This document shows, piece by piece, positions 1-64,000 of a stretch of DNA of 64,000 bases (its first letter is position 1; each line of letters starts with the position of its first letter). A program made the translations under genes and the position numbers. The DNA comes from Nematocida parisii ERTm1 (Eukaryota > Microsporidia). The notes under the pieces were generated by a model. It was given only the letters and a program-made list of their open reading frames with translations. It had not been told where the DNA came from and made no database searches. The stretch is from the NCBI RefSeq assembly GCF_000250985.1, contig NW_013524646.1, positions 707,947 to 771,946 of the forward strand. Reading direction: 5' to 3'.

Positions 1-123
1 AAAGCATGCGAATCTAAGAGCAGTGGTTCTGAAGTTTAGGTGTTCACCAAAGGCTATGCCACCCGCAGCTCAGATCGCTCCAGACACTTCTTCTATGCCT
101 ATGTGCTCATGAATGCCTCACTT

Positions 124-369
124 TTAATCATCAAAGTAATGATCTTCCCATTCTTGGAATGGAATTCCTATCTCATCCTCTTCAACATAATCCTCCTCAG
201 CAATCTGGTCGATTTTAAAATTCAATTTTTCAAATTTTGGCTTTTTTTCCCCAATGGAGCGGCCTTTGCTACTTTCTTTTTTGTATTCTCTCTGTGAATA
301 AAAACCAGAGTCTATGTCTGTCTCTAGTTGCTTCTTTTCTTTTTTCATGCGTGAATTTCTATTTGTCAT
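124..369 (-). CDS. small charged protein with acidic C-terminus, unknown
   Basis: An 81-residue protein if the second ATG (369) is used. That ATG follows a CAGATTTTTT tract, the type of A/T run seen before most starts here. The first in-frame ATG at 423 would add 18 residues, part of which overlaps a TATA-like stretch. The N-terminal half is Lys/Glu-rich and the tail is strongly acidic and aromatic (ending EWEDHYFDD). No domain, signal peptide or membrane segment is visible. I do not recognise the family. Coding status rests on the open frame and biased composition only. Confidence 0.5.
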   Translation of the reverse strand: MTNRNSRMKKEKKQLETDIDSGFYSQREYKKESSKGRSIGEKKPKFEKLNFKIDQIAEEDYVEEDEIGIPFQEWEDHYFDD

Positions 370-1102
370 AAAAAATCTGGTGTTTATTGAAACTTGAAAA
401 CTCTTATATAGTTTATTTATCATTATTTATGATCCCGCCAAAAACATCATTATTAGTGATGACATCTATACGCATATTGATAATAATACTTCTAAACTAT
501 GCGCCAGAATTCATTATTCTATTATCTTAATAAGAATGAATATTACTCCTTGGGCACATAGCATGTCTATCCTCTATGTATACTCTGCATGTAGTGTTGT
601 TAATTTTTCTATTTTTCTATTTTTATTTCTTTGCTGTGTTTATTTTTTCTTATTATTTCGAATTTGAGTTAATAATTTCTTGGATAGTTTTAATATTACT
701 AGAACATTCTTTAAAAAGATAAATAAAATATAGAAATCATAAAAATAAAAGAGAGCATGAAAAACATACTAGTATTAACTAATAATTGAATGCACATTAT
801 AAAAATATAACCAGAAGTGATATAAATTAGTTCTCTATTAACATACTTTAAACTAATATTTTTAAATAGAATATACAAAGAAATAAAAATAGTTCTTAAT
901 AATTAATGTAATATATTAATATAACATATGAACTATAATATTACATTAATATCATATGTAATAATTAAAGAAATATATGCATTATTCGTTTTATTCTTAG
1001 ATTTACATGGACAAAGTACTTAAGATAGCTAAGATTTCATAGCACCAGAGATTTGCTCCACATCTGAAAATAATTCGCACGTTTACAGTATTTAGCATGT
1101 TG
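370..1102. other. AT-rich intergenic stretch
   Basis: About 0.7 kb of low-complexity AT-rich sequence with scattered stops in all frames. It holds the promoter of the small gene to its left and the 3' flank of the acidic-protein gene to its right. I see no RNA gene or convincing ORF. Confidence 0.6.
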
Positions 1103-2323
1103 TTACTCAATTGTTACTTTTTGATTGACAAAATCCAGGCATTTTAAAAGGTACTGCTCGTTCTCTACCAATCGATTGTTTATATATGACAGGGTATTAA
1201 TTGTGTTTTCCATGCTCTGTACTATGTCTTTCTTCTGGAATATATACTCCTGTGTTAGAAGAGCAAAAATATTTGATGCTTCGGTTTTATGCCCCATTTG
1301 CTTTAACTTTACATGAAGATTTCTTGTTTTGTTTAACATATTTTTCTCTTCTAAAGTTCTTCTTCTTAGAGACCTTTGCACCTCTAATATTTTGTTGTTT
1401 TCTAGTCTTTCTTTAACTTTTAACAATGCATGCCTTGAAAGCGGTTTCTTGTTCCTAGCACTTATTTTTGTATAATATGGATCTGCTGTTATCTTTCTTA
1501 CATTATACATGCTTGGATACTCTATATGTGCCCGGAATTTGTGTATGATAGCCTCTTCATCTATCACGCCCACATCATCCTCATATGCTTCTATTGTAGG
1601 CTTCCACAACAATGGCCGATTGTTGTACTTCCATCCCTTATTACTCATTTCAGTTTTTTGAATGCTGCTTTTGTCAATTTCTTCTAAAATAGCTATATTC
1701 TCTTCTTGATTGAAGTTGGCTTTGTTTATTTCTGGCGTACTATCAGTTTTTGTTATTTTTGCTGGATGGTCGTCCTGCGATAAATGCCGCTTTGAATTTA
1801 TTTCTGACTTGGTTGGGAGTGTTGTTTCTTTATACTCAATAATATCATCTTCGCTGTTTGACACCTCGGTTTTGTCAGAATACTTTTCTTCGGGACTGTT
1901 TCTGGCTGCTTCCTCCTCTGTATCTTGCTTTTCTGTGTCAGAGTAATAGCTTGATGGGCTTTCGTTCCTATTAGTTTCTTCTGTTTTTGCTGTTCTTTCA
2001 TCTGAGTATTGGAACTCTTCCTTATCAAAGGAATCTAAATGGTCTCTTGTTTCTGTGTCGTTGCTAGACTGAATATACTCTGCATTATTTCCTGCACTTT
2101 GCCCCTCGGTTTCCTCTCCCGGTGAAGTTATCTCGTCCTCTCTAGCATCGCTTACTCTGTCAGTTTGCACATCTTTGTCCTCTGACAGGTTTTCATCAGA
2201 GTATTTGACTTCTTCATTTTCTGAGCGCTCGCTTGTTTCTTGATGCTCTTCCGTAGAGACTTTGTCAGAAGATTCTTCGGGGGTTATCTGCTCTCTTTCT
2301 TCTTCTCTTTTGTCTTCTTCCAT
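1103..2323 (-). CDS. acidic low-complexity protein with YSD repeats and helical C-terminus
   Basis: 406 residues. The first ~165 are Glu/Asp/Ser/Thr-rich and contain four spaced copies of a YSD[EKT] motif (residues 41, 106, 127, 148), which look like short phosphorylatable linear motifs (S/T next to acidic residues). From about residue 230 the composition changes to a normal folded or helical region rich in Lys, Arg and Leu, with a probable coiled coil near the C-terminus (about 300-400). No signal peptide or membrane segment. The start lies 30 bp downstream of the RPA12 stop on the same strand. Family unknown; the architecture (acidic disordered arm plus helical domain) would suit a chromatin or scaffold protein, which is only inference. 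Confidence 0.7.
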   Translation of the reverse strand: MEEDKREEEREQITPEESSDKVSTEEHQETSERSENEEVKYSDENLSEDKDVQTDRVSDAREDEITSPGEETEGQSAGNNAEYIQSSNDTETRDHLDSFDKEEFQYSDERTAKTEETNRNESPSSYYSDTEKQDTEEEAARNSPEEKYSDKTEVSNSEDDIIEYKETTLPTKSEINSKRHLSQDDHPAKITKTDSTPEINKANFNQEENIAILEEIDKSSIQKTEMSNKGWKYNNRPLLWKPTIEAYEDDVGVIDEEAIIHKFRAHIEYPSMYNVRKITADPYYTKISARNKKPLSRHALLKVKERLENNKILEVQRSLRRRTLEEKNMLNKTRNLHVKLKQMGHKTEASNIFALLTQEYIFQKKDIVQSMENTINTLSYINNRLVENEQYLLKCLDFVNQKVTIE

Positions 2324-2353
2324 ATAAATATATTTTTTACTAAACTTTATGGT

Positions 2354-2644
2354 TTATTGTTTATGTATTGAGTTTTGTTTGTATCCACAATCACACTCAT
2401 AGAAAACTGTCTGTCCTTCATCTGCCGACCTTAACTGCATGGTATAATAGTACAAATATTCCGATCTACACTCTGGGCACTCCTCTTTGATTTTTGCTCC
2501 TTTATGTCTCTCTTTTACTGTTTTCTGGACATATGTCTTCTCTAATGTTCTTTTTGAGTCTAGTTTAAGAGTATTCTTTTTATTGCAGAAGTTGCATAGC
2601 ATTGAGTATGCGTTTAAGTACTTTTCACACGAGCTGCAGAACAT
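2354..2644 (-). CDS. RPA12: RNA polymerase I subunit RPA12 (TFIIS-like zinc ribbon)
   Basis: 96 residues with two zinc ribbons. The N-terminal ribbon uses C3, C6, C17, C20. The C-terminal TFIIS-type ribbon uses C56, C59, then C84 and C86. The signature MQLRSADEGQTVFYEC (residues 69-84) carries the acidic RSADE hairpin that in this family enters the polymerase active site and stimulates transcript cleavage. The run LRSADEGxTVFY resembles RPA12 (Pol I) more than RPC11 or RPB9. One oddity: the last cysteine pair is CxC (ECDCGYK) where the family has CxxC, so one residue is missing from the knuckle. The linker between ribbons is short. Confidence 0.85.
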   Translation of the reverse strand: MFCSSCEKYLNAYSMLCNFCNKKNTLKLDSKRTLEKTYVQKTVKERHKGAKIKEECPECRSEYLYYYTMQLRSADEGQTVFYECDCGYKQNSIHKQ

Positions 2645-3683
2645 AAAAATATTTTTAGCAGTTACAAGTAATAACCCAGAAATACAGAAAAGTAAAATAT
2701 GGCTATTAAAAAGCGCATACTCACATAAAATACAATATGAATGAGAATTTGCCCTGTTTAGGCATGGCGTGGCATAATATTAAAAGTAGTAAAGTAGTTT
2801 TTAATATGTTATGTGTATACATTGTACCAAGCATGTCACTGTATATACTAATTCTACTATCACAGCATATGGTCTCTTTAAATATATCCAAGAAAGCCTT
2901 AGATCGTATGTATTATTATATAATTCTTTTAGTATAGTAGTCTGTTGATATAACGCATAGTTATAATGTTGATTTATATCCATTTGCTTTTGTTCTTTTG
3001 TATTTAAGATCTTATTTATTTGATTTTCAGGTTATATCTTATAATTTCTCGTTAGATTCTTATCTAGTGTTTGGGTGTGTGCTGAGTTGTTGTATAAAAA
3101 CTTCTATTTTATTTTCTTTATTCCGATATTAATATGTTATGAATGTATTAGTATAATTTTATTGTTGCAGCTAATTCTATTCTATTTTAAATAAAACTTC
3201 TTTTACTTTTCTATTATTATGTTGCTTATAAAAATAAATTTGTACTTGAATGTAATATAATTTATATAAGAATGTACAATTTATTTTTATAAATGAGCAG
3301 AGATATTAATAAAGTAATAAACGATATATATAGTAACAGATGAAGAAGAAATATAATTAGAGATTTACAATTTAATACTAAGAGATGCATCTCTGTATGC
3401 CCATATAAACCATGTGCATATTGGGATGGTATTTCTTCTTATAGAGTGATGGAGCAATGTGTGCAATAGTAACATATGTATATGCATTATTTGGAATGTA
3501 AGCATGCGTGCTAGGATCATAACTAAGAGCAATAGGAAATACATACAAGTTTCAGGAATTCAATAAACAAAGCGTACTTATGTAATCTAGCAGTTTACAT
3601 TTAATAAGAGGGAAAATCAGCTTTAAAAGCAATAAAACAAGAAAACACAAAGGTATAAAGTAAAGCTTAGAATTAAATAAAGT
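2645..3683. other. AT-rich gene-free kilobase
   Basis: About 1 kb without a supportable gene. Short ORFs on both strands near 2.7-3.0 kb have biased hydrophobic composition typical of AT-rich noise. No tRNA-like element or long repeat was seen. Confidence 0.55.
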
Positions 3684-4010
3684 ATGTGCAGTGGATGTGG
3701 AATGAAAATGTGTATTGATTGGAGCACAGAAGTATCTCACTATATCATACCAGGGATGTACATTACAAGGACTTTCTTTCCTCTTCTTGTTATATTTATT
3801 GCTTGTACAACTCTAGCCACAAATCATGTGAAGGACATTACAAACAACAAATACATTATTGATATGGTTAAGTTTATTTGTTCTTGGATTCTTATGATGT
3901 CAATGATGACAGGAAATGGGTTTATCTTAATAGCAATGCTGCTTTCTGTTATTACAAGTAGAATTATACTACAAAAAATGAAGAAGGATAGGTCTATATC
4001 CTGCTGTTAA
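3684..4010 (+). CDS. small membrane protein, unknown
   Basis: 108 residues with one hydrophobic segment around residues 31-46 (FFPLLVIFIACTTLA) and a longer one around 62-95 that could span the membrane once or twice. Cys/Met-rich N-terminus and a basic Cys-rich tail (KMKKDRSISCC). The stop overlaps the stop of the convergent ribose-5-phosphate isomerase gene by 4 bp (shared TTAA), typical of the compaction here. A second start at residue 25 is possible. No family recognised. Confidence 0.5.
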   Translation: MCSGCGMKMCIDWSTEVSHYIIPGMYITRTFFPLLVIFIACTTLATNHVKDITNNKYIIDMVKFICSWILMMSMMTGNGFILIAMLLSVITSRIILQKMKKDRSISCC

Positions 4011-4657
4011 TAAAGAGGATTCTTAACTATTACAATTTCTGTGCGGCTGCTTGGTGGTATGAGGCCGTGTGCCACAATTCCGGGAACATTAAGAATGTCG
4101 GACAGAGTGGGGCTGTACATTACATCCAGTATTATATTGCCCAGGTATGTGGTGTATATGTTCTTGCCAGCATACCGTATACTATACGTACAGCTATGCA
4201 GGTCAAAGTGTTTTTTTATAAGTGAAAGGGATGGCTTTACAACTTCAACTGGAACGTAAAGGTTTGTAAAGTCATGAACACATTTACTGAGCGGTACTAC
4301 AATTACTGAAAGCTCTGAAATATGCATAGCAATTCGTTCAAGAAAGATTGCTCCACCGTAACCTTTGATTATCCATCCACTTGAATCTACATAGTCTGCG
4401 CCATCAAAGTATAAATCTATTTTGTCCAAGCCTTGCATGCTGGCAGCAATTCTTTCATGAGAGGCAAGAGCTACTTCTGTTTCTGTGCTTGTAGCAGTAA
4501 ATATTGTTTCTTTTCCTGATATGTTTGCATTGATACATTCATTCAATAATAGAAAGGCGGTTCTTCCACTCCCAATGCCTAGCACACTGCTCTGTATATT
4601 GATCTTCTTCGCATAAAATTCTACTATTTCTTTATAGGTGGTATACTCTTCACGCAT
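4007..4657 (-). CDS. RKI1: ribose-5-phosphate isomerase (type A)
   Basis: 216 residues. Interconverts ribose-5-phosphate and ribulose-5-phosphate in the cytosolic non-oxidative pentose phosphate pathway. Family motifs are in order: the phosphate-binding loop GIGSGRTA (27-34), the TSTETE block (56-61), FDGADYVD (84-91) and KGYGGAIFLERIA (98-110). D85, D88, K98 and E107 align with the catalytic acidic residues, lysine and glutamate of RpiA. The usual KGGGGA is KGYGGA and the usual REK is LER, conservative drift rather than loss. Length is close to the family norm. Confidence 0.92.
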   Translation of the reverse strand: MREEYTTYKEIVEFYAKKINIQSSVLGIGSGRTAFLLLNECINANISGKETIFTATSTETEVALASHERIAASMQGLDKIDLYFDGADYVDSSGWIIKGYGGAIFLERIAMHISELSVIVVPLSKCVHDFTNLYVPVEVVKPSLSLIKKHFDLHSCTYSIRYAGKNIYTTYLGNIILDVMYSPTLSDILNVPGIVAHGLIPPSSRTEIVIVKNPLY

Positions 4658-4926
4658 GCTTTGTTTTGTTTATGCTTACACAGAGTATTTTCAGGGTACC
4701 ATATACACAGGCTGTTAGGAAGTGAGTATAACACATACATTATATGCCAATAATAGGCATGCACATAAAATGCAGATGAGGATGGGCGTAGCTGAAAATA
4801 ATAAGAAAAGAAAGAGTATTTATTAGAGTATTATAACAAAGAATTAAAGAGATGCTGAGGAAAAGAAAGTGCAGATTTAATATATGTTTTATTTAAATTT
4901 ATAGGGGTAAAGAATATAAACTTTTT

Positions 4927-5643
4927 ATGGACAGAACAAGAGAATTCAGATCGCTTATAACAACTACAAATATTATGCAGAACAGGGTGGCACGTCCAGC
5001 ACACCCATCGATTACAATAATACAAGACATAAGCGCAGGTCTGGAAGAATTAGAAGGCGCAGTAGCACAGAGAAGGAAGATAAGTCCAGATGAAATCAGT
5101 AACATTGAAAGGCTATTAGAATTTCTTTTTGAGCAGTTCACAGAAGAAAGCGGTGCAGAAGAAATATCTAAGTCAGTAGAAATAGCGCTAAAACATAAAC
5201 ACACCGGGTTTGTGCTAAGGCTTCGGAGCATTCTAAAGAAGCACAAAGAAAATGAACAGAGGAAAAATGCCGCTCTATACCAGGAAGAGCAGAGAAGAGC
5301 TCGACCGCAGATGCCAGGTATGCAGCAGGAAACAGGCTATGTGCAGAGAGAAATACAAAGAGAAGAGATGAGCAGTATTAGAAGAAGGGAGTTTGAGTCG
5401 CTAGAGCAGCACATAAACGAGCTAGGGCAGATGGTGACAGAAGTATCCATGCACATTTCACTACAGGGAGAAAAAGTAGACTTAATTGACGGATTATTTA
5501 CCAAGGCGAAGTCTAATCTGCGAGGCGGGTCATATGAGCTTAGAGGGGCATTAGATAATGTGAACAAAAAAAGAAGAACAATTTTACTGGTATTTGGTGT
5601 GCTGTTTGGAATATTACTTATCAAATACCTTAGATGGATATAA
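4927..5643 (+). CDS. Qa-SNARE (syntaxin family)
   Basis: 238-residue tail-anchored SNARE. Helical N-terminal half (Habc-like, about 30-110), then a SNARE helix at about 155-210 with heptad spacing and glutamine Q180 at the ionic zero layer (SLQGEKVDLID), then a basic KKRR stop and one C-terminal membrane anchor (about 218-235). The LQGEKVDLID core and the following A/L layers are those of Qa (syntaxin) SNAREs, which act in membrane fusion. Which route (plasma membrane, Golgi or endosome) cannot be told from sequence alone. The ATG sits directly after an ACTTTTT tract. Confidence 0.82.
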   Translation: MDRTREFRSLITTTNIMQNRVARPAHPSITIIQDISAGLEELEGAVAQRRKISPDEISNIERLLEFLFEQFTEESGAEEISKSVEIALKHKHTGFVLRLRSILKKHKENEQRKNAALYQEEQRRARPQMPGMQQETGYVQREIQREEMSSIRRREFESLEQHINELGQMVTEVSMHISLQGEKVDLIDGLFTKAKSNLRGGSYELRGALDNVNKKRRTILLVFGVLFGILLIKYLRWI

Positions 5644-5764
5644 AAATTAAACAGACAAATTAGTAATAGACAGCTAAGAAACAGACTAGAATATTATAAC
5701 TGGAAACCCCCGAACAATCAACTATTTATTAAATCCATACCACAAATGGAAATGTTTTACCTAT

Positions 5765-6979
5765 TTATACGGTTGATCTGAATATATAGCACTGGTTGCC
5801 ATGCGCAGTCACCATGCAGTCATCTTTTATAGAGATACAGGCAATTTTCTTGTCTTCTATAATTCTTGTAGCAGACTCAAGGTCGGTTTCCAGGAAAGTT
5901 CTGTTTAAGGAGGTTGTTTTAGTATCGATTTCAGCCAGAACAGTGTTAAAGGAGCCGGTGTATATCTTATCGCCAGAAACAGCCATTTTAAACTTAGAGA
6001 ATATCTCATCGGAGTCATACAGATCGCTAATATTCTTGCGGACAAGCGGGTATATGTCATATTCCATAAGGACATTTTTTGGATAACGAATGTCAGTCGT
6101 CACCACATACTGCAGGTCACGGCTAGCAATGATATTGTCAGAAACAAACTGAATATCAGCGACCGGCTGTACAACCTCGTTGTAGAAATCTGAGCGCTTG
6201 GGGGAATTCACAGTTAGAACACTTTCGCCACGAGAGCATTCTCGCAAGTCGTGCAAAAACATTGACCCACCAGCTGTGCCGTATATGAACATGTTATTGG
6301 AGTTTTCTAGAAATCGAGCAGTGGTGATAACCTTAGACAGTTCTTCGTTTTTGGTTGGTTTTAGATTAAGCGCAGTCCACGGGTCTCCTAGCTTTGCATT
6401 TAAAAAGGTAATAGTAAGCTCGTCTGACATAAGAATAGTTTCTCCTGTGTTAGAAACAGATAGACTATGTATATTATAGATGTTTTCTGGAGAGTACTCT
6501 TTTTCTAGCTTGACTCGTGCCTTTCTCTTTGTTTCCCCAGAAAAGATCATCTTTATGCGATCTGAAGGAGACCGGGTTTCAATAGAAGAAGCCTCTTCCA
6601 CGTTTTCACAGGAAAAAGAGGAGTCTGAGCAGCATTCTACAATGTGTGGCGGTGTTTCTGTTTTTATATACGAGGAATATATATTCCAAAGCTTTATATT
6701 CTTCTGGTTTCCACTAAGCACTAGAATCTCCTTAGTTCCAGAGGGCACTAGGTTTATATTATCCACAGACTCTGAAATTTCAGTGCTTCTTAGATAGTCA
6801 AAGCAGGAGGAGTGGCTTTTATATTCTATTCTCTTTTTAAGGCTTGGCCCTATTTTATATACCTCAACAAAACCCTTATTTCTTCCCAGAACAAGGGTGT
6901 CATCCGAGATAACGCTGGACTTGTAGCAGTCCATTGGCGCGGCTGTAATGGTCTGTCTGCACTTCCAATTGGATAACAT
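5765..6979 (-). CDS. CDC55: PP2A regulatory B subunit (B55/CDC55)
   Basis: 404-residue WD40 beta-propeller protein. B55-specific blocks include FDYLRSTEISESVDNI early, then IKLWNI, YNIHSLSVSNTGETILMSDE, LKPTKNEELSKVITTARF, a DLRE-type blade, FYNEVVQPVADIQF and DEIFSKFKMAVSGDKIYTGSF. These match the order in PPP2R2/CDC55, the subunit that directs the phosphatase to mitotic substrates. It is shorter than yeast CDC55, with loops trimmed and an acidic insert (about 115-150). Its start faces the start of the orphan at 7013 across 33 bp, so both share one minimal promoter. Confidence 0.9.
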   Translation of the reverse strand: MLSNWKCRQTITAAPMDCYKSSVISDDTLVLGRNKGFVEVYKIGPSLKKRIEYKSHSSCFDYLRSTEISESVDNINLVPSGTKEILVLSGNQKNIKLWNIYSSYIKTETPPHIVECCSDSSFSCENVEEASSIETRSPSDRIKMIFSGETKRKARVKLEKEYSPENIYNIHSLSVSNTGETILMSDELTITFLNAKLGDPWTALNLKPTKNEELSKVITTARFLENSNNMFIYGTAGGSMFLHDLRECSRGESVLTVNSPKRSDFYNEVVQPVADIQFVSDNIIASRDLQYVVTTDIRYPKNVLMEYDIYPLVRKNISDLYDSDEIFSKFKMAVSGDKIYTGSFNTVLAEIDTKTTSLNRTFLETDLESATRIIEDKKIACISIKDDCMVTAHGNQCYIFRSTV

Positions 6980-7012
6980 ATAGTAAAATTATTTTGTGGG
7001 TTTCAAGTAAAT

Positions 7013-7627
7013 ATGGAGTTTGTTGTGGAGAGCCTGTGGTATATTGACAACAAAATAGGAGAGGATGTATACCAGGATGCATCAAACCGGGTTTATGTTA
7101 TACCAAAGCATGCAGTTCCATACAGTACCATATTTGCGGAACTTGACACTTTTAACAAGTTCTGCACGTATGCATATAAAAAGAGAGAAGATGCAGTGGG
7201 CGATGCAGGAATTCTTATGTCGCTGGCAAATATATGCATAAGAGCAAGGCTCCAAGGTGCATCGATGAAAGAGCTTTTGCGGGGATATAAAGAGTCCAGA
7301 ATTCTGGCAGAAGGAACGAGTACATCACAAATGCGGTCTATGCTTAAAAAGAGCCAGAGAAAGCATGATTATATAAAAGAAAAAGACATAGACAATGTTT
7401 TCTTAGAATCAAACACATACATATCAAACTTAAAGCCATCGCAGTTCTATAAAATGGAGTGCAACCTAGCAAGGTATTTTATTTCAATGCGGCAGCCAGG
7501 TTTGGCATATAAATTTGCTAGAGAGGCACTGGAGATGGCAAGTAGAAGTGCATCATCAAATGGAATAGAGGAATCAAAGAGACTTTTAGTAGAAATAGAA
7601 AAAAAAATAAGAAAGGATAGAAGCTAA
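7013..7627 (+). CDS. helical orphan protein
   Basis: 204 residues, largely predicted alpha-helical by composition, with a possible TPR-like pair near the C-terminus (about 150-195: a helix around NLARYFISMRQPGLAYKFAREALEMA). Ends in a basic tail (EKKIRKDRS). No signal peptide or membrane span. Divergent from CDC55 with only 33 bp between starts. I do not recognise it. Confidence 0.7.
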   Translation: MEFVVESLWYIDNKIGEDVYQDASNRVYVIPKHAVPYSTIFAELDTFNKFCTYAYKKREDAVGDAGILMSLANICIRARLQGASMKELLRGYKESRILAEGTSTSQMRSMLKKSQRKHDYIKEKDIDNVFLESNTYISNLKPSQFYKMECNLARYFISMRQPGLAYKFAREALEMASRSASSNGIEESKRLLVEIEKKIRKDRS

Positions 7628-8098
7628 AGTAAATAAAGCGTATATCTATAGATTAAAGCAGAATGTAAAACAAGAATACATAATTATAATAGAATGTGGG
7701 TATGGCATTGCTTTGTAACACAGCACGCAATATGAGCAATAAATAAACTTTATATTTCAGATTATATCAAAAATTTATTGTTCATTGGGTAATTGTAGAA
7801 GGAGCAGAAGTGCAAATAACTTCGCCAGGCAGGGATACACCACAAAGAAGGCATAAACAATATATTAGTAAATATATACGAGAAGTACACTTATTTTATA
7901 CAAAATCAACAGCCATATGTGCATACTGTTAAACAATGGGCGTATGCTCAAAAATACCCATTAATAGTGATCAGTTAAATGTGTATATGGGCGGAGCAGC
8001 CGTATTTTCTAGCGTGTAAGTATAAGTATTGTTGCAGAGGAATAATCGAAGTGTATAAAAATTTATAAATTTCATTCTTGCTGTGTAGAAAGTAAGTC
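7628..8098. other. intergenic, no gene seen
   Basis: About 470 bp between two plus-strand genes, AT-rich. The GCN5 upstream region has an AAATTT element about 30 bp before the ATG. No RNA-like structure or ORF worth calling. Confidence 0.5.
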
Positions 8099-9211
8099 AT
8101 GTTTGGACTACCAAAAGAAGCAGAGCAAAAAGTAGAAAGAAACCGATTTCTAATGGATATGGTAAAGAATGGAGCTCTAGAAATTGTGGTGGTATCTACA
8201 GAGGACAAAGACTATATGCCCTCCATGCACGTGCTCTTAGAGCTGCGTGCAATATTCCAAAAACAGCTGCCTAATATGCCAAAGGAATATGTTACTCGTC
8301 TTTTGTTTGACATGAAGCATCGGTCGATGGCAATGATTGACAAAAAAGAAAATAAAGTTGTTGGAGGAATTTGCTACAGGCTGTTCTATGATGAGTCTTT
8401 TGCAGAAATAGTTTTCTGTGCTGTAAACAGCGATTCACAGATCAAAGGGTATGGAGAGTTTATGATGACAATGCTGAAAAAGACAGTTCTTTCCGATTTT
8501 AGAGAAATTGCACACAAGGCAAATGAGACATTTAATGGGCCGATATATCTGCTGACCTATGCTGATAACTATGCAATAGGGTACTTTAAGAAGCAGGGAT
8601 TCACAAAGGCTATTACGTTTATTAACTGGAAGGGGAGAATAAAGGATTATGAGGGAGGTACTCTAATGCAGGGAAAGATTCTTCCAGAAATAACACAGAG
8701 CGATATGTACACAATGCTTCTATCCAGAAGAGAAAAGTTGCAGGAGATTGTAAAGCAGAAGTATCCAAATATGCAGATAGAGTATGAAATGCCTAGCGAG
8801 ATTACTGATATAAAGGATATACCAGGGTTGGCTGCGGCAGGATTTACAAAGAAGATAGAAAGGTCACTGGAGTGCAAGGGAAGTTTAAAAGAGCTTTTGC
8901 TATATCTGTGCTATGAGCTCCGAAAGCACAATACAGCATGGCCGTTCCTTGAGCCTGTTAACCTAAATGATGTGCAGGACTACTGCACCGTTATAAAGCA
9001 CCCAATGGACCTACAAACAATACAAAGCAAAATCGAGGCAGACCAGTATAAGTCATTTGATGAAATGGACTCAGATGTTCAGCTAATAATAAGCAACTGC
9101 TATGCGTACAATCCGCCTGGGTCGCAGTATGCAAAGTGTGCGAAGTCACTAAACGACTTCTATCAAGACAAAGTGCAGTGGTGCAGAAAGGCTCTATCCC
9201 AGCGAAGATAG
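8099..9211 (+). CDS. GCN5: histone acetyltransferase GCN5 (HAT plus bromodomain)
   Basis: 370 residues. GNAT acetyltransferase domain about 25-185 with the catalytic glutamate E103 in FAEIVFCAV and the acetyl-CoA loop QIKGYGEFMM (114-123). C-terminal bromodomain about 263-360 with WPFLEPV (281-287) and the acetyl-lysine-binding asparagine N338 in CYAYNPP. This is the SAGA/ADA catalytic subunit that acetylates histone H3. It is shorter than yeast GCN5, mostly through a trimmed N-terminus; both functional domains look intact. Start chosen because it is the first ATG after an AAATTTC element. Confidence 0.96.
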   Translation: MFGLPKEAEQKVERNRFLMDMVKNGALEIVVVSTEDKDYMPSMHVLLELRAIFQKQLPNMPKEYVTRLLFDMKHRSMAMIDKKENKVVGGICYRLFYDESFAEIVFCAVNSDSQIKGYGEFMMTMLKKTVLSDFREIAHKANETFNGPIYLLTYADNYAIGYFKKQGFTKAITFINWKGRIKDYEGGTLMQGKILPEITQSDMYTMLLSRREKLQEIVKQKYPNMQIEYEMPSEITDIKDIPGLAAAGFTKKIERSLECKGSLKELLLYLCYELRKHNTAWPFLEPVNLNDVQDYCTVIKHPMDLQTIQSKIEADQYKSFDEMDSDVQLIISNCYAYNPPGSQYAKCAKSLNDFYQDKVQWCRKALSQRR

Positions 9212-9673
9212 AAAATATACATACGCAAGGCACATTAGATTGCGCAAACTCTTACTAAGCAGCCAGGCAATTTTCAGTTATTTGCAGATAGTGCTATTTA
9301 CAATGAACAACAGATGCAAAGACTTATACAGAGCCGCACAAATATTTGTACATCCCAGCAGTTAGAGTCCTAATAAAAACTAGTTTAAATAGTTGAGTGC
9401 ACCTAGATGCTTAGAAGAGCAGACTAATAAATATCATATATCTATTACTGAAAGATTTGTTATAGCAGGCTTAATACTAGTGAATTATCTTAGATGTAAA
9501 ATGCCAAAGGCAAAAGATCCCGCATAGCAAAGGCACCTGGGCATATTATAATTTATAAGAGAAATTACTATAAAAATAGAATTTCTTAATTATCCCCCAT
9601 AAAAAATAGAATACCACAAAATTAGACCTTGGCACTGCTAGTGCCGAATATAATAGAAACAACTTTATTATAC
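9212..9673. other. intergenic, no gene seen
   Basis: About 460 bp of AT-rich sequence between the convergent ends of GCN5 and the DSN1-like gene. No ORF or RNA element supported. Confidence 0.5.
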
Positions 9674-11437
9674 TTATGACTTGCGGGATATTCTGCAAAG
9701 CACATGCAAGAGCGCATTTGTTCGAGGCTTATCAAGCGGGTGGGAGGCCTCAAGCAGGGAGCCGGACACTTTCTTTGCATACTCCAGAGAAAGAAACATA
9801 AAATACCTAGTGGAGTTCAAAGAGCTGTGCATGACCTCTAGATTTCTTGAGATAATGCGCTTTATATCAGAGGGTGTATTATCGATAAAGGTAGCATCAA
9901 ATGACACAAGACCATTAAAACTCTGTCTGTGTAAAGACATACGGCGAGTATTTTCCTCAGAGAACAAAAGAGGGATACTTAGCGTATAAGAGTTTCGAAC
10001 AGCATGGTATGCCTCCTGCCACTTCTGTATTTCACTGCTGTGCCTAGCAGTGGCTTCTTGCAGGGAGACCACCATATTCTTGGCATTCTCAACTATGTGG
10101 GAGTCTTCCTTTGGCTTCTTGTGCTCCGGCAGCAGTACCAGCTCATTTATTTTCCGCATATACATTGTGCATATTTTCTGTGTATTCTCTTCTGAAAGGC
10201 CGTCTATTTTTACATGCCCATTTGAGATGTACTTGGCAATCCATAGAAGTATCTGCTTTATTCTAGTCTTTGCAGGCTGTGATGCATTTGAGTGCCTGTA
10301 GAAGTCATCTGGTGATACCCCTCCTCCGTATATCTGGTCGTATCCAAACAAACTTTCCCTACGGGTTTGGAACACAGAGCACTTCTTCTTATCAAAGACA
10401 TCCAGAGAAAGTCTTCGTATCTTAACAGGAGACATAAAATCACCAGGGCATATACTCATTCTTTTTCTAATTACACCAGAAGAGTGCTCACTCAAATTGT
10501 GCACACCCTCGCTTAACGGCTCTGTGCGAGCAGAGAGCACTGTCTCTTTAGAAGAATGCCCAGAATTAATGGCCATATTGTGTGGTGTGTAGAGCGCTCT
10601 TTTATGGGTATCTAGCACAGATTTATGCACTGGCGTGTTCTGCATATTTGCTGCAGTGTCTATATCTATAGATCTAATGACAGAAGGTGTAATATTCATT
10701 TCATTAAGACCAGCCACGGTTCTTTTTTCTGCAGGACTGTGCTCTGTGCCTGGCTGGCCTATAGAAGCAGATTTCTCTGATACATTTTCTGGCATGTCCA
10801 CAGGTGGCTCTTTCTCTCGCAGATCTAATACATCCTTGTCCTGGCTGGAAATACTTTGTAGCGGGCTTATTTCTACTGGCGCAGCAGTATTTCTACTCTT
10901 TCCTGCTCTTCCTTTAGCAGCAGAACTTCTGCCTTTTCTTCCTCCAGAAGATGCAGCCGAGATATTTACAAGAGGTTTCTCAGCAGGGAGTGCATCTTCA
11001 GAAGTGGCTTCTACGATAGGCCCAGCCTCATGCGATTCAACACCACTAGACTTGGTAGCAGGCGTTTTGCCTCTTTTGGGTTTAGGTTTTACTGGAACCG
11101 ATGTACTAGAATCTACAGAAGGGGCGGCTGTTCTCTCTTTCTCGGGTTTATCTACCTCAAATGCGAATATAAATTTCTTTTGGCCTGGTTTTATTTTGGG
11201 TGCGTCTTTTAATATTTTTCTTTTGGCTTCTGTGCTTCTTGGAGCAGAGGAAGAAATATTCTTCTTATTTAGCGCTGGCTCTTCGTCATTGAATGTAAAT
11301 GTAAATCCAATCTGTTTGGACTTGGCTTTACTTACCCCCTTTGGGGCTGCAGCGGTCTTGGCAGAAGTCCGTTTTTCCTTACGAGGAAGTGTGTCATTCT
11401 CTGTTGTAAATACAAATCCATTGTATCCCTTATTCAT
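9674..11437 (-). CDS. DSN1: probable kinetochore protein DSN1/Mis13
   Basis: 587 residues. A long disordered Lys/Ser/Ala/Pro-rich N-terminal arm (1-310) is followed by a conserved helical region. The block AKTRIKQILLWIAKYI near residue 390 resembles the DSN1/Mis13 signature R[MLI]KQLLxW. Just upstream are three RxS-type sites (KRMSI, IRRLSL, TRRESLF), the arrangement of Aurora B-regulated basic/serine motifs in DSN1. Both are typical of the Mis12-complex subunit linking the inner kinetochore to Ndc80. The arm carries three spaced copies of an aromatic-alternating motif (see findings). Shares a 25-bp divergent promoter with aspartyl-tRNA synthetase. Alternative: another coiled-coil nuclear protein with a chance match. 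Confidence 0.6.
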   Translation of the reverse strand: MNKGYNGFVFTTENDTLPRKEKRTSAKTAAAPKGVSKAKSKQIGFTFTFNDEEPALNKKNISSSAPRSTEAKRKILKDAPKIKPGQKKFIFAFEVDKPEKERTAAPSVDSSTSVPVKPKPKRGKTPATKSSGVESHEAGPIVEATSEDALPAEKPLVNISAASSGGRKGRSSAAKGRAGKSRNTAAPVEISPLQSISSQDKDVLDLREKEPPVDMPENVSEKSASIGQPGTEHSPAEKRTVAGLNEMNITPSVIRSIDIDTAANMQNTPVHKSVLDTHKRALYTPHNMAINSGHSSKETVLSARTEPLSEGVHNLSEHSSGVIRKRMSICPGDFMSPVKIRRLSLDVFDKKKCSVFQTRRESLFGYDQIYGGGVSPDDFYRHSNASQPAKTRIKQILLWIAKYISNGHVKIDGLSEENTQKICTMYMRKINELVLLPEHKKPKEDSHIVENAKNMVVSLQEATARHSSEIQKWQEAYHAVRNSYTLSIPLLFSEENTRRMSLHRQSFNGLVSFDATFIDNTPSDIKRIISRNLEVMHSSLNSTRYFMFLSLEYAKKVSGSLLEASHPLDKPRTNALLHVLCRISRKS

Positions 11438-11462
11438 TTCAAATTAAACAAAATTTTAGAAG
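11438..11462. promoter_or_regulatory. 25-bp bidirectional promoter, DSN1-like / AspRS
   Basis: The whole space between two divergent ATGs. It contains the near-palindromic AAATTAAACAAAATTTT, so an AAATTT-type element lies close to the start on each strand. Assignment as a shared core promoter is inferred from position. Confidence 0.55.
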
Positions 11463-12863
11463 ATGAAAGTAGAAGAAATGCAAGACTACGCTCAGAAAGA
11501 GATTAGAGAGATAAGTGTGATTTCTGCTGTAGAGGAGCCAATGGCCGCCTCATTATACGGATTTATCAAGAATGTAAGGATGGCTGGAAAGAAGAAGGTT
11601 TTTATAGTGCTGAGGCAGGGACTGGACACAATACAGTGTGTAGGAAGCGTTGTTCCAGGAGAGAGCGAGAAGTACTCCCCCGAGTCATACGTGTGTGTGC
11701 AGGGCAAGATAGTCAATACAAAGACCCCTGTTCACTCATGCACAGTAAAGCATCTTGAGGTGCAGGTGGATGCGGTTTCAGTCCTCTCTGTTTCAAAGGA
11801 TCTTCCATTCCAGCTGAAAGATCTTGACTGGCTGCACAGTGAGAGGGAAAAGGACCCGCAGCTGCCAGTTGTAAACCAGTCAAAGAGGCTGGATGCTAGA
11901 TACATTGACCTACGATCCATGGAGACACAGAGTATATTCCGAGCATACTCCTCTATTCTTAGTCTATTCCGAGCGTACTTAGAGAAGAATCTGTTCATTG
12001 AGATAAAGACCCCAAAGATTCTAAAGGGTTCCTCAGAGGGCGGGTGTGAAGTGTTTCCAGTGAGCTATTTTGGCCAGCCAGCAACACTTGCACAGTCACC
12101 GCAGCTGTACAAGCAGATGGCGATTATTGGGGGCCTTGAAAGGGTCTTTGAGATAGCCCCATGCTTTAGGGCAGAGAACTCTAACACAGGCAGGCACTTA
12201 ACAGAATTCACAGGAGTGGATATAGAGATGGAGTTGAAAAATAAAACATATATAGATTTGGTAAGGTTCATATACGGAATGATTAAGTATGTTTCTGATG
12301 GAGTGCAGGAGAGAAACCAGAAGGAGCTTTCTACTATTAAAGACATTACAGCAGCAGACAATCAGACAGTCATTGCTGAAGCCCCAGTGATAATTACATT
12401 CAAGGAGGGAATAGACATACTGCGAAGCATAGGAAGGGAGGCATCATACACTGAGGACATAGGAACAGAGGATGAAAAGATCCTGGGACAAGAGGTCAGA
12501 AAGAGGTATGGCAGTGACCTGTTTGCCATGATAGAGTACCCAGAGTCTGCCCGTCCATTCTACACCAGCCTTCTTCCCTCTGACAGCAGGTACACCCAAT
12601 CCTTTGACTTTATTCTAAAGGGTGAAGAGATCACATCAGGCGCTGAAAGAATAAACATCCCAGAGACACTCAAAGAGAGAGTGCTTGCCAAGGGAATGAA
12701 GCCAGAGAGTGTGAAGGATTATATAGATGCATTTGAATTTGGAGCACCAAGGCACGGCGGGTGTGGAATAGGCCTGGAGAGAGTTGTAAAGCTGCTCACA
12801 GGGTGCACAGATATACATAAGTGCTCAATGTTCCCCAGAGACCCAAGAAGGCTGCAGCCATAA
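11463..12863 (+). CDS. DPS1: cytosolic aspartyl-tRNA synthetase
   Basis: 466 residues. N-terminal OB-fold anticodon-binding domain (about 25-115), then the class II catalytic core. Motif 2 region FEIAPCFRAENSNTGRHLTE (about 235-254) and motif 3 GIGLERVVKLLTG (about 437-449), ending in the AspRS-typical FPRDPRRLQP. The absence of an AsnRS-like tail pattern and the FRAE/RHL signature fit the archaeal/eukaryotic AspRS clade. Compared with yeast, the N-terminal extension is short. Charges tRNA-Asp with aspartate using ATP. Confidence 0.96.
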   Translation: MKVEEMQDYAQKEIREISVISAVEEPMAASLYGFIKNVRMAGKKKVFIVLRQGLDTIQCVGSVVPGESEKYSPESYVCVQGKIVNTKTPVHSCTVKHLEVQVDAVSVLSVSKDLPFQLKDLDWLHSEREKDPQLPVVNQSKRLDARYIDLRSMETQSIFRAYSSILSLFRAYLEKNLFIEIKTPKILKGSSEGGCEVFPVSYFGQPATLAQSPQLYKQMAIIGGLERVFEIAPCFRAENSNTGRHLTEFTGVDIEMELKNKTYIDLVRFIYGMIKYVSDGVQERNQKELSTIKDITAADNQTVIAEAPVIITFKEGIDILRSIGREASYTEDIGTEDEKILGQEVRKRYGSDLFAMIEYPESARPFYTSLLPSDSRYTQSFDFILKGEEITSGAERINIPETLKERVLAKGMKPESVKDYIDAFEFGAPRHGGCGIGLERVVKLLTGCTDIHKCSMFPRDPRRLQP

Positions 12864-12987
12864 TCTGAATAAATCTAAAGGACACTTCTTATTACATGCC
12901 TAGTATACTTTTATTTTAGCAAAAATTAGAAGTTATTTTGCTTCTTATTAGTTATTTCTTTACAGAGTCATTCATAGCCAGTGCTAA

Positions 12988-13042
12988 TATTTGGCGGCGT
13001 GCGTGCAGAGACAGTTGCCGCGCAGCATGTGCCCGCCAAATA
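12988..13042. other. strong GC-rich stem-loop
   Basis: A perfect 10-bp inverted repeat (TATTTGGCGG / CCGCCAAATA) whose inner arms continue to pair mainly through G-U wobbles (CGTGCGTGC against GCATGTGCC), enclosing an 18-nt loop. It stands out as a GC island in the AT-rich spacer between AspRS and tRNA-Thr. It could be a small structured RNA, a transcript 3'-end hairpin or a processing element; the wobble pairing favours RNA over a DNA cruciform. Confidence 0.45.
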
Positions 13043-13102
13043 ATATATAAGGCGGGAAAATACGTTAACAGCAGGGGTATACCAAAATAGAAGGAAAAAG
13101 AA

Positions 13103-13174
13103 AGCCTCTTGACAGAATCGAACCGCCGACCTTCAGTTTACAAGACTGACGTTATACCACTAAACCAAAGAGGC
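13103..13174 (-). tRNA. tRNA-Thr (anticodon TGT)
   Basis: Reading the minus strand, the acceptor GCCTCTT (13174 inward) pairs with AAGAGGC (13110-13104). The anticodon stem TCAGT/ACTGA encloses loop CTTGTAA, giving anticodon TGT (reads ACA, Thr). The T-arm carries GGTTCGATTC. 72 nt including the discriminator, no intron, no encoded CCA. Confidence 0.93.
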
Positions 13175-13266
13175 TTACACCAAATGGCCTGGCAGGCCCT
13201 CTAGGCGCATCTAAATGCTAATTGGCTAGAGTTTCCAGTTATATTTCGGGCCGTGGGTGTTTCAGG

Positions 13267-14016
13267 ATGGATATGTTCGTAAAGATGAAAAGGCTTCTTC
13301 TGCCAAGAAAGCGGGTAGAAATAAAAACAGAGAGACAGTCACACACACTTAATGGGTTTGTACACTTTCAGAACATTCTAAACAGCCCATATCAGGAAAG
13401 TGCTCAGCATATTAGGCGTGCAGAGAAGGAGTATGCCACTCTTATAGAAGAAATAGAAAAAGCACAGTTGGAGAAAACACACATCTTCCTTCTGTTTACC
13501 TCTCTATTTAAGCAGCTGGATGCGCTTTCCTTCCTTTCTTCAAGCAACGCAGTGCGCGTTCAGATGGTCCGGGAGGAGGTGGAGAACCTTCTAATCCAGC
13601 AGATGTACATATATGTAGAGTATATGGCACAGTGCACTGATACAATGCACAGCAGCCTATTTATTGTGCTGCTTGGCCGTGTGCCTATAAGAAAGGCGGT
13701 AGGAATAAAAATGCGGTACTTTTCCCGGCGAATGCAGAGTATGGATGGCAAGGCCCTAACCATTGTACCTGAGGAGCTTGTGTCCATAATAGAGCGGGAG
13801 TGCACCAGATACTGCACGCTTTTTGGCCTGGATGATCTTTCAGAAGAAAACCTCCTTGTGCTGGATGGGTTCCTATTTTCAATTATAAGAAAGAACCTAT
13901 GCGCATCGCAGGATGCCTTTTTCAGGTTCCGCGAGTGCATTTTAATGCGTGCCAGGTCTTCGTCTGGGTCGAGTGCTTTGCTGAGGAGGTTTAATGTAAA
14001 TTTAGATGCTTTGTGA
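13267..14016 (+). CDS. helical orphan protein
   Basis: 249 residues from the ATG at 13267. The open frame extends upstream without an ATG, so this start is chosen. An ATTTCGGG motif (13243-13250) lies about 17 bp upstream. Mostly helical with a basic N-terminus (MKRLLLPRKR), a hydrophobic central stretch around FLLFTSLFKQLDAL, and a basic Ser/Arg C-terminus (MRARSSSGSSALLRR). No signal peptide, no recognised domain. Confidence 0.65.
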   Translation: MDMFVKMKRLLLPRKRVEIKTERQSHTLNGFVHFQNILNSPYQESAQHIRRAEKEYATLIEEIEKAQLEKTHIFLLFTSLFKQLDALSFLSSSNAVRVQMVREEVENLLIQQMYIYVEYMAQCTDTMHSSLFIVLLGRVPIRKAVGIKMRYFSRRMQSMDGKALTIVPEELVSIIERECTRYCTLFGLDDLSEENLLVLDGFLFSIIRKNLCASQDAFFRFRECILMRARSSSGSSALLRRFNVNLDAL

Positions 14017-14111
14017 GTCTTTATTGTTGTAGGTGCCCCGGTTACCGCTTTTTTTATTGCACTTTATAATTGCCGGGAACTTTTTCCTGTTAAGGCAGTG
14101 CCTAAAAGGGA

Positions 14112-14396
14112 ATGTCTGTGCATATATATACAAGAGAGAATCGTGCAGATTTAAATATGATTAATAATTATAAGATAAAAGAAAATAAAATAAGAAGTAA
14201 GTTACAGGAAATAGAGCAGGACAGACCGAATATTATTTGCTGCATCAAAAACAGAAGCGACACTATGGGGGTTGACAGCCATGGCCTTCCCGTACTAGAA
14301 AGGACCCTTCTTTCTAGCATAGAGTTGGAAAAAAAATATTCCCTATTGATGGACCTATATATGTTATTAAAAGACACGTGTCAATTCGTAATATAA
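14112..14396 (+). CDS. short coiled-coil-like ORF upstream of the Gag-like gene
   Basis: 94 residues (79 if the second ATG at 14157 is used). Charged helical sequence with heptad-like leucines at the C-terminus. The TAA ends two bases before the ATG of the Gag-RNaseH gene, in a different frame; the downstream frame is also open back past this stop. It may be an independent small gene, or the first cistron of a retroelement-derived pair. No family recognised. Confidence 0.5.
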   Translation: MSVHIYTRENRADLNMINNYKIKENKIRSKLQEIEQDRPNIICCIKNRSDTMGVDSHGLPVLERTLLSSIELEKKYSLLMDLYMLLKDTCQFVI

Positions 14397-14398
14397 CC

Positions 14399-15508
14399 AT
14401 GCCGGTTCTGGACGTATTAGACACGAGAAATACCTTTTTCTGGGTTGAGTTCTTTAGGGCACAAATAGTTGAGCATAGGTGGACAGAGCACGACGCCAAG
14501 GTGTTCTTCAAGTGCTCTGTGTCTGATGATATAATTAGGGATATTGTAGGCGATCCATTCGGGCAGCCATTAAGGGACTCTGTTCGCAAGATATATGACA
14601 GGGTGTACACACAAAAGAATGTTTCCAGGCTTAAGAGAAGGCTTAAATCAATCACCTCGGGCGAGTTTATTTCACTGGAGGTGTACAAAGAAGAGCTTTC
14701 TCTGCTGGTTCGTTCATATTCTGTGTCTGTTATGCTTTCATTAGAGGAGCAGAATATACTCATCCAGAAGTACTTTTGGAAGGGTCTTTCCAGCTCTATT
14801 AAGATTCACTTGGCCAGCAGAATAGACAAAGCCTGCTCTGTGGAGAAGATCATTATGGAGGTTTTCCTGTTTAGGCAGAGGATGATTGCGAAGTACGGCA
14901 TAACCGACAAGTTTACAGGAGTAATATATGTTAAGGAGCAGTCAAACTTCGGAATGTTCCCCATGCGCAATGATCGGGCAGAGGAGGAAGAGAACAGGCA
15001 GATAGAGCAGAAGCTAAAGTTTATTGACTGCTCAAAGCCAATAGCTGCTTCATCAGTCATACCATTCCCGTCTACCAAGCCTATACTCACATGCAGTCTT
15101 CCCGTGCTTAAAAAGATTCCTTCAGGTATTGTGGTAAAGAATGACCCTTCAGAAACGCTTAAAAGAATAGTCTTATACTATAAGCATACAAAGAGAGAGA
15201 GGATATTTAAAAAGCCCATCCCAGGAAAGGCGTTCTATGTTTATACTGGATGCATTGATACGTGGGCAGCAGGGATCCTTCTGCAGGACAACAGAATCAT
15301 TTCAATTATGAAGTCTCCACTGATCGGTGAGCAACTTAACTACACTGAAACAGAAAAGTGCATTCTTGCTATAAACAAGTCAAGAAGAATCTTCCGAAAG
15401 GTAACAGGAGATGGTCAGATTGTTTTTAAGAGCGACAAGTACAACTCTTTTATCTACACAACCGAAAAAAACATTAGTTTTATTGATGGTTTCCAGATAC
15501 AGGAATAA
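14399..15508 (+). CDS. domesticated Ty3/gypsy-like Gag fused to degenerate RNase H
   Basis: 369 residues from the ATG at 14399. Residues about 10-165 look like a retrotransposon capsid (Gag): an FFRAQIVEHRWTEHDAKVFF block and later QKYFWKGLSSSIKIHLASRI, the F..GL...I...L pattern typical of Ty3/gypsy Gag. Residues about 275-365 look like the reverse-transcriptase-associated RNase H: VYTGCIDTWAAGILLQDN corresponds to the TDASDxxxGAVLxQ block, QLNYTETEKCILAI to the ExNYSxxEKExLAI block, and FKSDKYNSFIY to the TDHKSL block. The first catalytic Asp is Gly; the later Asp/Glu positions remain. Protease, reverse transcriptase and integrase are absent, and no flanking LTRs were seen. Inferred to be a co-opted host gene rather than an active element. 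Confidence 0.6.
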   Translation: MPVLDVLDTRNTFFWVEFFRAQIVEHRWTEHDAKVFFKCSVSDDIIRDIVGDPFGQPLRDSVRKIYDRVYTQKNVSRLKRRLKSITSGEFISLEVYKEELSLLVRSYSVSVMLSLEEQNILIQKYFWKGLSSSIKIHLASRIDKACSVEKIIMEVFLFRQRMIAKYGITDKFTGVIYVKEQSNFGMFPMRNDRAEEEENRQIEQKLKFIDCSKPIAASSVIPFPSTKPILTCSLPVLKKIPSGIVVKNDPSETLKRIVLYYKHTKRERIFKKPIPGKAFYVYTGCIDTWAAGILLQDNRIISIMKSPLIGEQLNYTETEKCILAINKSRRIFRKVTGDGQIVFKSDKYNSFIYTTEKNISFIDGFQIQE

Positions 15509-16008
15509 GCTTAGAAATGCTGTCTATTATTCCTTCAGCAAGAGCTTGGTGATAAAATAAATTGCTTCAAGCTATGGTTTTTGAGTTATACGCGTTTACA
15601 TACGTACAAATATTTTTCTATTGCTTCTCTTTTATATGATTAGTACATGCATCTCACTAATTGTCCTATAATAATGCAGCTCATTACTATTTCGAAAATA
15701 CCATGCAAGCTGTGCACACTCCCCTTCTACTATGTAATGGGCTAAACCAAAAAGATATGTTTGTGCTATACCTATATTATAAAGAATTTCTGTAGATTAA
15801 AAGATACTCACTCAAATATTTATACTTTATTTATAAATCAGGCGAGTGAGTGCGTTTTTATATGAAGAACCTCTTTACATGTGAAATAGTGGCTTTTTTT
15901 ATTTTCTAATATATAAATATTTTAAAAATAGCCTGCCCATTACTGGCGTATTTATTAGAATAATAGACTTGGCATATAAGGCTTAAATATATTTTATCTT
16001 TATTAAAA
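15509..16008. other. intergenic with a compound hairpin
   Basis: About 500 bp between convergent genes. At 15806-15851 an 8-bp inverted repeat ACTCACTC/GAGTGAGT encloses a second AT-rich repeat (ATTTATA/TATAAAT). Possibly a 3'-end hairpin; otherwise nothing seen. Confidence 0.4.
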
Positions 16009-18321
16009 TTAGATAGGGCGTATTAGGGAAAGAACAGAGAGATAGTTTGTAATAAGCCGTTCTGAAATGTTTTCTCTTATCTTTAGAGGGCCACTCAGCC
16101 TTTCCATGTCCAAGTCTGTTCTTCTGTAGTGAATCACTCGATTGATGAGGGCGTCTGAAATATCGTACTTTGTCTCAAGAGATGACACTAGGTCAATAAT
16201 CAGAGAAGTTGGGTCTTCCACCTCTTTAATGTATGTGATTATAGAGGATATAGGGTGGTTTCCATCCAGTATGGCATCCATGATCTCCTTGGTATTTGAT
16301 ATGTTAAATAGAGGGTTTCTTGTGTTCTCCTTCTGCATTGTGTATGGTGCCATTACTTCCTCCTCATCTATTTTTTCTCCAAGCGTGTCATACATCAGCA
16401 TTAGGCGTATTCTAGACTTGTGTGCTGGGCTAAAACATATTCCCTCGGAGATTGCTTTGCTATACTCTGTTTCTGCTGCCTGTATCTTATATGTGTTTGT
16501 GAACAGAAGAACCTGTTTATCAGTGGTGACAACCAGTTGGTTCTTATCATTTGTAATAAGGAAGTCTCTTGGAGTATATGAAAAGAGTGTTGTGGAAAGA
16601 ATACATGCTGACTGAATATCAATTACCTCCAGCACAGATCCACCGTCTGTGGATGATAGAAGAAGTAGCCAGCTAAGGTCTTCAGTCACTCTCATCTGCA
16701 CAGGCGCCCCCTCCTTCTTTTCAACTGACTTAATTATGTCACCGCTCGGACTAATAATATAGACATGGGTTTGTGTAGAGATGACAAAGTACTTGTATGC
16801 TCGGGTCTCTACGATCCTGGCAATCGCATCTGTCTCTTCTGCCTGGGCGCTGCTTTTTTCTTGCAGGCCTAGAGATCCATTAATTGGTGCTTTAGAAAGA
16901 ACTTCACCATTGTATGAATATACCAGAATTTCTGTTCTGTGAAGAACTGTGAGGGTCTTCTTAATATTGTTGAGAGAGATGGCTAAATATGGCCTTTCCT
17001 CTATTTCGCCCAGAATAAATCCCGACGCCCTTGATGCGATAAGAATCTTTACAGACGCATCTCCACTCTTTATTACCAAAGCAAAACTGTTCCCACAGAA
17101 TGAAATAGCACACTCAATATAATCCTTTGGAGTAGAATATCCTAGCTTTCCTTTGACTTGGGCTATTCCACCAACTGTTTCTTTTAGAGCGTAGATCCCC
17201 TTTGTATAACAGGCAAGAATGTTGTCTCTTGCAATGGAGAGGGATACTGGCTGCCCGTCCCCGCACATTTTAGAAATTTCTTTTAGCTGCTCATCCTTTC
17301 TCAGAGAAAGCGTGTACACTCTGCTGTTTGTAGAAATCACTAAAGTGTCTTTAAGAAACCCCATGCACTGCTTGCTGCCAAATACCACACCAGCACGCCT
17401 TTTCAGCGGGAGTATTTTTTCTTTGTGGCAATCAAGTATCTGGAGTTCATTCCTCTGTGATATGACTAAATATCCTTCACTTCCTATATACCTTGCAGTT
17501 CGCATATGCTCTTCTCCTGCTGCATCTGGTAATTTGTCCTTAAGTGCATGCCTGCTCTTAACAAATCCTTGCTCTAGGCACAGAATAATCACTTCCTTTT
17601 CTGTAAGCACTGCTAGATCCTTGCACTGGCCGCTTCTTCTAAAGTCTAGCGACTGAATCGACTCAAACGAGAACTTCTGTAGAAGAATGTCTTTTTTAAG
17701 CTGCAGAACCAATACATCGCTTGCTGTGCACACGGCTATAATCTCTGCTGAAATAGAGCAGGATACATCAACAACTGGACTACCAATCTCAGTGCATTTT
17801 AAAGTGTAGATGGCTTTATCTTTATCTACTGAGTATATGCACATCTTTCCCTGTGCTACCACAAGAACTTTATTCTTTAAAGTAAGCTGGTGCACACTTT
17901 CAAAGTGCATTGGAATATTGTTTAGTTTTGTTATTGTATACTCCAGCTGCTTCTTCTCAATCTCTTCAATCTCATTCAGATAGATTCTCACAACTGAATC
18001 ATTCAGTACTGCCACTATATACTCATCGCATGGGAAGAATGACTTTATTGCACTCCCTACCTCAATTTCTTGGATCTGCACGCCATTGTTATATATGTTA
18101 ATGGTTGTGCCAGTGGCTGTAGCCACATATCTATCTAGTGTGCAGATGTCTTTAATCGTTTCTCCCTCCTTGCACATTCCAATTGTATTGAGCTTCTCCG
18201 CTCCATACATCGTGTAAAAATTGTTTACTGCAGCTACTACACAGTAAGTATTCCCTATTTTAGCAATTGTAAATCTGGGTCCATCCAAAATGGAGGAAAT
18301 AGGCCGCTTGTACTCGAACAT
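16009..18321 (-). CDS. UTP21: WD40 protein, probable UTP21/WDR36 (SSU processome)
   Basis: 770 residues from the ATG at 18321, which follows an AAAATTTTTT element. The open frame continues upstream across the RFA2 gene but is not plausible there. The N-terminal run FTIAKIGNTYCVVAAVNNFY, then LNTIGMC, IKDICTLDRYVATATGTTI and FFPCDEYIVAVLNDSVVRIY matches the first blades of UTP21. Degenerate beta-propeller repeats continue to about 640. The C-terminal helical region resembles the UTP21 C-terminal domain (a lone helix pair, then YIKEVEDPTSLIIDLVSSL). UTP21 belongs to the UTP-B module of the U3-containing 90S pre-ribosome. WD signature dipeptides are largely lost, so another WD40 UTP protein is possible. 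Confidence 0.6.
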   Translation of the reverse strand: MFEYKRPISSILDGPRFTIAKIGNTYCVVAAVNNFYTMYGAEKLNTIGMCKEGETIKDICTLDRYVATATGTTINIYNNGVQIQEIEVGSAIKSFFPCDEYIVAVLNDSVVRIYLNEIEEIEKKQLEYTITKLNNIPMHFESVHQLTLKNKVLVVAQGKMCIYSVDKDKAIYTLKCTEIGSPVVDVSCSISAEIIAVCTASDVLVLQLKKDILLQKFSFESIQSLDFRRSGQCKDLAVLTEKEVIILCLEQGFVKSRHALKDKLPDAAGEEHMRTARYIGSEGYLVISQRNELQILDCHKEKILPLKRRAGVVFGSKQCMGFLKDTLVISTNSRVYTLSLRKDEQLKEISKMCGDGQPVSLSIARDNILACYTKGIYALKETVGGIAQVKGKLGYSTPKDYIECAISFCGNSFALVIKSGDASVKILIASRASGFILGEIEERPYLAISLNNIKKTLTVLHRTEILVYSYNGEVLSKAPINGSLGLQEKSSAQAEETDAIARIVETRAYKYFVISTQTHVYIISPSGDIIKSVEKKEGAPVQMRVTEDLSWLLLLSSTDGGSVLEVIDIQSACILSTTLFSYTPRDFLITNDKNQLVVTTDKQVLLFTNTYKIQAAETEYSKAISEGICFSPAHKSRIRLMLMYDTLGEKIDEEEVMAPYTMQKENTRNPLFNISNTKEIMDAILDGNHPISSIITYIKEVEDPTSLIIDLVSSLETKYDISDALINRVIHYRRTDLDMERLSGPLKIRENISERLITNYLSVLSLIRPI

Positions 18322-18403
18322 TAAACTGTCTAAAAAATTTTCAGTTGTAATTAAGATTATGCTGCTGTGGTACTTTTGAGCAAAAATTCTCTTTTTTCCT
18401 TGA

Positions 18404-19102
18404 ATGAGTTCACTTCCAATAAGCGAGGCCAGAGGCTCGCAATTTATAAGGCGGATGTCTATAAAGCACGTAAACCAGGTGGAATTTGACGAAGAATCAA
18501 AACAGAACACACAGTTCCGAGGGCAGGGAGTAAGCCTAGTGGAATTAATGGGATGGATAACATTTGAAAATGACTCTGTGCACGGGGGAAAGAAGTTTAC
18601 TCTTTCTGATGGAACCGGATCAATTTCCTGTCTCCTGTGGGATGAGAAAGACTCTTCGCACATAAAAAAGGGGGCGTACATCCGAATAGTAGGAAGTTTA
18701 AGCAAGCACGAGCAAAATATATCGATAAACTGCACCATTACCACACCAATCACCGATGGAAACAGTGTGATGTACCATCTCCTCATGCGCATAATTGATG
18801 CGCCCAGGGCTTCTCAAAAGGACTTATTGGCCCCCTCCATTATTTCAGAAAATGCACCTGCAGCAAGCCAGAGGGAAGAAGTGCATCTGGGTAATTTTAA
18901 AAAGATACATCTTGACATTCTTTCATTCTTCTCTAATAACCAAGGAGAAACTGGCCTGCCCATAAATATCGTAGTAAGCTCTCTCACATCATCTAAAGTA
19001 TACTCTAGCGCGGAGATAGACAGCGGGCTGCAATATCTAATAAGGGCTGGAAAGCTGTTCTACAGCACAGAAGACAAAAAAACGTTAGCACTGTTGGATT
19101 AA
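18404..19102 (+). CDS. RFA2: replication protein A 32-kDa subunit
   Basis: 232 residues. N-terminal Ser/Arg-containing arm, then the RPA32 OB fold from about residue 16 (IRRMSIKHVNQ aligns with the LRPVTIKQI entry strand), running through VELMGWITF, FTLSDGTGSISCLLW and YIRIVGSL. A C-terminal winged-helix protein-interaction domain lies at about 165-232 (KKIHLDILSFFSNNQGETGLPINIVVSSL, ending LIRAGKLFYSTEDKKTLALLD; split here only for description). Second subunit of the single-stranded DNA-binding RPA trimer; the large subunit appears at 49-51 kb. Divergent from UTP21 with 82 bp between starts. Confidence 0.85.
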   Translation: MSSLPISEARGSQFIRRMSIKHVNQVEFDEESKQNTQFRGQGVSLVELMGWITFENDSVHGGKKFTLSDGTGSISCLLWDEKDSSHIKKGAYIRIVGSLSKHEQNISINCTITTPITDGNSVMYHLLMRIIDAPRASQKDLLAPSIISENAPAASQREEVHLGNFKKIHLDILSFFSNNQGETGLPINIVVSSLTSSKVYSSAEIDSGLQYLIRAGKLFYSTEDKKTLALLD

Positions 19103-19435
19103 ATAAACTTATGTGGAATGCGTCTTTTAATAATTGTGTGGTTGCACATACTTTACTGATATACAATAGAAAAGCTGCGTGTGTTATTCCTATGTGGCTC
19201 CATGCTGAAAAACAAAAGCACTAAATTGCCAGCAATACTCTATGTGCTATGCAGGCTATTTTCTTTACGTTACTAGTATTAGTGTATTTGATCTAAATAT
19301 ATGCATATAATATGCTTAAATACATATAACCCGAATATTCTGACTATTGTTGAGTGCTTGTTGTCCAGGCAGATACATTCCATGTATTTATGGGTGTTTT
19401 GGAACAGAATTCAGATACTTCAAGTCTTTCTTATG
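19103..19435. other. short intergenic with a TAACCCGAATA motif
   Basis: About 330 bp between convergent genes. Contains one copy of the recurrent motif at 19327-19337. No gene. Confidence 0.5.
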
Positions 19436-20821
19436 CTAGAACTTGAACCCATCGGCGGGTGGCTTTGTGTTATTTTTGGAAACAACCTGCGCAAACTTCT
19501 CATACAGTTCTTCTTTTGGCAGCTGCTTAAATGCGCTTCTTGCGCTTTCTTCAACTCTTTGAATTTTAAGATTTAGCCTGCTCAAAGATTCTTCTAATGT
19601 GCTCTTTTCTCGGGTAAGTATCCTGCGAATGGAAAATCTACTTTTAAGCTTGTACTCAATCATTTCTACATGCGCAGCTGCGTGCTTGCAGTACTCAATC
19701 TTTTCCTGGAGTGAATAGGGCGGTGCCCATCCTTTCTCTACCTCCTCTATAAATGGATGGCCTTTTGTTTCCTCGCATAACTTTGCCCCGTTCATCAGAA
19801 GAACCCACGCTACCTCTTTATACCCTAGCTCCAGAGCAAGGTTCAGCGGGGTTGCACCTGCATTGTTTACTGCATTTATAGGAAGGTTCAGCGCTATGTA
19901 AAAGGAAACAAGCTCTGGCCTGTTGTGATACACTTTCGTATGGAGAATTGTTGAATTATCTGCCAGCGGTATTTCTATACGCGCACCAATATTTATAGCC
20001 TTAATAATCATCTCAAGACTGTTTAAGATGTGCAGCAGATGTTGTGAATACACAGCACACTTTGGGAATCGATTCATTAGCAGAAGAAAACACCCCCAGT
20101 TATTTGATGCAGCTGCTAGATCAACTGGATAAATGGGCCTTCCTGGCGCATTAAACTCAATATCCTGCTTTTTAAAGAGGTTATTAAGCAAGCAGTACTG
20201 CAGTGTTGTTGTAAACTCCATTGGACTCCCCCCATATGTCAAAACCATATCTAGCACTCGAATGTCAGAATTAACAGCTGCCAGATGCACAGGGCCCAGC
20301 CCATGCCATGTCTCGTGGTAATCAATTGTTCTCTTAAAACACAGCATAATAATAGCTAAATTCTGCACTGCCAGTGCAAGAAGAAAGTATGTGGGAAATG
20401 CAATGTTATGCCTACTTCCAAAAATACGCGCATTAACACTCCGCGGAAATCCCTTTAAGAAGAATGCTTCAATCACACTAGTCATTTTATTAACCATTGC
20501 AGTGAGAAATGACTGGTTTAGAAGAAAAAAGATCGTCTTGTCATCAAAGTGTTTTATCTTCCGCAGCTGCTCAAGAGCCTCCTTTTCCATTCCATCCTGG
20601 ATATACAGCCGCAGGCGGTGTGCTTCTATAAAGTCAGATGAGTTGTGTATACTTGGAAATAGCTTGTTGTATATACTTCGCATGCTTATATCAGTCTTAC
20701 TTGTTTTAAATAGCCCGTCTTTAATGGCCTTTTCTGTAAGACTTTGTAGTGCCATGTAAATTGTTCTCTGCAGGGACATACTGCTGTCTCTCTCTATAAA
20801 CTCAGCGTATGGCTTGTGCAT
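19436..20821 (-). CDS. ankyrin-repeat protein
   Basis: 461 residues. Ankyrin-like helical repeats run from about 130 to 365; the clearest are GLGPVHLAAVNSDIRVLDMVLTYG, YPVDLAAASNNWGCFLLLMN and ATPLNLALELGYKEVAWVLLMNGA. The N-terminal ~120 residues are helical without obvious repeats, and a basic helical tail follows (about 380-440). No membrane segment or catalytic domain, so an intracellular scaffold. Start supported by an AAAAATTAAAAACTTT tract upstream. Specific family not recognised. Confidence 0.8.
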   Translation of the reverse strand: MHKPYAEFIERDSSMSLQRTIYMALQSLTEKAIKDGLFKTSKTDISMRSIYNKLFPSIHNSSDFIEAHRLRLYIQDGMEKEALEQLRKIKHFDDKTIFFLLNQSFLTAMVNKMTSVIEAFFLKGFPRSVNARIFGSRHNIAFPTYFLLALAVQNLAIIMLCFKRTIDYHETWHGLGPVHLAAVNSDIRVLDMVLTYGGSPMEFTTTLQYCLLNNLFKKQDIEFNAPGRPIYPVDLAAASNNWGCFLLLMNRFPKCAVYSQHLLHILNSLEMIIKAINIGARIEIPLADNSTILHTKVYHNRPELVSFYIALNLPINAVNNAGATPLNLALELGYKEVAWVLLMNGAKLCEETKGHPFIEEVEKGWAPPYSLQEKIEYCKHAAAHVEMIEYKLKSRFSIRRILTREKSTLEESLSRLNLKIQRVEESARSAFKQLPKEELYEKFAQVVSKNNTKPPADGFKF

Positions 20822-21385
20822 TTGTTCACTCCAAAGTTTTTAATTTTTATACTTCTACTATAAATACATGCACTTTTTTCTCCTCTAATGAAATTATATG
20901 CATATTCGATGTGTTTCTGATTTGGCGCTGGTTTATTCCATCTTTAATAATAAAATGGTCTTTTTATTGCTCTTAGAGCCAGCAGTTAATTAATCGCCGA
21001 TGATAAAAATAAATAATTTTAAACTATAAATCATATCTATTGCAATGAGAAATCAAGATTGATATGGCGAGATTAATATGCACGGATAACGAGCCATATT
21101 TTATTTTTAGTGTTATTAATTTTTGCAATATAATAATACAAAATAATTGCATTGTATGTGCATTTATTTATATTATTTCGAATTGTCCATGGTATAAGAT
21201 AGAATTGAAATTGTTCTATTGCTATATTAGAAAATGGTTATATTTCGGGCCATTCTCTGAAATGCCTTGGTAGATTTTGTTGTGCGCTTGCAGTAATAAG
21301 ATTCTTTTTATTAGAAATTACTCACTCTGAAACACCCTCTCCTAGGTAAAAATTAAATGATTGTTGATGTAAATAAAGAAATAGA
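20822..21385. other. AT-rich intergenic between divergent genes
   Basis: About 560 bp with one ATTTCGGG motif at 21244-21251. A hydrophobic short ORF at 21.06-21.27 kb is not convincing. No RNA gene seen. Confidence 0.5.
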
Positions 21386-22195
21386 ATGAGAGTGCAGGAG
21401 AAAATAGAAAGTATAGGAGGAATTGCCGGAGAGGTTCAGAGAAAGGTGCGAGACTGGGAGATTCAGATAATTGCATCTTCTGCTGGTAAGTATCTTAGAT
21501 CGCTCTGCGATACTTATTTTAAAATAGAAGAGTGCTCTTTTAAGGATGAGCTAAGAGAAAGAATTTTAAATAGAGAGGATGCACCCGAGCATTATTCAAG
21601 TAAACCCCATGCTTTGGAGAAAGAAGAGGCAGTAGCACTGCTTGAAACTAGTCATTCTTCTGTTTCAGAGGAGAATAATCTTATGTCTCTTTCTATAATA
21701 GAAATAGAAAAAGCAGAGCGCAGTAGTAATAGCAGCACGCCTTCTGTGGAGTCAGCAAAACAAGAAGAGTTGAATGGGGAATTTTTGGATATAAATAATT
21801 TAGAAAAGTGTTCTGCTGAATTGAGCACAGAGGTAGTAGTGAATAATACAGCTGAGGAGATGCAGGATGGGCTTGTTGAAATTAGCTCTGGGAGCAGCCC
21901 CAGTGTGGATAACAGCCCTCCTAGTAATGAAGAAAGCGTAGAAACACAAATGCGAATAGCAACTGAGCTAAGAAAACAAATGATGGAAAAACACATATAC
22001 ATTCTTGATATAGCTGCTCTGGAACAACTTCCATGGCAAGATATAATAAGCTGTTTGCTTGATGTGATAAAGTCTCTTGGGCACATGCCAGCACAGGCCC
22101 AGCGCAGGCGCCCAAAGAACCTTATTTGCTTTAATTGCGAACAGAAAGGGCATATTGTAAAACGCTGCCCAAATCGAGCATCAAAGAAGAAGTAG
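21386..22195 (+). CDS. CCHC zinc-knuckle protein (Gag-NC-like or RNA-binding)
   Basis: 269 residues. Helical N-terminal segment (1-75), an acidic Ser/Glu-rich linker (about 75-190), a helical block (about 195-232) and a single C-terminal zinc knuckle CFNCEQKGHIVKRC (C248, C251, H256, C261) embedded in basic residues and ending RASKKK. A lone C-terminal CX2CX4HX4C knuckle after a helical domain is the layout of retroviral/Ty-type Gag nucleocapsid, but cellular RNA-binding proteins (Air1/CNBP type) also use it. No protease or polymerase nearby. Function unassigned; nucleic-acid binding is likely. Confidence 0.75.
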   Translation: MRVQEKIESIGGIAGEVQRKVRDWEIQIIASSAGKYLRSLCDTYFKIEECSFKDELRERILNREDAPEHYSSKPHALEKEEAVALLETSHSSVSEENNLMSLSIIEIEKAERSSNSSTPSVESAKQEELNGEFLDINNLEKCSAELSTEVVVNNTAEEMQDGLVEISSGSSPSVDNSPPSNEESVETQMRIATELRKQMMEKHIYILDIAALEQLPWQDIISCLLDVIKSLGHMPAQAQRRRPKNLICFNCEQKGHIVKRCPNRASKKK

Positions 22196-22864
22196 TGGCT
22201 GTGATTTAATTTGAATTACATAAAATATCCTCAGAATAAAGAATTTTAATTTTATCCTTAGCATTTTATTTGATTTAACTTTCTAGGCATTCCTATTTTT
22301 TATGAACATTTGATTTGTGTTCTAATAGGGGTAGAGCAGAATTCTTTTACTTTATAAAATAATAGGCGTAGACTATGCTAGGTTGTAAGCACATATAAAG
22401 AACTATAGGTTATCAAATGTTTTTCGTTAGTATGCACGGTGTATGCGTGAGTGGTTCAATCTGTTTGGATTGTTATTAATGCTTTGTAATATAACCCGAA
22501 TTTATTAAAATGAAATATTATTTATGCCTTATATATTTTAATATTTGTTTTCTGTGTTAATTTTAGTTTTTGTATATTAAGTAAGCATTCTTTTCTATTT
22601 TCTACTTTATTTTGGAATATTTTCAGATTATGCTTAAAATACAGCTGCGAAAATAAATAATTTAAAATATTATGAATGCAGTTTAAACAAAAATGTTTGG
22701 CTATATTCAATATAGATTTTATTTATCTGTTATTTTTAGTGCTTTCATCACCCATGTGAATCTACCCGGCGTGCCCCTGTGCACTGCCCACTAAGCATAA
22801 CCATATAACTTAGACCTCTTTTTTAGCTCACTAATTAAACAAATAAAATAAATTTGCATGCAAA
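22196..22864. other. AT-rich intergenic between convergent genes
   Basis: About 670 bp, holding one ATAACCCGAATTT motif at 22491-22503. Low-complexity ORFs only; no RNA gene seen. Confidence 0.5.
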
Positions 22865-23620
22865 CTATTTATCCAATGGAACATAATGTTCAGATGATGT
22901 CCTTCCTCGCAGTGAATACCCTGCAAATCCAGAAATCAAACCAATTATAATGAAAATAAGAATAGTGAGCCAGTTGAGCTTGACTTTCTTTCCAATAACT
23001 CCTTCTGCTCTCTTGATCTTCTTTCCAACTCGCTTCTTTGTTTTTCTAAGCGTTTTGCCGAGTGATGCATTTTCATTTTCAGTTTCTTCAGTGTTTGGTG
23101 TAAATTCTTTTGCTGCATGCGCAATAATGGCATCTATTTCATCTCCAATTATTTCCTTTCCTCGGTGGATGTTTCTCTTGGTAGATGTGTGCACCTGATC
23201 GCTTCCTCTGTTGTACATGTCGTTGTATATCTTTTCTGTATTGAATTGATTTGAACGCTCAATGCTGTTCATGTGCTGCAGATGTGAAACCAAAAAGTCC
23301 TTTATAAAGGACTCTGCGGACTCTGTTCTTGCTGGGCCTGTTATTGGCACATGGCGGCGAATTGGTTCATCAGATCGCCTCTGCTTCTTTATAACAAGGA
23401 CTGAATGAAATGGAGAAAACTTTTCCTCTGACTCAATTCTCTTCTGTGCCCCCATTGACAATGGTCTGTCTAACTTGCTGTTATATGGAGATAGCCTTTT
23501 AAGAAAGAAAAAGGTTTTAAAGGGAATTGTTGTCAGTAGCCTGTTTTCAGTTATCTCTGGCTCCAGGTAGCACTGAACTACAGCAGCCAATATTAGTATA
23601 ACAACGCCAACTACTCTCAT
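22865..23620 (-). CDS. type I membrane protein with signal peptide
   Basis: 251 residues. A clear signal peptide (MRVVGVVILILAAVVQC), a polar, basic lumenal/extracellular region without cysteines after cleavage, and one membrane span near the C-terminus (about 216-236, LTILIFIIIGLISGFAGY). A 15-residue cytosolic tail contains YVPL, which fits the YxxPhi endocytic/sorting signal. A KKRVGKKIKRAEGVIGKK stretch precedes the span. No family recognised; probably a lineage-specific surface or endomembrane protein. Confidence 0.75.
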   Translation of the reverse strand: MRVVGVVILILAAVVQCYLEPEITENRLLTTIPFKTFFFLKRLSPYNSKLDRPLSMGAQKRIESEEKFSPFHSVLVIKKQRRSDEPIRRHVPITGPARTESAESFIKDFLVSHLQHMNSIERSNQFNTEKIYNDMYNRGSDQVHTSTKRNIHRGKEIIGDEIDAIIAHAAKEFTPNTEETENENASLGKTLRKTKKRVGKKIKRAEGVIGKKVKLNWLTILIFIIIGLISGFAGYSLRGRTSSEHYVPLDK

Positions 23621-23736
23621 ACTCTTTTTGTTCTGTCTGCTTATATATTCTAGCTTGCTACAATGTTTCAGATGTTTCTACACAGTGCTTAGCAATAACT
23701 CAATAGTAAATAAATAAATGCGTAATTTTTTCGTGT

Positions 23737-24087
23737 ATGGAGTGTCCGTATGGAGTACTTGGTGTTTCAAAAGAGTGCACTGCTGATGAAATAAAAAAAG
23801 CATACGTGCTTGGTGTGAGAAAAACACATCCAGATATTACTAAGAGAAACACAGACGCGGAGTTTATCCGGATAAGCGAGGCGTACTCAACGATTATCTC
23901 AACCCCCCGCATACAGAAAATGTACGTTGACTGGGAGAGTCTTCCATATCTAATTGTTGAGCTGAGCAATGCAAACTCTGTAAAATGTCGCTGTGGAAGT
24001 ATGTATGACTACACACAGCAGATCGGTCCAGTTGAGTGCATGTCATGTTCTCACTATATAGAAGTTATACCAGACACACAGCAATAG
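23737..24087 (+). CDS. DPH4: diphthamide biosynthesis J-protein DPH4 (JJJ3)
   Basis: 116 residues. N-terminal J domain (YGVLGVSKECTADEIKKAY with the HPD motif in KTHPDITKR, residues 30-32 region) followed by a CSL-type zinc finger: CRCGSMYDY and CMSCSHYIEV supply the four cysteines. This J-plus-CSL combination is DPH4, the partner that supplies electrons/iron for diphthamide synthesis on elongation factor 2. Compact compared with the yeast protein (172 aa class). The ATG follows AATTTTTTCGTGT. Confidence 0.88.
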   Translation: MECPYGVLGVSKECTADEIKKAYVLGVRKTHPDITKRNTDAEFIRISEAYSTIISTPRIQKMYVDWESLPYLIVELSNANSVKCRCGSMYDYTQQIGPVECMSCSHYIEVIPDTQQ

Positions 24088-24528
24088 GCCTGCCACCGGT
24101 GTACCTCTGTTGTTTCGCTTCGTGTATAACTGATTTCTTTCAAAAAAGAGAAATACTGAAAATAATAGATAGATTGAAGCCTAGGCTGCTGAATGTCTAA
24201 AAAAGAAATATTAATTGTGTGGCGTGAAAAATTATTAAATCATATTGTGGAACAAATAGAGCTTATAAAATAAATAGATAAATATACCTAGAATTGAGGC
24301 AATTTAGGATTTTCTTAGATTTTAGGTTGTTATAAATTTAATATTGGCATTTTGGAGCGCTTTGATATGTATTAGACTGATTAAATGCCTAGGGGCCGAA
24401 TATTTCTTAAACAACAATAAATATGCGCCGTATCTTGTTTGGACTGGTAATATATAATAAAGAGCATGACACACCGTTATGGTCTTTTATTATTTTACAC
24501 TATAAATAGCCATAGTCTATTTATAGAA
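24088..24528. other. intergenic, no gene seen
   Basis: About 440 bp of AT-rich sequence between convergent genes with no supportable ORF or RNA. Confidence 0.5.
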
Positions 24529-25311
24529 TTAGAAGGAAAAGAACTCATTTTTCTTCAGATAGCAGTTGTCAAGGAACTCTTCGGAAATCTCCAGTACATC
24601 CTCCATTTGAAATGTTCTGGTTTCAGGAAGTGATCTTGCTCTGGTTTCATCTCTTTCCTTTATCTTTATAGGTTGAATCTGGCTGTCTTTTTTGTCTATG
24701 CTAGCATAGCTTCTTTTTCTTCTGTAGTTCATACGCAGCACCAAATTTCTTGGTATTTGCCACGTTACAACTTGGTTCCAAATGGGGGCACGCTTGTACT
24801 CCTTAATAAATTTCTCTGTGAAATAAGAAAGCATGTGGTATGTTTTGTTTTGATATACTAGTGAGGTCGTCATTTTTATTAGCCCATTCTTTTTTGGTAT
24901 TCTTTTCTCACCTTTTCTTACACTGACTATTTCTTTTCCCAGTGTGAGAATGTTTTCAAGCCCGTGCATAGAGCTGAGGTCCTCTAGCCTCAAATCATAT
25001 GAGCTCTCCATTAGTTCGTAGTATAGAAGACATCTTCCATTTATCTTTGATGTGGACCAAATCTTGCCATCTGTCCATCTTGATATTCCACTTTCCTCTT
25101 CTTCATATACATATATACTGCCAGGTCTAATTGAATCTCTTTCTGCATCAGATAGTCTGCACTTTATCATGGGAAGTGCGCCAACTCTGGACATGTCTAT
25201 TATCTTTATGCACTCCTCTTCGTTCATAATTGCCCCAAATATTGTCTCTGGGCTCTGCGGGTTTCTTCTAATTGTGAGAGTGGATATTCTTCCTTTTATT
25301 ACGCGATTCAT
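24529..25311 (-). CDS. WOPR-domain transcription factor (Gti1/Pac2/Wor1 family)
   Basis: 260 residues from the ATG at 25311; the open frame upstream lacks an ATG. WOPRa block about residues 1-110: FGAIMNEEECIKIIDMSRVG, then RPGSIYVYEEEESGISRWTDG and WSTSKINGRCLLYYEL. WOPRb block: LIKMTTSLVYQNKTYHMLSYF. The RWTDGxxWSxSxI core that contacts DNA in this family is intact. Fungal members control morphological switching and virulence. The C-terminal ~70 residues are basic/acidic and disordered. Faces the RAD17-like gene across 83 bp, which includes an AAATTT element. Confidence 0.87.
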   Translation of the reverse strand: MNRVIKGRISTLTIRRNPQSPETIFGAIMNEEECIKIIDMSRVGALPMIKCRLSDAERDSIRPGSIYVYEEEESGISRWTDGKIWSTSKINGRCLLYYELMESSYDLRLEDLSSMHGLENILTLGKEIVSVRKGEKRIPKKNGLIKMTTSLVYQNKTYHMLSYFTEKFIKEYKRAPIWNQVVTWQIPRNLVLRMNYRRKRSYASIDKKDSQIQPIKIKERDETRARSLPETRTFQMEDVLEISEEFLDNCYLKKNEFFSF

Positions 25312-25394
25312 GTAAAATAAGGTGGCGGGATATTTATTTATGATTTGCAAACCTTATCTTTTTGTTAAGAAATTTAATTTTATAAGTGTTCACC

Positions 25395-26126
25395 ATGGAC
25401 AAAAAATTAGAATTGGCACTGCAACAGTTAGATATGTCTGCAGTCGTTGTATCGGGGCCGGGCGGCAGTGGAAAAACTGCACTAATCCATCGAGTTATAA
25501 AGAACACTAAGTACAAGCTGGTAGACATTGACACTATCGAGGAGTACAAGACTTATAGAATAAGCAAGTCTCTGATATATCTTCTTCGGGTTGGAGAAGG
25601 CGTGCGAATCAAACCACACAATTACAGAGGTATTATTTTTGAAACAGAGAATCCGTATTTCTACAGAAAGATAGAAAAGTGTGTGCATGTTAAAATATCT
25701 CCTCCTACAATCCGGGCAATTCGCAAGCACTGCCCATCTGCTCAGAAAAAAACCACAATGCACCGAATTCTTCAGGCACAAAAACTCCCTCCAGAAATTC
25801 ACGAGGCTCTATTAGAAACAGAAAGCAGCGAAGTCTCTTTCTTTCACATTATTGGTAAAATACTCTACCATAAAACAGAAGAAATACCAAAAGAAGTAAT
25901 TTCTGCAGTATGTGAGTCCCCCATCAAAGTTCTTCTGTACTTACATGAAAACATTCCTGCGTTCACAAATAATATTCAATCCATAGGAAATATACTTGAT
26001 AGAATATCATCTGCATCAATCTCTCCAGATCAGCTATACCTTCTTATAACCGAGATCTGGAAACTAGAAAAGCGCCGTGTAAATACATTCTACAATATTA
26101 GAACTTCCCCGTATAACATGGAGTAA
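25395..26126 (+). CDS. RAD17: miniature RAD17/RAD24 checkpoint clamp-loader ATPase
   Basis: 243 residues from the ATG at 25395. P-loop SGPGGSGKTALIH with Walker A at about 21-28. The C-terminal part has FFHIIGKILYHKTEE followed by LLYLHENIPAFTNNIQSI and LDRISSASIS, matching the RAD17 order (LGKILYNKR, then xFLHENYxxF, then LSxAD). RAD17 replaces RFC1 in the loader that places the 9-1-1 clamp at damaged DNA. The protein is far shorter than yeast RAD24: the region between Walker A and the GKILY block is condensed and no canonical Walker B DE is visible (IIFETENPYF stands at that place). ATPase competence is therefore uncertain. Confidence 0.6.
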   Translation: MDKKLELALQQLDMSAVVVSGPGGSGKTALIHRVIKNTKYKLVDIDTIEEYKTYRISKSLIYLLRVGEGVRIKPHNYRGIIFETENPYFYRKIEKCVHVKISPPTIRAIRKHCPSAQKKTTMHRILQAQKLPPEIHEALLETESSEVSFFHIIGKILYHKTEEIPKEVISAVCESPIKVLLYLHENIPAFTNNIQSIGNILDRISSASISPDQLYLLITEIWKLEKRRVNTFYNIRTSPYNME

Positions 26127-26370
26127 GTCTCCAGTTATACCGCTTTGCTCAGTGTTCTTTGTATATATTTGCGCTGTTCTTAAATAGGAGCATGAAGATA
26201 TAAATCTGCATTTTGTCCTTATTTTATCCAGCCCAGTACTAATTTATTTTGGTAGTCCTATTTGCTTCTGGTTATGGTAAATATATTTTTATTTTCTCTT
26301 ATTTATTTAAGCTTTATTTCTAATAAAATAAGATCCTCACTGTTATTTAACAACAAGCAGGACTTTTCTT

Positions 26371-26511
26371 ATGGAGAGTGAAGAGTTTCTTTACATTCTT
26401 AAGAAAATATTTAAAATAGATCAGATAACAATAGGAGACAATGGAACAGTTTATATTGATCAAATAGCCGAATTTATTGAAATTCCCAGCACGCTCATTA
26501 AAGAGGAATAA
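26371..26511 (+). CDS. 46-residue ORF abutting the PITP gene
   Basis: An ATG after GGACTTTTCTT opens a 46-codon frame of acidic, helix-like composition (begins MESEEFLYILKKIFKID). Its TAA ends at 26511, immediately next to the stop of the convergent PITP gene. The tight abutment and non-random composition argue for a small gene; length and lack of any recognised family argue against certainty. Confidence 0.4.
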   Translation: MESEEFLYILKKIFKIDQITIGDNGTVYIDQIAEFIEIPSTLIKEE

Positions 26512-27273
26512 CTATTTTTTACTTGATGGATACTTCTCTTCTAGATGGGCCTTCGTCTTTTCCTCTTCTTTTCGCACGTCATCCATTGTCATGTTCTTCC
26601 ATTCATTGTAGTATTTAATTACCTCCTGGTGTCCTTGTGTGAACATCTTTCGCATGAACTTGTCAATATCCTCGATATATCTCTTTCCTATAATAGGAAT
26701 GTTCAGGTCTATGTGCACTCTCTTAAAGATGGTCATAACTGGTGTATGGCTCTTCTCCCAGTCCGCAGGGAATAAAAGATTTCCACTTTCATCTTTTATT
26801 TCAGCCAAGTTTATATTCTCTGCTATTTGCTGTCCGTGCACTAAATCAAGGACTTCGCATCTTTCTGCAACTATTCCGTCTGTGAAAGGATCTACTGGTG
26901 GTTTGTGCCCTTCAAAGAAAAGAGTGTCTATTCTTGCTTTAAACTTTTTTTCTGAAAGAGCACCACTTGTGTAGGTGGTTTTACAGACAGGGAAGGCATT
27001 GTAAGATATTTCGCTCATTGTTAGTGATCCAGAAGGAGCTATAGCTCTGAAGAATCCGGGTACTTTTTTGGAAAAATCAAGCACCTTAGAAGTGTATTGG
27101 CATGGTTCTGCAGTCTCTTCATTTTTGATGGGTTTGTTTTCCAGCACTGCCACGCGCATTCCTTTATCTGCTTCTCTTTCGCTTACTCTGCAGGTTGTTA
27201 GAAGCTGCCCCACGTTGTATTCCTTAAGTGTGTATGGCATATACATGACATATAGTGTTGTCCTCTGTGCCAT
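26512..27273 (-). CDS. phosphatidylinositol transfer protein (START-like PITP)
   Basis: 253 residues, the length of a single-domain class I PITP. Diagnostic runs: the entry MPYTLKEYNVGQL, VLENKP with CQYTSKVLDFSKKVPGFFRAI (the YTxK phosphate contact region), and MSEISYNAFPVCKTTY corresponding to the E-xxWNAYPxCRT block. Class I PITPs exchange PI and PC between membranes and support phosphoinositide signalling and Golgi traffic. Fungi usually use the unrelated Sec14 fold, so a START-type PITP is of some phylogenetic interest. The C-terminus is basic and helical. Confidence 0.88.
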   Translation of the reverse strand: MAQRTTLYVMYMPYTLKEYNVGQLLTTCRVSEREADKGMRVAVLENKPIKNEETAEPCQYTSKVLDFSKKVPGFFRAIAPSGSLTMSEISYNAFPVCKTTYTSGALSEKKFKARIDTLFFEGHKPPVDPFTDGIVAERCEVLDLVHGQQIAENINLAEIKDESGNLLFPADWEKSHTPVMTIFKRVHIDLNIPIIGKRYIEDIDKFMRKMFTQGHQEVIKYYNEWKNMTMDDVRKEEEKTKAHLEEKYPSSKK

Positions 27274-28709
27274 CTATAAATAAAAAAAGAATGAAGCCTA
27301 CTATTTATAACTTCTCTTCTAGAATATATGTTCAGTCATAACTGTGCATAAAAATAAGTTCTAGTGCATGTATTTGTGCATTAAATTGGTGTAATGCAAC
27401 AATTGGATACTTTGTATCCTCATCTCTAAAAACATTAATTAAATATAAAGTCAATCCTACCCTATCAAATGAGCCATTTATATTAATTGGTCTAGTTTTA
27501 CTATATTTGGCTATTGATTTTTCGGCACAAGCTCTTTTCAATTAACGAATATATAATTATTTCTTTTCTGTTATTTAAGCCATTTTCTTTATAATAATAC
27601 TTCACTATTCGTAAAAATTAATAAAATTATTTTTAAGTATTTTCATAATAAATAAGCTCTTTTTCTATGCGCCTGCTGTAAGATAATGCTATGTAAATCC
27701 TTAAATCCTTTGTGGTTTTTTGTTGTATCTGAATTATTTATTCTCTGCAGTTTATATATTTTATTAGCATATTGCTATTTATTAGAATGTTTTAGAAATT
27801 TAGTTATTTACTAGGAGTCTGTTGTTTGTCTGTGTAGTATACTCGTTAGATTCTAACTAGAAAGTGTTTAAGTATCTTTACTCTTGCGATTATGTGTGAT
27901 TATTTCATTTTATATCTTTGTTTGTTTATTGTTTAATTGTTTTTATATTACAAAGAGTAAATTTATCTTTTTGTATGTGATGCACTGACTATTGTTGTTT
28001 TTCCTGTTAATTAAGACAATTATATAGTTGTTTTTACATAATTTACTATTTTATAAAACTGAATGCGTGTATAGAAATAGTATTGAATTATTTTTACATG
28101 TACACTTTAAAAATAAAACATAAAGAAATACTTAGCCATTCTATTGTAATAAACAGACTAAACAATATACAATAAGAACAGAAAAAGACCGCACAGACAA
28201 ATAAGTATAAAAACACATTATAATACAAATAACTAGTAAGCAAATTAAATTAAACCAAACACACAGTATCTAGACATAACAATCTCAAAAACAAACTATC
28301 CTGTATAACTTAATATATCTAACATATATAAATAATTTATAGATTACACTTACTATTAGAACTAAACATAGACTAAACAAGTGCTAGCTTAAACAGAAAT
28401 TCGGGTTATATTTTCAAATATATTTGTATCCATAACTAGATAAATACGTATAAAACCCTCGTGATAATATATGTTTATTTGCCAAAGGTATTCTAGTTTT
28501 ATTATAGAATTTTAGAATATAAATATAAAATACTGTTGTTTCTCTGGTTATATCGTCGTATAAAATGTACTTATTGGAATATAATGGACTAAAATAAAAA
28601 TAAAAATATTTATGGCTAGAAAATTAAACCAAGATAAATTTTTATTAAACTAATTATTGTAAATAGACTGAATTTCTCGCAACATAAAGTATTTATAATA
28701 ATTTTACCC
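27274..28709. other. 1.4-kb gene desert with strand-composition switch
   Basis: Very AT-rich. From roughly 27.6 to 28.05 kb the plus strand is T-rich; from about 28.09 to 28.4 kb it is A-rich, a sharp reversal near 28.08 kb. One AAATTCGGGTTATA motif lies at 28398-28410. The short minus ORF at 27332-27541 has no ATG. The reversal could mark a replication initiation zone or simply divergent UTR biases; no ORF supported. Confidence 0.45.
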
Positions 28710-31700
28710 ATGACAAAAGAAATGGAAAAAATATACAAGGAGTGGTATAAAACTATGCCATCTCAGATGATTGATGTGAGTGAGTCATTTGTAGGGATTG
28801 GAAAGATAATTATAAATGGGCATTCATTGTACAAGTATATTGAAGACGTATACAGCATTCAGAGTGATACACTGCCTCTTAACTTACTAAGCAGTATAGC
28901 AGATACCATAGGACAGAGTCTTATTGCATCTGGGTTTAAAGACTCGTACTTGGTTTTATTTGAGGAGGACAATAATACGGAAGAAAGAAAGATATGCACG
29001 AGAGAGGTTGCTGCCACATTGGAGAAAGGCGGGGCTCTTAAGATCATATGGTTCCACTCAATGTACGACCATGAGTTTAAAAATTTCATAAAAAAAGAGC
29101 ACATCTGTTTGGGAGTGGGATATCAGGACAGTGAATCATTAGTATTCTTAAACACTGTGCTGGGCTTTTCTTTATATGCAGCGGTTTTGGACAAGGAAAC
29201 ATTTAGACCGCCTAGGCTATTTATGTTTGTTATTAGCCCTGCCATGTATTTGTGCGCAGAGAAGTATGTTTCCCGGGAATATACACCGAAGAAGGTAGAG
29301 CTTTTATCTATAGAGAGCACTGTTTCTGAGGTAGAGGGTTTAATGAAGAAGCATTTAGGAGATGCAAAGTATGCAGAGCATATAGAAGTAGTGCGGGGAC
29401 CTAATTCACTATTGAAGTACAGTAAAGAGAGAAAGCCTGTGGACAGAGAGCTGATAATTGAGATAGAAGAAGTTATTAGGAAGTGCAATGTATGCAGCAT
29501 CAAGAGTGTGATAGATGGGCGACTTTTACAGCCGGCACAAGAAAATACAAATGATGTTTCAGCTGCAGAGATAATTAACGAGGCGCTGGAAGAGGTGGGA
29601 AAAGAGAGACTATTTGTTCCGACAACTATGTCTTCAGTGCGATTCTATAATGAAGAGCAGGAGAGGAGTTTTAGAACAGAGCAGATGTATATTGAAAGCT
29701 TAAAAAAGAATGCACAGTCTCTGCACGAAGGAAAGCATTTGCATAATCCTATTATGTTGGTGAGTGAGAAGACAAAAAAAAAGAAAGAGGTAAAAGAAAA
29801 AATAGGAAAAAAGCAGTTAGAGATCATAGAAAAAAACAAGAAGCAAAAAGAGCTAGAGGCAAAGAAGAAGGATGTTGCCTTTTTGCGCAGTTTTTTGGCA
29901 AAGTACGAATCATTTTCTGCCACGTATGAGAAGAGAAGACATTTGGAGTCCTTTTTAGTGAGAGCGCACTCATCTTTTATATGCAGAAAGGTGTTTTTAT
30001 TACGGATTGAGTTTTATAGCGAGCTCTGGAGCTTGGAGAAGAGAAAGAAGAGGCCAAGTGAGAAAGACCTAGTTTCTTTGTACATGGACTGCACGACTTT
30101 TATTGAGAAATACAGCAAGGATGCCTCAATTGAGGAGCTGCAGTATGTGCTGCAGGCAATGCTTGACCAGGGCTTTGGTGCCACTATTTTAGAAATGTGT
30201 GAAAGGTACCAGATTAGTTACACAAACAAGAGGGACAGTGCATGCACGGTGATATACAATGGAGGCGAGCCAGTCAGTCTGGTATTTGATCCTGCTACCA
30301 CAAAAGACCCAAATGACTACGATATTTCGTTTCTTATGCGGGCAGCTGGTGATAAGCTAAAGAGAACGCTTGGTTCAAAGCCAGACCCAAGGCTTCTGTT
30401 TGAGCCAGATGAGTGGCAGAGAGACCTTCTGAAGATTGTGGATGACAGCGAAAGTGCAGTAATATGTGCCCCAACCTCATCGGGTAAAACCTTTATCTGC
30501 TACTATGCAATGGAAAAGGTGCTTAGGGAAAGCAATGATAATATTGTCATTTTTGTTGCGCCGACCAAGGCTCTTGTTAACCAAGTAGCAGCAGATGTCT
30601 ATGCAAGATTTGGGTCAAAGCCATACATAAAGCAGAACAATATTCTGCAGGGAATATGCATGAGCGACTTCCAAATATCGCCCTTTAACTGCCAGATTCT
30701 GATAACAGTGCCAAATGTTCTGGAGAAGATTCTAAGCATGCCGCCAGAGCAGGCAAAGAAGGCGCACCCATATCTAGACAGAGTAAAGTACATTGTAATA
30801 GACGAGGTGCACAAAATAAGTGACAGCCGCATGGGGGCGAGTATGGAGAAGATCATACACTTCAGTCCGTGCTCACTGCTTCTTCTGAGTGCCACATTAG
30901 GAAATCTAGACGAGTTTTATGGGTGGGTAGAGAAGATAGAAAGTAGAAAAAACCGCAGGTGCCATTTGATACAGCACAAGGAGAGGTACTGTGAAATCAA
31001 AAACTATGTCTTCGTACCAAAAAAGATAAACACACTAGAAACCTGCCACAAAACAACCAGAGCCCCGGGAGAGCAGTCTATTGCGCCAATACACTCTCTT
31101 TTTGCATACTCATTCAGAGTGATAAAAGAGGATGGGTTTAGTGATGATGTGAACTTCCTGCCAGAAGAGCTACTAAACCTATACTATGCCATTTTTGCAG
31201 TGCTTAGAAAAGACCAGAGGTCTCTCATTAAAGAATACCGGCCAAAGCGATTCTTCAAAACAAACTGCATAACGAAAGGCGATGTAAAGAAATATGAAAA
31301 TTATGTAATTGAAACCTTCAGAGACATGATCAAAACTAATACTTTAGACACAGAGCAGGTTATAAAAATATATGAAATTTTAATTCGAGAGGCTAAGGAA
31401 GGGTTCCAAAAAATAGAGAGCGATTTGAAAGAGAAGCTAAGTGGGTATATAAAAAAAGGGTCAGCCGCGGGAATTAGGCTGCTTCAAAATAAGCCATTAA
31501 AAACAATAAGCAGCACGCCTAAAGAGGAGCAAATCAGCGCCGAGGGTGAAAATCTGGCTAAGAAAATGGCAAACATGGAGTTAAGTCCCACAGAGATTTC
31601 TCCAGATATCCTATTGTACAACATTGACTATCTTCTGGACAACATTCTTGATCTTACTGTAGAGCTGGAAGCAGCCAATAAACTGCCGTGCATCGTGTTC

Positions 31701-33269
31701 AACCTGGAGAGAACTGTTTGTAATGCGCTTGCGATTAGGCTATCAGAAGAACTGGAAAACTTTGAGAAGTGTGCGCCTCCAGTGCTAACTAAGGCAGACA
31801 TCAGGGAGAATGAAAAGGTTCTAAAAGAGATGCGCAGGTCAAGAGATGCAAATGTTGCAACAGGAAAAGATGCATGGATAAACGAATCAATTGTAGCAGA
31901 GGAAATGGCAGGAAGAAACATAGACTTGAATGCAAAGGACCCACGGTTCTGCTTTACTGATCCAACTATAGCTTCTTCTGGTGCATATCTGCTAGATGAG
32001 TATGCAAAGTCACTTAGAAAAACTGGCCGACTTGATCCAAGGCTAATACAGGCACTGTACAGAGGAATTGGAGTGCACCACAGCGGAATACCAAAGAAAT
32101 ACAGAAACATGGTAGAAATACTCTTCCGAATGAAGCAGCTGCGAGTTGTGTTTGCCACAGACACTCTTGCTCTGGGTATTAACATGCCGTGCCGAACAGC
32201 TGTCTTTGCAGGAGACTCTCTGTATCTGGACTCAATGAGCTTCAAGCAGATGGCAGGAAGAGCAGGAAGAAGAGGGTATGACACGCAGGGAAATGTAGTA
32301 TTCTTTGGTATACCAAAACAAAAGGTAAGGAGTCTTATTACATCGTATCTGCCGCGCATTAAAGGGTCCTATCCGTACACAAGTCTTTTGGCAGTGCAGT
32401 CAGCAAGACCCACTGTGAAGAGCTCTACAGTAGAAAGCATTCTTTCTTATCCACTGATGTCGCTATCTCTGCCCAAGGAAGCATTCAGAGCCATCAATGG
32501 GCTGAGCACAAAGGACTTTACGCAGAAAATACTGGATGCACAGAATAGGTATCTCATTAAAAAACAGTTCCTGTCTTCTGAAACCATGCAGAATGATTTA
32601 ATACTGCACAGCACAGAGGGCAAAAAAGAGGCACCATTCACTAAAAAGCTCTCGCATACATCGGGCCTGTGTGATATGGCGCTGAATACGCTTTCGTATG
32701 GTGCAGAGGCATTTGTGCTTATGTCGTTAGTGAATGAAGGTATTCTGGATAAAATATGCAAGCAGGAGAAGGACAAAGAAGAAATATACAAGTCCATTAT
32801 CCACTTGGTTGCATATATCTTTGAGATACACCCACTTCCATCAATATCATCTCTTCCAGCGCTTCCAGATCTGGAGCCAGGTATATTTGCACGGCTTGAG
32901 GCGTACTATAAAGAATCAATTGCAATTAGCAGAGAGTATATGCACGAAGAAGATGCAGCCTGGACCAGGCTAATCCCAGACAGCGTGCACTACACTCCCA
33001 TAGCCCAGTCCTTCTTTATTCTTCCTTACTTATACACAAAGAAGAACAGTTACATTCTAAAATACTTTATTGATCAGAATGTGAAGCAAATCATAAATGA
33101 GAATGGAGTAGGAGAAACAGAGCTATGGCGCCGTCTTAAGAACATAGAAGACGTCCTTATGCAGCTTGTGGCGTACTACACTGAGTACTTCCCCACCTCA
33201 ATTGCCATGCCATTCGTATCCGGCACTCTTTCCCAGTTCCGAGAAAGATTCGCCAGGATGCATGCATAA
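28710..33269 (+). CDS. Ski2-like DExH helicase, DDX60 family
   Basis: 1519 residues. A long N-terminal region (about 1-560) with a Lys/Glu-rich coiled coil (about 345-400) precedes the helicase core: motif I CAPTSSGKT near 590, APTKALVNQ, motif II DEVH at about 698, motif III SATLGN near 727, GVHHSGIPKKYR, FATDTLALGINMP, and motif VI QMAGRAGRRGYD near 1180. A long insert separates the RecA lobes. DEVH, the HSGIP block, the GDSLYLDSMSFKQMAGRAGRRG run and the overall size place it with DDX60 rather than SKI2 or MTR4, which have arch/KOW inserts. DDX60 proteins bind RNA and, in animals, act in antiviral RNA surveillance; the role here is unknown. Confidence 0.85.
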   Translation: MTKEMEKIYKEWYKTMPSQMIDVSESFVGIGKIIINGHSLYKYIEDVYSIQSDTLPLNLLSSIADTIGQSLIASGFKDSYLVLFEEDNNTEERKICTREVAATLEKGGALKIIWFHSMYDHEFKNFIKKEHICLGVGYQDSESLVFLNTVLGFSLYAAVLDKETFRPPRLFMFVISPAMYLCAEKYVSREYTPKKVELLSIESTVSEVEGLMKKHLGDAKYAEHIEVVRGPNSLLKYSKERKPVDRELIIEIEEVIRKCNVCSIKSVIDGRLLQPAQENTNDVSAAEIINEALEEVGKERLFVPTTMSSVRFYNEEQERSFRTEQMYIESLKKNAQSLHEGKHLHNPIMLVSEKTKKKKEVKEKIGKKQLEIIEKNKKQKELEAKKKDVAFLRSFLAKYESFSATYEKRRHLESFLVRAHSSFICRKVFLLRIEFYSELWSLEKRKKRPSEKDLVSLYMDCTTFIEKYSKDASIEELQYVLQAMLDQGFGATILEMCERYQISYTNKRDSACTVIYNGGEPVSLVFDPATTKDPNDYDISFLMRAAGDKLKRTLGSKPDPRLLFEPDEWQRDLLKIVDDSESAVICAPTSSGKTFICYYAMEKVLRESNDNIVIFVAPTKALVNQVAADVYARFGSKPYIKQNNILQGICMSDFQISPFNCQILITVPNVLEKILSMPPEQAKKAHPYLDRVKYIVIDEVHKISDSRMGASMEKIIHFSPCSLLLLSATLGNLDEFYGWVEKIESRKNRRCHLIQHKERYCEIKNYVFVPKKINTLETCHKTTRAPGEQSIAPIHSLFAYSFRVIKEDGFSDDVNFLPEELLNLYYAIFAVLRKDQRSLIKEYRPKRFFKTNCITKGDVKKYENYVIETFRDMIKTNTLDTEQVIKIYEILIREAKEGFQKIESDLKEKLSGYIKKGSAAGIRLLQNKPLKTISSTPKEEQISAEGENLAKKMANMELSPTEISPDILLYNIDYLLDNILDLTVELEAANKLPCIVFNLERTVCNALAIRLSEELENFEKCAPPVLTKADIRENEKVLKEMRRSRDANVATGKDAWINESIVAEEMAGRNIDLNAKDPRFCFTDPTIASSGAYLLDEYAKSLRKTGRLDPRLIQALYRGIGVHHSGIPKKYRNMVEILFRMKQLRVVFATDTLALGINMPCRTAVFAGDSLYLDSMSFKQMAGRAGRRGYDTQGNVVFFGIPKQKVRSLITSYLPRIKGSYPYTSLLAVQSARPTVKSSTVESILSYPLMSLSLPKEAFRAINGLSTKDFTQKILDAQNRYLIKKQFLSSETMQNDLILHSTEGKKEAPFTKKLSHTSGLCDMALNTLSYGAEAFVLMSLVNEGILDKICKQEKDKEEIYKSIIHLVAYIFEIHPLPSISSLPALPDLEPGIFARLEAYYKESIAISREYMHEEDAAWTRLIPDSVHYTPIAQSFFILPYLYTKKNSYILKYFIDQNVKQIINENGVGETELWRRLKNIEDVLMQLVAYYTEYFPTSIAMPFVSGTLSQFRERFARMHA

Positions 33270-33811
33270 GTTAACCATGGCATAAGCAGAAAAACAGAAA
33301 TAAATCATAGTCTATTAAAACATCTATTATTTTTATACTATATGGCCAATGGAATAAGAGCAATTATACATCCATCGGTATATTTATTGATTTTATAGAT
33401 GCATTCAAGTATTAGAATATAAAGTGCTTCTAGAAATAACTAGAGCATATGCTTTTTACAGCCCGTTTTATTTTATATTTGACGCATACAGCACTGGGCT
33501 CTATTATTGATTCATACATTAATAAAGAGCAATAGAAATCTTTACAGTTCTTACAATATATTTCAAATAGTGTTAATATAAAGCATCTCGAATTATGTCA
33601 TAAAAAGGCAGTAGTTATTAAAGATATTAAAAGTAAATGTACCTCTGTTGACTCATTCAAACTTATTAAAGCACAAACTTAAATCAGAGGAGAAAAGTGG
33701 CTCAATCATCATAAAATACTCTTAAGCACTACAAAATCAAGTATACTCCGAAGTACCGAACGTATTTAGAACAGAATAAAATTAATTACGTGGGCACAAA
33801 TTTTTTCATAA
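33270..33811. other. intergenic, no gene seen
   Basis: About 540 bp between two plus-strand genes. The end carries ACAAATTTTTTC about 15 bp before the BRL1 ATG, a start-proximal A/T element. Nothing else supported. Confidence 0.5.
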
Positions 33812-34432
33812 ATGGGCACTCCAGCAGATATAAACTGGGGAGAAAGAGAACCAAGACGGCCAATAAGCAAATCACATCCCTATGAGTTCTTCAGCTTCTC
33901 CAATCCAAAGAAAAGAAAAGCAGATGATCAAATATTCAAACCAAGCGCTATGATAGACCATGAAAGGTTTCTTCCTGTAAAGAAGCCGCAGAATGCCCAG
34001 CCGCAAGCATCAATGCACCATGAAAAGCTGCTTAAAATTAATTTAATACTGCAGGCGTATCTTAGCCTTATACTAAATGTGTTTATTGTAGGTTTAATGA
34101 TACTATTAGTAGTAAAAGGAGTGGTTATGATAAAAAATGACATAGAAGTACGGGTGAACACATCTATCATGGACCAGAAAACAAGAATATCAGACTGTGC
34201 CAGGGAGTACAGGATAAATCGGTGTAACCCAGAAGACAGGGTTCCTGCAGTAGAAAAGCAGTGCCAGGAGTGGGAGAAGTGCATGGCGCAGGACCCAATC
34301 AAGCAGGAGCTAAGTAAGATTGTTCTCCGCATGCTAAGTGAAGGTGCAGAGGAATTGATGGGCTCACTTTCAGTAAGAACTGTAGCACTTGCTACTGTTG
34401 CACTTGTTATAGTCCTTAAATACCGTAAATAA
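33812..34432 (+). CDS. BRL1: nuclear envelope protein BRL1/BRR6
   Basis: 206 residues. Cytosolic/nucleoplasmic N-terminus, first membrane span about 83-105 (LSLILNVFIVGLMILLVV), a lumenal Cys-rich loop, second span near the C-terminus (about 185-203). The loop carries CAREYRINRCNPEDRVPAVE and CQEWEKCM, the four-cysteine disulfide pattern C..xY..N.C.P...P....C..WE.CM that defines the Brl1/Brr6 family. These proteins work in nuclear envelope lipid homeostasis and nuclear pore insertion. Full family architecture in a short form. The TAA stop overlaps a TAACCCGAAA motif. Confidence 0.88.
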   Translation: MGTPADINWGEREPRRPISKSHPYEFFSFSNPKKRKADDQIFKPSAMIDHERFLPVKKPQNAQPQASMHHEKLLKINLILQAYLSLILNVFIVGLMILLVVKGVVMIKNDIEVRVNTSIMDQKTRISDCAREYRINRCNPEDRVPAVEKQCQEWEKCMAQDPIKQELSKIVLRMLSEGAEELMGSLSVRTVALATVALVIVLKYRK

Positions 34433-34659
34433 CCCGAAAGCACCCAACCACACAGGGATGTATAATTAAATAGAACATCATAATAAAGATAGAATAAATA
34501 ATAGAATGTTTGCATATTAACAAGCGCTTACCAGTAAGAGTCCCGCATTATTATATAACAGAAGAGATAAATAGACAGAGCAATGCTAAAGTTTGTAGGA
34601 ATATTGTCCTTTATTGTAAATTGATAAATATCAGTTATCATATGAAAAAATCCTTCCAT

Positions 34660-35112
34660 TTATCGTGCAAAGTGTGAATTTGACTTTAGCATAACTGGAG
34701 TGTTTGATTCTAATGAAATAGTGAATGCGGGTCTTGCGCCTTCTGGTAATGGCTTGGGGGGAGCAACGCCGTGCTTGGCTCTGTACTCGTCCCTGGCAAT
34801 CTTTTCTTTCTGGCACTGGCTGGGTCTAACGTGCTCAATTCTTGCAATTACTTTCTTGATAATAAGACTGTTTCCACTCTTCTTGGTCATGGCAATTCCT
34901 ACAGAGGTCTTGAATACGGCGTATACTCTTCCTGTCTTTCCTATGAAAGTTCTGTGGGGCATTCCCTTGTGCACTCCAGAGTCTATGCTTATGTCAACAT
35001 AGTCTCCTCTCTTGTATTGGTTAAGGATAGTGGTTGTCTGTGGTCTCTTGGACTGATCGTAGTCCTTTTTGAATGTACTTCTTGTCTTAGATCTGAATCC
35101 CCTGCTTCTCAT
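34660..35112 (-). CDS. RPL21: 60S ribosomal protein L21 (eL21)
   Basis: 150 residues, full length. Family-typical N-terminus MRSRGFRSKTR, then YKRGDYVDISIDSGVHKGMP, HRTFIGKTGRVY and IARIEHVRPSQC. The start is preceded by CCCCC and, further out, AAATTTAAATTTT on the coding strand, as for RPS9. Confidence 0.96.
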   Translation of the reverse strand: MRSRGFRSKTRSTFKKDYDQSKRPQTTTILNQYKRGDYVDISIDSGVHKGMPHRTFIGKTGRVYAVFKTSVGIAMTKKSGNSLIIKKVIARIEHVRPSQCQKEKIARDEYRAKHGVAPPKPLPEGARPAFTISLESNTPVMLKSNSHFAR

Positions 35113-35116
35113 TGCT

Positions 35117-35138
35117 GGGGGAATAAAATTTAAATTTT
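35117..35138 (-). promoter_or_regulatory. RPL21 core promoter: AAATTT plus C-tract
   Basis: On the minus strand, AAATTTAAATTTT is followed by TATTCCCCC ending four bases before the ATG. CCC tracts just upstream of ribosomal protein starts are known in microsporidia; RPS9 here has TCCCCTGC before its ATG. Confidence 0.6.
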
Positions 35139-35383
35139 ACTTATACTTAAGAAATTTAAAATAGAAATAAAAACCGACAATTAAAGTCAAATATAAAGTA
35201 CCACCTGGGCACTGCGCATGCATTAAGAGAGCCTGCAGAGTGTACAGGCGGGTTTAGAAAATTGCTACCTTAATACAGAAGCAGTAATAGCACGGTTAGG
35301 ATAAGTATGAATAATTCTGAGTTTTCAAATTTAAAATTTCGGCCGTTATTTATTTTAGTGAAATAGCTTTAGTAGTGATGCGG

Positions 35384-35719
35384 CTAGTAAAGTTTTAATT
35401 TTCTAAGTTCAGGAATTCCCTTTAGAAGATCTTTTTCATAGGGGTAGATGGCGACTGCAGTCATTATATTCTCTGGCTGCTCAATCCACACGCTGTGCAT
35501 TATTTCTCTATTTTTTAGTTCTTTTATTAGTTCATCCATTTGTTCTTTACTACTCTGCAGGACGGCGGTTCGCATTGAAAATCCTTCTTTATGGTAGTTA
35601 AGGTATTCTGCGTCGAAGTGCTCGTGGTGGCAGAGTGTTACGGCATGCACTGCTTGCGCAATTGTTGCTCCCTGAGGAAATTCTGTGTCATTTCTTGCTA
35701 TAACATACTGTATTTTCAT
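35384..35719 (-). CDS. PTRHD1-type peptidyl-tRNA hydrolase fold protein
   Basis: 111 residues. Pth2-like fold: MKIQYVIARND entry strand, GATIAQAVHAVTLC (the PTH2/PTRHD1 glycine/glutamine loop and AxxHA helix), and the C-terminal MHSVWIEQPENIMTAVAIYP, which is the PTRHD1 version of the xWxEQPENIxTCIAxxP block. Canonical Pth2 has a different C-terminus, so PTRHD1 is the closest group. Enzymatic activity of PTRHD1 is not well established. Divergent from RPS9 with only 18 bp between starts. Confidence 0.88.
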   Translation of the reverse strand: MKIQYVIARNDTEFPQGATIAQAVHAVTLCHHEHFDAEYLNYHKEGFSMRTAVLQSSKEQMDELIKELKNREIMHSVWIEQPENIMTAVAIYPYEKDLLKGIPELRKLKLY

Positions 35720-35737
35720 TTTTTTTTAGTCCCCTGC
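35720..35737. promoter_or_regulatory. 18-bp bidirectional start region, PTRHD1 / RPS9
   Basis: The complete space between divergent ATGs: a T9 tract (A-tract for PTRHD1) next to AGTCCCCTGC just before RPS9. It is too short for much more than an initiator, so most promoter elements must lie inside the neighbouring coding sequences. Confidence 0.55.
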
Positions 35738-36301
35738 ATGGCAAGTCCAACATATTCAAAGAGAGCTGGATCTGTACGAAGACCATTTGACAAGCAAAGA
35801 CTCATTAACGAAATGAAGTACGTAGGTGAGTATGGACTGAAGTCCAAGAGAGAACTGAGAGTACTTGAGAAGATATTCCATGATGTAAAGAGAAGAGCAA
35901 AGGATCTTCTTATAAACACAGATGAAGACTACCAGATGGTACAGGGAAGAGCACTGCTCCACAGACTAGAGAAGCAAGGATTAATCACTGGAATAAACTA
36001 CCAGTCTAAGAAGTGTATTATTACAGAGCTTGAGAAGATTCTTGACTTAGAAATCACTTCACTTCTGAACAGAAGACTCCAGACCAAAGTACTGTCACTG
36101 GGTCTAGCAAAGAGCATACACCACGCACGTGTTCTGATTCACCAGGGGCACATATCAGTAAACGGTGCTATAGTAAACAAGCCTGGATTTATTGTTGCTG
36201 CTGAGAGTGAAGGGTACATAGAGATATCACCCAACTCAACACTTATGGGAAACAAGCCAGGAAGAGCTGCCAAGAAAGTAAAAGCAGCAGCTTCTGAGTA
36301 A
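35738..36301 (+). CDS. RPS9: 40S ribosomal protein S9 (uS4)
   Basis: 187 residues from the ATG at 35738 (MASPTYSKRAGSVRRPFDKQ); the open frame upstream overlaps PTRHD1 and is not used. Family features: YGLKSKRELRVLE, the RALLHRLEKQGLI segment, and the S4 RNA-binding domain SLGLAKSIHHARVLIHQGHI followed by SVNGAIVNKPGFIV. Full length for the family. Confidence 0.96.
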   Translation: MASPTYSKRAGSVRRPFDKQRLINEMKYVGEYGLKSKRELRVLEKIFHDVKRRAKDLLINTDEDYQMVQGRALLHRLEKQGLITGINYQSKKCIITELEKILDLEITSLLNRRLQTKVLSLGLAKSIHHARVLIHQGHISVNGAIVNKPGFIVAAESEGYIEISPNSTLMGNKPGRAAKKVKAAASE

Positions 36302-36803
36302 TAAACAGTTCTATTTCTATTTTCTTTGTATGTTCACTGTACAGCGCAGCAGTAAATAAACAGGTGGTGTATGGCTAGTAGTGTGCATATATTTATAAAA
36401 CTCAAATACTCATTCTATGTGCAATTTTCTGGCATATGCTAAAATATTTGTGAATATAATATTTGTTGAAATTATAGTATATGAACTATAATCTTGCTCT
36501 AATTTACAAACTACTGCAAATTTAATGGGAGGCATAGATAAGTAAATATCTTAAATTTCGGGTATTAAAAGTCAAAATAGTCTGAAAAGCCAGTAATAAA
36601 GACCGTGCATTGCCTTTAAAACAGATAATCTAGCTATACAGCACAATTTATTCGAAAATTTGATTATAGAGTTATAAGTGGATTCAGACTACAGGTAAAA
36701 TAGGAGCATGGTAGACATAGGCGGTTTAGAAATGTATATATCGGGTTAAACCATATGTTTGTAATTGTAAAAGAAAGTATAAATGGATTTGTGCAAAAAG
36801 GAG
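36302..36803. other. intergenic with two CGGGTTA-type motifs
   Basis: About 500 bp between RPS9 and tRNA-Glu. ATTTCGGGTATT lies at about 36554-36566 and ATATATCGGGTTAAA at 36736-36750. No ORF supported. Confidence 0.5.
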
Positions 36804-36875
36804 TTCCCTTGCGGGGAATTGAACCCCGGCCGTCGCGGTGAAAACGCGAAATCCTAGCTACTAGACCACAAGGGA
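36804..36875 (-). tRNA. tRNA-Glu (anticodon TTC)
   Basis: Minus strand. Acceptor TCCCTTG (36875 inward) pairs with CAAGGGA (36811-36805). Anticodon stem TCGCG/CGCGA encloses loop TTTTCAC, anticodon TTC. D-arm GTGGTCTAGTAGCTAGGA and T-arm GGTTCAATTCC are standard. 72 nt with discriminator; no intron, no encoded CCA. Confidence 0.95.
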
Positions 36876-37091
36876 TCACAATATATTCAACATACATACA
36901 CTGTCACAGCGGCATTCTATTCTAAATATTCACTCCAGCGCATTTAAATGTATAAATAGTATATATAATGGTGTGCTGCACATACTTGTATGTTTTTCTG
37001 TGAGAGCACAGTGTGTTAATAATTTAGTATCCATTTATTTACAACGGACTTTAGGCCCATTATTCCTCTCTGAACATTCGCTGGAATTCAC

Positions 37092-38834
37092 TCACACCAG
37101 CTGGGCCTCTTCATATATACACACCTCCTGGGTAATAAAGAGACTCTGCAGCAGGGCTGCTTCTTTCTTTTGCGTCGTGTATGACGTAAGTTTAAGCAGC
37201 CACTCTGCGGGCGGGAGTGTGCGCGTGAGCAGTGTCTGCGTATTCTCTATGCGAGTGTTTTTAAGAATATCTGCAAATACTTTGCATTCATCTACTGTAA
37301 AAGCAGTTCCCACGCGAACATTCTTGTACACTGCTAGCCGTATTGATATCTGTCCGTTGTCAACTGCCAGTACAAAATCCTTTAGAACACACCCTGATAT
37401 GTCATATCCAATTTTGTGCAGGGCTATTCCTATCTGAAGAATCTCCTTTATGTAGTGTGCGGATAGAATTTCAGAAATGTATCCAGTTTTTTCTGTAATA
37501 AGATGCACAGCCCTATCTAAAGAGCCCATTTCCTTATAAGCAGATAGAGCAATGAGCTTGTCTGAGTAATTGACTGCTACTTCTATTGGAACACTGTGCC
37601 CTGTCTGCTCCAGCTCTTTTGATATACTATACTCTGATACATTCTCAATACACTGCAACGCATAGTCCCTGGCATTGAGGGTTATATTTCCATCCCCCAG
37701 ACTGGCTATGCGAGTAACCAGAAAGGATGATCCGCCAAGCTGTTTCTTGACAATATAAAGCATTTCTTTAATAACAAGCTTGCTGCCCACCATGGGGTTC
37801 CCAAACAATGAACCATCGTTAAGAATACTCTGCTGGCGGCACAGCACATTCTTTCCCTCAAGCACGTCCATATTGATAGCTTTTGAGAGAGTTTCGGCAG
37901 GCTCTGGTTGGTTTGGAGGGCTGCTTATTAAGAATCCTTGGTCTTCCGTGGCTATCTTGTCCTGCTCCTCTGCTATTTTTGTAAATGCTTCTGTGTACAC
38001 TTCCTGTATATTATCCGTGTATGGCAGGCTTAGTTCATTTATGTCAAGAGACTTATTCCCCTCCTCCTGTACACCGCACAAAAAAGGTGGTTCGGGTGTA
38101 TTATGTGCTGCAGTGGTTCTGGGTGCATCTTCTAGTGTATCTTGATTTGGAGACGCGCTCTCTAATATTGCATCATTTTGGTCAGAAATATCCTGTTTTT
38201 TTCGTTTTACCAAAAAGTCTGATAGATCGCCTACTTCTGGCTCTTTTTCTTCTTTGTCTTTATCCTTTGAAGATCTCCCCTTTGACCTTCCAAATAAAAG
38301 AGAAACTTCATTCAAGCCCTTTTCTGTTTCCTCTTCATCTATTTTCTTTCTTTTTCTGGTGTGCTGTATAATTCTGTACTCCATGTACGCAATGCACTCA
38401 CTCTCCTTTTGAAGAAGATCTGCCAGATTCATGTATTCCACAATGCATGCCCACTCTCTTCCAAACAGTCTTATTCTGTCAGGCTTTTCCAATGAGTGCT
38501 CCTTTTGTATTGAGTAGTTTACCTTCTCCTCAAGCAATTCTATGGGGTGTGCCTGCGCTTTGATGCCCTCTATCAGCACAGCGTGTGCACACGATTTACA
38601 CCCTTTTTTTACAAAGTGCTCGTGCAATTCCAAATATATCCATGAGCTTAGCAATCCAATACCTTTCATTCGCATAAGAAATAGAATCTCAGAGGACTGC
38701 TTCAGTTGATGCAGTCTCTTCCAAAGAGAGAGATACCACGTGTTGTTATGGAAGTATGGAATGTCCATGTAGTGTATAATGGCATTTCCCAGCTGTTTAT
38801 CCTGTACTGAATCATTCTCCAGTATAATCCCCAT
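37092..38834 (-). CDS. BUB1: BUB1/BUBR1-like spindle checkpoint protein with pseudokinase
   Basis: 580 residues. N-terminal Mad3/BUB1 TPR region (about 25-110): SLWKRLHQLKQSSEILFLMRMKGIG, an LxLxEHFVKKGC helix and HAVLIEGIKAQAHPIELL. A charged disordered middle (about 160-345) follows. The C-terminal ~220 residues resemble a BUB1 kinase: LGGSSFLVTRIASLGDG at the glycine-loop place, YALQC where kinases have ALK, YKEMGSLDRAVHL (hinge), and ILQIGIALHKIGYDISGCVLKDFVLA at the catalytic-loop place. The ATP lysine, the HxD catalytic Asp and the DFG are missing, so it should be catalytically dead. No KEN box was seen. Lies two genes from CDC20, its expected partner in checkpoint signalling. Confidence 0.68.
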   Translation of the reverse strand: MGIILENDSVQDKQLGNAIIHYMDIPYFHNNTWYLSLWKRLHQLKQSSEILFLMRMKGIGLLSSWIYLELHEHFVKKGCKSCAHAVLIEGIKAQAHPIELLEEKVNYSIQKEHSLEKPDRIRLFGREWACIVEYMNLADLLQKESECIAYMEYRIIQHTRKRKKIDEEETEKGLNEVSLLFGRSKGRSSKDKDKEEKEPEVGDLSDFLVKRKKQDISDQNDAILESASPNQDTLEDAPRTTAAHNTPEPPFLCGVQEEGNKSLDINELSLPYTDNIQEVYTEAFTKIAEEQDKIATEDQGFLISSPPNQPEPAETLSKAINMDVLEGKNVLCRQQSILNDGSLFGNPMVGSKLVIKEMLYIVKKQLGGSSFLVTRIASLGDGNITLNARDYALQCIENVSEYSISKELEQTGHSVPIEVAVNYSDKLIALSAYKEMGSLDRAVHLITEKTGYISEILSAHYIKEILQIGIALHKIGYDISGCVLKDFVLAVDNGQISIRLAVYKNVRVGTAFTVDECKVFADILKNTRIENTQTLLTRTLPPAEWLLKLTSYTTQKKEAALLQSLFITQEVCIYEEAQLV

Positions 38835-38859
38835 TAAAAAAATTCATATGATAGCATAT

Positions 38860-39459
38860 TTATTCTTTGCTTGCCGGGTCTTCTAAGAATGCTTCTTCTT
38901 TGGTAAGAAACCTTCCAGAAGGCGCCCTTGGCCGCTTCATAGCATGCTTGTGCCGGCTTTCGTGCTGGTACGCTGCATTTGTTTTCTTTTCTAGAGTGTC
39001 GAGATAGTCACGCCGTTCCTTTCTTCTTTTTATGTACTGATATTGGTTGGCATTGACAAATACGGCATGCTCTCTGCCTGGAGGGTAGTAATCATACTCG
39101 TTTCTATGGGTTGACCGTGTTTCGGTGGGACTGCTGAATGAAAGGTACCCTTGGCCTGGGCTGGCTCTGGTATTGTTTTTGCTAAAGTAATTGACTGACT
39201 TTTCTTTTGGCTGTTGCGCATGTACGTGCGAGGAAGGCGGATGTGTTGCATATGTTGAGAACTGCTCATCAAGAAAATACCTGTTTGCTTCAGCAGGTTC
39301 TGCCGGCGCAGCTGATGAGAACTTTGTCTCATTTGTCATTGAAAAGTTAAACTCTGGCTCAAAAGACGGCTCTGGTTTATAGATGTAGTCATACTCTGAG
39401 AGGTCCAAAAGGTCAAACTTTTTATTATTTCTGTCTTCAACGGGCTTGTTAGAATCCAT
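38860..39459 (-). CDS. HAP2: CCAAT-binding factor subunit HAP2/NF-YA
   Basis: 199 residues. Disordered N-terminus, then the NF-YA core near the C-terminus: VFVNANQYQYIKRRKERRDY (subunit-association helix A1) and YQHESRHKHAMKRPRAPSGRF (DNA-binding helix A2 and GxGGRF-type loop; described in parts). The HESRHxHAMxRxR signature is intact. The linker between helices (YLDTLEKKTNAA) is usable length. Partners NF-YB/HAP3 and NF-YC/HAP5 are not in this window. Sits between the BUB1-like and CDC20 genes, all on the minus strand, 25 and 65 bp apart. Confidence 0.93.
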   Translation of the reverse strand: MDSNKPVEDRNNKKFDLLDLSEYDYIYKPEPSFEPEFNFSMTNETKFSSAAPAEPAEANRYFLDEQFSTYATHPPSSHVHAQQPKEKSVNYFSKNNTRASPGQGYLSFSSPTETRSTHRNEYDYYPPGREHAVFVNANQYQYIKRRKERRDYLDTLEKKTNAAYQHESRHKHAMKRPRAPSGRFLTKEEAFLEDPASKE

Positions 39460-39524
39460 AAAGTTATTTTTGAAACTCGATTTATTTAAGGATGATGAAA
39501 CAACAAATAAACACGGCCGATTGG

Positions 39525-40622
39525 CTACCTGACTAAAAAGTTTGTCAAGTCATTCTCTCGCGCCCTCCAGATACAAACAGTTTCATCGCCAGAACCTGTT
39601 GCAAAGTACTCTTCCTCCGAACTCATTCCAAAATGAATTACTCTGTTTCTGTGGCCCTCAAAAATATGTGTTTGCTTGTTTTTTGTCATGTCTAAAATTC
39701 GCACATCGTTCTGGGTGTACCCATGCGTTGTGATTATTTCGTTCTTTTTGGTCCACCGTATGTTGCACACCTGCGAGCCGTAGTCTATTGAATCAAGGAG
39801 AGTTTCCTTTGCGCCAGATAAGTTCCATATTTTAACTGTTCTGTCGGCTGTTCCTCCCCCAGTGGCAAGTGTGTCCAACTTATCTGGACACCAGCCAAGT
39901 GCCTTTACTGCCGCTTTGTGTGCAGAAAGGATATGTATTGGAGTGCTCGTTCGGTTGTCTACTATAAATACCTTGTTGTCATTGCCCCCAGTTGCTAGAT
40001 AGTCTTTTGACGGGGAATACGCCAGGCCACACACCTCTTGTGTGTGCAGGGAGATGCTTTGGGTCTCTTCAAGAACTCTAATGTCAATTGTTTTGATTGT
40101 TCTGTCTCTGCTTCCTGTAACAGCCTGCCTGCCATTCCACTCCATTGCACCTATCCTGGACTTGTGCAGGTGTCTTTTTGCAAGGATCTTTCCTTCCATG
40201 TCAATTATAGCAATGTCTCCTGTACATGTTCCTGCGCAGATTGTGTTTCCTGTGGGTGATATCTTTACAGAAGTTATGTACGCATTGCTCAAGCGTGCAA
40301 GTAGGCGAGTTTTTCCTGTTAAAAAGTTTTGGACAAAAATTCTTTCATCAAGTGCAAATGCTATACTGCTCCCCTGCCAGTCTAGTAAACTGCTGTAAAA
40401 GTCATCGGCCAGCCCATTTACACGGGTTATTCTAATTGGGGCAGTCTTCTTTTCCCTGAAGATATACTGTGCCCCCTCAAAACTTGGAATAATTTGCCTG
40501 CCTGCGAGTATTTTTTCGTACTCATGGGAAAACATGTGGGAGTCTTGTGGATACATGTGCTTTCTTAGAAGATCCTCGCTTGAGATAGGAGGCTGTTCAG
40601 AAACGAACGCAAATCTCCGCAT
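39525..40622 (-). CDS. CDC20: APC/C activator CDC20 (CDC20/CDH1 family)
   Basis: 365 residues. Short N-terminus (about 70 aa), then a seven-blade WD40 domain beginning with ADDFYSSLLDWQ (the D[DY]YxxLLDW signature of CDC20/FZR1). Strong blades include NGRQAVTGSRDRTIKTIDIR, YLATGGNDNKVFIVD and TLATGGGTADRTVKIWN. These bind degrons and recruit substrates to the anaphase-promoting complex. The C-box is unclear (AGRQIIPS may be a degenerate DR[FY]IPxR) and the protein ends FLVR instead of the usual IR tail. CDC20 versus CDH1 cannot be decided from this alone; proximity to the BUB1-like gene is suggestive. Confidence 0.87.
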   Translation of the reverse strand: MRRFAFVSEQPPISSEDLLRKHMYPQDSHMFSHEYEKILAGRQIIPSFEGAQYIFREKKTAPIRITRVNGLADDFYSSLLDWQGSSIAFALDERIFVQNFLTGKTRLLARLSNAYITSVKISPTGNTICAGTCTGDIAIIDMEGKILAKRHLHKSRIGAMEWNGRQAVTGSRDRTIKTIDIRVLEETQSISLHTQEVCGLAYSPSKDYLATGGNDNKVFIVDNRTSTPIHILSAHKAAVKALGWCPDKLDTLATGGGTADRTVKIWNLSGAKETLLDSIDYGSQVCNIRWTKKNEIITTHGYTQNDVRILDMTKNKQTHIFEGHRNRVIHFGMSSEEEYFATGSGDETVCIWRARENDLTNFLVR

Positions 40623-40881
40623 TGTTTGTAAATAAACAATTTGGGTTATTGAAGTCTTGAATTAAATATGACAATCCAAACAACTCGGATTAATATAAAC
40701 AAAAACAAGTTTAACAGATAAATTGCAAAGTTGTACAAAGAATATTTAATAGAAAATATTTCCGAGTACGGGTTAATATTTAAGATTTAATTTAAGGGAA
40801 ATTGTATATTTGTATTTATTCTGATGTGTATTAAAGACAGAATGAAGTAAAGGATTTTATTATTTGTATGGTAAATAGAGC

Positions 40882-43800
40882 CTATATAAAGTCGTGATAC
40901 TCTTCTTCACGTGATGCTTTTTCCTTTGGAAGTTTTTCTCGGGTAAGTCTTTCCAGTGCATTCGACGTGTCCATGCTTTCAACCTCAACATTCTGCTGGT
41001 TAACAACTGTATTAGCGATATAGTTCTTAAATCGCTGTAGAGACATAATACTCTCTTCAATTGTATTCTTTGAGATAAGACGGAAGACATTCACGGACTT
41101 TTTCTGGCCTATTCTGTGTGCACGATCCATTGCCTGAAGGTCCATCATTGGGTTCCAGTCGTGCTCAAAGAATATAACAGAGTCGGCGCCTGTTAAGTTA
41201 AGCCCTAGACCCCCGGCGTGCGTGGTGAGATACATAATAGACATTTCTGGATCAGAGTTGAACTTTTTGGCAAGCGCAGATCGGTCATCTCCCTTGACGG
41301 TTCCATCCAATCGGAGCCACTTGGCTTCTGGTAAGGCAATTCCTACTTCCTTTATAAGCCTGTCAATTGTTGCCTTATACTGGCAGAAAATAAGCACTTT
41401 GTTATTATTCACCATAACTTTGAGAAGGTCCAGCAGTGCAAGAACTTTTCCAGAGGAAGCCGAGTTCTTTTCTTTTCCTGTGAGAATGCTTGGTACTTCT
41501 GCTCCTGTAAGAAGCGACAGATGTGAGCATGTTTTAATCAGGCGAGAAAGCAGAGAGAAGTTTCCAGATGTAGGAGTAGTTTTTCCATACTCTCCACCAG
41601 CCTCTCCATTCGCAGAAATCTCATTGTATACCTTCTGCTGCATCTCCTCAAGATCAACATAGATGTCAGATATGACTTTCGGTGGAAGGTCGGACAGGAC
41701 CGTCTCTTTCATTCTCCGAAGAATAAAGGGAAGAACTGCCCGATGTAAGTCCTCCAGTTTGACCTTTGCGATTTCTGCCTCATGCGGGGTGCCTTTTCCC
41801 TCCCGGGCCTTTTCAATTGGCTTAATGTACTCCTTCGAAAAGTCTTTTTCCTTTCCAAGGAATCCTGGCATCAGAATATCAAAAAGCGCCCATAGCTCAC
41901 CTACTGTGTTTTGTATTGGCGTACCACTTAGAAGAAGTTTGCTTTCTGCTCTGATCATTTTCACCCGCTGGTGAAGAAGAGTATTTGCATTTCGAATTAT
42001 GTGCCCTTCATCCAGCACAAGATAGAACCAGCTGTGTGATACAAACCTTGTATAATTAAGCCGGAACTTATCAAAGGAGGCAACACAAATGCCCTTTCCA
42101 TAAAACTCATCTATTGAACAGCTACTGAGAGTGGGGAAGTTTGATGAAATTTCCATGTGCCAATGCCCAGTCAGAGCAGAGGGGCAAAGCACCAGAACTC
42201 CCTTTTCTGCACACGTTTTTTCATGCATAGCTAGGAAAGATAGTACCTGAATGGTTTTACCTAGACCCATATCATCACAGAGCATTCCAGAAAGCCCACT
42301 CTTTCGCAGGAAGCAGATCCACTCTACTCCCTTTCTCTGATACTCACGTAGCTTCACATTTATACTTAGCTTGGAGATATCCTCTGACTTCATTAAAGAG
42401 TCCACTCTTTCTCTGGCACTGCTTATCTCGCGCTCTAGCTCTGGGCTGCCGCATGTTATTGGTGTGCGAATCCACATCGATGGGGAGGCAATGGCAAATG
42501 ATTTAGAGGCAAGCTCTCTAAGCCCCTCAACTTGGAAGGGAGTGTTCATCGCCTGCACAAGTGGAAAAACAATGGAAACAAGAAGCGACAGTTCGGAGCT
42601 AGATATTGTGTTGGAAATGAATAGAAGAAACTCTGTATGGTCAGCGCTTTCCTCTTGAACAATCTTCTCAAGTTTTTTAATTATGGCCAATAAGAAGTCT
42701 TCGTTGTTTTTCGGGCTTTTTGATATTAAGTACTTAACTATTCTGTCCATATTGTTCTCTACTGCATAGTCAAAAATAAACTGCACCTGCTCAATCGAGT
42801 CAAAGCATTCCAATGTATTCTGCAGGAAAATCCCACATCTTCCAAGATTCTTTTTCAACTCTAAGAAGACTTCTGTTTCTAGGAATGCATTGTTTACTTC
42901 TCTAAACAGAGTCAGTATCTCCCATTCTGGCTCTTTTTCTTCAAAGTCTTCAGATACTTTTATCTTCTTGCTATCATTTACTTCTTTTAACACCATGTTC
43001 ATAAGCTTGCTCTCTTCCTGTGCGCACACGCATTCTACTACTATGTTAAAGAAGTCTGTAAACTTTGGAAGTGCTGTTTTAATTGCCGCTCCAAGAATCC
43101 TGAGAAGCGAATTGGCTGTGGGTATATTATAGATGTATGCCATAATATCTGCATCATCTGAAGAAGCCGTGTTAAATACGTGGCGTACTAAGCTGTGTGC
43201 TACTCTGCATAGATCACTTTTTTCTCTTCCTGTTGAGTCCTCTAAAAGACTGTCCACCAGTTTACTCTTGATCAAAACCTGCTCTTCATCCTTTGTAGAC
43301 TGTGCCTTAAGCAGAACTGCCGCAATAGCCTTAAAGAAAGAGAAGTAGGGAAGAGAGTTGTTTTGCTCTGTGAAAAATGTAATTATATGCGCTAAAACCG
43401 GCTCGCCGCTCTCTATAAGCACTCTCAATAGCTCTGCTCGCCCTGCCATCACAGAATCTTCACCTAATGACTTGCATCCATCATCAGTTGCGCATATGTC
43501 ACTCTCTCCCATAACTATTTCCATTTTAAGGCTTGAAACCGCGCCTGTCCCAATAACATGAGAAGTGCATACTACAGACAGGAAAGAGTGAATAATTGGT
43601 TTTAGGCTTGTTATCTTAAGCACCACGATTTTTTCTTTAAATAGCTCTGCTGTGCTGTTTAGGATGTCCTGCTCCTGCTCTGCAAGTATGCTAAACAGAA
43701 GAGAAGCAATAAATCTATCTGGGTTAAGCACGGGCATAATCCGTAGTATAGATAAAACAGCCTGCCGCACAGTGTCAATTGGATTTCGAATTAACCCCAG

Positions 43801-45018
43801 CACCGAGCTCCATCTTTCCGCAGTTATTTCCTGCAGGTCATATTTTAGTTGGTGTGACGTCTTCTCAAGAAGGCTGAGTATTTTTGCCTTTGAGATTGCT
43901 AAGTCTTCCTCTTCCTCCAATGACTCCCAGCATTTCTCAATCATGTCTTCTACATCAAGAACCTCATTTATTCTGTCCTGCACTTCCTGCTCTGTGCAGT
44001 CTGCGTATACAGAATAGTATCTGTCCATTATTCCTGTAAGAATACTTGCTGCAATTCTTTTAACATCTTCATCCAGGTCATTCAGCAGATTTAAGCATAT
44101 ATTACAAATCCCCTTAACTATTTCCTTATGCTCTTCCGGCACTATAATACTCTGCACGTACTGCAGACCCAGCAGCCCGCTGTATTTTATTTGCCAGTCC
44201 TCATACGTTCCTAGTGTAGAGAGCAAATAAAGAAGATCCATCACTGTCTTTTGTGTTATAAATGGAAGCAGCTCTTTAAGCGCCTTGGACACAGTCTCCC
44301 GCACCGGAGACACTGCTATATCCATCTCATAGTCATTGAATCGGTCAAGAATCAAAACCCTCAGCATTGGCTCCAAATAAACCTTTGAGTGCAGAAAAGC
44401 TGTTGGCACAATGGATGAATCCCTATCCTGAATCCCTCGAAACATACCCAGCAACAGCAGTGCCGACCCATGCCTTTTTTCCCATACATAAGATTCCAGA
44501 TTCGTTAGCACATGCTGATAAAAGTCCTCGTTTTTCTCAATTTCCTTTTTCTCTTCTATTTTCTGCAGCTTATGAATCTGCTTTCTTCTTCTAAGAAGGC
44601 CGCCTTCGCCAGCCTTGGCGCCTGGTATGCTTATATCACTTAGACTAAGAACTACGTTATGGTCCTCTAAGTCAATAAAGTCCTTTCCTGGCCTGACTGT
44701 TTCGTTTCCCGTGTAGTGTGTAGCCAAAAACTTTGGCGATTTCAGAACAGTATCTATATCAATGTCCAATGCATACTCTTTGCTAGAAAAAGCATCTGAA
44801 ATGGTTCCTGCTTTGAACACTTCTTCCAGTATACGCGCGCCGGAAATCCTGTCTTCCCATACACTGCTTTCTGAAAGAAACAAGAGCTCTTCTAAAAGGG
44901 CGCAGGTTAGTGCAGGAGTGCTGCAATACATTGCAACTATTTCATTGGTTATGTGTCTTTTCACTCCTTTGTTTGGTGCATCTCTAAGCGTTTTAAATAG
45001 TTTGGTTATGCTCGTCAT
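40882..45018 (-). CDS. MOT1: TBP-removing Snf2 ATPase MOT1/BTAF1
   Basis: 1378 residues. N-terminal HEAT-repeat array (about 1-850), starting SITKLFKTLRDAP and including the MOT1-type block WEKRHGSALLLLGMFRGI. The Snf2 ATPase follows: LREYQRKGVEWI, motif I DDMGLGKTIQ (about 913), DEGH box in LVLDEGHIIRN (about 1003), LLSGTPIQN, then helicase lobe 2 with YLTTHAGGLGLNLTGAD, FFEHDWNPMMDLQAMDRAHRIGQ. The DEGH motif and HEAT array identify MOT1, which uses ATP to strip TBP from DNA. Shorter than yeast MOT1 (1867 aa) but with all ATPase motifs. Confidence 0.95.
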   Translation of the reverse strand: MTSITKLFKTLRDAPNKGVKRHITNEIVAMYCSTPALTCALLEELLFLSESSVWEDRISGARILEEVFKAGTISDAFSSKEYALDIDIDTVLKSPKFLATHYTGNETVRPGKDFIDLEDHNVVLSLSDISIPGAKAGEGGLLRRRKQIHKLQKIEEKKEIEKNEDFYQHVLTNLESYVWEKRHGSALLLLGMFRGIQDRDSSIVPTAFLHSKVYLEPMLRVLILDRFNDYEMDIAVSPVRETVSKALKELLPFITQKTVMDLLYLLSTLGTYEDWQIKYSGLLGLQYVQSIIVPEEHKEIVKGICNICLNLLNDLDEDVKRIAASILTGIMDRYYSVYADCTEQEVQDRINEVLDVEDMIEKCWESLEEEEDLAISKAKILSLLEKTSHQLKYDLQEITAERWSSVLGLIRNPIDTVRQAVLSILRIMPVLNPDRFIASLLFSILAEQEQDILNSTAELFKEKIVVLKITSLKPIIHSFLSVVCTSHVIGTGAVSSLKMEIVMGESDICATDDGCKSLGEDSVMAGRAELLRVLIESGEPVLAHIITFFTEQNNSLPYFSFFKAIAAVLLKAQSTKDEEQVLIKSKLVDSLLEDSTGREKSDLCRVAHSLVRHVFNTASSDDADIMAYIYNIPTANSLLRILGAAIKTALPKFTDFFNIVVECVCAQEESKLMNMVLKEVNDSKKIKVSEDFEEKEPEWEILTLFREVNNAFLETEVFLELKKNLGRCGIFLQNTLECFDSIEQVQFIFDYAVENNMDRIVKYLISKSPKNNEDFLLAIIKKLEKIVQEESADHTEFLLFISNTISSSELSLLVSIVFPLVQAMNTPFQVEGLRELASKSFAIASPSMWIRTPITCGSPELEREISSARERVDSLMKSEDISKLSINVKLREYQRKGVEWICFLRKSGLSGMLCDDMGLGKTIQVLSFLAMHEKTCAEKGVLVLCPSALTGHWHMEISSNFPTLSSCSIDEFYGKGICVASFDKFRLNYTRFVSHSWFYLVLDEGHIIRNANTLLHQRVKMIRAESKLLLSGTPIQNTVGELWALFDILMPGFLGKEKDFSKEYIKPIEKAREGKGTPHEAEIAKVKLEDLHRAVLPFILRRMKETVLSDLPPKVISDIYVDLEEMQQKVYNEISANGEAGGEYGKTTPTSGNFSLLSRLIKTCSHLSLLTGAEVPSILTGKEKNSASSGKVLALLDLLKVMVNNNKVLIFCQYKATIDRLIKEVGIALPEAKWLRLDGTVKGDDRSALAKKFNSDPEMSIMYLTTHAGGLGLNLTGADSVIFFEHDWNPMMDLQAMDRAHRIGQKKSVNVFRLISKNTIEESIMSLQRFKNYIANTVVNQQNVEVESMDTSNALERLTREKLPKEKASREEEYHDFI

Positions 45019-45490
45019 ACAAATTAATAATTTCTTCTATTACTGAAAATAAATCCTTTTCTTTTTGTTGATGAGTCTTATTTAATTCAAAGAATCATTT
45101 AACTATTCTAAATATTAAGTGAGCAAAGTAGAAAGTTGGATTGTATTTAGATCAGTGCAATTGCAGCAGGCCCTCTTTAGTATATACATTGCTAGTATTT
45201 TTACAATATTTCCGTTTCTATTGGGCAATTATCAATTTAGCAGAATAATTAAAATTTGGACTATGGTATATTCTTGTATTCTTAGCATATGCACATCAAA
45301 GTACAGAGAAATTAATATAAATATATAGAATAAAAAACTCACAATAAAAAGGCATGAAATAGAAGAGTACTGCCCCTCTCTCTTATACATGAAGATAACT
45401 AATATTTATTCAAGATAGTTTTTCTATTATCCGCTTAATTTGTCTGAAAGCAATTATTAGCTCATTCAATTCCGGCTTATGTGCCATTCT
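45019..45490. other. intergenic, no gene seen
   Basis: About 470 bp upstream of MOT1 and downstream of the RNF121-like gene. An AAATTATTAATTTGT element precedes the MOT1 ATG on the minus strand. No supportable ORF. Confidence 0.5.
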
Positions 45491-46420
45491 CTACATAAAA
45501 AGAATAAGGCCTTGAACCACAGCATATGCTGAGATAAGATTTCCAGTAAAGTCCAGGAATTTAGTAAATAAGTACTCGTTTTTCTGCCATGGGTTCATTT
45601 CAATTTCTGATAAATCAACCCTTTCTTTGCAGGATGGGCAGAAGTCCTTTTTACCAAGTATTTTCCAGTTTTTAATGCAATTAATGTGGAATGACTCCTT
45701 ACAGCCAAGGGTAATTTTTTTGCCCGTGAGCTCTTGCTGGCACATTGGGCACAGATTTCCTTGAGTTTTGGCAGTTTTTGACGGAAGTATGGTTCCTGAT
45801 GCTCGCTCGCTGACAATATCCAGCCCTATACGAATAATTAGAGAGTAGTACAGAACAAACATAAGGCAACGAATACCACTGCTGTATAGTTTTCTGCTTT
45901 CTTTGAAAAACCCAACTGTCACCATAAGATATCCTAAAATTGAAATAATTAAGCTGCATTGGAATATTGCTCGATAGATATTGTACACATTAGTAGATAG
46001 CACCTTTGGCCTTCTTCCCATAAAAACATCTTTAAATGCAACTAAGTGCGCAAATGCAATTAGAAGCCAGACGATAATAAAAAAATAAGACTTTGAGAGC
46101 ACTCCAGTTATGAATGGAAACCAAACAAGTGTAGATATGTTAACTACATTAAATGACTTTGAGTGGTATTTCTTCCACACCGATGCTAGAATTTGCGTCC
46201 CCACAAAAACAATGGCAAGCATAATAATGCTATTAACTGCTGTGCTGCCTCCATCATCCACTTTAATAACAATAACCTCTTTTACAACAATTATGTCTCT
46301 TTCTCCATCCATTGGATAATCTCTTCTGCTAAATGCATGGGGGTCATCTGGAAATCCATGCCTATCTAATCCGGCTGCTTCTTGTTTTGGAGCTTCTTGC
46401 TGTTTTATTTCATGTTCCAT
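45491..46420 (-). CDS. multi-pass RING E3 ligase, RNF121/RNF175-like
   Basis: 309 residues. About four to five hydrophobic spans (between 60 and 205), then a RING: CPMCQQELTGKKITLGCKESFHINC and WKILGKKDFCPSCKERVDL (about 223-270), then NPWQKNEYLFTKFLDFTGNL and a final hydrophobic helix. The post-RING NPW...LDW-type block and the IRGWxIxGKKxxCPxCKExVDL pattern match RNF121/RNF175, ER/Golgi ubiquitin ligases for membrane-protein quality control. N-terminal ~55 residues are polar and cytosolic. Start ATG at 46420 is the only in-frame choice that keeps the first span. Confidence 0.83.
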   Translation of the reverse strand: MEHEIKQQEAPKQEAAGLDRHGFPDDPHAFSRRDYPMDGERDIIVVKEVIVIKVDDGGSTAVNSIIMLAIVFVGTQILASVWKKYHSKSFNVVNISTLVWFPFITGVLSKSYFFIIVWLLIAFAHLVAFKDVFMGRRPKVLSTNVYNIYRAIFQCSLIISILGYLMVTVGFFKESRKLYSSGIRCLMFVLYYSLIIRIGLDIVSERASGTILPSKTAKTQGNLCPMCQQELTGKKITLGCKESFHINCIKNWKILGKKDFCPSCKERVDLSEIEMNPWQKNEYLFTKFLDFTGNLISAYAVVQGLILFM

Positions 46421-46452
46421 TGCTATTTTCTTACAAATATTTGTTTTTTCTC

Positions 46453-46974
46453 TTATATATCCGAAGTTTTACTAGTAAATAAAAAGTACTTTAATTTGCC
46501 TATTATCTCCTTATGTTTTGTAGGAAGTGAAATGTACTCATCACACCCTACAAAAATACTTGCCAGCTGAAGAATTCCAGAGCGCTTCTCTGCTAGGCTA
46601 ATTTCAGTTTCTACCAGCAGTTTTTCCAAAACATTGTATAAAATGTTTATGTGCTGATGCAGCCGATGGTTTTTGGCCTTTTCATGGTATAGCTGATACT
46701 CTATGTCCTCTATATACTGCAGCCTTTTTTCTCTGCTTTTCTTTGCAGCTATTCGGTTTTTTTCTTTTCTGTCCAGCTCAGTTTCAATGCTTTTTATGGA
46801 AAGAATTGCCTGTGCAATTACCTGCGCCTCTTCTCTAGAATCTTCTTGCTCTCTTTCTGTTATTTCTCTATCTTTTTTATAAAGTAGGTCTGCACGTGGC
46901 AGCCCTCTGCATTGATCGCTTTTCTCATCCTGATAGAGCTCTCCTATCCTTTTGTATTGTTTCATGGTTTTCAT
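46453..46974 (-). CDS. bZIP transcription factor
   Basis: 173 residues. Basic region KEKNRIAAKKSREKR (about 69-83) with the N-x-x-A-A-x-x-S-R core of bZIP DNA binding, followed by a leucine zipper with L/Y/I heptads (about 84-120). A helical C-terminal extension and an acidic N-terminal region flank it. Predicted dimer recognising an ACGT- or TGA-type half-site; target specificity unknown. Second ATG at residue 4 is possible. Confidence 0.85.
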   Translation of the reverse strand: MKTMKQYKRIGELYQDEKSDQCRGLPRADLLYKKDREITEREQEDSREEAQVIAQAILSIKSIETELDRKEKNRIAAKKSREKRLQYIEDIEYQLYHEKAKNHRLHQHINILYNVLEKLLVETEISLAEKRSGILQLASIFVGCDEYISLPTKHKEIIGKLKYFLFTSKTSDI

Positions 46975-47200
46975 AAACTGTGAACCATTATGAGTTTTCT
47001 TTTTTTAATAGAACCCTCGATTTATATATATATTTAATCTATTTTTCAAACATATCGAAAAAACAACAAAGAAAAAGTCTACATGACATAAACATATATG
47101 GATTTAATATGTATGTATATGGAAATTAATTAAAGGATAGGACTATTTGCATACAATAAAAATAAAATAGAAGGGCTACTTCACTATACTAAAAGATGCT

Positions 47201-47470
47201 TTAATTATAATCTTGGTATAGCATAGTGTATACCTCTGGAGAATAAGATGTTTTCCCGCATTCTTCCATGTGAAGGATAAGCTGTTTTTTTAGCTTTGAA
47301 GCTTCTACATATAGATAGTCCTCTTCATTTTGTATTTTTCTTAGAAGGTCCAGGGAAGAAGAAAAGGGAAACATTTCTGTTTCTGCATTTGGGATGCAGT
47401 CGCGCTGTGTGCGCAAGTTGGCAAGCCTTTCCTTTATTTCCTTTATCTGGCGCAGTATTGCTTCTTGCAT
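47201..47470 (-). CDS. small coiled-coil protein
   Basis: 89 residues with coiled-coil character at both ends (ILRQIKEIKERLANLRTQRD and LLRKIQNEEDYLYVEASKLKKQ), typical of a small complex subunit, but no family signature. Divergent from the ubiquitin-like gene across 32 bp. Confidence 0.6.
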   Translation of the reverse strand: MQEAILRQIKEIKERLANLRTQRDCIPNAETEMFPFSSSLDLLRKIQNEEDYLYVEASKLKKQLILHMEECGKTSYSPEVYTMLYQDYN

Positions 47471-47502
47471 GTGAAAGAGAGAACAAATTTTTGCATTTCA
47501 TC

Positions 47503-48030
47503 ATGGATGAAGAGTGGGAGTTTCTGAGAAGGCCTGCTGCACCGCCACAGCAAGAAGATAGAAAAGAAGCAATACATATAAAAGTTACATTCGGAGGAAC
47601 ACAAAAGGAATATGCTGTATTAGAAGATGCCACGCTTGAGGACATATACATTGATTATGAGCATAGATTTGGCATGCCACTGGTTTTGGAGCAGAACGGA
47701 AGAGCAGTATCTCGGTATGCCAAAGCAAATATTCTTAAAACAGAAAATGGCAAGTGTTTTCTCAAAGTAGTACTGCCAAAGAACTATGTTCCAAAGAAAA
47801 CAAATATAATTAAATATATAGTGCAGTATGGAAGATATGAAAAAATTGAGGTGGAGAGAGAAGGTGAAATAACAGTAAAAGATCTTCTTGATAAGGTAAA
47901 ACTGTCCCTTTCATCTCTTCCAGGCATACAAAATGCATATTTTGAATTTGATGGGGATGTCTTAGAGGATTCTCAGCTACTAGATGATGTTCTGCAAAAT
48001 AACGACTTAATTGATCTGCACAGACGATAG
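47503..48030 (+). CDS. tandem ubiquitin/SUMO-like domain protein
   Basis: 175 residues from the ATG at 47503 (the longer open frame upstream is not supported). Two beta-grasp-like halves: HIKVTFGGTQKEYAVLEDATLEDIYIDYEHRFG (about 27-60) and IVQYGRYEKIEVEREGEITVKDLLDKVKL ending with FEFDGDVLEDSQLLDDVLQNNDLIDLH. The latter part matches the end of SUMO/ubiquitin-like domains (FxGxxLxDxxTLxDxxxxDxD-I-x). The tandem layout recalls Rad60/Esc2/NIP45 SUMO-like-domain proteins. Neither half ends in GG, so it is not itself conjugated. Assigned by fold pattern only. Confidence 0.55.
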   Translation: MDEEWEFLRRPAAPPQQEDRKEAIHIKVTFGGTQKEYAVLEDATLEDIYIDYEHRFGMPLVLEQNGRAVSRYAKANILKTENGKCFLKVVLPKNYVPKKTNIIKYIVQYGRYEKIEVEREGEITVKDLLDKVKLSLSSLPGIQNAYFEFDGDVLEDSQLLDDVLQNNDLIDLHRR

Positions 48031-48610
48031 ACCAGAATAGAATAGAGCATAACCTACTATATAAGTATAGCCTGAAAGCATGATTAGTAAATATTCATTA
48101 ATACTTATTTGAGTTTATATTTATATATTCCTACCATTTTATTGCTATAAAGAAGAGTGCTAGAGCCTATTGGTGTTTAATAATGTTTTTATTTGCACGT
48201 GCTTATTATATCGTATTCTAACCTTCTAATTACAATATTTTTATTCTATCTAAAATTTAATTCTTATCTACTATGCATATTTTTAAAATTAAAATAATAA
48301 TCAGAAATAGCAGAATGTGCCATAATAATAATGATAAAATATAATTTATTTCAGAAGATTTCTGGGGGGTGCCATTTTTGTTTTTACTAACCCGAATAAC
48401 TATATTATAATGCACGCTGCACGCATATAAAGCTATGCATATCATATATCGATACTTATATAGGTGTATAACCCCATGCAGATTGTTTGTTGTGTATTTA
48501 TCCAGATATAGGTTTTAAATAAAACATATATGACGTGTGTGCATAATAACTCCACCCGTTTACACTTTTCTGTTAATACTTTGTTTATTGGTTTAGTAAG
48601 CTACAGCGCA
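48031..48610. other. AT-rich intergenic with TAACCCGAA motif
   Basis: About 580 bp between convergent genes. One motif copy at 48388-48399. No ORF or tRNA-like structure. Confidence 0.5.
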
Positions 48611-48643
48611 TAACCCGAAATTAACCCGATATTACCCGAATAA
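48611..48643. promoter_or_regulatory. triple TAACCCGA-type motif at NUP53 3' end
   Basis: Three near-identical copies in 33 bp (TAACCCGAAAT, TAACCCGATAT, TTACCCGAATA). The last overlaps the NUP53 stop codon (48632-48634). Densest cluster of the motif in the window; see findings. Confidence 0.6.
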
Positions 48644-49090
48644 ATAGGTGAAAATTCTTCCAAGTAGCCCGTGATCCTGCTTTATAAAAAGAGAGCTCTT
48701 TTCCACCCGCCCTATGCCCATGTTATTTCTGGCCTTCTGCGCTACTCCAATCATTTCTCCATTTATGATCTGACTGCTCATCTGGAGTGCGTGCAGCATG
48801 CACTTCTCTTTTTCATATTTTATGTCCATCCAGTTCTTTCCATAACTTATTTCCTTTATTTCTCCAAGATCCCTAAACTGCCTTAGCACGCACTCAAGAT
48901 TGGCAGGTGAGTATCCAAATACCGTAACTGCTTTCTGCAGAATCGCAGAGTCTCTAGGAGGCACCAAACTAGGCTGTTCATCATATACAGATGCCTCAGG
49001 TATATAAACAGTCTTTGGCAAGTCATTCCTTTCCATCCCAACTCTTTTATTTTCAAACTCTCTAAGAGAGCCTCCACTCCGACTCCACAT
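48632..49090 (-). CDS. NUP53: nucleoporin NUP53/NUP35 (MPPN/RRM domain)
   Basis: 152 residues. RRM-like Nup35-type MPPN domain: AVTVFGYSPANLECVLRQFRDLGEI, YGKNWMDIKYEKEKC and INGEMIGVAQK match the family pattern (xVFGFxxxxxxxVLxxFxxxGxI; GxNWxxIxY; IxGxxIGV). The C-terminus LLGRIFTYLFG is an amphipathic, membrane-binding helix as in Nup53. Lacks the FG-rich extensions of larger orthologs. Part of the inner-ring nuclear pore complex. Confidence 0.83.
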   Translation of the reverse strand: MWSRSGGSLREFENKRVGMERNDLPKTVYIPEASVYDEQPSLVPPRDSAILQKAVTVFGYSPANLECVLRQFRDLGEIKEISYGKNWMDIKYEKEKCMLHALQMSSQIINGEMIGVAQKARNNMGIGRVEKSSLFIKQDHGLLGRIFTYLFG

Positions 49091-49138
49091 TTATTTTTTT
49101 ACCACCGAAACTATATTTATACATTACGCAAAAAGTAT

Positions 49139-51109
49139 TTACCGCAACAGTGAGACACCCACATGCAAAACAACCTCTTCCTCAACCCGAATTGCATCAA
49201 ACACAACATAATAAAGATTGCCCACCAATTTACTCAGTTCATCATAGATAGACCCTGATACATTTTCTATCTTAAGAAAGTCCAGTACGCTTTCCTCAAA
49301 TGTCTCATGCACCAGATGGTTCTGGAATAGCTGTATGTCGATAGAGTCCGAGTCATCGCATATTCTAATTACAATGTTTTCTTCAATCTTAGTGCTGAGC
49401 ATGCTCTCCTGTATATCAATAGACCTGTCAGCCTCACTTTCCCCCTCATACTCTAAGCCTGTTTCGGTTGCAATATAAGATATATCCACCGATGTATCTC
49501 CAATTGTTTTGTCGCCCTGCGATTGATACTTAAAAGCAGAGAGTTTTCCACAAATAATGAATCTTTTCTGCTCATCCATGCACAAAGACTGAATCTCTTC
49601 TTTGGCACAGGCAAGTTTCTTTAGCTCACCAAAAAACATACGGTCTTTTTTAATGTATGCTGAGTCCGGAGACTCTCTTGGAATTGGCTTATTGTTAATA
49701 CAGAGAACCCCAATACCGCCATTTGCAGCAGAGACATGGTCAGCATACGCGCTGAAGCGTACTGGAATGTATCCCACTGCATTTTCCTCTACAACTGAGG
49801 ATGGCTCGCCTGTTATAACATATTTGTCAAAAAGTGGAGCACTAGACCTATCTAGACAGAACTGTGTGTACAATGAAGATATGTAGAATTCAAATGATCC
49901 TATCTCTCCTTTCCTTAGATGGCGTATTTCAACTATTTTTCCTATTTGTATATCCAGTAAATTGTCTGCACCATTTGCCAAAAGCATTACAACAATCCCA
50001 GATATCTTTAAATATACGTAATCTCTAAACTTTAACCGACTCTTACACTCTCTATATCTAAGAATAGAGCTTATGTACTCTACCCTTCCAACAACTGTAG
50101 TGAACTCAGGATCTTCTGAAACATCTGGCAGGTCCGGAAGCGAATCTATTTCCATAATGTATCCTGTGGGCCCTGTTAGGTTGACACTAATTTCTGGTAT
50201 ACATGCATATTTGGTGTCAGAGTCTGTATTTGTTCTATCTGCCACTAAAAGTGCACCCGGCCTTCTTTTTATCTTAAACCCACGAATCACAACATAATCA
50301 CCCTCCTTGACGCAGAAAAACTTTCTTACTGCTAATTTCCACACGTATACTTTAACAAGTCCAGCAACAGTCAGTATAATAAATGAAAAGAAGAGCGGAA
50401 AAGACCCACCAGATGAAAATGTAAACAGCTTACTCTTTAGTATCACCCTGCCACTAATTGTATTATGTTGTGCATTCTTGTACCCAACTCTATTAACTTT
50501 TGCTTTAGGTGCAAAAGTTCTTTCCCCTTCTTCCCCTTCATCGCACACAACCAAGTGAGGTGTTTTTGTCTTTCCGGAAAGAGTGCTTTTTGTGTCCTCC
50601 GCTGAAAGTGTGCTTGCGTCTTTTTTACTATTTACCAGAAGAATTTCTTTGTCCTCTTTTTCTGTGGAGTATCTTTCTAGATACCTTTTCCATCGCCTGT
50701 CCCATTTCATATATCCTTCATCTGAAAGAAGCGGCATGTAGTACCCATTTGGATTGTATATCGGGTTAGGCAGGGTTATGTATATCTCTTTCTTTATCTT
50801 TGTCAGATCTTTATTTGAGTACTCTCCTGTGCTTTCTAGCCCCATGATCATGTCTCCTTCTATTCCCATAACCCTAACGATGCTTCCTATCTTTAACCAT
50901 CCCTTAAGTATTCGGGGATACATCCCAGGATGCAATAGCCCCCGAATGGGAATGCCGGATGCAAGGAGATACACATCGAAGAGATGCGTTGGGGTGTATT
51001 CCTGCAGCACTTTAAGAATGCTCTCGGAAGTTTCCAGGGGAGCAGGGATCGGTGCAATGTACCTCATGATGTCCATAAGCTCAAATGTCTCCTCAATTAC
51101 ACTAAGCAT
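49139..51109 (-). CDS. RFA1: replication protein A large subunit, divergent and zinc-ribbon-less
   Basis: 656 residues from the ATG at 51109 (after GTTATTTTTTTTTGT). Upstream frame would add a hydrophobic leader that I reject. Matches the RPA70 order: N-terminal OB (residues 30-100), DBD-A from ISGRVILKSKLFTFSSGGSF through FFSFIILTVAGLVKVYVWKLA, and DBD-B with TTVVGRVEYISSILRYREC, RDYVYLKISGIVVMLLANGAD and IVEIRHL. DBD-C from about 520 (FFGELKKLACAKEE, RFIICGKL, FLKIENVSGSIYDEL), but the four-cysteine zinc ribbon normally inside it is gone. Hydrophobic OB strands mimic a membrane span. Pairs with RFA2 at 18.4 kb. Confidence 0.62.
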   Translation of the reverse strand: MLSVIEETFELMDIMRYIAPIPAPLETSESILKVLQEYTPTHLFDVYLLASGIPIRGLLHPGMYPRILKGWLKIGSIVRVMGIEGDMIMGLESTGEYSNKDLTKIKKEIYITLPNPIYNPNGYYMPLLSDEGYMKWDRRWKRYLERYSTEKEDKEILLVNSKKDASTLSAEDTKSTLSGKTKTPHLVVCDEGEEGERTFAPKAKVNRVGYKNAQHNTISGRVILKSKLFTFSSGGSFPLFFSFIILTVAGLVKVYVWKLAVRKFFCVKEGDYVVIRGFKIKRRPGALLVADRTNTDSDTKYACIPEISVNLTGPTGYIMEIDSLPDLPDVSEDPEFTTVVGRVEYISSILRYRECKSRLKFRDYVYLKISGIVVMLLANGADNLLDIQIGKIVEIRHLRKGEIGSFEFYISSLYTQFCLDRSSAPLFDKYVITGEPSSVVEENAVGYIPVRFSAYADHVSAANGGIGVLCINNKPIPRESPDSAYIKKDRMFFGELKKLACAKEEIQSLCMDEQKRFIICGKLSAFKYQSQGDKTIGDTSVDISYIATETGLEYEGESEADRSIDIQESMLSTKIEENIVIRICDDSDSIDIQLFQNHLVHETFEESVLDFLKIENVSGSIYDELSKLVGNLYYVVFDAIRVEEEVVLHVGVSLLR

Positions 51110-51208
51110 ACAAAAAAAAATAACCAATAGAATAAAGGCAAGGAGACATCTGAACAAATTAAAGTTACAAAATTAAAGTATAAATATGAAATAGCAACAT
51201 CTTTGTAT

Positions 51209-51487
51209 ATGGGAGTTCCTTCTAAAACAGGCAAAATCATTATTGTTTCTATTATTGCATTAGTTATTATTTTAGTAATAGCTGCTGTCTTCTGTTTGTC
51301 TGGCGGCGACAATAAAGTAAAAGGCCAAAAACACCAAAGTAAAATTCCTATTAGATATTCTAATGTTAAATCTACCAACTCTATAGGTACTATGGCAGAG
51401 ATTGGTCAGAATGAAATTATATTAGTAAAACCATCCAATTCACGCATTCCAAAAAAGAAAACGATAGAAAAGAAGAAAAATATTTAA
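51209..51487 (+). CDS. small single-span membrane protein
   Basis: 92 residues from the ATG at 51209. A hydrophobic segment near the N-terminus (about 11-32, IIIVSIIALVIILVIAAVFCL) acts as signal-anchor, followed by a polar basic tail ending KKKTIEKKKNI. Divergent from RFA1 across 99 bp. No family recognised. Confidence 0.6.
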   Translation: MGVPSKTGKIIIVSIIALVIILVIAAVFCLSGGDNKVKGQKHQSKIPIRYSNVKSTNSIGTMAEIGQNEIILVKPSNSRIPKKKTIEKKKNI

Positions 51488-51540
51488 TTGTACTGAATGA
51501 TATGCATTTCTTTTAAATCACAATCAGTTTATTGGTATAA

Positions 51541-51640
51541 GGTTCGAGGGGTCTCGAACGGATGGCCGTCGAGCGCCACACTCTCTTCTTATACTCTCTA
51601 AGCCGTTCCTTGTGCTCCTGGAGCGGTCGTAACAAGTTAA
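51541..51640. ncRNA. GC-rich structured element, unassigned small RNA candidate
   Basis: About 100 bp of GC-rich sequence in an AT-rich spacer. A 7-bp hairpin GTTCGAG-gggt-CTCGAAC (51542-51559) is followed by GGCCGTCGAGCG and later GGAGCGGTCGTAACAAG. I tried both strands as a class II tRNA and could not build a T-arm or anticodon stem; strand and identity are open. A small nuclear or nucleolar RNA is possible. Confidence 0.4.
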
Positions 51641-52360
51641 TGTCTTTGACTGCTGGGTGAAGACTAGTATAAATTAGAGCAATCTATTGTTTGAATATAC
51701 TATAAGAAATATTTTGTAGTAGATTAAATAAAGCACCGTGTTATTAATTATTCTTAGACAACTAGAAACCGCGGGGCATATATTTTTGAGCTTGGTGTAC
51801 ACTTGGTTTTTAAATAAATAGTAGTTGTCAGGCGGTTTAGAACTTTTGGTATTATTTGATAATTTAACTATCTGAATTGTTTTAAATTTTTAATATTGCA
51901 GACATTTATGGGGGCTTGGATAACTTGCTTGCGTATGATAAATTAATTACTTATTTAATTTTATTTTAGGATTTCTATATTTAAGAAAATATTGTAACCC
52001 CTATTTAATGCATATAATAAAGAGTACACCCAATTCAGACTTGCCTTCAGATTTTATGTTTTTTAGTAGGGAAATTAGAATAACCCGATATTTTATTCAT
52101 ACGTTTATTACTCATACAGATATTCAATTTACAGTGCTTTGAGCAAATATGAGATAACTTGTGCGAAGTAATAAGAATTTCTATTTTATTGAACTGGAAT
52201 GTGTCTGTACTAGTTATCAACTTAATAGGATGTGCAGATGTAAGTTGTGCGGTTTGAACTATTTTCAGTTAAATTTATTTTGGCATTCTATTTTTAGTTA
52301 TATATGCACAACACATTTTGGGTTATTTCAAATCTGACAACAAATAGTTGAATAAAGAGA
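51641..52360. other. AT-rich intergenic
   Basis: About 700 bp with one TAACCCGATATT motif at 52081-52092 and a T-rich tract. No gene seen. Confidence 0.5.
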
Positions 52361-52813
52361 ATGATGGCTTCCAAACAAATAATGTATACAGAAGACACCC
52401 GGCTGTTATCGATTCGAGGTATTCTTATGTATGGTGTTGGCTTGCTATTAGTAGTATTTCCACTTTGTCTTTTTCCCTGGATAATAACCCAAAAAGAAAA
52501 AATAGGCCCCCCCAAAAAACCTATAATAAAAGAGAAGCCTGCTCTACCCAAGCATTCTAATGAGAATAAAGAAAAGTGCGAGGTTATTTCAGTACCGCAT
52601 ATAGAAAAAGATGTCACTACGAAAGAGCAGCACGATAGAAGTGATGAGCCAGAAGAAATCGATATGAATCCGATTTATTTAAGTAAAGTACTGAAGTATG
52701 TGTTCTATTTAGAAACCAACTCAGACTTTATAAGCCAGGAGTTTTCTAGCAGCTTTATTGTAAAAATGGATAATATAGAATATGAGAGCATGGATGACAC
52801 AAATTCTGAATAG
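52361..52813 (+). CDS. single-span membrane protein, unknown
   Basis: 150 residues. A hydrophobic segment about 20-44 (ILMYGVGLLLVVFPLCLFPW) likely acts as an uncleaved signal-anchor, followed by a Lys/Pro/Glu-rich linker and an acidic C-terminal helical region (about 95-150). No family recognised. Confidence 0.6.
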   Translation: MMASKQIMYTEDTRLLSIRGILMYGVGLLLVVFPLCLFPWIITQKEKIGPPKKPIIKEKPALPKHSNENKEKCEVISVPHIEKDVTTKEQHDRSDEPEEIDMNPIYLSKVLKYVFYLETNSDFISQEFSSSFIVKMDNIEYESMDDTNSE

Positions 52814-53224
52814 TTCATTCACTAGCTATAATATGGAATAATTACATAGCCAAACTATACTTTGAGTTTACTCTATATGGAAATATTGTTTGGTCTTCAT
52901 ATTCTATTTCTAGAATTAAGAGCTGCATATAAAACGGCAGCATCTAGAAAAAGTGTGTAGATATATAAAACACAGATAAATCTTGTATGTAGCCTGGCAG
53001 AAGGTATCAAATAGCCTTGCTCTTCCCGCTTATAGATATAGCCACTAGAACTAGAAAGATTTTTGTTTCAGGGCTCACCATTTATTCTAGGCCATTTAGA
53101 AGAAGAGGGCTATTGTAAGGTAAATGCATACAGTGCGATGTTTTTAATCTGTTTGCATTCCTTAGCACTTACTAAGATTCAGTTTATTTGTTTGTTCATT
53201 TATATATAATTCCTTTTTTTTGCT
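52814..53224. other. intergenic, no gene seen
   Basis: About 410 bp, with a TTCCTTTTTTTTGCT tract just before the DSK2 start. No ORF or RNA supported. Confidence 0.5.
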
Positions 53225-54136
53225 ATGTCAATAATGAAGATTAACATAAAGACAAGCAAAGGGGAAGTATACAGTGTTGAAGTAGAAGGACCAGAGAGCA
53301 CAGTTCTGCAACTAAAAGAGCAGATATCTGAGAAGACTCAGATTCCTACAGCAAAAATCAGATTAATTCATGTCGGGAAATTGCTTAAGGACCAGGAGGC
53401 ATTAAAAACCTACAAGCTGGAAGAAGAGTCAACAGTGCATTTAGTTGTGCCTAGCTCTGACAAAAAATCCAGTCCTGTCTCTAGTGCAAGTCAACCAAGT
53501 GCACAGGCCTCAACTGAGTCCAAATCCACAGAATCACTCAACAGCGGGGCATCAAATAGCAATCCACTTGGTGGCGGGCCAGGCCAAATGGACCCACAGT
53601 TTTTAAAGAACATGCAGGGCATGAACGGTAATAACAGTGAAATGCAGAGTATGATGCAGAGTAGAATGAAGGAGCTTATGAAGAACCCAGAGCAAATGAA
53701 AGTTCTTATGGAGGCATCTTTGAGCATGCAGAACGTCCCAGAGCCAACCAAAAAGGCAATGATGGAAAGTGTAGACAAGTTTGCAGAGATGGCAAAAACC
53801 AACCCAGAGCAGTTTGAAACATTCATGAACCACATGCTGGACAACCCAAATATGTACATGAACCAGGGAATGGGCGGTATTCCTGGATTCGGGCAAGGAA
53901 TGGGAATGGGAATGCCCAGCCAAGCACAGGGGTCTCAGCAGACACAAATGCCAGCTGGTCTTCCTACATTTAACAGAGAAGAGGCTCTTCAAAAGTATAA
54001 GTCTGAGCTTATGGAGCTAGAACAGATAGGATATAACAATGTTGAGCTTAATTTAGTTGCTTTAGTCTGCAGTGAAGGTGACTTAACAAAGGCAGTAAAT
54101 CTTATTATGGATTGGACCAGTGAGGAAAATCATTAA
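53225..54136 (+). CDS. DSK2: ubiquilin/DSK2 (UBL-STI1-UBA shuttle)
   Basis: 303 residues. N-terminal ubiquitin-like domain (about 4-78: KINIKTSKGEVYSVEVEGPE, KIRLIHVGKLLKDQ), a Ser/Gln linker, an STI1 region with MxxxNP repeats (MMQSRMKELMKNPEQMKVLM, FETFMNHMLDNPNMYMNQ), a Gly/Met-rich stretch and a C-terminal UBA (YKSELMELEQIGYNNVELNL to LIMDWTSEENH). Delivers ubiquitinated proteins to the proteasome. First of three tandem plus-strand genes ending in a RING protein. Confidence 0.93.
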   Translation: MSIMKINIKTSKGEVYSVEVEGPESTVLQLKEQISEKTQIPTAKIRLIHVGKLLKDQEALKTYKLEEESTVHLVVPSSDKKSSPVSSASQPSAQASTESKSTESLNSGASNSNPLGGGPGQMDPQFLKNMQGMNGNNSEMQSMMQSRMKELMKNPEQMKVLMEASLSMQNVPEPTKKAMMESVDKFAEMAKTNPEQFETFMNHMLDNPNMYMNQGMGGIPGFGQGMGMGMPSQAQGSQQTQMPAGLPTFNREEALQKYKSELMELEQIGYNNVELNLVALVCSEGDLTKAVNLIMDWTSEENH

Positions 54137-54205
54137 GTAAATTTCTTAACTAAGTATCTTTTTATTGGGCAGCAGTTCTTTATTATTATTTTATATTTTT
54201 ATGCC

Positions 54206-54685
54206 ATGCCTAAGCGGCAATCCCTGCCTGAAATAAAGCGACTGCTAAAAAGCCAGCCACATGCATTTTACAACCATCCCATGCTTCTTTCTCAAATTCG
54301 AGAGCATGGGTGGGGGTATGCTTATGAAGATGTTACAGTAGAAAACACCAATAAAAATGCAAAGTACGAATATTGTAGAATACTTCACAAGATGACTAGA
54401 AAAAGGGAAAAGCGTATAGAAGAGGATTCGTTGCTAGATAAGCACACTCCTGCTCGGGTTACATTCTTAGATACAGTTAAAAGTATAGATGACATTTCTC
54501 ATCGCACGATAGCAAAGCCAATAGCAAAAATAAAAACAATACTTAAACCATCCAAATATCAAGAGAATAATGAGAGTATAGATCCAGTTGAGGTGTATAT
54601 AACTCTTCCGCTTGTCTATCGGGCGCCCAGTAGATTTTCATATACTAAAGAGGAAATATTCCAGAAAAAGACAGTGTATAAATAA
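54206..54685 (+). CDS. basic orphan protein
   Basis: 159 residues, basic, mixed helical, no signal peptide or membrane span. An out-of-frame ATG 5 nt upstream (54201) would yield an 11-residue peptide. Flanked by DSK2 (69 bp upstream) and a RING-H2 gene (20 bp downstream) on the same strand. I do not recognise it. Confidence 0.6.
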   Translation: MPKRQSLPEIKRLLKSQPHAFYNHPMLLSQIREHGWGYAYEDVTVENTNKNAKYEYCRILHKMTRKREKRIEEDSLLDKHTPARVTFLDTVKSIDDISHRTIAKPIAKIKTILKPSKYQENNESIDPVEVYITLPLVYRAPSRFSYTKEEIFQKKTVYK

Positions 54686-54705
54686 AATTTCGTTTTAATT
54701 GGTAC

Positions 54706-55542
54706 ATGAAACGAAGACTGGCGCGGAAAAATTATAACAAAGAACTCAAAAGAAGCATAGAAGAAGTGGAGGAAAGCGTGTTAGAAGAGGCACCGCCAGC
54801 ACCTGCGCAGCCCACAGAATCTGTTTTAGAGGAGGCAGTGGAAAGTCCCCGGCCATCACTTGGGGATGGCACTCGGGTTTTAATAGAGGCAGCAAGGAAT
54901 ACTATATCCCGGCTTTTTGCTATTATGTTTCCTGAAGCAAGAGAAGCTCGTAGCACCATGATCGGCGCGGAAGCTCTCTCTTCTGTAGACAGCACACCAA
55001 GCAGCCCAGATGTTCATGTTGAGGGAAGCGCCCAGCCAGAAAACAGAGAGACCGGGGAAGAAGAGCCAGCTTCGGAGACAGCCTCTCCGCAATATATTCC
55101 GCTTGATGTATTTAGAGCCATTCTATTGGCAGTGCAGAGCATACGAGAAAATCCGCTACCACAAGACTTTATAAATTCAGCTGAGTTTGATACATTTTTT
55201 AATAACGTACCAAATGAAAGTTCCACAGAACAAAACTCTCCACACGCACGCAGTATTATATTTACAATCACATATTACTTAGAAGAGAATTCTCCTCAGC
55301 GAAAAACAGTAGGTAAAGAAGACTTAGAGGCAGAAATACCCGAAGTAAAAGCAGAAGGGGGCGAAGGAGAGTGCCCAATCTGCCTTCAGAATATAGAGAA
55401 AGAAGAAACTATCCGAAAGCTGATCTGCCACCATACATTCCACAGCGAATGTGTGTCTGAGTGGCTGACTAGCTATTCAAATGAATGCCCCATGTGTAGA
55501 AAAGAAGCTGTCCCTCTTCCGGTTGAAGAGAGCACTAAATAA
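54706..55542 (+). CDS. RING-H2 E3 ligase, soluble
   Basis: 278 residues. Basic N-terminus, acidic Glu/Pro/Ser-rich middle (disordered), a helical block (about 128-205) and a C-terminal RING-H2 finger: GECPICLQNIEKEETIRKL, then CHHTFHSECVSEW and ECPMCRKE (about 222-268), C3H2C3 order intact. Short acidic tail. Resembles RNF126/RNF115-type soluble ligases in layout only. The preceding gene ends 20 bp upstream. Confidence 0.83.
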   Translation: MKRRLARKNYNKELKRSIEEVEESVLEEAPPAPAQPTESVLEEAVESPRPSLGDGTRVLIEAARNTISRLFAIMFPEAREARSTMIGAEALSSVDSTPSSPDVHVEGSAQPENRETGEEEPASETASPQYIPLDVFRAILLAVQSIRENPLPQDFINSAEFDTFFNNVPNESSTEQNSPHARSIIFTITYYLEENSPQRKTVGKEDLEAEIPEVKAEGGEGECPICLQNIEKEETIRKLICHHTFHSECVSEWLTSYSNECPMCRKEAVPLPVEESTK

Positions 55543-56189
55543 ATGTTAAATAAGCTTATCATTTGGGCCATGGGAAAATCCGTGCATTGTTTTACCGATG
55601 TGCGGCATTCACCAAATCTATCTCTTTCTATTACCCATTGATTAGCTATTTATATATCCTTTTGTTAGACATTTGTATGTGGCATGTTTGTCTAAGATAG
55701 AATCTTATAAGTGCCGCCTTTGCATATTTGTTCTCGGTCTTTAACTTGTTTGCTGCTGTTAATCATAATGCAAACTTGTAAGAAGAATCAAATATCCGAA
55801 ATATTCCGCTATAGCTTAAACAGACTAAAGGTAATTTAATTTAAATAGAAATTAAAAAAATAAACCCATACCCGAAAAAGCAAAGAAATATTCTGAAGAC
55901 ATATATAAAAATATAAAAATTAATGGGAGCTTTTGGGTTATTTCATGTTCGAAATAATTGGTATAAATGCACAGAATTCTATATACTGTTTCATGAAGAA
56001 AGGGCAGGCAACTGAAAGAAACAATAAAATTATAGATATATTTAGACTATCTTTTTTTCTTTAAAAACAAGGATGCATTTATTTGTAGTTTACAATTATA
56101 TGTCAATTTATGTTTATAGCCTTTAATAACTGGACAATACTCTGAAGTGCAGAGGTATAAACTTAAAACAATAATTTTAAAACCTTAGA
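55543..56189. other. AT-rich intergenic
   Basis: About 650 bp with one ATACCCGAAAAA motif near 55868 and a TTTTGGGTTATTTC variant near 55930. No gene seen. Confidence 0.5.
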
Positions 56190-57070
56190 ATGATACGGTC
56201 TGAGTATGAAAAGAAGCGAGAAAAATTAAAAGATACAAAAAAACCCATAAGTCAGAGGGAAAAAAGACTAAGCAGAAGGAAATTGACGAAAAAGAGATTA
56301 ACTCTAAAATATCTGAGGCAGAAGCCTTAGACCTGTGCACTATTGACGCAGAGTCTCTTGCTGAGCAGCTGACGCTAACAGAGATAAGAATTTTAATTGA
56401 CATAACTCCCGTTGAAATTCTTAAATTCAACTATGAGAATGAGGAAGAAGTCTCCCCCACCTTGGCAGGGTACATAAAGTTTACAAATGGCCTCTCCTCC
56501 TATGTTACATCAAGCATATTTGAGTGCGAAGAGCCTCAGACGAAGTCTTCCTCTGAAAAAAGACAGTTTCACGCGCAGAGCGAAGTTGAGGCTGCACAGA
56601 ACCACTGGAAAAGTGTGATGGAAAAATTATTAGACAAAAACAACAGAAACAGCCTAACTTCGATTTACAATGGAATAATGAAGACTAACCCACCAAGAAT
56701 ACTAAAAGAGCAAATATTTGATTTGCTTACAAAAGCCACAGAAGAAATCTCCCAGGAAACAGAGAAAGAGCTGCAATCAGTCAATACGCAGTACATAAGA
56801 GACGTAAAAACAATAGAAAAGCACTTAATTGACGCTAGTTACAGCAAAAACGATAAAGACACTCCGGCCAAGTTTAGAAGGATAATTGAATACTTAAACT
56901 ATATAAGGGCACAGCCACCAAAAGATGTTGATGAGAAAATAAACCATGCTATAATACATAAATTCAGAAACATGAAAGATATCCGAATGGCCACCGGGAA
57001 AGACGGCTCTGTGCTATATTCTGGGTGTTTTCTGTTTTTGGAACATTCTCATTTTATTTCATTAGAATGA
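56190..57070 (+). CDS. RasGEF-like protein, frameshifted near N-terminus
   Basis: An ATG at 56190 starts a basic Lys/Arg-rich frame ending at 56330. The neighbouring frame, open from 56210 to 57070 with no early ATG, encodes LDLCTIDAESLAEQLTLTE (a RasGEF-type dID..ELAxQLTLxE block) and LAGYIKFTNGLSSYVTSSIF (the fN.ls.wV..xIL block). Later it has NNRNSLTSIYNG, then a helical C-terminus. The two frames differ by -1, and A-runs (AAAAAAA near 56237; GGGAAAAAAG near 56260) lie in the overlap. Either a base is missing from the sequence, the gene is broken, or there is -1 slippage. Domain assignment is moderate; the C-terminal half drifts from RasGEF. Confidence 0.5.
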
Positions 57071-57096
57071 ATAAAGATTATTTTCTTTTTACTTGA

Positions 57097-57909
57097 ATGG
57101 ATGAGTTTTCTCCTAGAAGAAGAGATGTAAAGCAAGAAAATGCATTTTCTTCTTTAAAGCGGCTTAAGACTGACTTAAATCTATCAGAAATCCTTGTTGT
57201 ATTTACCACTGCATCGGGCCAGCTATCCATCCCTGGAATGTATGACCCAATTTCAATGACACTTCGGGCTTTGCTTCTGTGCGAGCTTGTTTTGCGTGGG
57301 GGAATTACTATAGATTCAAGTGGAATTATTTCTGTGCGCGATGGGTACATGTTCATAGATGAGCTGCATGATGAGGTGTACCACAACATCAAGAAAGCAG
57401 TGAATCCTAAGCCGATTAAATCCTGGCTACTTCTTTTGAATGGAGAGACATACTCGATTAAGAAAGACAAGTACCACATACGAAACACAAGAAAAAGAGT
57501 AGGAAAGAGTTTAGTTGAAAAAAAAATACTAAGAAAAGGCAAAAGTAAGACAAAAGCATTTATTAACTTAGTAACTAACCAGAAGTCGGCTGCTCCAACA
57601 GAGGACGTTTCTTTTAAAGGCGTTAAGTCGAAAATTATCCTTGATTTAACTACGTATCTAACTGGAGAGTGCACGTACGAAAAGTGTGATGTTTTGAAAA
57701 TGGACATTCTTGTCTGCGCACTAGTGTTTTGTGGTGTGATAGATGATGTTTACTTGACACTTTCTATGAGTGGGACAGAGATGGCTCAGAAGAAAGTGTC
57801 AGAGATTATAACTAAATACAAGTCTTCGCTGGGGAACACTGCAAAGCCTACTGAGTGGAGCATATACTCAATACTACGGGCATATCTCAAACTTGCTCCG
57901 TGGGTGTAA
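57097..57909 (+). CDS. VPS74: Golgi phosphoprotein VPS74/GOLPH3 (GPP34)
   Basis: 270 residues. GPP34-domain order: SGQLSIPGMYDPISMTLRALLLCELVLRGG (described as GxLSxxxDxxSxxLRxxxLxELxLRG), DGYMFIDELHDEVYHNIKK (TGxxLLDExL), KSWLLLLNGETYSIKKDKYH (WIxLLSGET) and IRNTRKRVGKSLVEKKILR (VRxRVxKSLVEKGIL). This Golgi PI4P-binding adaptor retains glycosyltransferases in Golgi membranes. Slightly shorter than yeast VPS74 (345 aa). Starts 26 bp after the RasGEF-like stop. Confidence 0.9.
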   Translation: MDEFSPRRRDVKQENAFSSLKRLKTDLNLSEILVVFTTASGQLSIPGMYDPISMTLRALLLCELVLRGGITIDSSGIISVRDGYMFIDELHDEVYHNIKKAVNPKPIKSWLLLLNGETYSIKKDKYHIRNTRKRVGKSLVEKKILRKGKSKTKAFINLVTNQKSAAPTEDVSFKGVKSKIILDLTTYLTGECTYEKCDVLKMDILVCALVFCGVIDDVYLTLSMSGTEMAQKKVSEIITKYKSSLGNTAKPTEWSIYSILRAYLKLAPWV

Positions 57910-58113
57910 AATTGGTGCGGTGAGATGCAATTTATGGTATAGAGATAGCACCAGGTTACATCTGTTGGATCTTTAGATCTGTTCTAGATAGGAATAATTT
58001 TCTCTCAACTGTTGCAGATTTTTTGTTTCGGGTTTTCCATTATATGTTTATTGGTGCACTATGAGTATTTGTTTGAGTTGTATGTATATAACCTGAGGCC
58101 GGGAAATGAAGCA

Positions 58114-58680
58114 ATGAAGATATTAAGCTCTTTAGGAATTATATTAGCACTAGGAGGGGTGATGGCAGATGCAAGCACAGTAACATCCAATGGCACTACA
58201 ATTGGAGGAGGGTCAACTGATATAAGCAGCCACAGATCTGCCATAGATTCAACTGACAATGGAGAGATTCAGGTAGGTAAGTTAAGCAAAGAGCAGATGA
58301 AGCTTATAAATGGATGGAATAAGGGTAAGAATGCTGATAGTATAGCAAAAAGACTTAAGCTCAGAACAGCGCTACGAGTTACGCTATATCTCCCAATTGA
58401 AGAGCCCCTTTCTTTGAATGATTTAGGGCCTAACTCCAAATTAGAAATACTGAGTGCCTTGATTGGAATGGGAGCCTCTGTAAAGGCAGATTCTGCTTCC
58501 TCAATGCACACCACACTTCCTCCCGAGTATGCAAGACTTGCCAAACAACAGCAACAGAGTGAAACAACAACAAGTAGCAGTGTATCAAGCAGCTCTAAAA
58601 GCAGCACTAGAACAAAGCGCAGCTCACGTAGCTCTGGGCTTGTTCAAGAGTCTGTTGAGGAAGAAGAGGAAGAAGAATAA
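58114..58680 (+). CDS. secreted Ser/Glu-rich protein
   Basis: 188 residues from the ATG at 58114. A clear signal peptide (MKILSSLGIILALGGVMADA) precedes a polar, helical region (about 55-130) and a C-terminal low-complexity tail: a Q/S/T-rich run, basic Arg/Ser patches (RTKRSSRSS) and a closing Glu run (SVEEEEEEE). No membrane anchor. A lineage-specific secreted protein, candidate host-facing. Upstream open frame lacks an ATG. Confidence 0.7.
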   Translation: MKILSSLGIILALGGVMADASTVTSNGTTIGGGSTDISSHRSAIDSTDNGEIQVGKLSKEQMKLINGWNKGKNADSIAKRLKLRTALRVTLYLPIEEPLSLNDLGPNSKLEILSALIGMGASVKADSASSMHTTLPPEYARLAKQQQQSETTTSSSVSSSSKSSTRTKRSSRSSGLVQESVEEEEEEE

Positions 58681-58967
58681 GCCATTTCCAGGCTTTACTT
58701 TGCAGTTATCAATAATAAAACTGAAATACGTATCATTGTATCTGGGGTTGCTTAGTTCTATTCTGTATGAACAAAAGTAATTTGATTTAAATGATTATGT
58801 ATTTAAGAAGTATCCCATTGTCCGCCTATTTTAATTTCCTTATAAATCCTTAATGGACAGTTAAAGGGTACAATAAAATTTAAGCACATCGTTGACGTTT
58901 TTGTTATTTTTATATAAAATGTATTCTTTATCTTTAATGCAAGGCTGGGCTTGTTCAAGAGTCTGTT
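58634..58967. repeat. 23-bp direct repeat inside and downstream of the secreted-protein gene
   Basis: CTGGGCTTGTTCAAGAGTCTGTT-type 23-bp sequence (58634-58656, within the coding region near the tail) recurs exactly at 58945-58967 in the 3' flank, 311 bp apart. Core CTGGGCTTGTTCAAGAGTCT is identical. A footprint of local duplication or of recombination. Confidence 0.85.
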
Positions 58968-59295
58968 TTTTGCTTTTTCTGTCAAAGCTATATCTATAGA
59001 GATTGTCCACAGTCTGTTGGTTATATTTTATAGCCTTACAAACTAGCTCAACCTGTGTGCAAACTGCAGCAATAGACAAAGAATTTAAATAAAATCATAT
59101 AACCCGAATATTTTGAAATAAATGATGTATAAAACAATCGATTGGTTTGAATTATTCTGATATATTTAGTGGGCAGTGCATGTCAGTGCTGTATTATATT
59201 GAATAATCAATAAAAAACACATTCTCTGTGTTTGAAACTTGAAACATGTGCATGAAACGCGAAAGTGTATATAAACAAATACCCCATAAATACAC
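58681..59295. other. intergenic with downstream repeat copy and TAACCCGAA motif
   Basis: About 600 bp. Holds the second copy of the 23-bp repeat and ATATAACCCGAATATTTT at 59097-59114. Possible decayed fragment of the secreted-protein gene; no ORF supported. Confidence 0.5.
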
Positions 59296-60171
59296 ATGGG
59301 AAAGAGGAACGGTGGTTTAAAACGCACCAGCACATCTGATTCTATAGATTTTACTGACTCGGACTATTTATCTCCGGCAGAGAGAAGAGCGTCTATCTAT
59401 AGCCTAAGCGACAGCAAGTCCAGAAGAAAGTCTGGGTCTGTCTCACGTTCTTCAATTTCTAAGAGAAATAAGGAGGGCGATAAGAAGAAAAAAGAGAGCA
59501 ATAAGCTAAAGAAAAATAGAGGAAAGAAAATTAAACTGTTTTTGAAAAAATGTGTCTTTTTCCCCTATTTACTTGCAAAAAGAATTCTCAAATCAAAGAA
59601 GAAAAAGGTAAAGATAGAAGAAACCGAGGAATACTCATCGGACCTAAATGAAAAAAGAGTAACCTTTTCAGACCAGGTGACTGTGCATACATATGTTTCA
59701 AAAGAAAACCTCGACCATAAAATCACTTTAAGCAGCATAACAAAGTCTCTTCCGCCAGTGAATCTAGCAATGGCAAACAAGATAAAGGGCACCTCCAGAG
59801 AAACCCCGCTTGTAAGCAAGTTGCTAGAAAATCTGGATAAAAAGGTGGAAACACTAGATGCACTAAGGGCGATTCTAGCACCGAAGAAGAAAAAACACGA
59901 AAAGCGATCAAAAAATAAAATTATAAATATACTAGGTGGATACGCCTCCACAGATATCTCTGAAAGCAGTGCTGAGTATGCAAGCAGGCCCTCATCCAAA
60001 AAACCAAAAGAATCTTATTCCAGCAAACCACAGAGGAGACAAAAAAGCCATAGAAAATCAAAGAAGCAAGAAGAAATAGAATCCTCTGAGGATAATATTT
60101 CATCTGCTGCTACAAAAGCATATGACACCATTAAGAGAAGAGGGGCTGGGACTTCTTCTACCCCGATATAA
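59296..60171 (+). CDS. basic disordered protein with PP1-docking RVxF motif
   Basis: 291 residues, Lys/Ser-rich and mostly disordered. NEKRVTFSDQVTV (RVTF at 121-124 preceded by basic/acidic residues) matches the RVxF motif that binds protein phosphatase 1. Several R/K-x-x-S sites (RRASI, RRKSG) lie N-terminal. A hydrophobic segment CVFFPYLLAKRIL (about 86-98) is the only non-polar patch. No signal peptide. Function unknown. Confidence 0.65.
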   Translation: MGKRNGGLKRTSTSDSIDFTDSDYLSPAERRASIYSLSDSKSRRKSGSVSRSSISKRNKEGDKKKKESNKLKKNRGKKIKLFLKKCVFFPYLLAKRILKSKKKKVKIEETEEYSSDLNEKRVTFSDQVTVHTYVSKENLDHKITLSSITKSLPPVNLAMANKIKGTSRETPLVSKLLENLDKKVETLDALRAILAPKKKKHEKRSKNKIINILGGYASTDISESSAEYASRPSSKKPKESYSSKPQRRQKSHRKSKKQEEIESSEDNISSAATKAYDTIKRRGAGTSSTPI

Positions 60172-61895
60172 TCCGAAATTCCAGCATTTCATCATATGCC
60201 GTTGTATGGTATATTTAGATGCTCTCTGCTGTGTTTAATTAACAGCCAATTATATGCTAGTTATCAGAAGGCTTACTGGTTTCAATTTATATCTGCTCAA
60301 ACTTTTATTACCATTAGTTCTAATATGCAATAATATTTATTTAATTTTTAACTGGCTACGTAATAAAGCCTGTTTATATCTATGCTATATAAGGCCTAGG
60401 GTGGTTATATGTTGTTTTTGCAGTGACTACTTATTAAATCCCTGTGCTCAAGTAGATTTTGATTCTTAGTTGTGGCAAGAGTAGAATATTCCTATACGGG
60501 TTTGGTATTTATTTTTAGCACTATAAAATGCAGGAAAATATTATGTGTGCGCTTATATAGAGTAAGCTATACTACTATGGTGTTTAATAGTGGTTTCTAT
60601 TAGAAAGCAATGTTATTTTCAAAAAGCACTCTTACATATAAATTCCTCAAACTTGTACTAACAAATGGCAGGTCCAAACGAGCAATGGCAACAATATCAC
60701 TTTTCTTATATTTTAACTAACTAGATGAAGAAATTATTATATGTTTTCTTTTTAACAATACGCCTTTTACATCTTCTGCAAATAAATGATTTATTAATTT
60801 GGATTGCATTTTTACAATATACTCAAAATTTTATTCTTAGTTTTATTTCTATAATGCAGATTACTCTTTATTCTAGTCAGCTAACAAGTAATAATAAAAT
60901 TACATAATGGTTGCTGCAGAGAGTTTGGAAATTACAAATATTTTGTATTACATGTTCTTGGTATAAAATAAGCAATACATCCAGGGTTGTAGAGCTAAAC
61001 TGAACTTTAATATTTGATGTGAAAAGTGTTAGTGTTTGTTATCTAAGGCATGGGTATGTGAGAAGATCGTTGTTTTTTAGTTTAAACCAGCTTGTTATCC
61101 AGTTCATTTGTTGTTTTCGGCATGTTTATGCATTTCATAGTATTTCCCAATATATTAATAGTGTCTTTATTTATTCTCTATTCCTCTATTTAATTTTGTA
61201 AATATAAAAGGCATTCATATTTTCTATGAAATAATCTTTTAAGTACTATTTTAATTATAAAAACATATGAAGGTATAAAAATAGCATAGGAGACAGCACA
61301 TTAAACCAATAATAAATCCAAGGCCATTGTAAACATGTGCGCATAACAAATTAGACACAAATACATATAATACTTTTTATATAGTAAACATAACGATATA
61401 AAATGAAATATAAATTTAGTATATACTCTCTGTATTACAGAATCACAAAGAATTTGATCAAACTCAAACCATTTAAGCACAAAGACTCTTGGGCAGTAGC
61501 ACTTTCTAAGCTATAAAGCAGCACTAGCAATATAAAGCAGTACTACATTAAGACACATGGTATTTTAGTTTTCTTAGTCAACTATACATCTTTATATTTT
61601 AACCTATATCATAGACCCAATATTTCTTTGCTTATTAAGATTTAAACATATTATTCTATGTGAACTATGCATGATTTATTAAAAATAAAATATTATTTAT
61701 GCCTTACATTCTATAAAGATATGAAAATTACTTAACTTAATAAGAAGTTTAAAATTCTATCATTTGTTTAATAAAGCATTAAGAATCGATGTCTATTCAT
61801 CGTAAGGCTTCTAATTTTATATTTATATAAACAACAACTCTTTTTCATCTAGAAGAAATATACAAGAAGTAATTGCACAAACAAGAATTTATTTT
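60172..61895. other. 1.7-kb gene desert
   Basis: AT-rich, low complexity. Hydrophobic short ORFs at 60.25 and 60.7 kb are not credible. A TAATCCGAAATT variant of the motif follows the preceding gene's stop (60171). Nothing else supported. Confidence 0.5.
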
Positions 61896-62236
61896 GTGGT
61901 GACACCACCACTCAGACGCGATCCCCAGGGAAAAGCTGTCTGCGCGCCATCTCGCGCGGTGGCCCCGCCGAAGCAAAAGGCTTGGATCTCTGAATCGGTA
62001 TATCAACTTCCGACTATTTAACCGGAGATCTTCCGCCAATTTAGGGGGAGACTCAGGGAAGCATCGAAGGCTTAACTTCAGCGCTAGGCCTAACACAGCT
62101 GCGCCCTTGGGCTCCAAGCCGATGCAGGCTTAGGCCGCTTCCCAAAGACAATAAAGAGCTCACCCCTTTCACTTTCTTCTCTCTCTTGGTTACATAGCAG
62201 GACGGCGGTGGCGTGACTCCTCGTGAGTACGTCATA
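61896..62236. ncRNA. GC-rich structured RNA candidate, class unassigned
   Basis: About 340 bp clearly richer in GC than its surroundings. Many self-complementary segments occur: CTCA-gACGC (61911-61919) against GCGTgactcctcgTGAG (62211-62227) as a closing stem; GCGCG/CGCGC (61942-61957); GATCTC (61985-61990)/GAGATC (62025-62030); GGCCTAA (62087-62093)/TTAGGCC (62130-62136); CTTGG/CCAAG (62106-62118). A TTTT tract at 62236 could end a plus-strand Pol III transcript. Size and closed ends fit an RNase P, MRP or SRP RNA. I could not find the conserved core motifs of any of them with confidence, so strand and identity are open. Short ORFs crossing it are antisense to structure, not genes. Confidence 0.55.
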
Positions 62237-62326
62237 TTTTATATTAGGCTTCTGTTAATATTTAAGATTTTCTTATTATATTTTACATTGTCTATAAATG
62301 ATAATAAAATAACACATAAGTTATTT

Positions 62327-63256
62327 TTATTCTATATAGCTATCAAATGACTGTATTAAGATGTCTAGAATCTCTGTATGTAGACCATAGTTTGTCATTC
62401 TATAATTTGTGTTTTTTATAAAAATAATCCCGCGTGAAGCGTTTAGTATTTCTAACAACCTAGTCTGATTGAGTTTCTCTGAATGTTTACTAGAGTTGCC
62501 AATGTGCTCTTGTTTTGTCGATAATTTACTAAGTACTTTATTCATGTTACAACAAACAATTGAAGAACTATTATAACCACTATCTGATGATTTATAAAGA
62601 CAGAATCCATAGTTGACCATGTCACTGCCTAGTTGTGTGTTAATTGCTGTATCCATAAAAGATTTAATAATGCTTTTTGCCAATTTCTGTGAGCATGGTC
62701 TTTTATCCATGTCTGTATTATTAAATACATACCAGGTATACTCATTTACACTTTTATATATTCGGAACACCCACTTCAGATGGCATATTCTGCCATTCCA
62801 TTCTTCTCGAATATTCATGCAATAGCAGTGTATGTCTTCATATGTGTCATTTGAATTCTTTATAATGAAGTTATTATAGTAAGTTTTAAGATTCCTTAAT
62901 AACTTTTCATTTTTAGAATTCTTAAGCCTCTGATAAACCCGGTCTTTATATTTAACTTTAATAGGAGCCATGTTCTTATAGTTATGGTGCCGAGCAAAAT
63001 ATTCTTTTGCTGCATCTCCTAAATCAAGATCAGAAAATGTTATAATAGACATCATTAGACTAGAAAGGAATAAGGGGGTTCTTGGGGAACTTAATGATAA
63101 TTCGGGCTCGGTGCTTTTATCATCTGTATTGATCTGTTTATAGCTGTCGCACTCAAATTCTATGAACATAAGATCGCTTTGCATAATATTCTCTTCTATC
63201 AGATAAAAAACAATATTATATCCCGCTTTTTCTAGGTGTTGCACTGTTAGCATCAT
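62327..63256 (-). CDS. C-terminal body of a split probable secreted protein
   Basis: 309-residue open frame, Tyr/Asn/Ser-rich, with cysteines at about 140-150 and 240 (IHCYCMNIREEW; SSIVCCNMNK), no membrane span. The frame stays open upstream to 63343 without an ATG. A signal-peptide ORF lies just upstream on the same strand in another frame (63375-63590). The pair looks like one secreted-protein gene broken by indels or stops, or two genes. Cysteine content suits an extracellular protein. Family not recognised; a Nematocida-type expanded secreted family is a guess. Confidence 0.5.
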   Translation of the reverse strand: MMLTVQHLEKAGYNIVFYLIEENIMQSDLMFIEFECDSYKQINTDDKSTEPELSLSSPRTPLFLSSLMMSIITFSDLDLGDAAKEYFARHHNYKNMAPIKVKYKDRVYQRLKNSKNEKLLRNLKTYYNNFIIKNSNDTYEDIHCYCMNIREEWNGRICHLKWVFRIYKSVNEYTWYVFNNTDMDKRPCSQKLAKSIIKSFMDTAINTQLGSDMVNYGFCLYKSSDSGYNSSSIVCCNMNKVLSKLSTKQEHIGNSSKHSEKLNQTRLLEILNASRGIIFIKNTNYRMTNYGLHTEILDILIQSFDSYIE

Positions 63257-63374
63257 GTAATTGCTTTCATAGTGAATTATTTCCCATCTTTTTGTTTCTC
63301 TATTAAAAATAAATGGATATATGTTTGTATTGGCTGTTGTATGCTAAGAATAGCATTTGTTAGCATGACATGAG

Positions 63375-63590
63375 TCAATGTGTGCTTGGATGCGGTTGAT
63401 ATGTGTTTAATGCAGAACATTCAATATTATTTGGCTCTAACATAGTTTGCTGCATTTTTTGTGGTGTGTTTAATTGCTCTTCTCTTTTTCTTTTATGTTT
63501 TCTTCCTTCTAAGTTTATTTGGTCTGCTGTACTGTTTATTAATTGCACAATTATAGATAGTGTAATGAGTGCTTTTGTCTTATATCTCAT
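63375..63590 (-). CDS. short ORF with signal peptide, possible broken N-terminus
   Basis: 71 residues beginning MRYKTKALITLSIIVQLINS, a good signal peptide, followed by a polar Lys/Gln/Asn-rich stretch and a TGA at 63377-63375. The following 30 bp carry stops in two frames before the open frame of the downstream gene begins (63343). It may be the true N-terminus of that gene separated by mutation. Confidence 0.45.
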   Translation of the reverse strand: MRYKTKALITLSIIVQLINSTADQINLEGRKHKRKREEQLNTPQKMQQTMLEPNNIECSALNTYQPHPSTH

Positions 63591-64000
63591 TTATAGTTAA
63601 ATTATTTTTAAAAGCTTGTTAAATATTTTCAATTTTTTGATAAAATAGATATTAATTAAAATAAAGGGGATATGCTGTGGTGTCCCGTGGGTGGTAACTG
63701 TGAAGTTTCTGTGTAATACTCCACTAAGTTCCTGGAACGGCAAAGCTTGTAATTAATATTAGTTGATTGCTTCTTTATTGGTATGCTTCCTGGCATGTTT
63801 GTTTTAATCCGACCTTGTATAAAAAAATGAATTAATTTATCCTAATTTGTTCGGATACGACATATGCATATAATTTGACAGCTTTTTTGAAATATACTAT
63901 CCTATGAATATAACTAGAAGTCTTTAATATAATAAAGGAAGTATACTAAATATGTGCCATACTGAAATAATTGAAATAGTAAATACACTAGCGCATAATA
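63591..64000. other. window-edge AT-rich sequence
   Basis: Mostly AT-rich. A modestly GC-enriched patch at about 63671-63750 (GGTGTCCCGTGGGTGGTAAC...) is not resolvable as a tRNA. No ORF supported. Confidence 0.4.

Follow-up and report, generated by a model that had tools for sequence, protein, structure and literature searches.

A Nematocida gene with a predicted Gag capsid fold and a degenerate Ty3/gypsy RNase H-like domain, a probable case of retroelement domestication

The window analysed here is a 64,000-nucleotide stretch of the Nematocida parisii ERTm1 genome (3.98 Mb over 11 contigs). At 14399–15508 it holds an open frame of 369 codons, which a sequence-only reading had taken for an intact, domesticated Ty3/gypsy gene joining Gag directly to RNase H. 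The frame is indeed open throughout its length, but it is not the whole gene. It is identical to residues 97–465 of P0001 (NEPAR04_0519), a 465-residue protein annotated as hypothetical in another N. parisii record, and constitutes the C-terminal part of a gene spanning 14112–15508 (Table 1). A gene start at 14399 is therefore rejected, as P0001 begins upstream, at the codon of 14112. The open reading frame at 14112–14396 agrees with P0001 over residues 1–75, with the exception of residue 51, and is divergent afterwards; in this assembly the frame changes at a run of eight A residues (14329–14336), placing residues 1–75 and the remainder in different frames. This break may be genuine or may have arisen in assembly, and unbroken copies of the gene are present in the other N. 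parisii record and in other species.

Table 1. Features of the gene and its neighbour, in coordinates of the window
Feature	Position	Strand	Basis or remark
Pre-capsid N-terminal region, residues 1–80	14112..14350	+	44.0% mean identity among P0001–P0005
Gag capsid (CA), two lobes, residues 81–270	14351..14920	+	Predicted structure, fold comparisons
Variable linker, residues 271–345	14921..15145	+	Low pLDDT, low identity, no motifs
Degenerate Ty3/gypsy RNase H-like domain, residues 346–446	15146..15448	+	
First catalytic Asp position, codon for Gly	15248..15250	+	Alignment
Catalytic Glu position, codon for Cys	15359..15361	+	Ty3 E401 placed via alignments
Third catalytic Asp position, codon for Asp	15434..15436	+	Alignment
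C-terminal tail and stop codon; fourth catalytic Asp without counterpart	15449..15508	+	
Utp21/WDR36-like neighbour, outside the gene	16009..18792	-	Pfam WDR36-Utp21 first propeller

A protein search for the orthologs that the sequence-only reading had proposed to look for (1405 candidates, E up to 1) gave a family of six proteins, P0001 and five relatives from Nematocida and further sources, and the existence of these relatives rejects a chance open reading frame. The relatives are 447–452 residues long (447–465 for the family) and 30–55% identical to P0001 over its length. The search itself gives 55% for both N. minor NEMIN01_0207 and N. ausubeli NEAUS03_0031, and 57%, 51% and 31% for three more. 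All six, from three named species and three further sources, have one layout. A profile re-search in which 7996 candidates were scored added no relatives, although polyproteins longer than 1.75 times the query were beyond its reach, so that a parental polyprotein could not have shown up; viral contigs also held no relative. With either the whole frame or the capsid piece as query there is a single match in the gene's own genome, among the first-look candidates scored. No family member was found in N. major, though its Utp21-like neighbour (P0011) is present, and this may reflect loss, misannotation or a missed gene.

In the full-length model (mean pLDDT 56.5) matches to reverse transcriptase (RT) dominate the fold comparison, including RT-part matches for the RNase H-like domain, and for this reason the capsid region was folded separately. 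Residues 81–270 folded alone with AlphaFold2 give a pLDDT of 89.4 and a pTM of 0.78, and the best 50 matches listed by Foldseek and by VIA-align are in each case all capsids, with modest scores; the capsid C-terminal domains of Drt2 and Ty1 p22 are among the fold matches. Across the six family proteins 53 of the 190 columns of this region are invariant. Pfam gag families give no match up to E 1 in any of the six, so the capsid claim is drawn from structure prediction and not from Pfam; the family Retrotrans_gag is without a match in this genome or in any control genome and is hence uninformative. Comparison with a viral structure library gives Gag at a probability of 0.15 or less and RT/Pol matches for the RNase H part. 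When solved structures are searched by sequence, both the frame and the profile return chance-level matches only. On the predicted structure, the N-terminal half has a Gag capsid fold, as had been proposed, which places the gene with domesticated Gag genes.

The C-terminal region matches Pfam RT_RNaseH_2 at E 0.0022, below the curated cut-off, and weak RNase H matches of this kind recur in all six family proteins. A profile of the region was searched against 172 ORFs (frames of at least 60 residues with fewer than 20 X, from six resident element loci, L023–L028), and ranks 1–6 are all taken by resident-element frames that contain RNase H; only ranks 1 and 2 lie above the HMMER inclusion threshold, while none of 200 column shuffles attains the top score. 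Profile-profile comparison of the region gives E 2e-5 at a probability of 77%. Judged by these comparisons of sequence, the gene ends in a degenerate RNase H whose type and descent are those of Ty3/gypsy. The sequence-only reading had named a lack of similarity to capsid or RNase H folds as counting against it, and both folds were found.

The critical residues of Ty3 RNase H are D358, E401, D426 and D469, according to PMC5371799, and the first three correspond via alignments to G380, C417 and D442 of P0001, with no counterpart of D469 in the alignment. The replacement of the first Asp by Gly, noted previously, extends to five of the six proteins, the sixth having Ile, so that Asp is found in none. 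The same reading held that the later Asp and Glu are kept, which holds for little of the family: position 417 is Cys in five proteins and His in one, and Glu in none, and the third Asp position is occupied by Asp in two proteins, Glu in two, Lys in one and Leu in one. A retained catalytic Glu is rejected, as the conserved Glu of the motif TEK is residue 415, two residues ahead of the catalytic position. As the four catalytic carboxylates of RNase H are not all present, the domain should be inactive to judge from its residues.

Between these two domains lies a linker with pLDDT below 50 at residues 267–333 of the full-length model, a mean identity of 41.9% among P0001–P0005 and 3 of 75 columns invariant, which takes the place expected for nucleocapsid, protease and RT. 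In agreement with the sequence-only reading, protease, RT and integrase are found neither by Pfam (E up to 1) nor by motif in any of the six family proteins, all of which also lack the CCHC knuckle, D[ST]G and [YFM]xDD motifs. Apart from RNase H families, Pfam up to E 1 gives the chance-level matches UPF0738 (0.22) and RsbRD_N (0.19, one member). Nor were flanking LTRs found: a search of 11000–19000 for direct repeats of at least 24 nt gives a single 26-nt pair at 77% identity. By these searches the locus lacks the protease, RT, integrase and LTRs of an autonomous Ty3/gypsy retrotransposon.

The neighbouring gene matches the first propeller of Pfam WDR36-Utp21 at E 9.1e-20 (71.6 bits, cut-off 80). 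In N. minor the Utp21-like NEMIN01_0206 and the family gene NEMIN01_0207 have consecutive tags and both lie on contigs of 345237 bases, and in one further source the contigs carrying the two proteins each measure 14480 bases and are very likely the same one; in these two the evidence points to a fixed locus inherited from a common ancestor. Pairwise identities were compared for the four sources with both genes, giving six pairs, with the two N. ausubeli proteins coming from different isolates and with the proteins P0002, P0006, P0011 and P0012 excluded because neighbour and gene were not both available for comparison. The gene is 49.1–61.8% identical, its capsid 56.3–70.0%, its RNase H-like part 47.5–63.4% and Utp21 53.8–68.9%. 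The whole gene is less conserved than Utp21 in five of the six pairs, whereas the capsid is less conserved in three and more conserved in three. By identities only, the further source is nearest to N. minor for both genes, and for Utp21 N. minor is equally near to N. ausubeli (60.2% each). These comparisons bear, at the protein level, on the neutral substitution rate that the sequence-only reading had named as counting against it; they show constraint on the gene at that level only, and vertical descent is suggested mainly by the common Utp21-like neighbour.

Five Pol frames in the genome are open, and one further copy has decayed. L024, the closest resident Pol and the one compared with solved structures, has Ty3 RT as its nearest match there (E 2.1e-76); its gag-like and pol frames are separate, whereas L023 and L025 each consist of one long frame. 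Against the frames of the resident loci the profiles of the family reach at best E 1.2 for the capsid, 0.16 for the linker and 0.95 for the pre-capsid region, none above the HMMER inclusion threshold. The parent element thus appears to lie outside the examined resident loci or to have diverged too far to be matched by sequence. That the gene merely derives by deletion from a resident element, an outcome that the sequence-only reading had named as speaking against it, is rejected: single-sequence searches of the whole genome found no second copy, and no examined resident frame carries a detectable parent capsid.

Several of the resident loci have features of their own. The Pol frames of L025 (C3:472k), L026 (C4:348k) and L027 (C6:167k) are open over at least 472 residues, have YIDS, YVDT and YYEN respectively in place of the RT motif YxDD, and are missing the first RNase H Asp. 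L028 (C6:54.8k) is decayed: its RNase H region has internal stops, and the open frame upstream of that region contains a zinc-knuckle-like motif. Two more loci were excluded from the set of 172 ORFs: L029 (C5:94.7k), whose sub-threshold RNase H match (E 0.07) is taken as chance and whose frame we take from its motif to be apyrase-like, and L030 (C1:152k), a 988-residue frame with a weak RVT_1 match that is perhaps, as a guess, the telomerase reverse transcriptase.

Animals supply the best-known domesticated capsids. Arc/dArc, PNMA and PEG10/RTL resemble the Nematocida gene in having a two-lobe capsid fold in a host gene without LTRs. The Nematocida gene differs from these in being microsporidian and in joining the capsid to an RNase H-like domain with no nucleocapsid, protease or RT. 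A part resembling retroelement RNase H is also attributed to the host gene NYNRIN/CGIN1, where it is joined to an integrase and an NYN domain and not to a capsid; no paper on NYNRIN was found among open-licence papers. More recently a domesticated capsid has been described in yeast, namely DRT2 of Saccharomyces cerevisiae, which contains the C-terminal domain of the Ty1' Gag capsid (PMC10951436). DRT2 and Ty1 p22/p18 are, like the Nematocida gene, fungal and derived from a retrotransposon capsid, but in contrast to DRT2 the Nematocida gene has both capsid lobes, adds an RNase H-like domain and occurs in several species of its genus. According to PMC5371799, the connection subdomain of retroviral RT has the fold of RNase H but none of its catalytic residues. 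In this the Nematocida domain resembles it, but the connection lies inside RT whereas the Nematocida domain sits after a capsid. Among the open-licence papers listed, judged by title and the start of the abstract, none points to this gene, and none was found on retrotransposon-derived gag with RNase H; PMC10085805 is concerned with domesticated transposases. To call the gene a previously undescribed system, as had been done, is too strong. Domesticated Gag genes are an established class, and this gene is a variant within it that is itself new.

Only one copy of the gene was found in its genome and no LTRs, its layout is the same in all six proteins, and its Utp21-like neighbour recurs in N. 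minor and one further source; there is thus good support for the view that a Ty3/gypsy Gag-RNase H fusion was domesticated. Two points of the original proposal do not stand, the gene start at 14399 and the retention of the later catalytic residues. We are highly confident that the gene is an exapted host gene. The explanation we favour, with rather less assurance, is that it is exapted and vertically inherited, with a capsid that probably oligomerises and a structural RNase H-like domain. Exaptation would have taken a Ty3/gypsy Gag-Pol frame before the sampled Nematocida species diverged. Published microsporidian Ty3/gypsy elements have gag and pol within one polyprotein, and PMC4202319 reports four LTR families. 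With such a polyprotein, the loss of nucleocapsid, protease and RT through one in-frame deletion could have joined the capsid straight to RNase H. The capsid domain may still oligomerise, possibly into shells. The RNase H-like domain, without catalytic carboxylates, would serve as a structural module or one binding nucleic acid or a partner, by analogy with the retroviral RT connection. For this mechanism, in which the capsid oligomerises and the other domain acts as a structural or binding module, we would put the chances slightly short of even.

Foremost among the alternatives is a retroelement restriction factor, in which the capsid would co-assemble with resident Gag and poison its particles, in the manner of Drt2, Ty1 p22/p18 or RTL8 against PEG10. 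The precedents are good: Ty1' is restricted by Drt2, which associates with its particles or assembly complexes (PMC10951436), and RTL8 lowers PEG10 particles (PMC11684626). The genome has resident elements to act upon, the Drt2 and Ty1 p22 capsid structures recur among the fold matches, and the missing nucleocapsid and catalysis would fit a poison subunit. However, the capsid has no sequence match in resident Gag frames, and it is about as conserved as Utp21 where an arms race would suggest fast evolution, and we regard this role as unlikely. A capsid-derived particle that moves RNA or protein between cells or stages as Arc does, and whose RNase H-like domain would bind the cargo, appears a little less likely again, as the zinc knuckle is absent from all six proteins and no RNA-binding region was identified. 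More doubtful still is an independent Arc-like system of shells that display or enclose the dead RNase H-like domain and bind RNA or RNA/DNA hybrids by means of it. That the gene is a decayed, deleted Ty3/gypsy copy kept by chance would suit the broken frame in this assembly and the weak Pfam scores, but is highly improbable given five other proteins with one layout, a conserved neighbour, and neither LTRs nor a second copy found.

Nematocida is a microbial parasite of nematodes, and its lineage is known for genome reduction. If three or more named species of the genus keep the capsid in such genomes, it would have to be of use to them, and the RNase H-like half, conserved despite its lost catalytic residues, would parallel the retroviral connection domain. 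Should the shell-forming system prove true, a capsid would have evolved independently as an Arc-like system in an intracellular parasite.

Two cysteines of the RNase H-like domain are also conserved. One, at 15251–15253, directly follows the first Asp position, and the other occupies the catalytic Glu position; each is kept in five of the six family proteins, and a role in metal binding or in a disulfide is conceivable.
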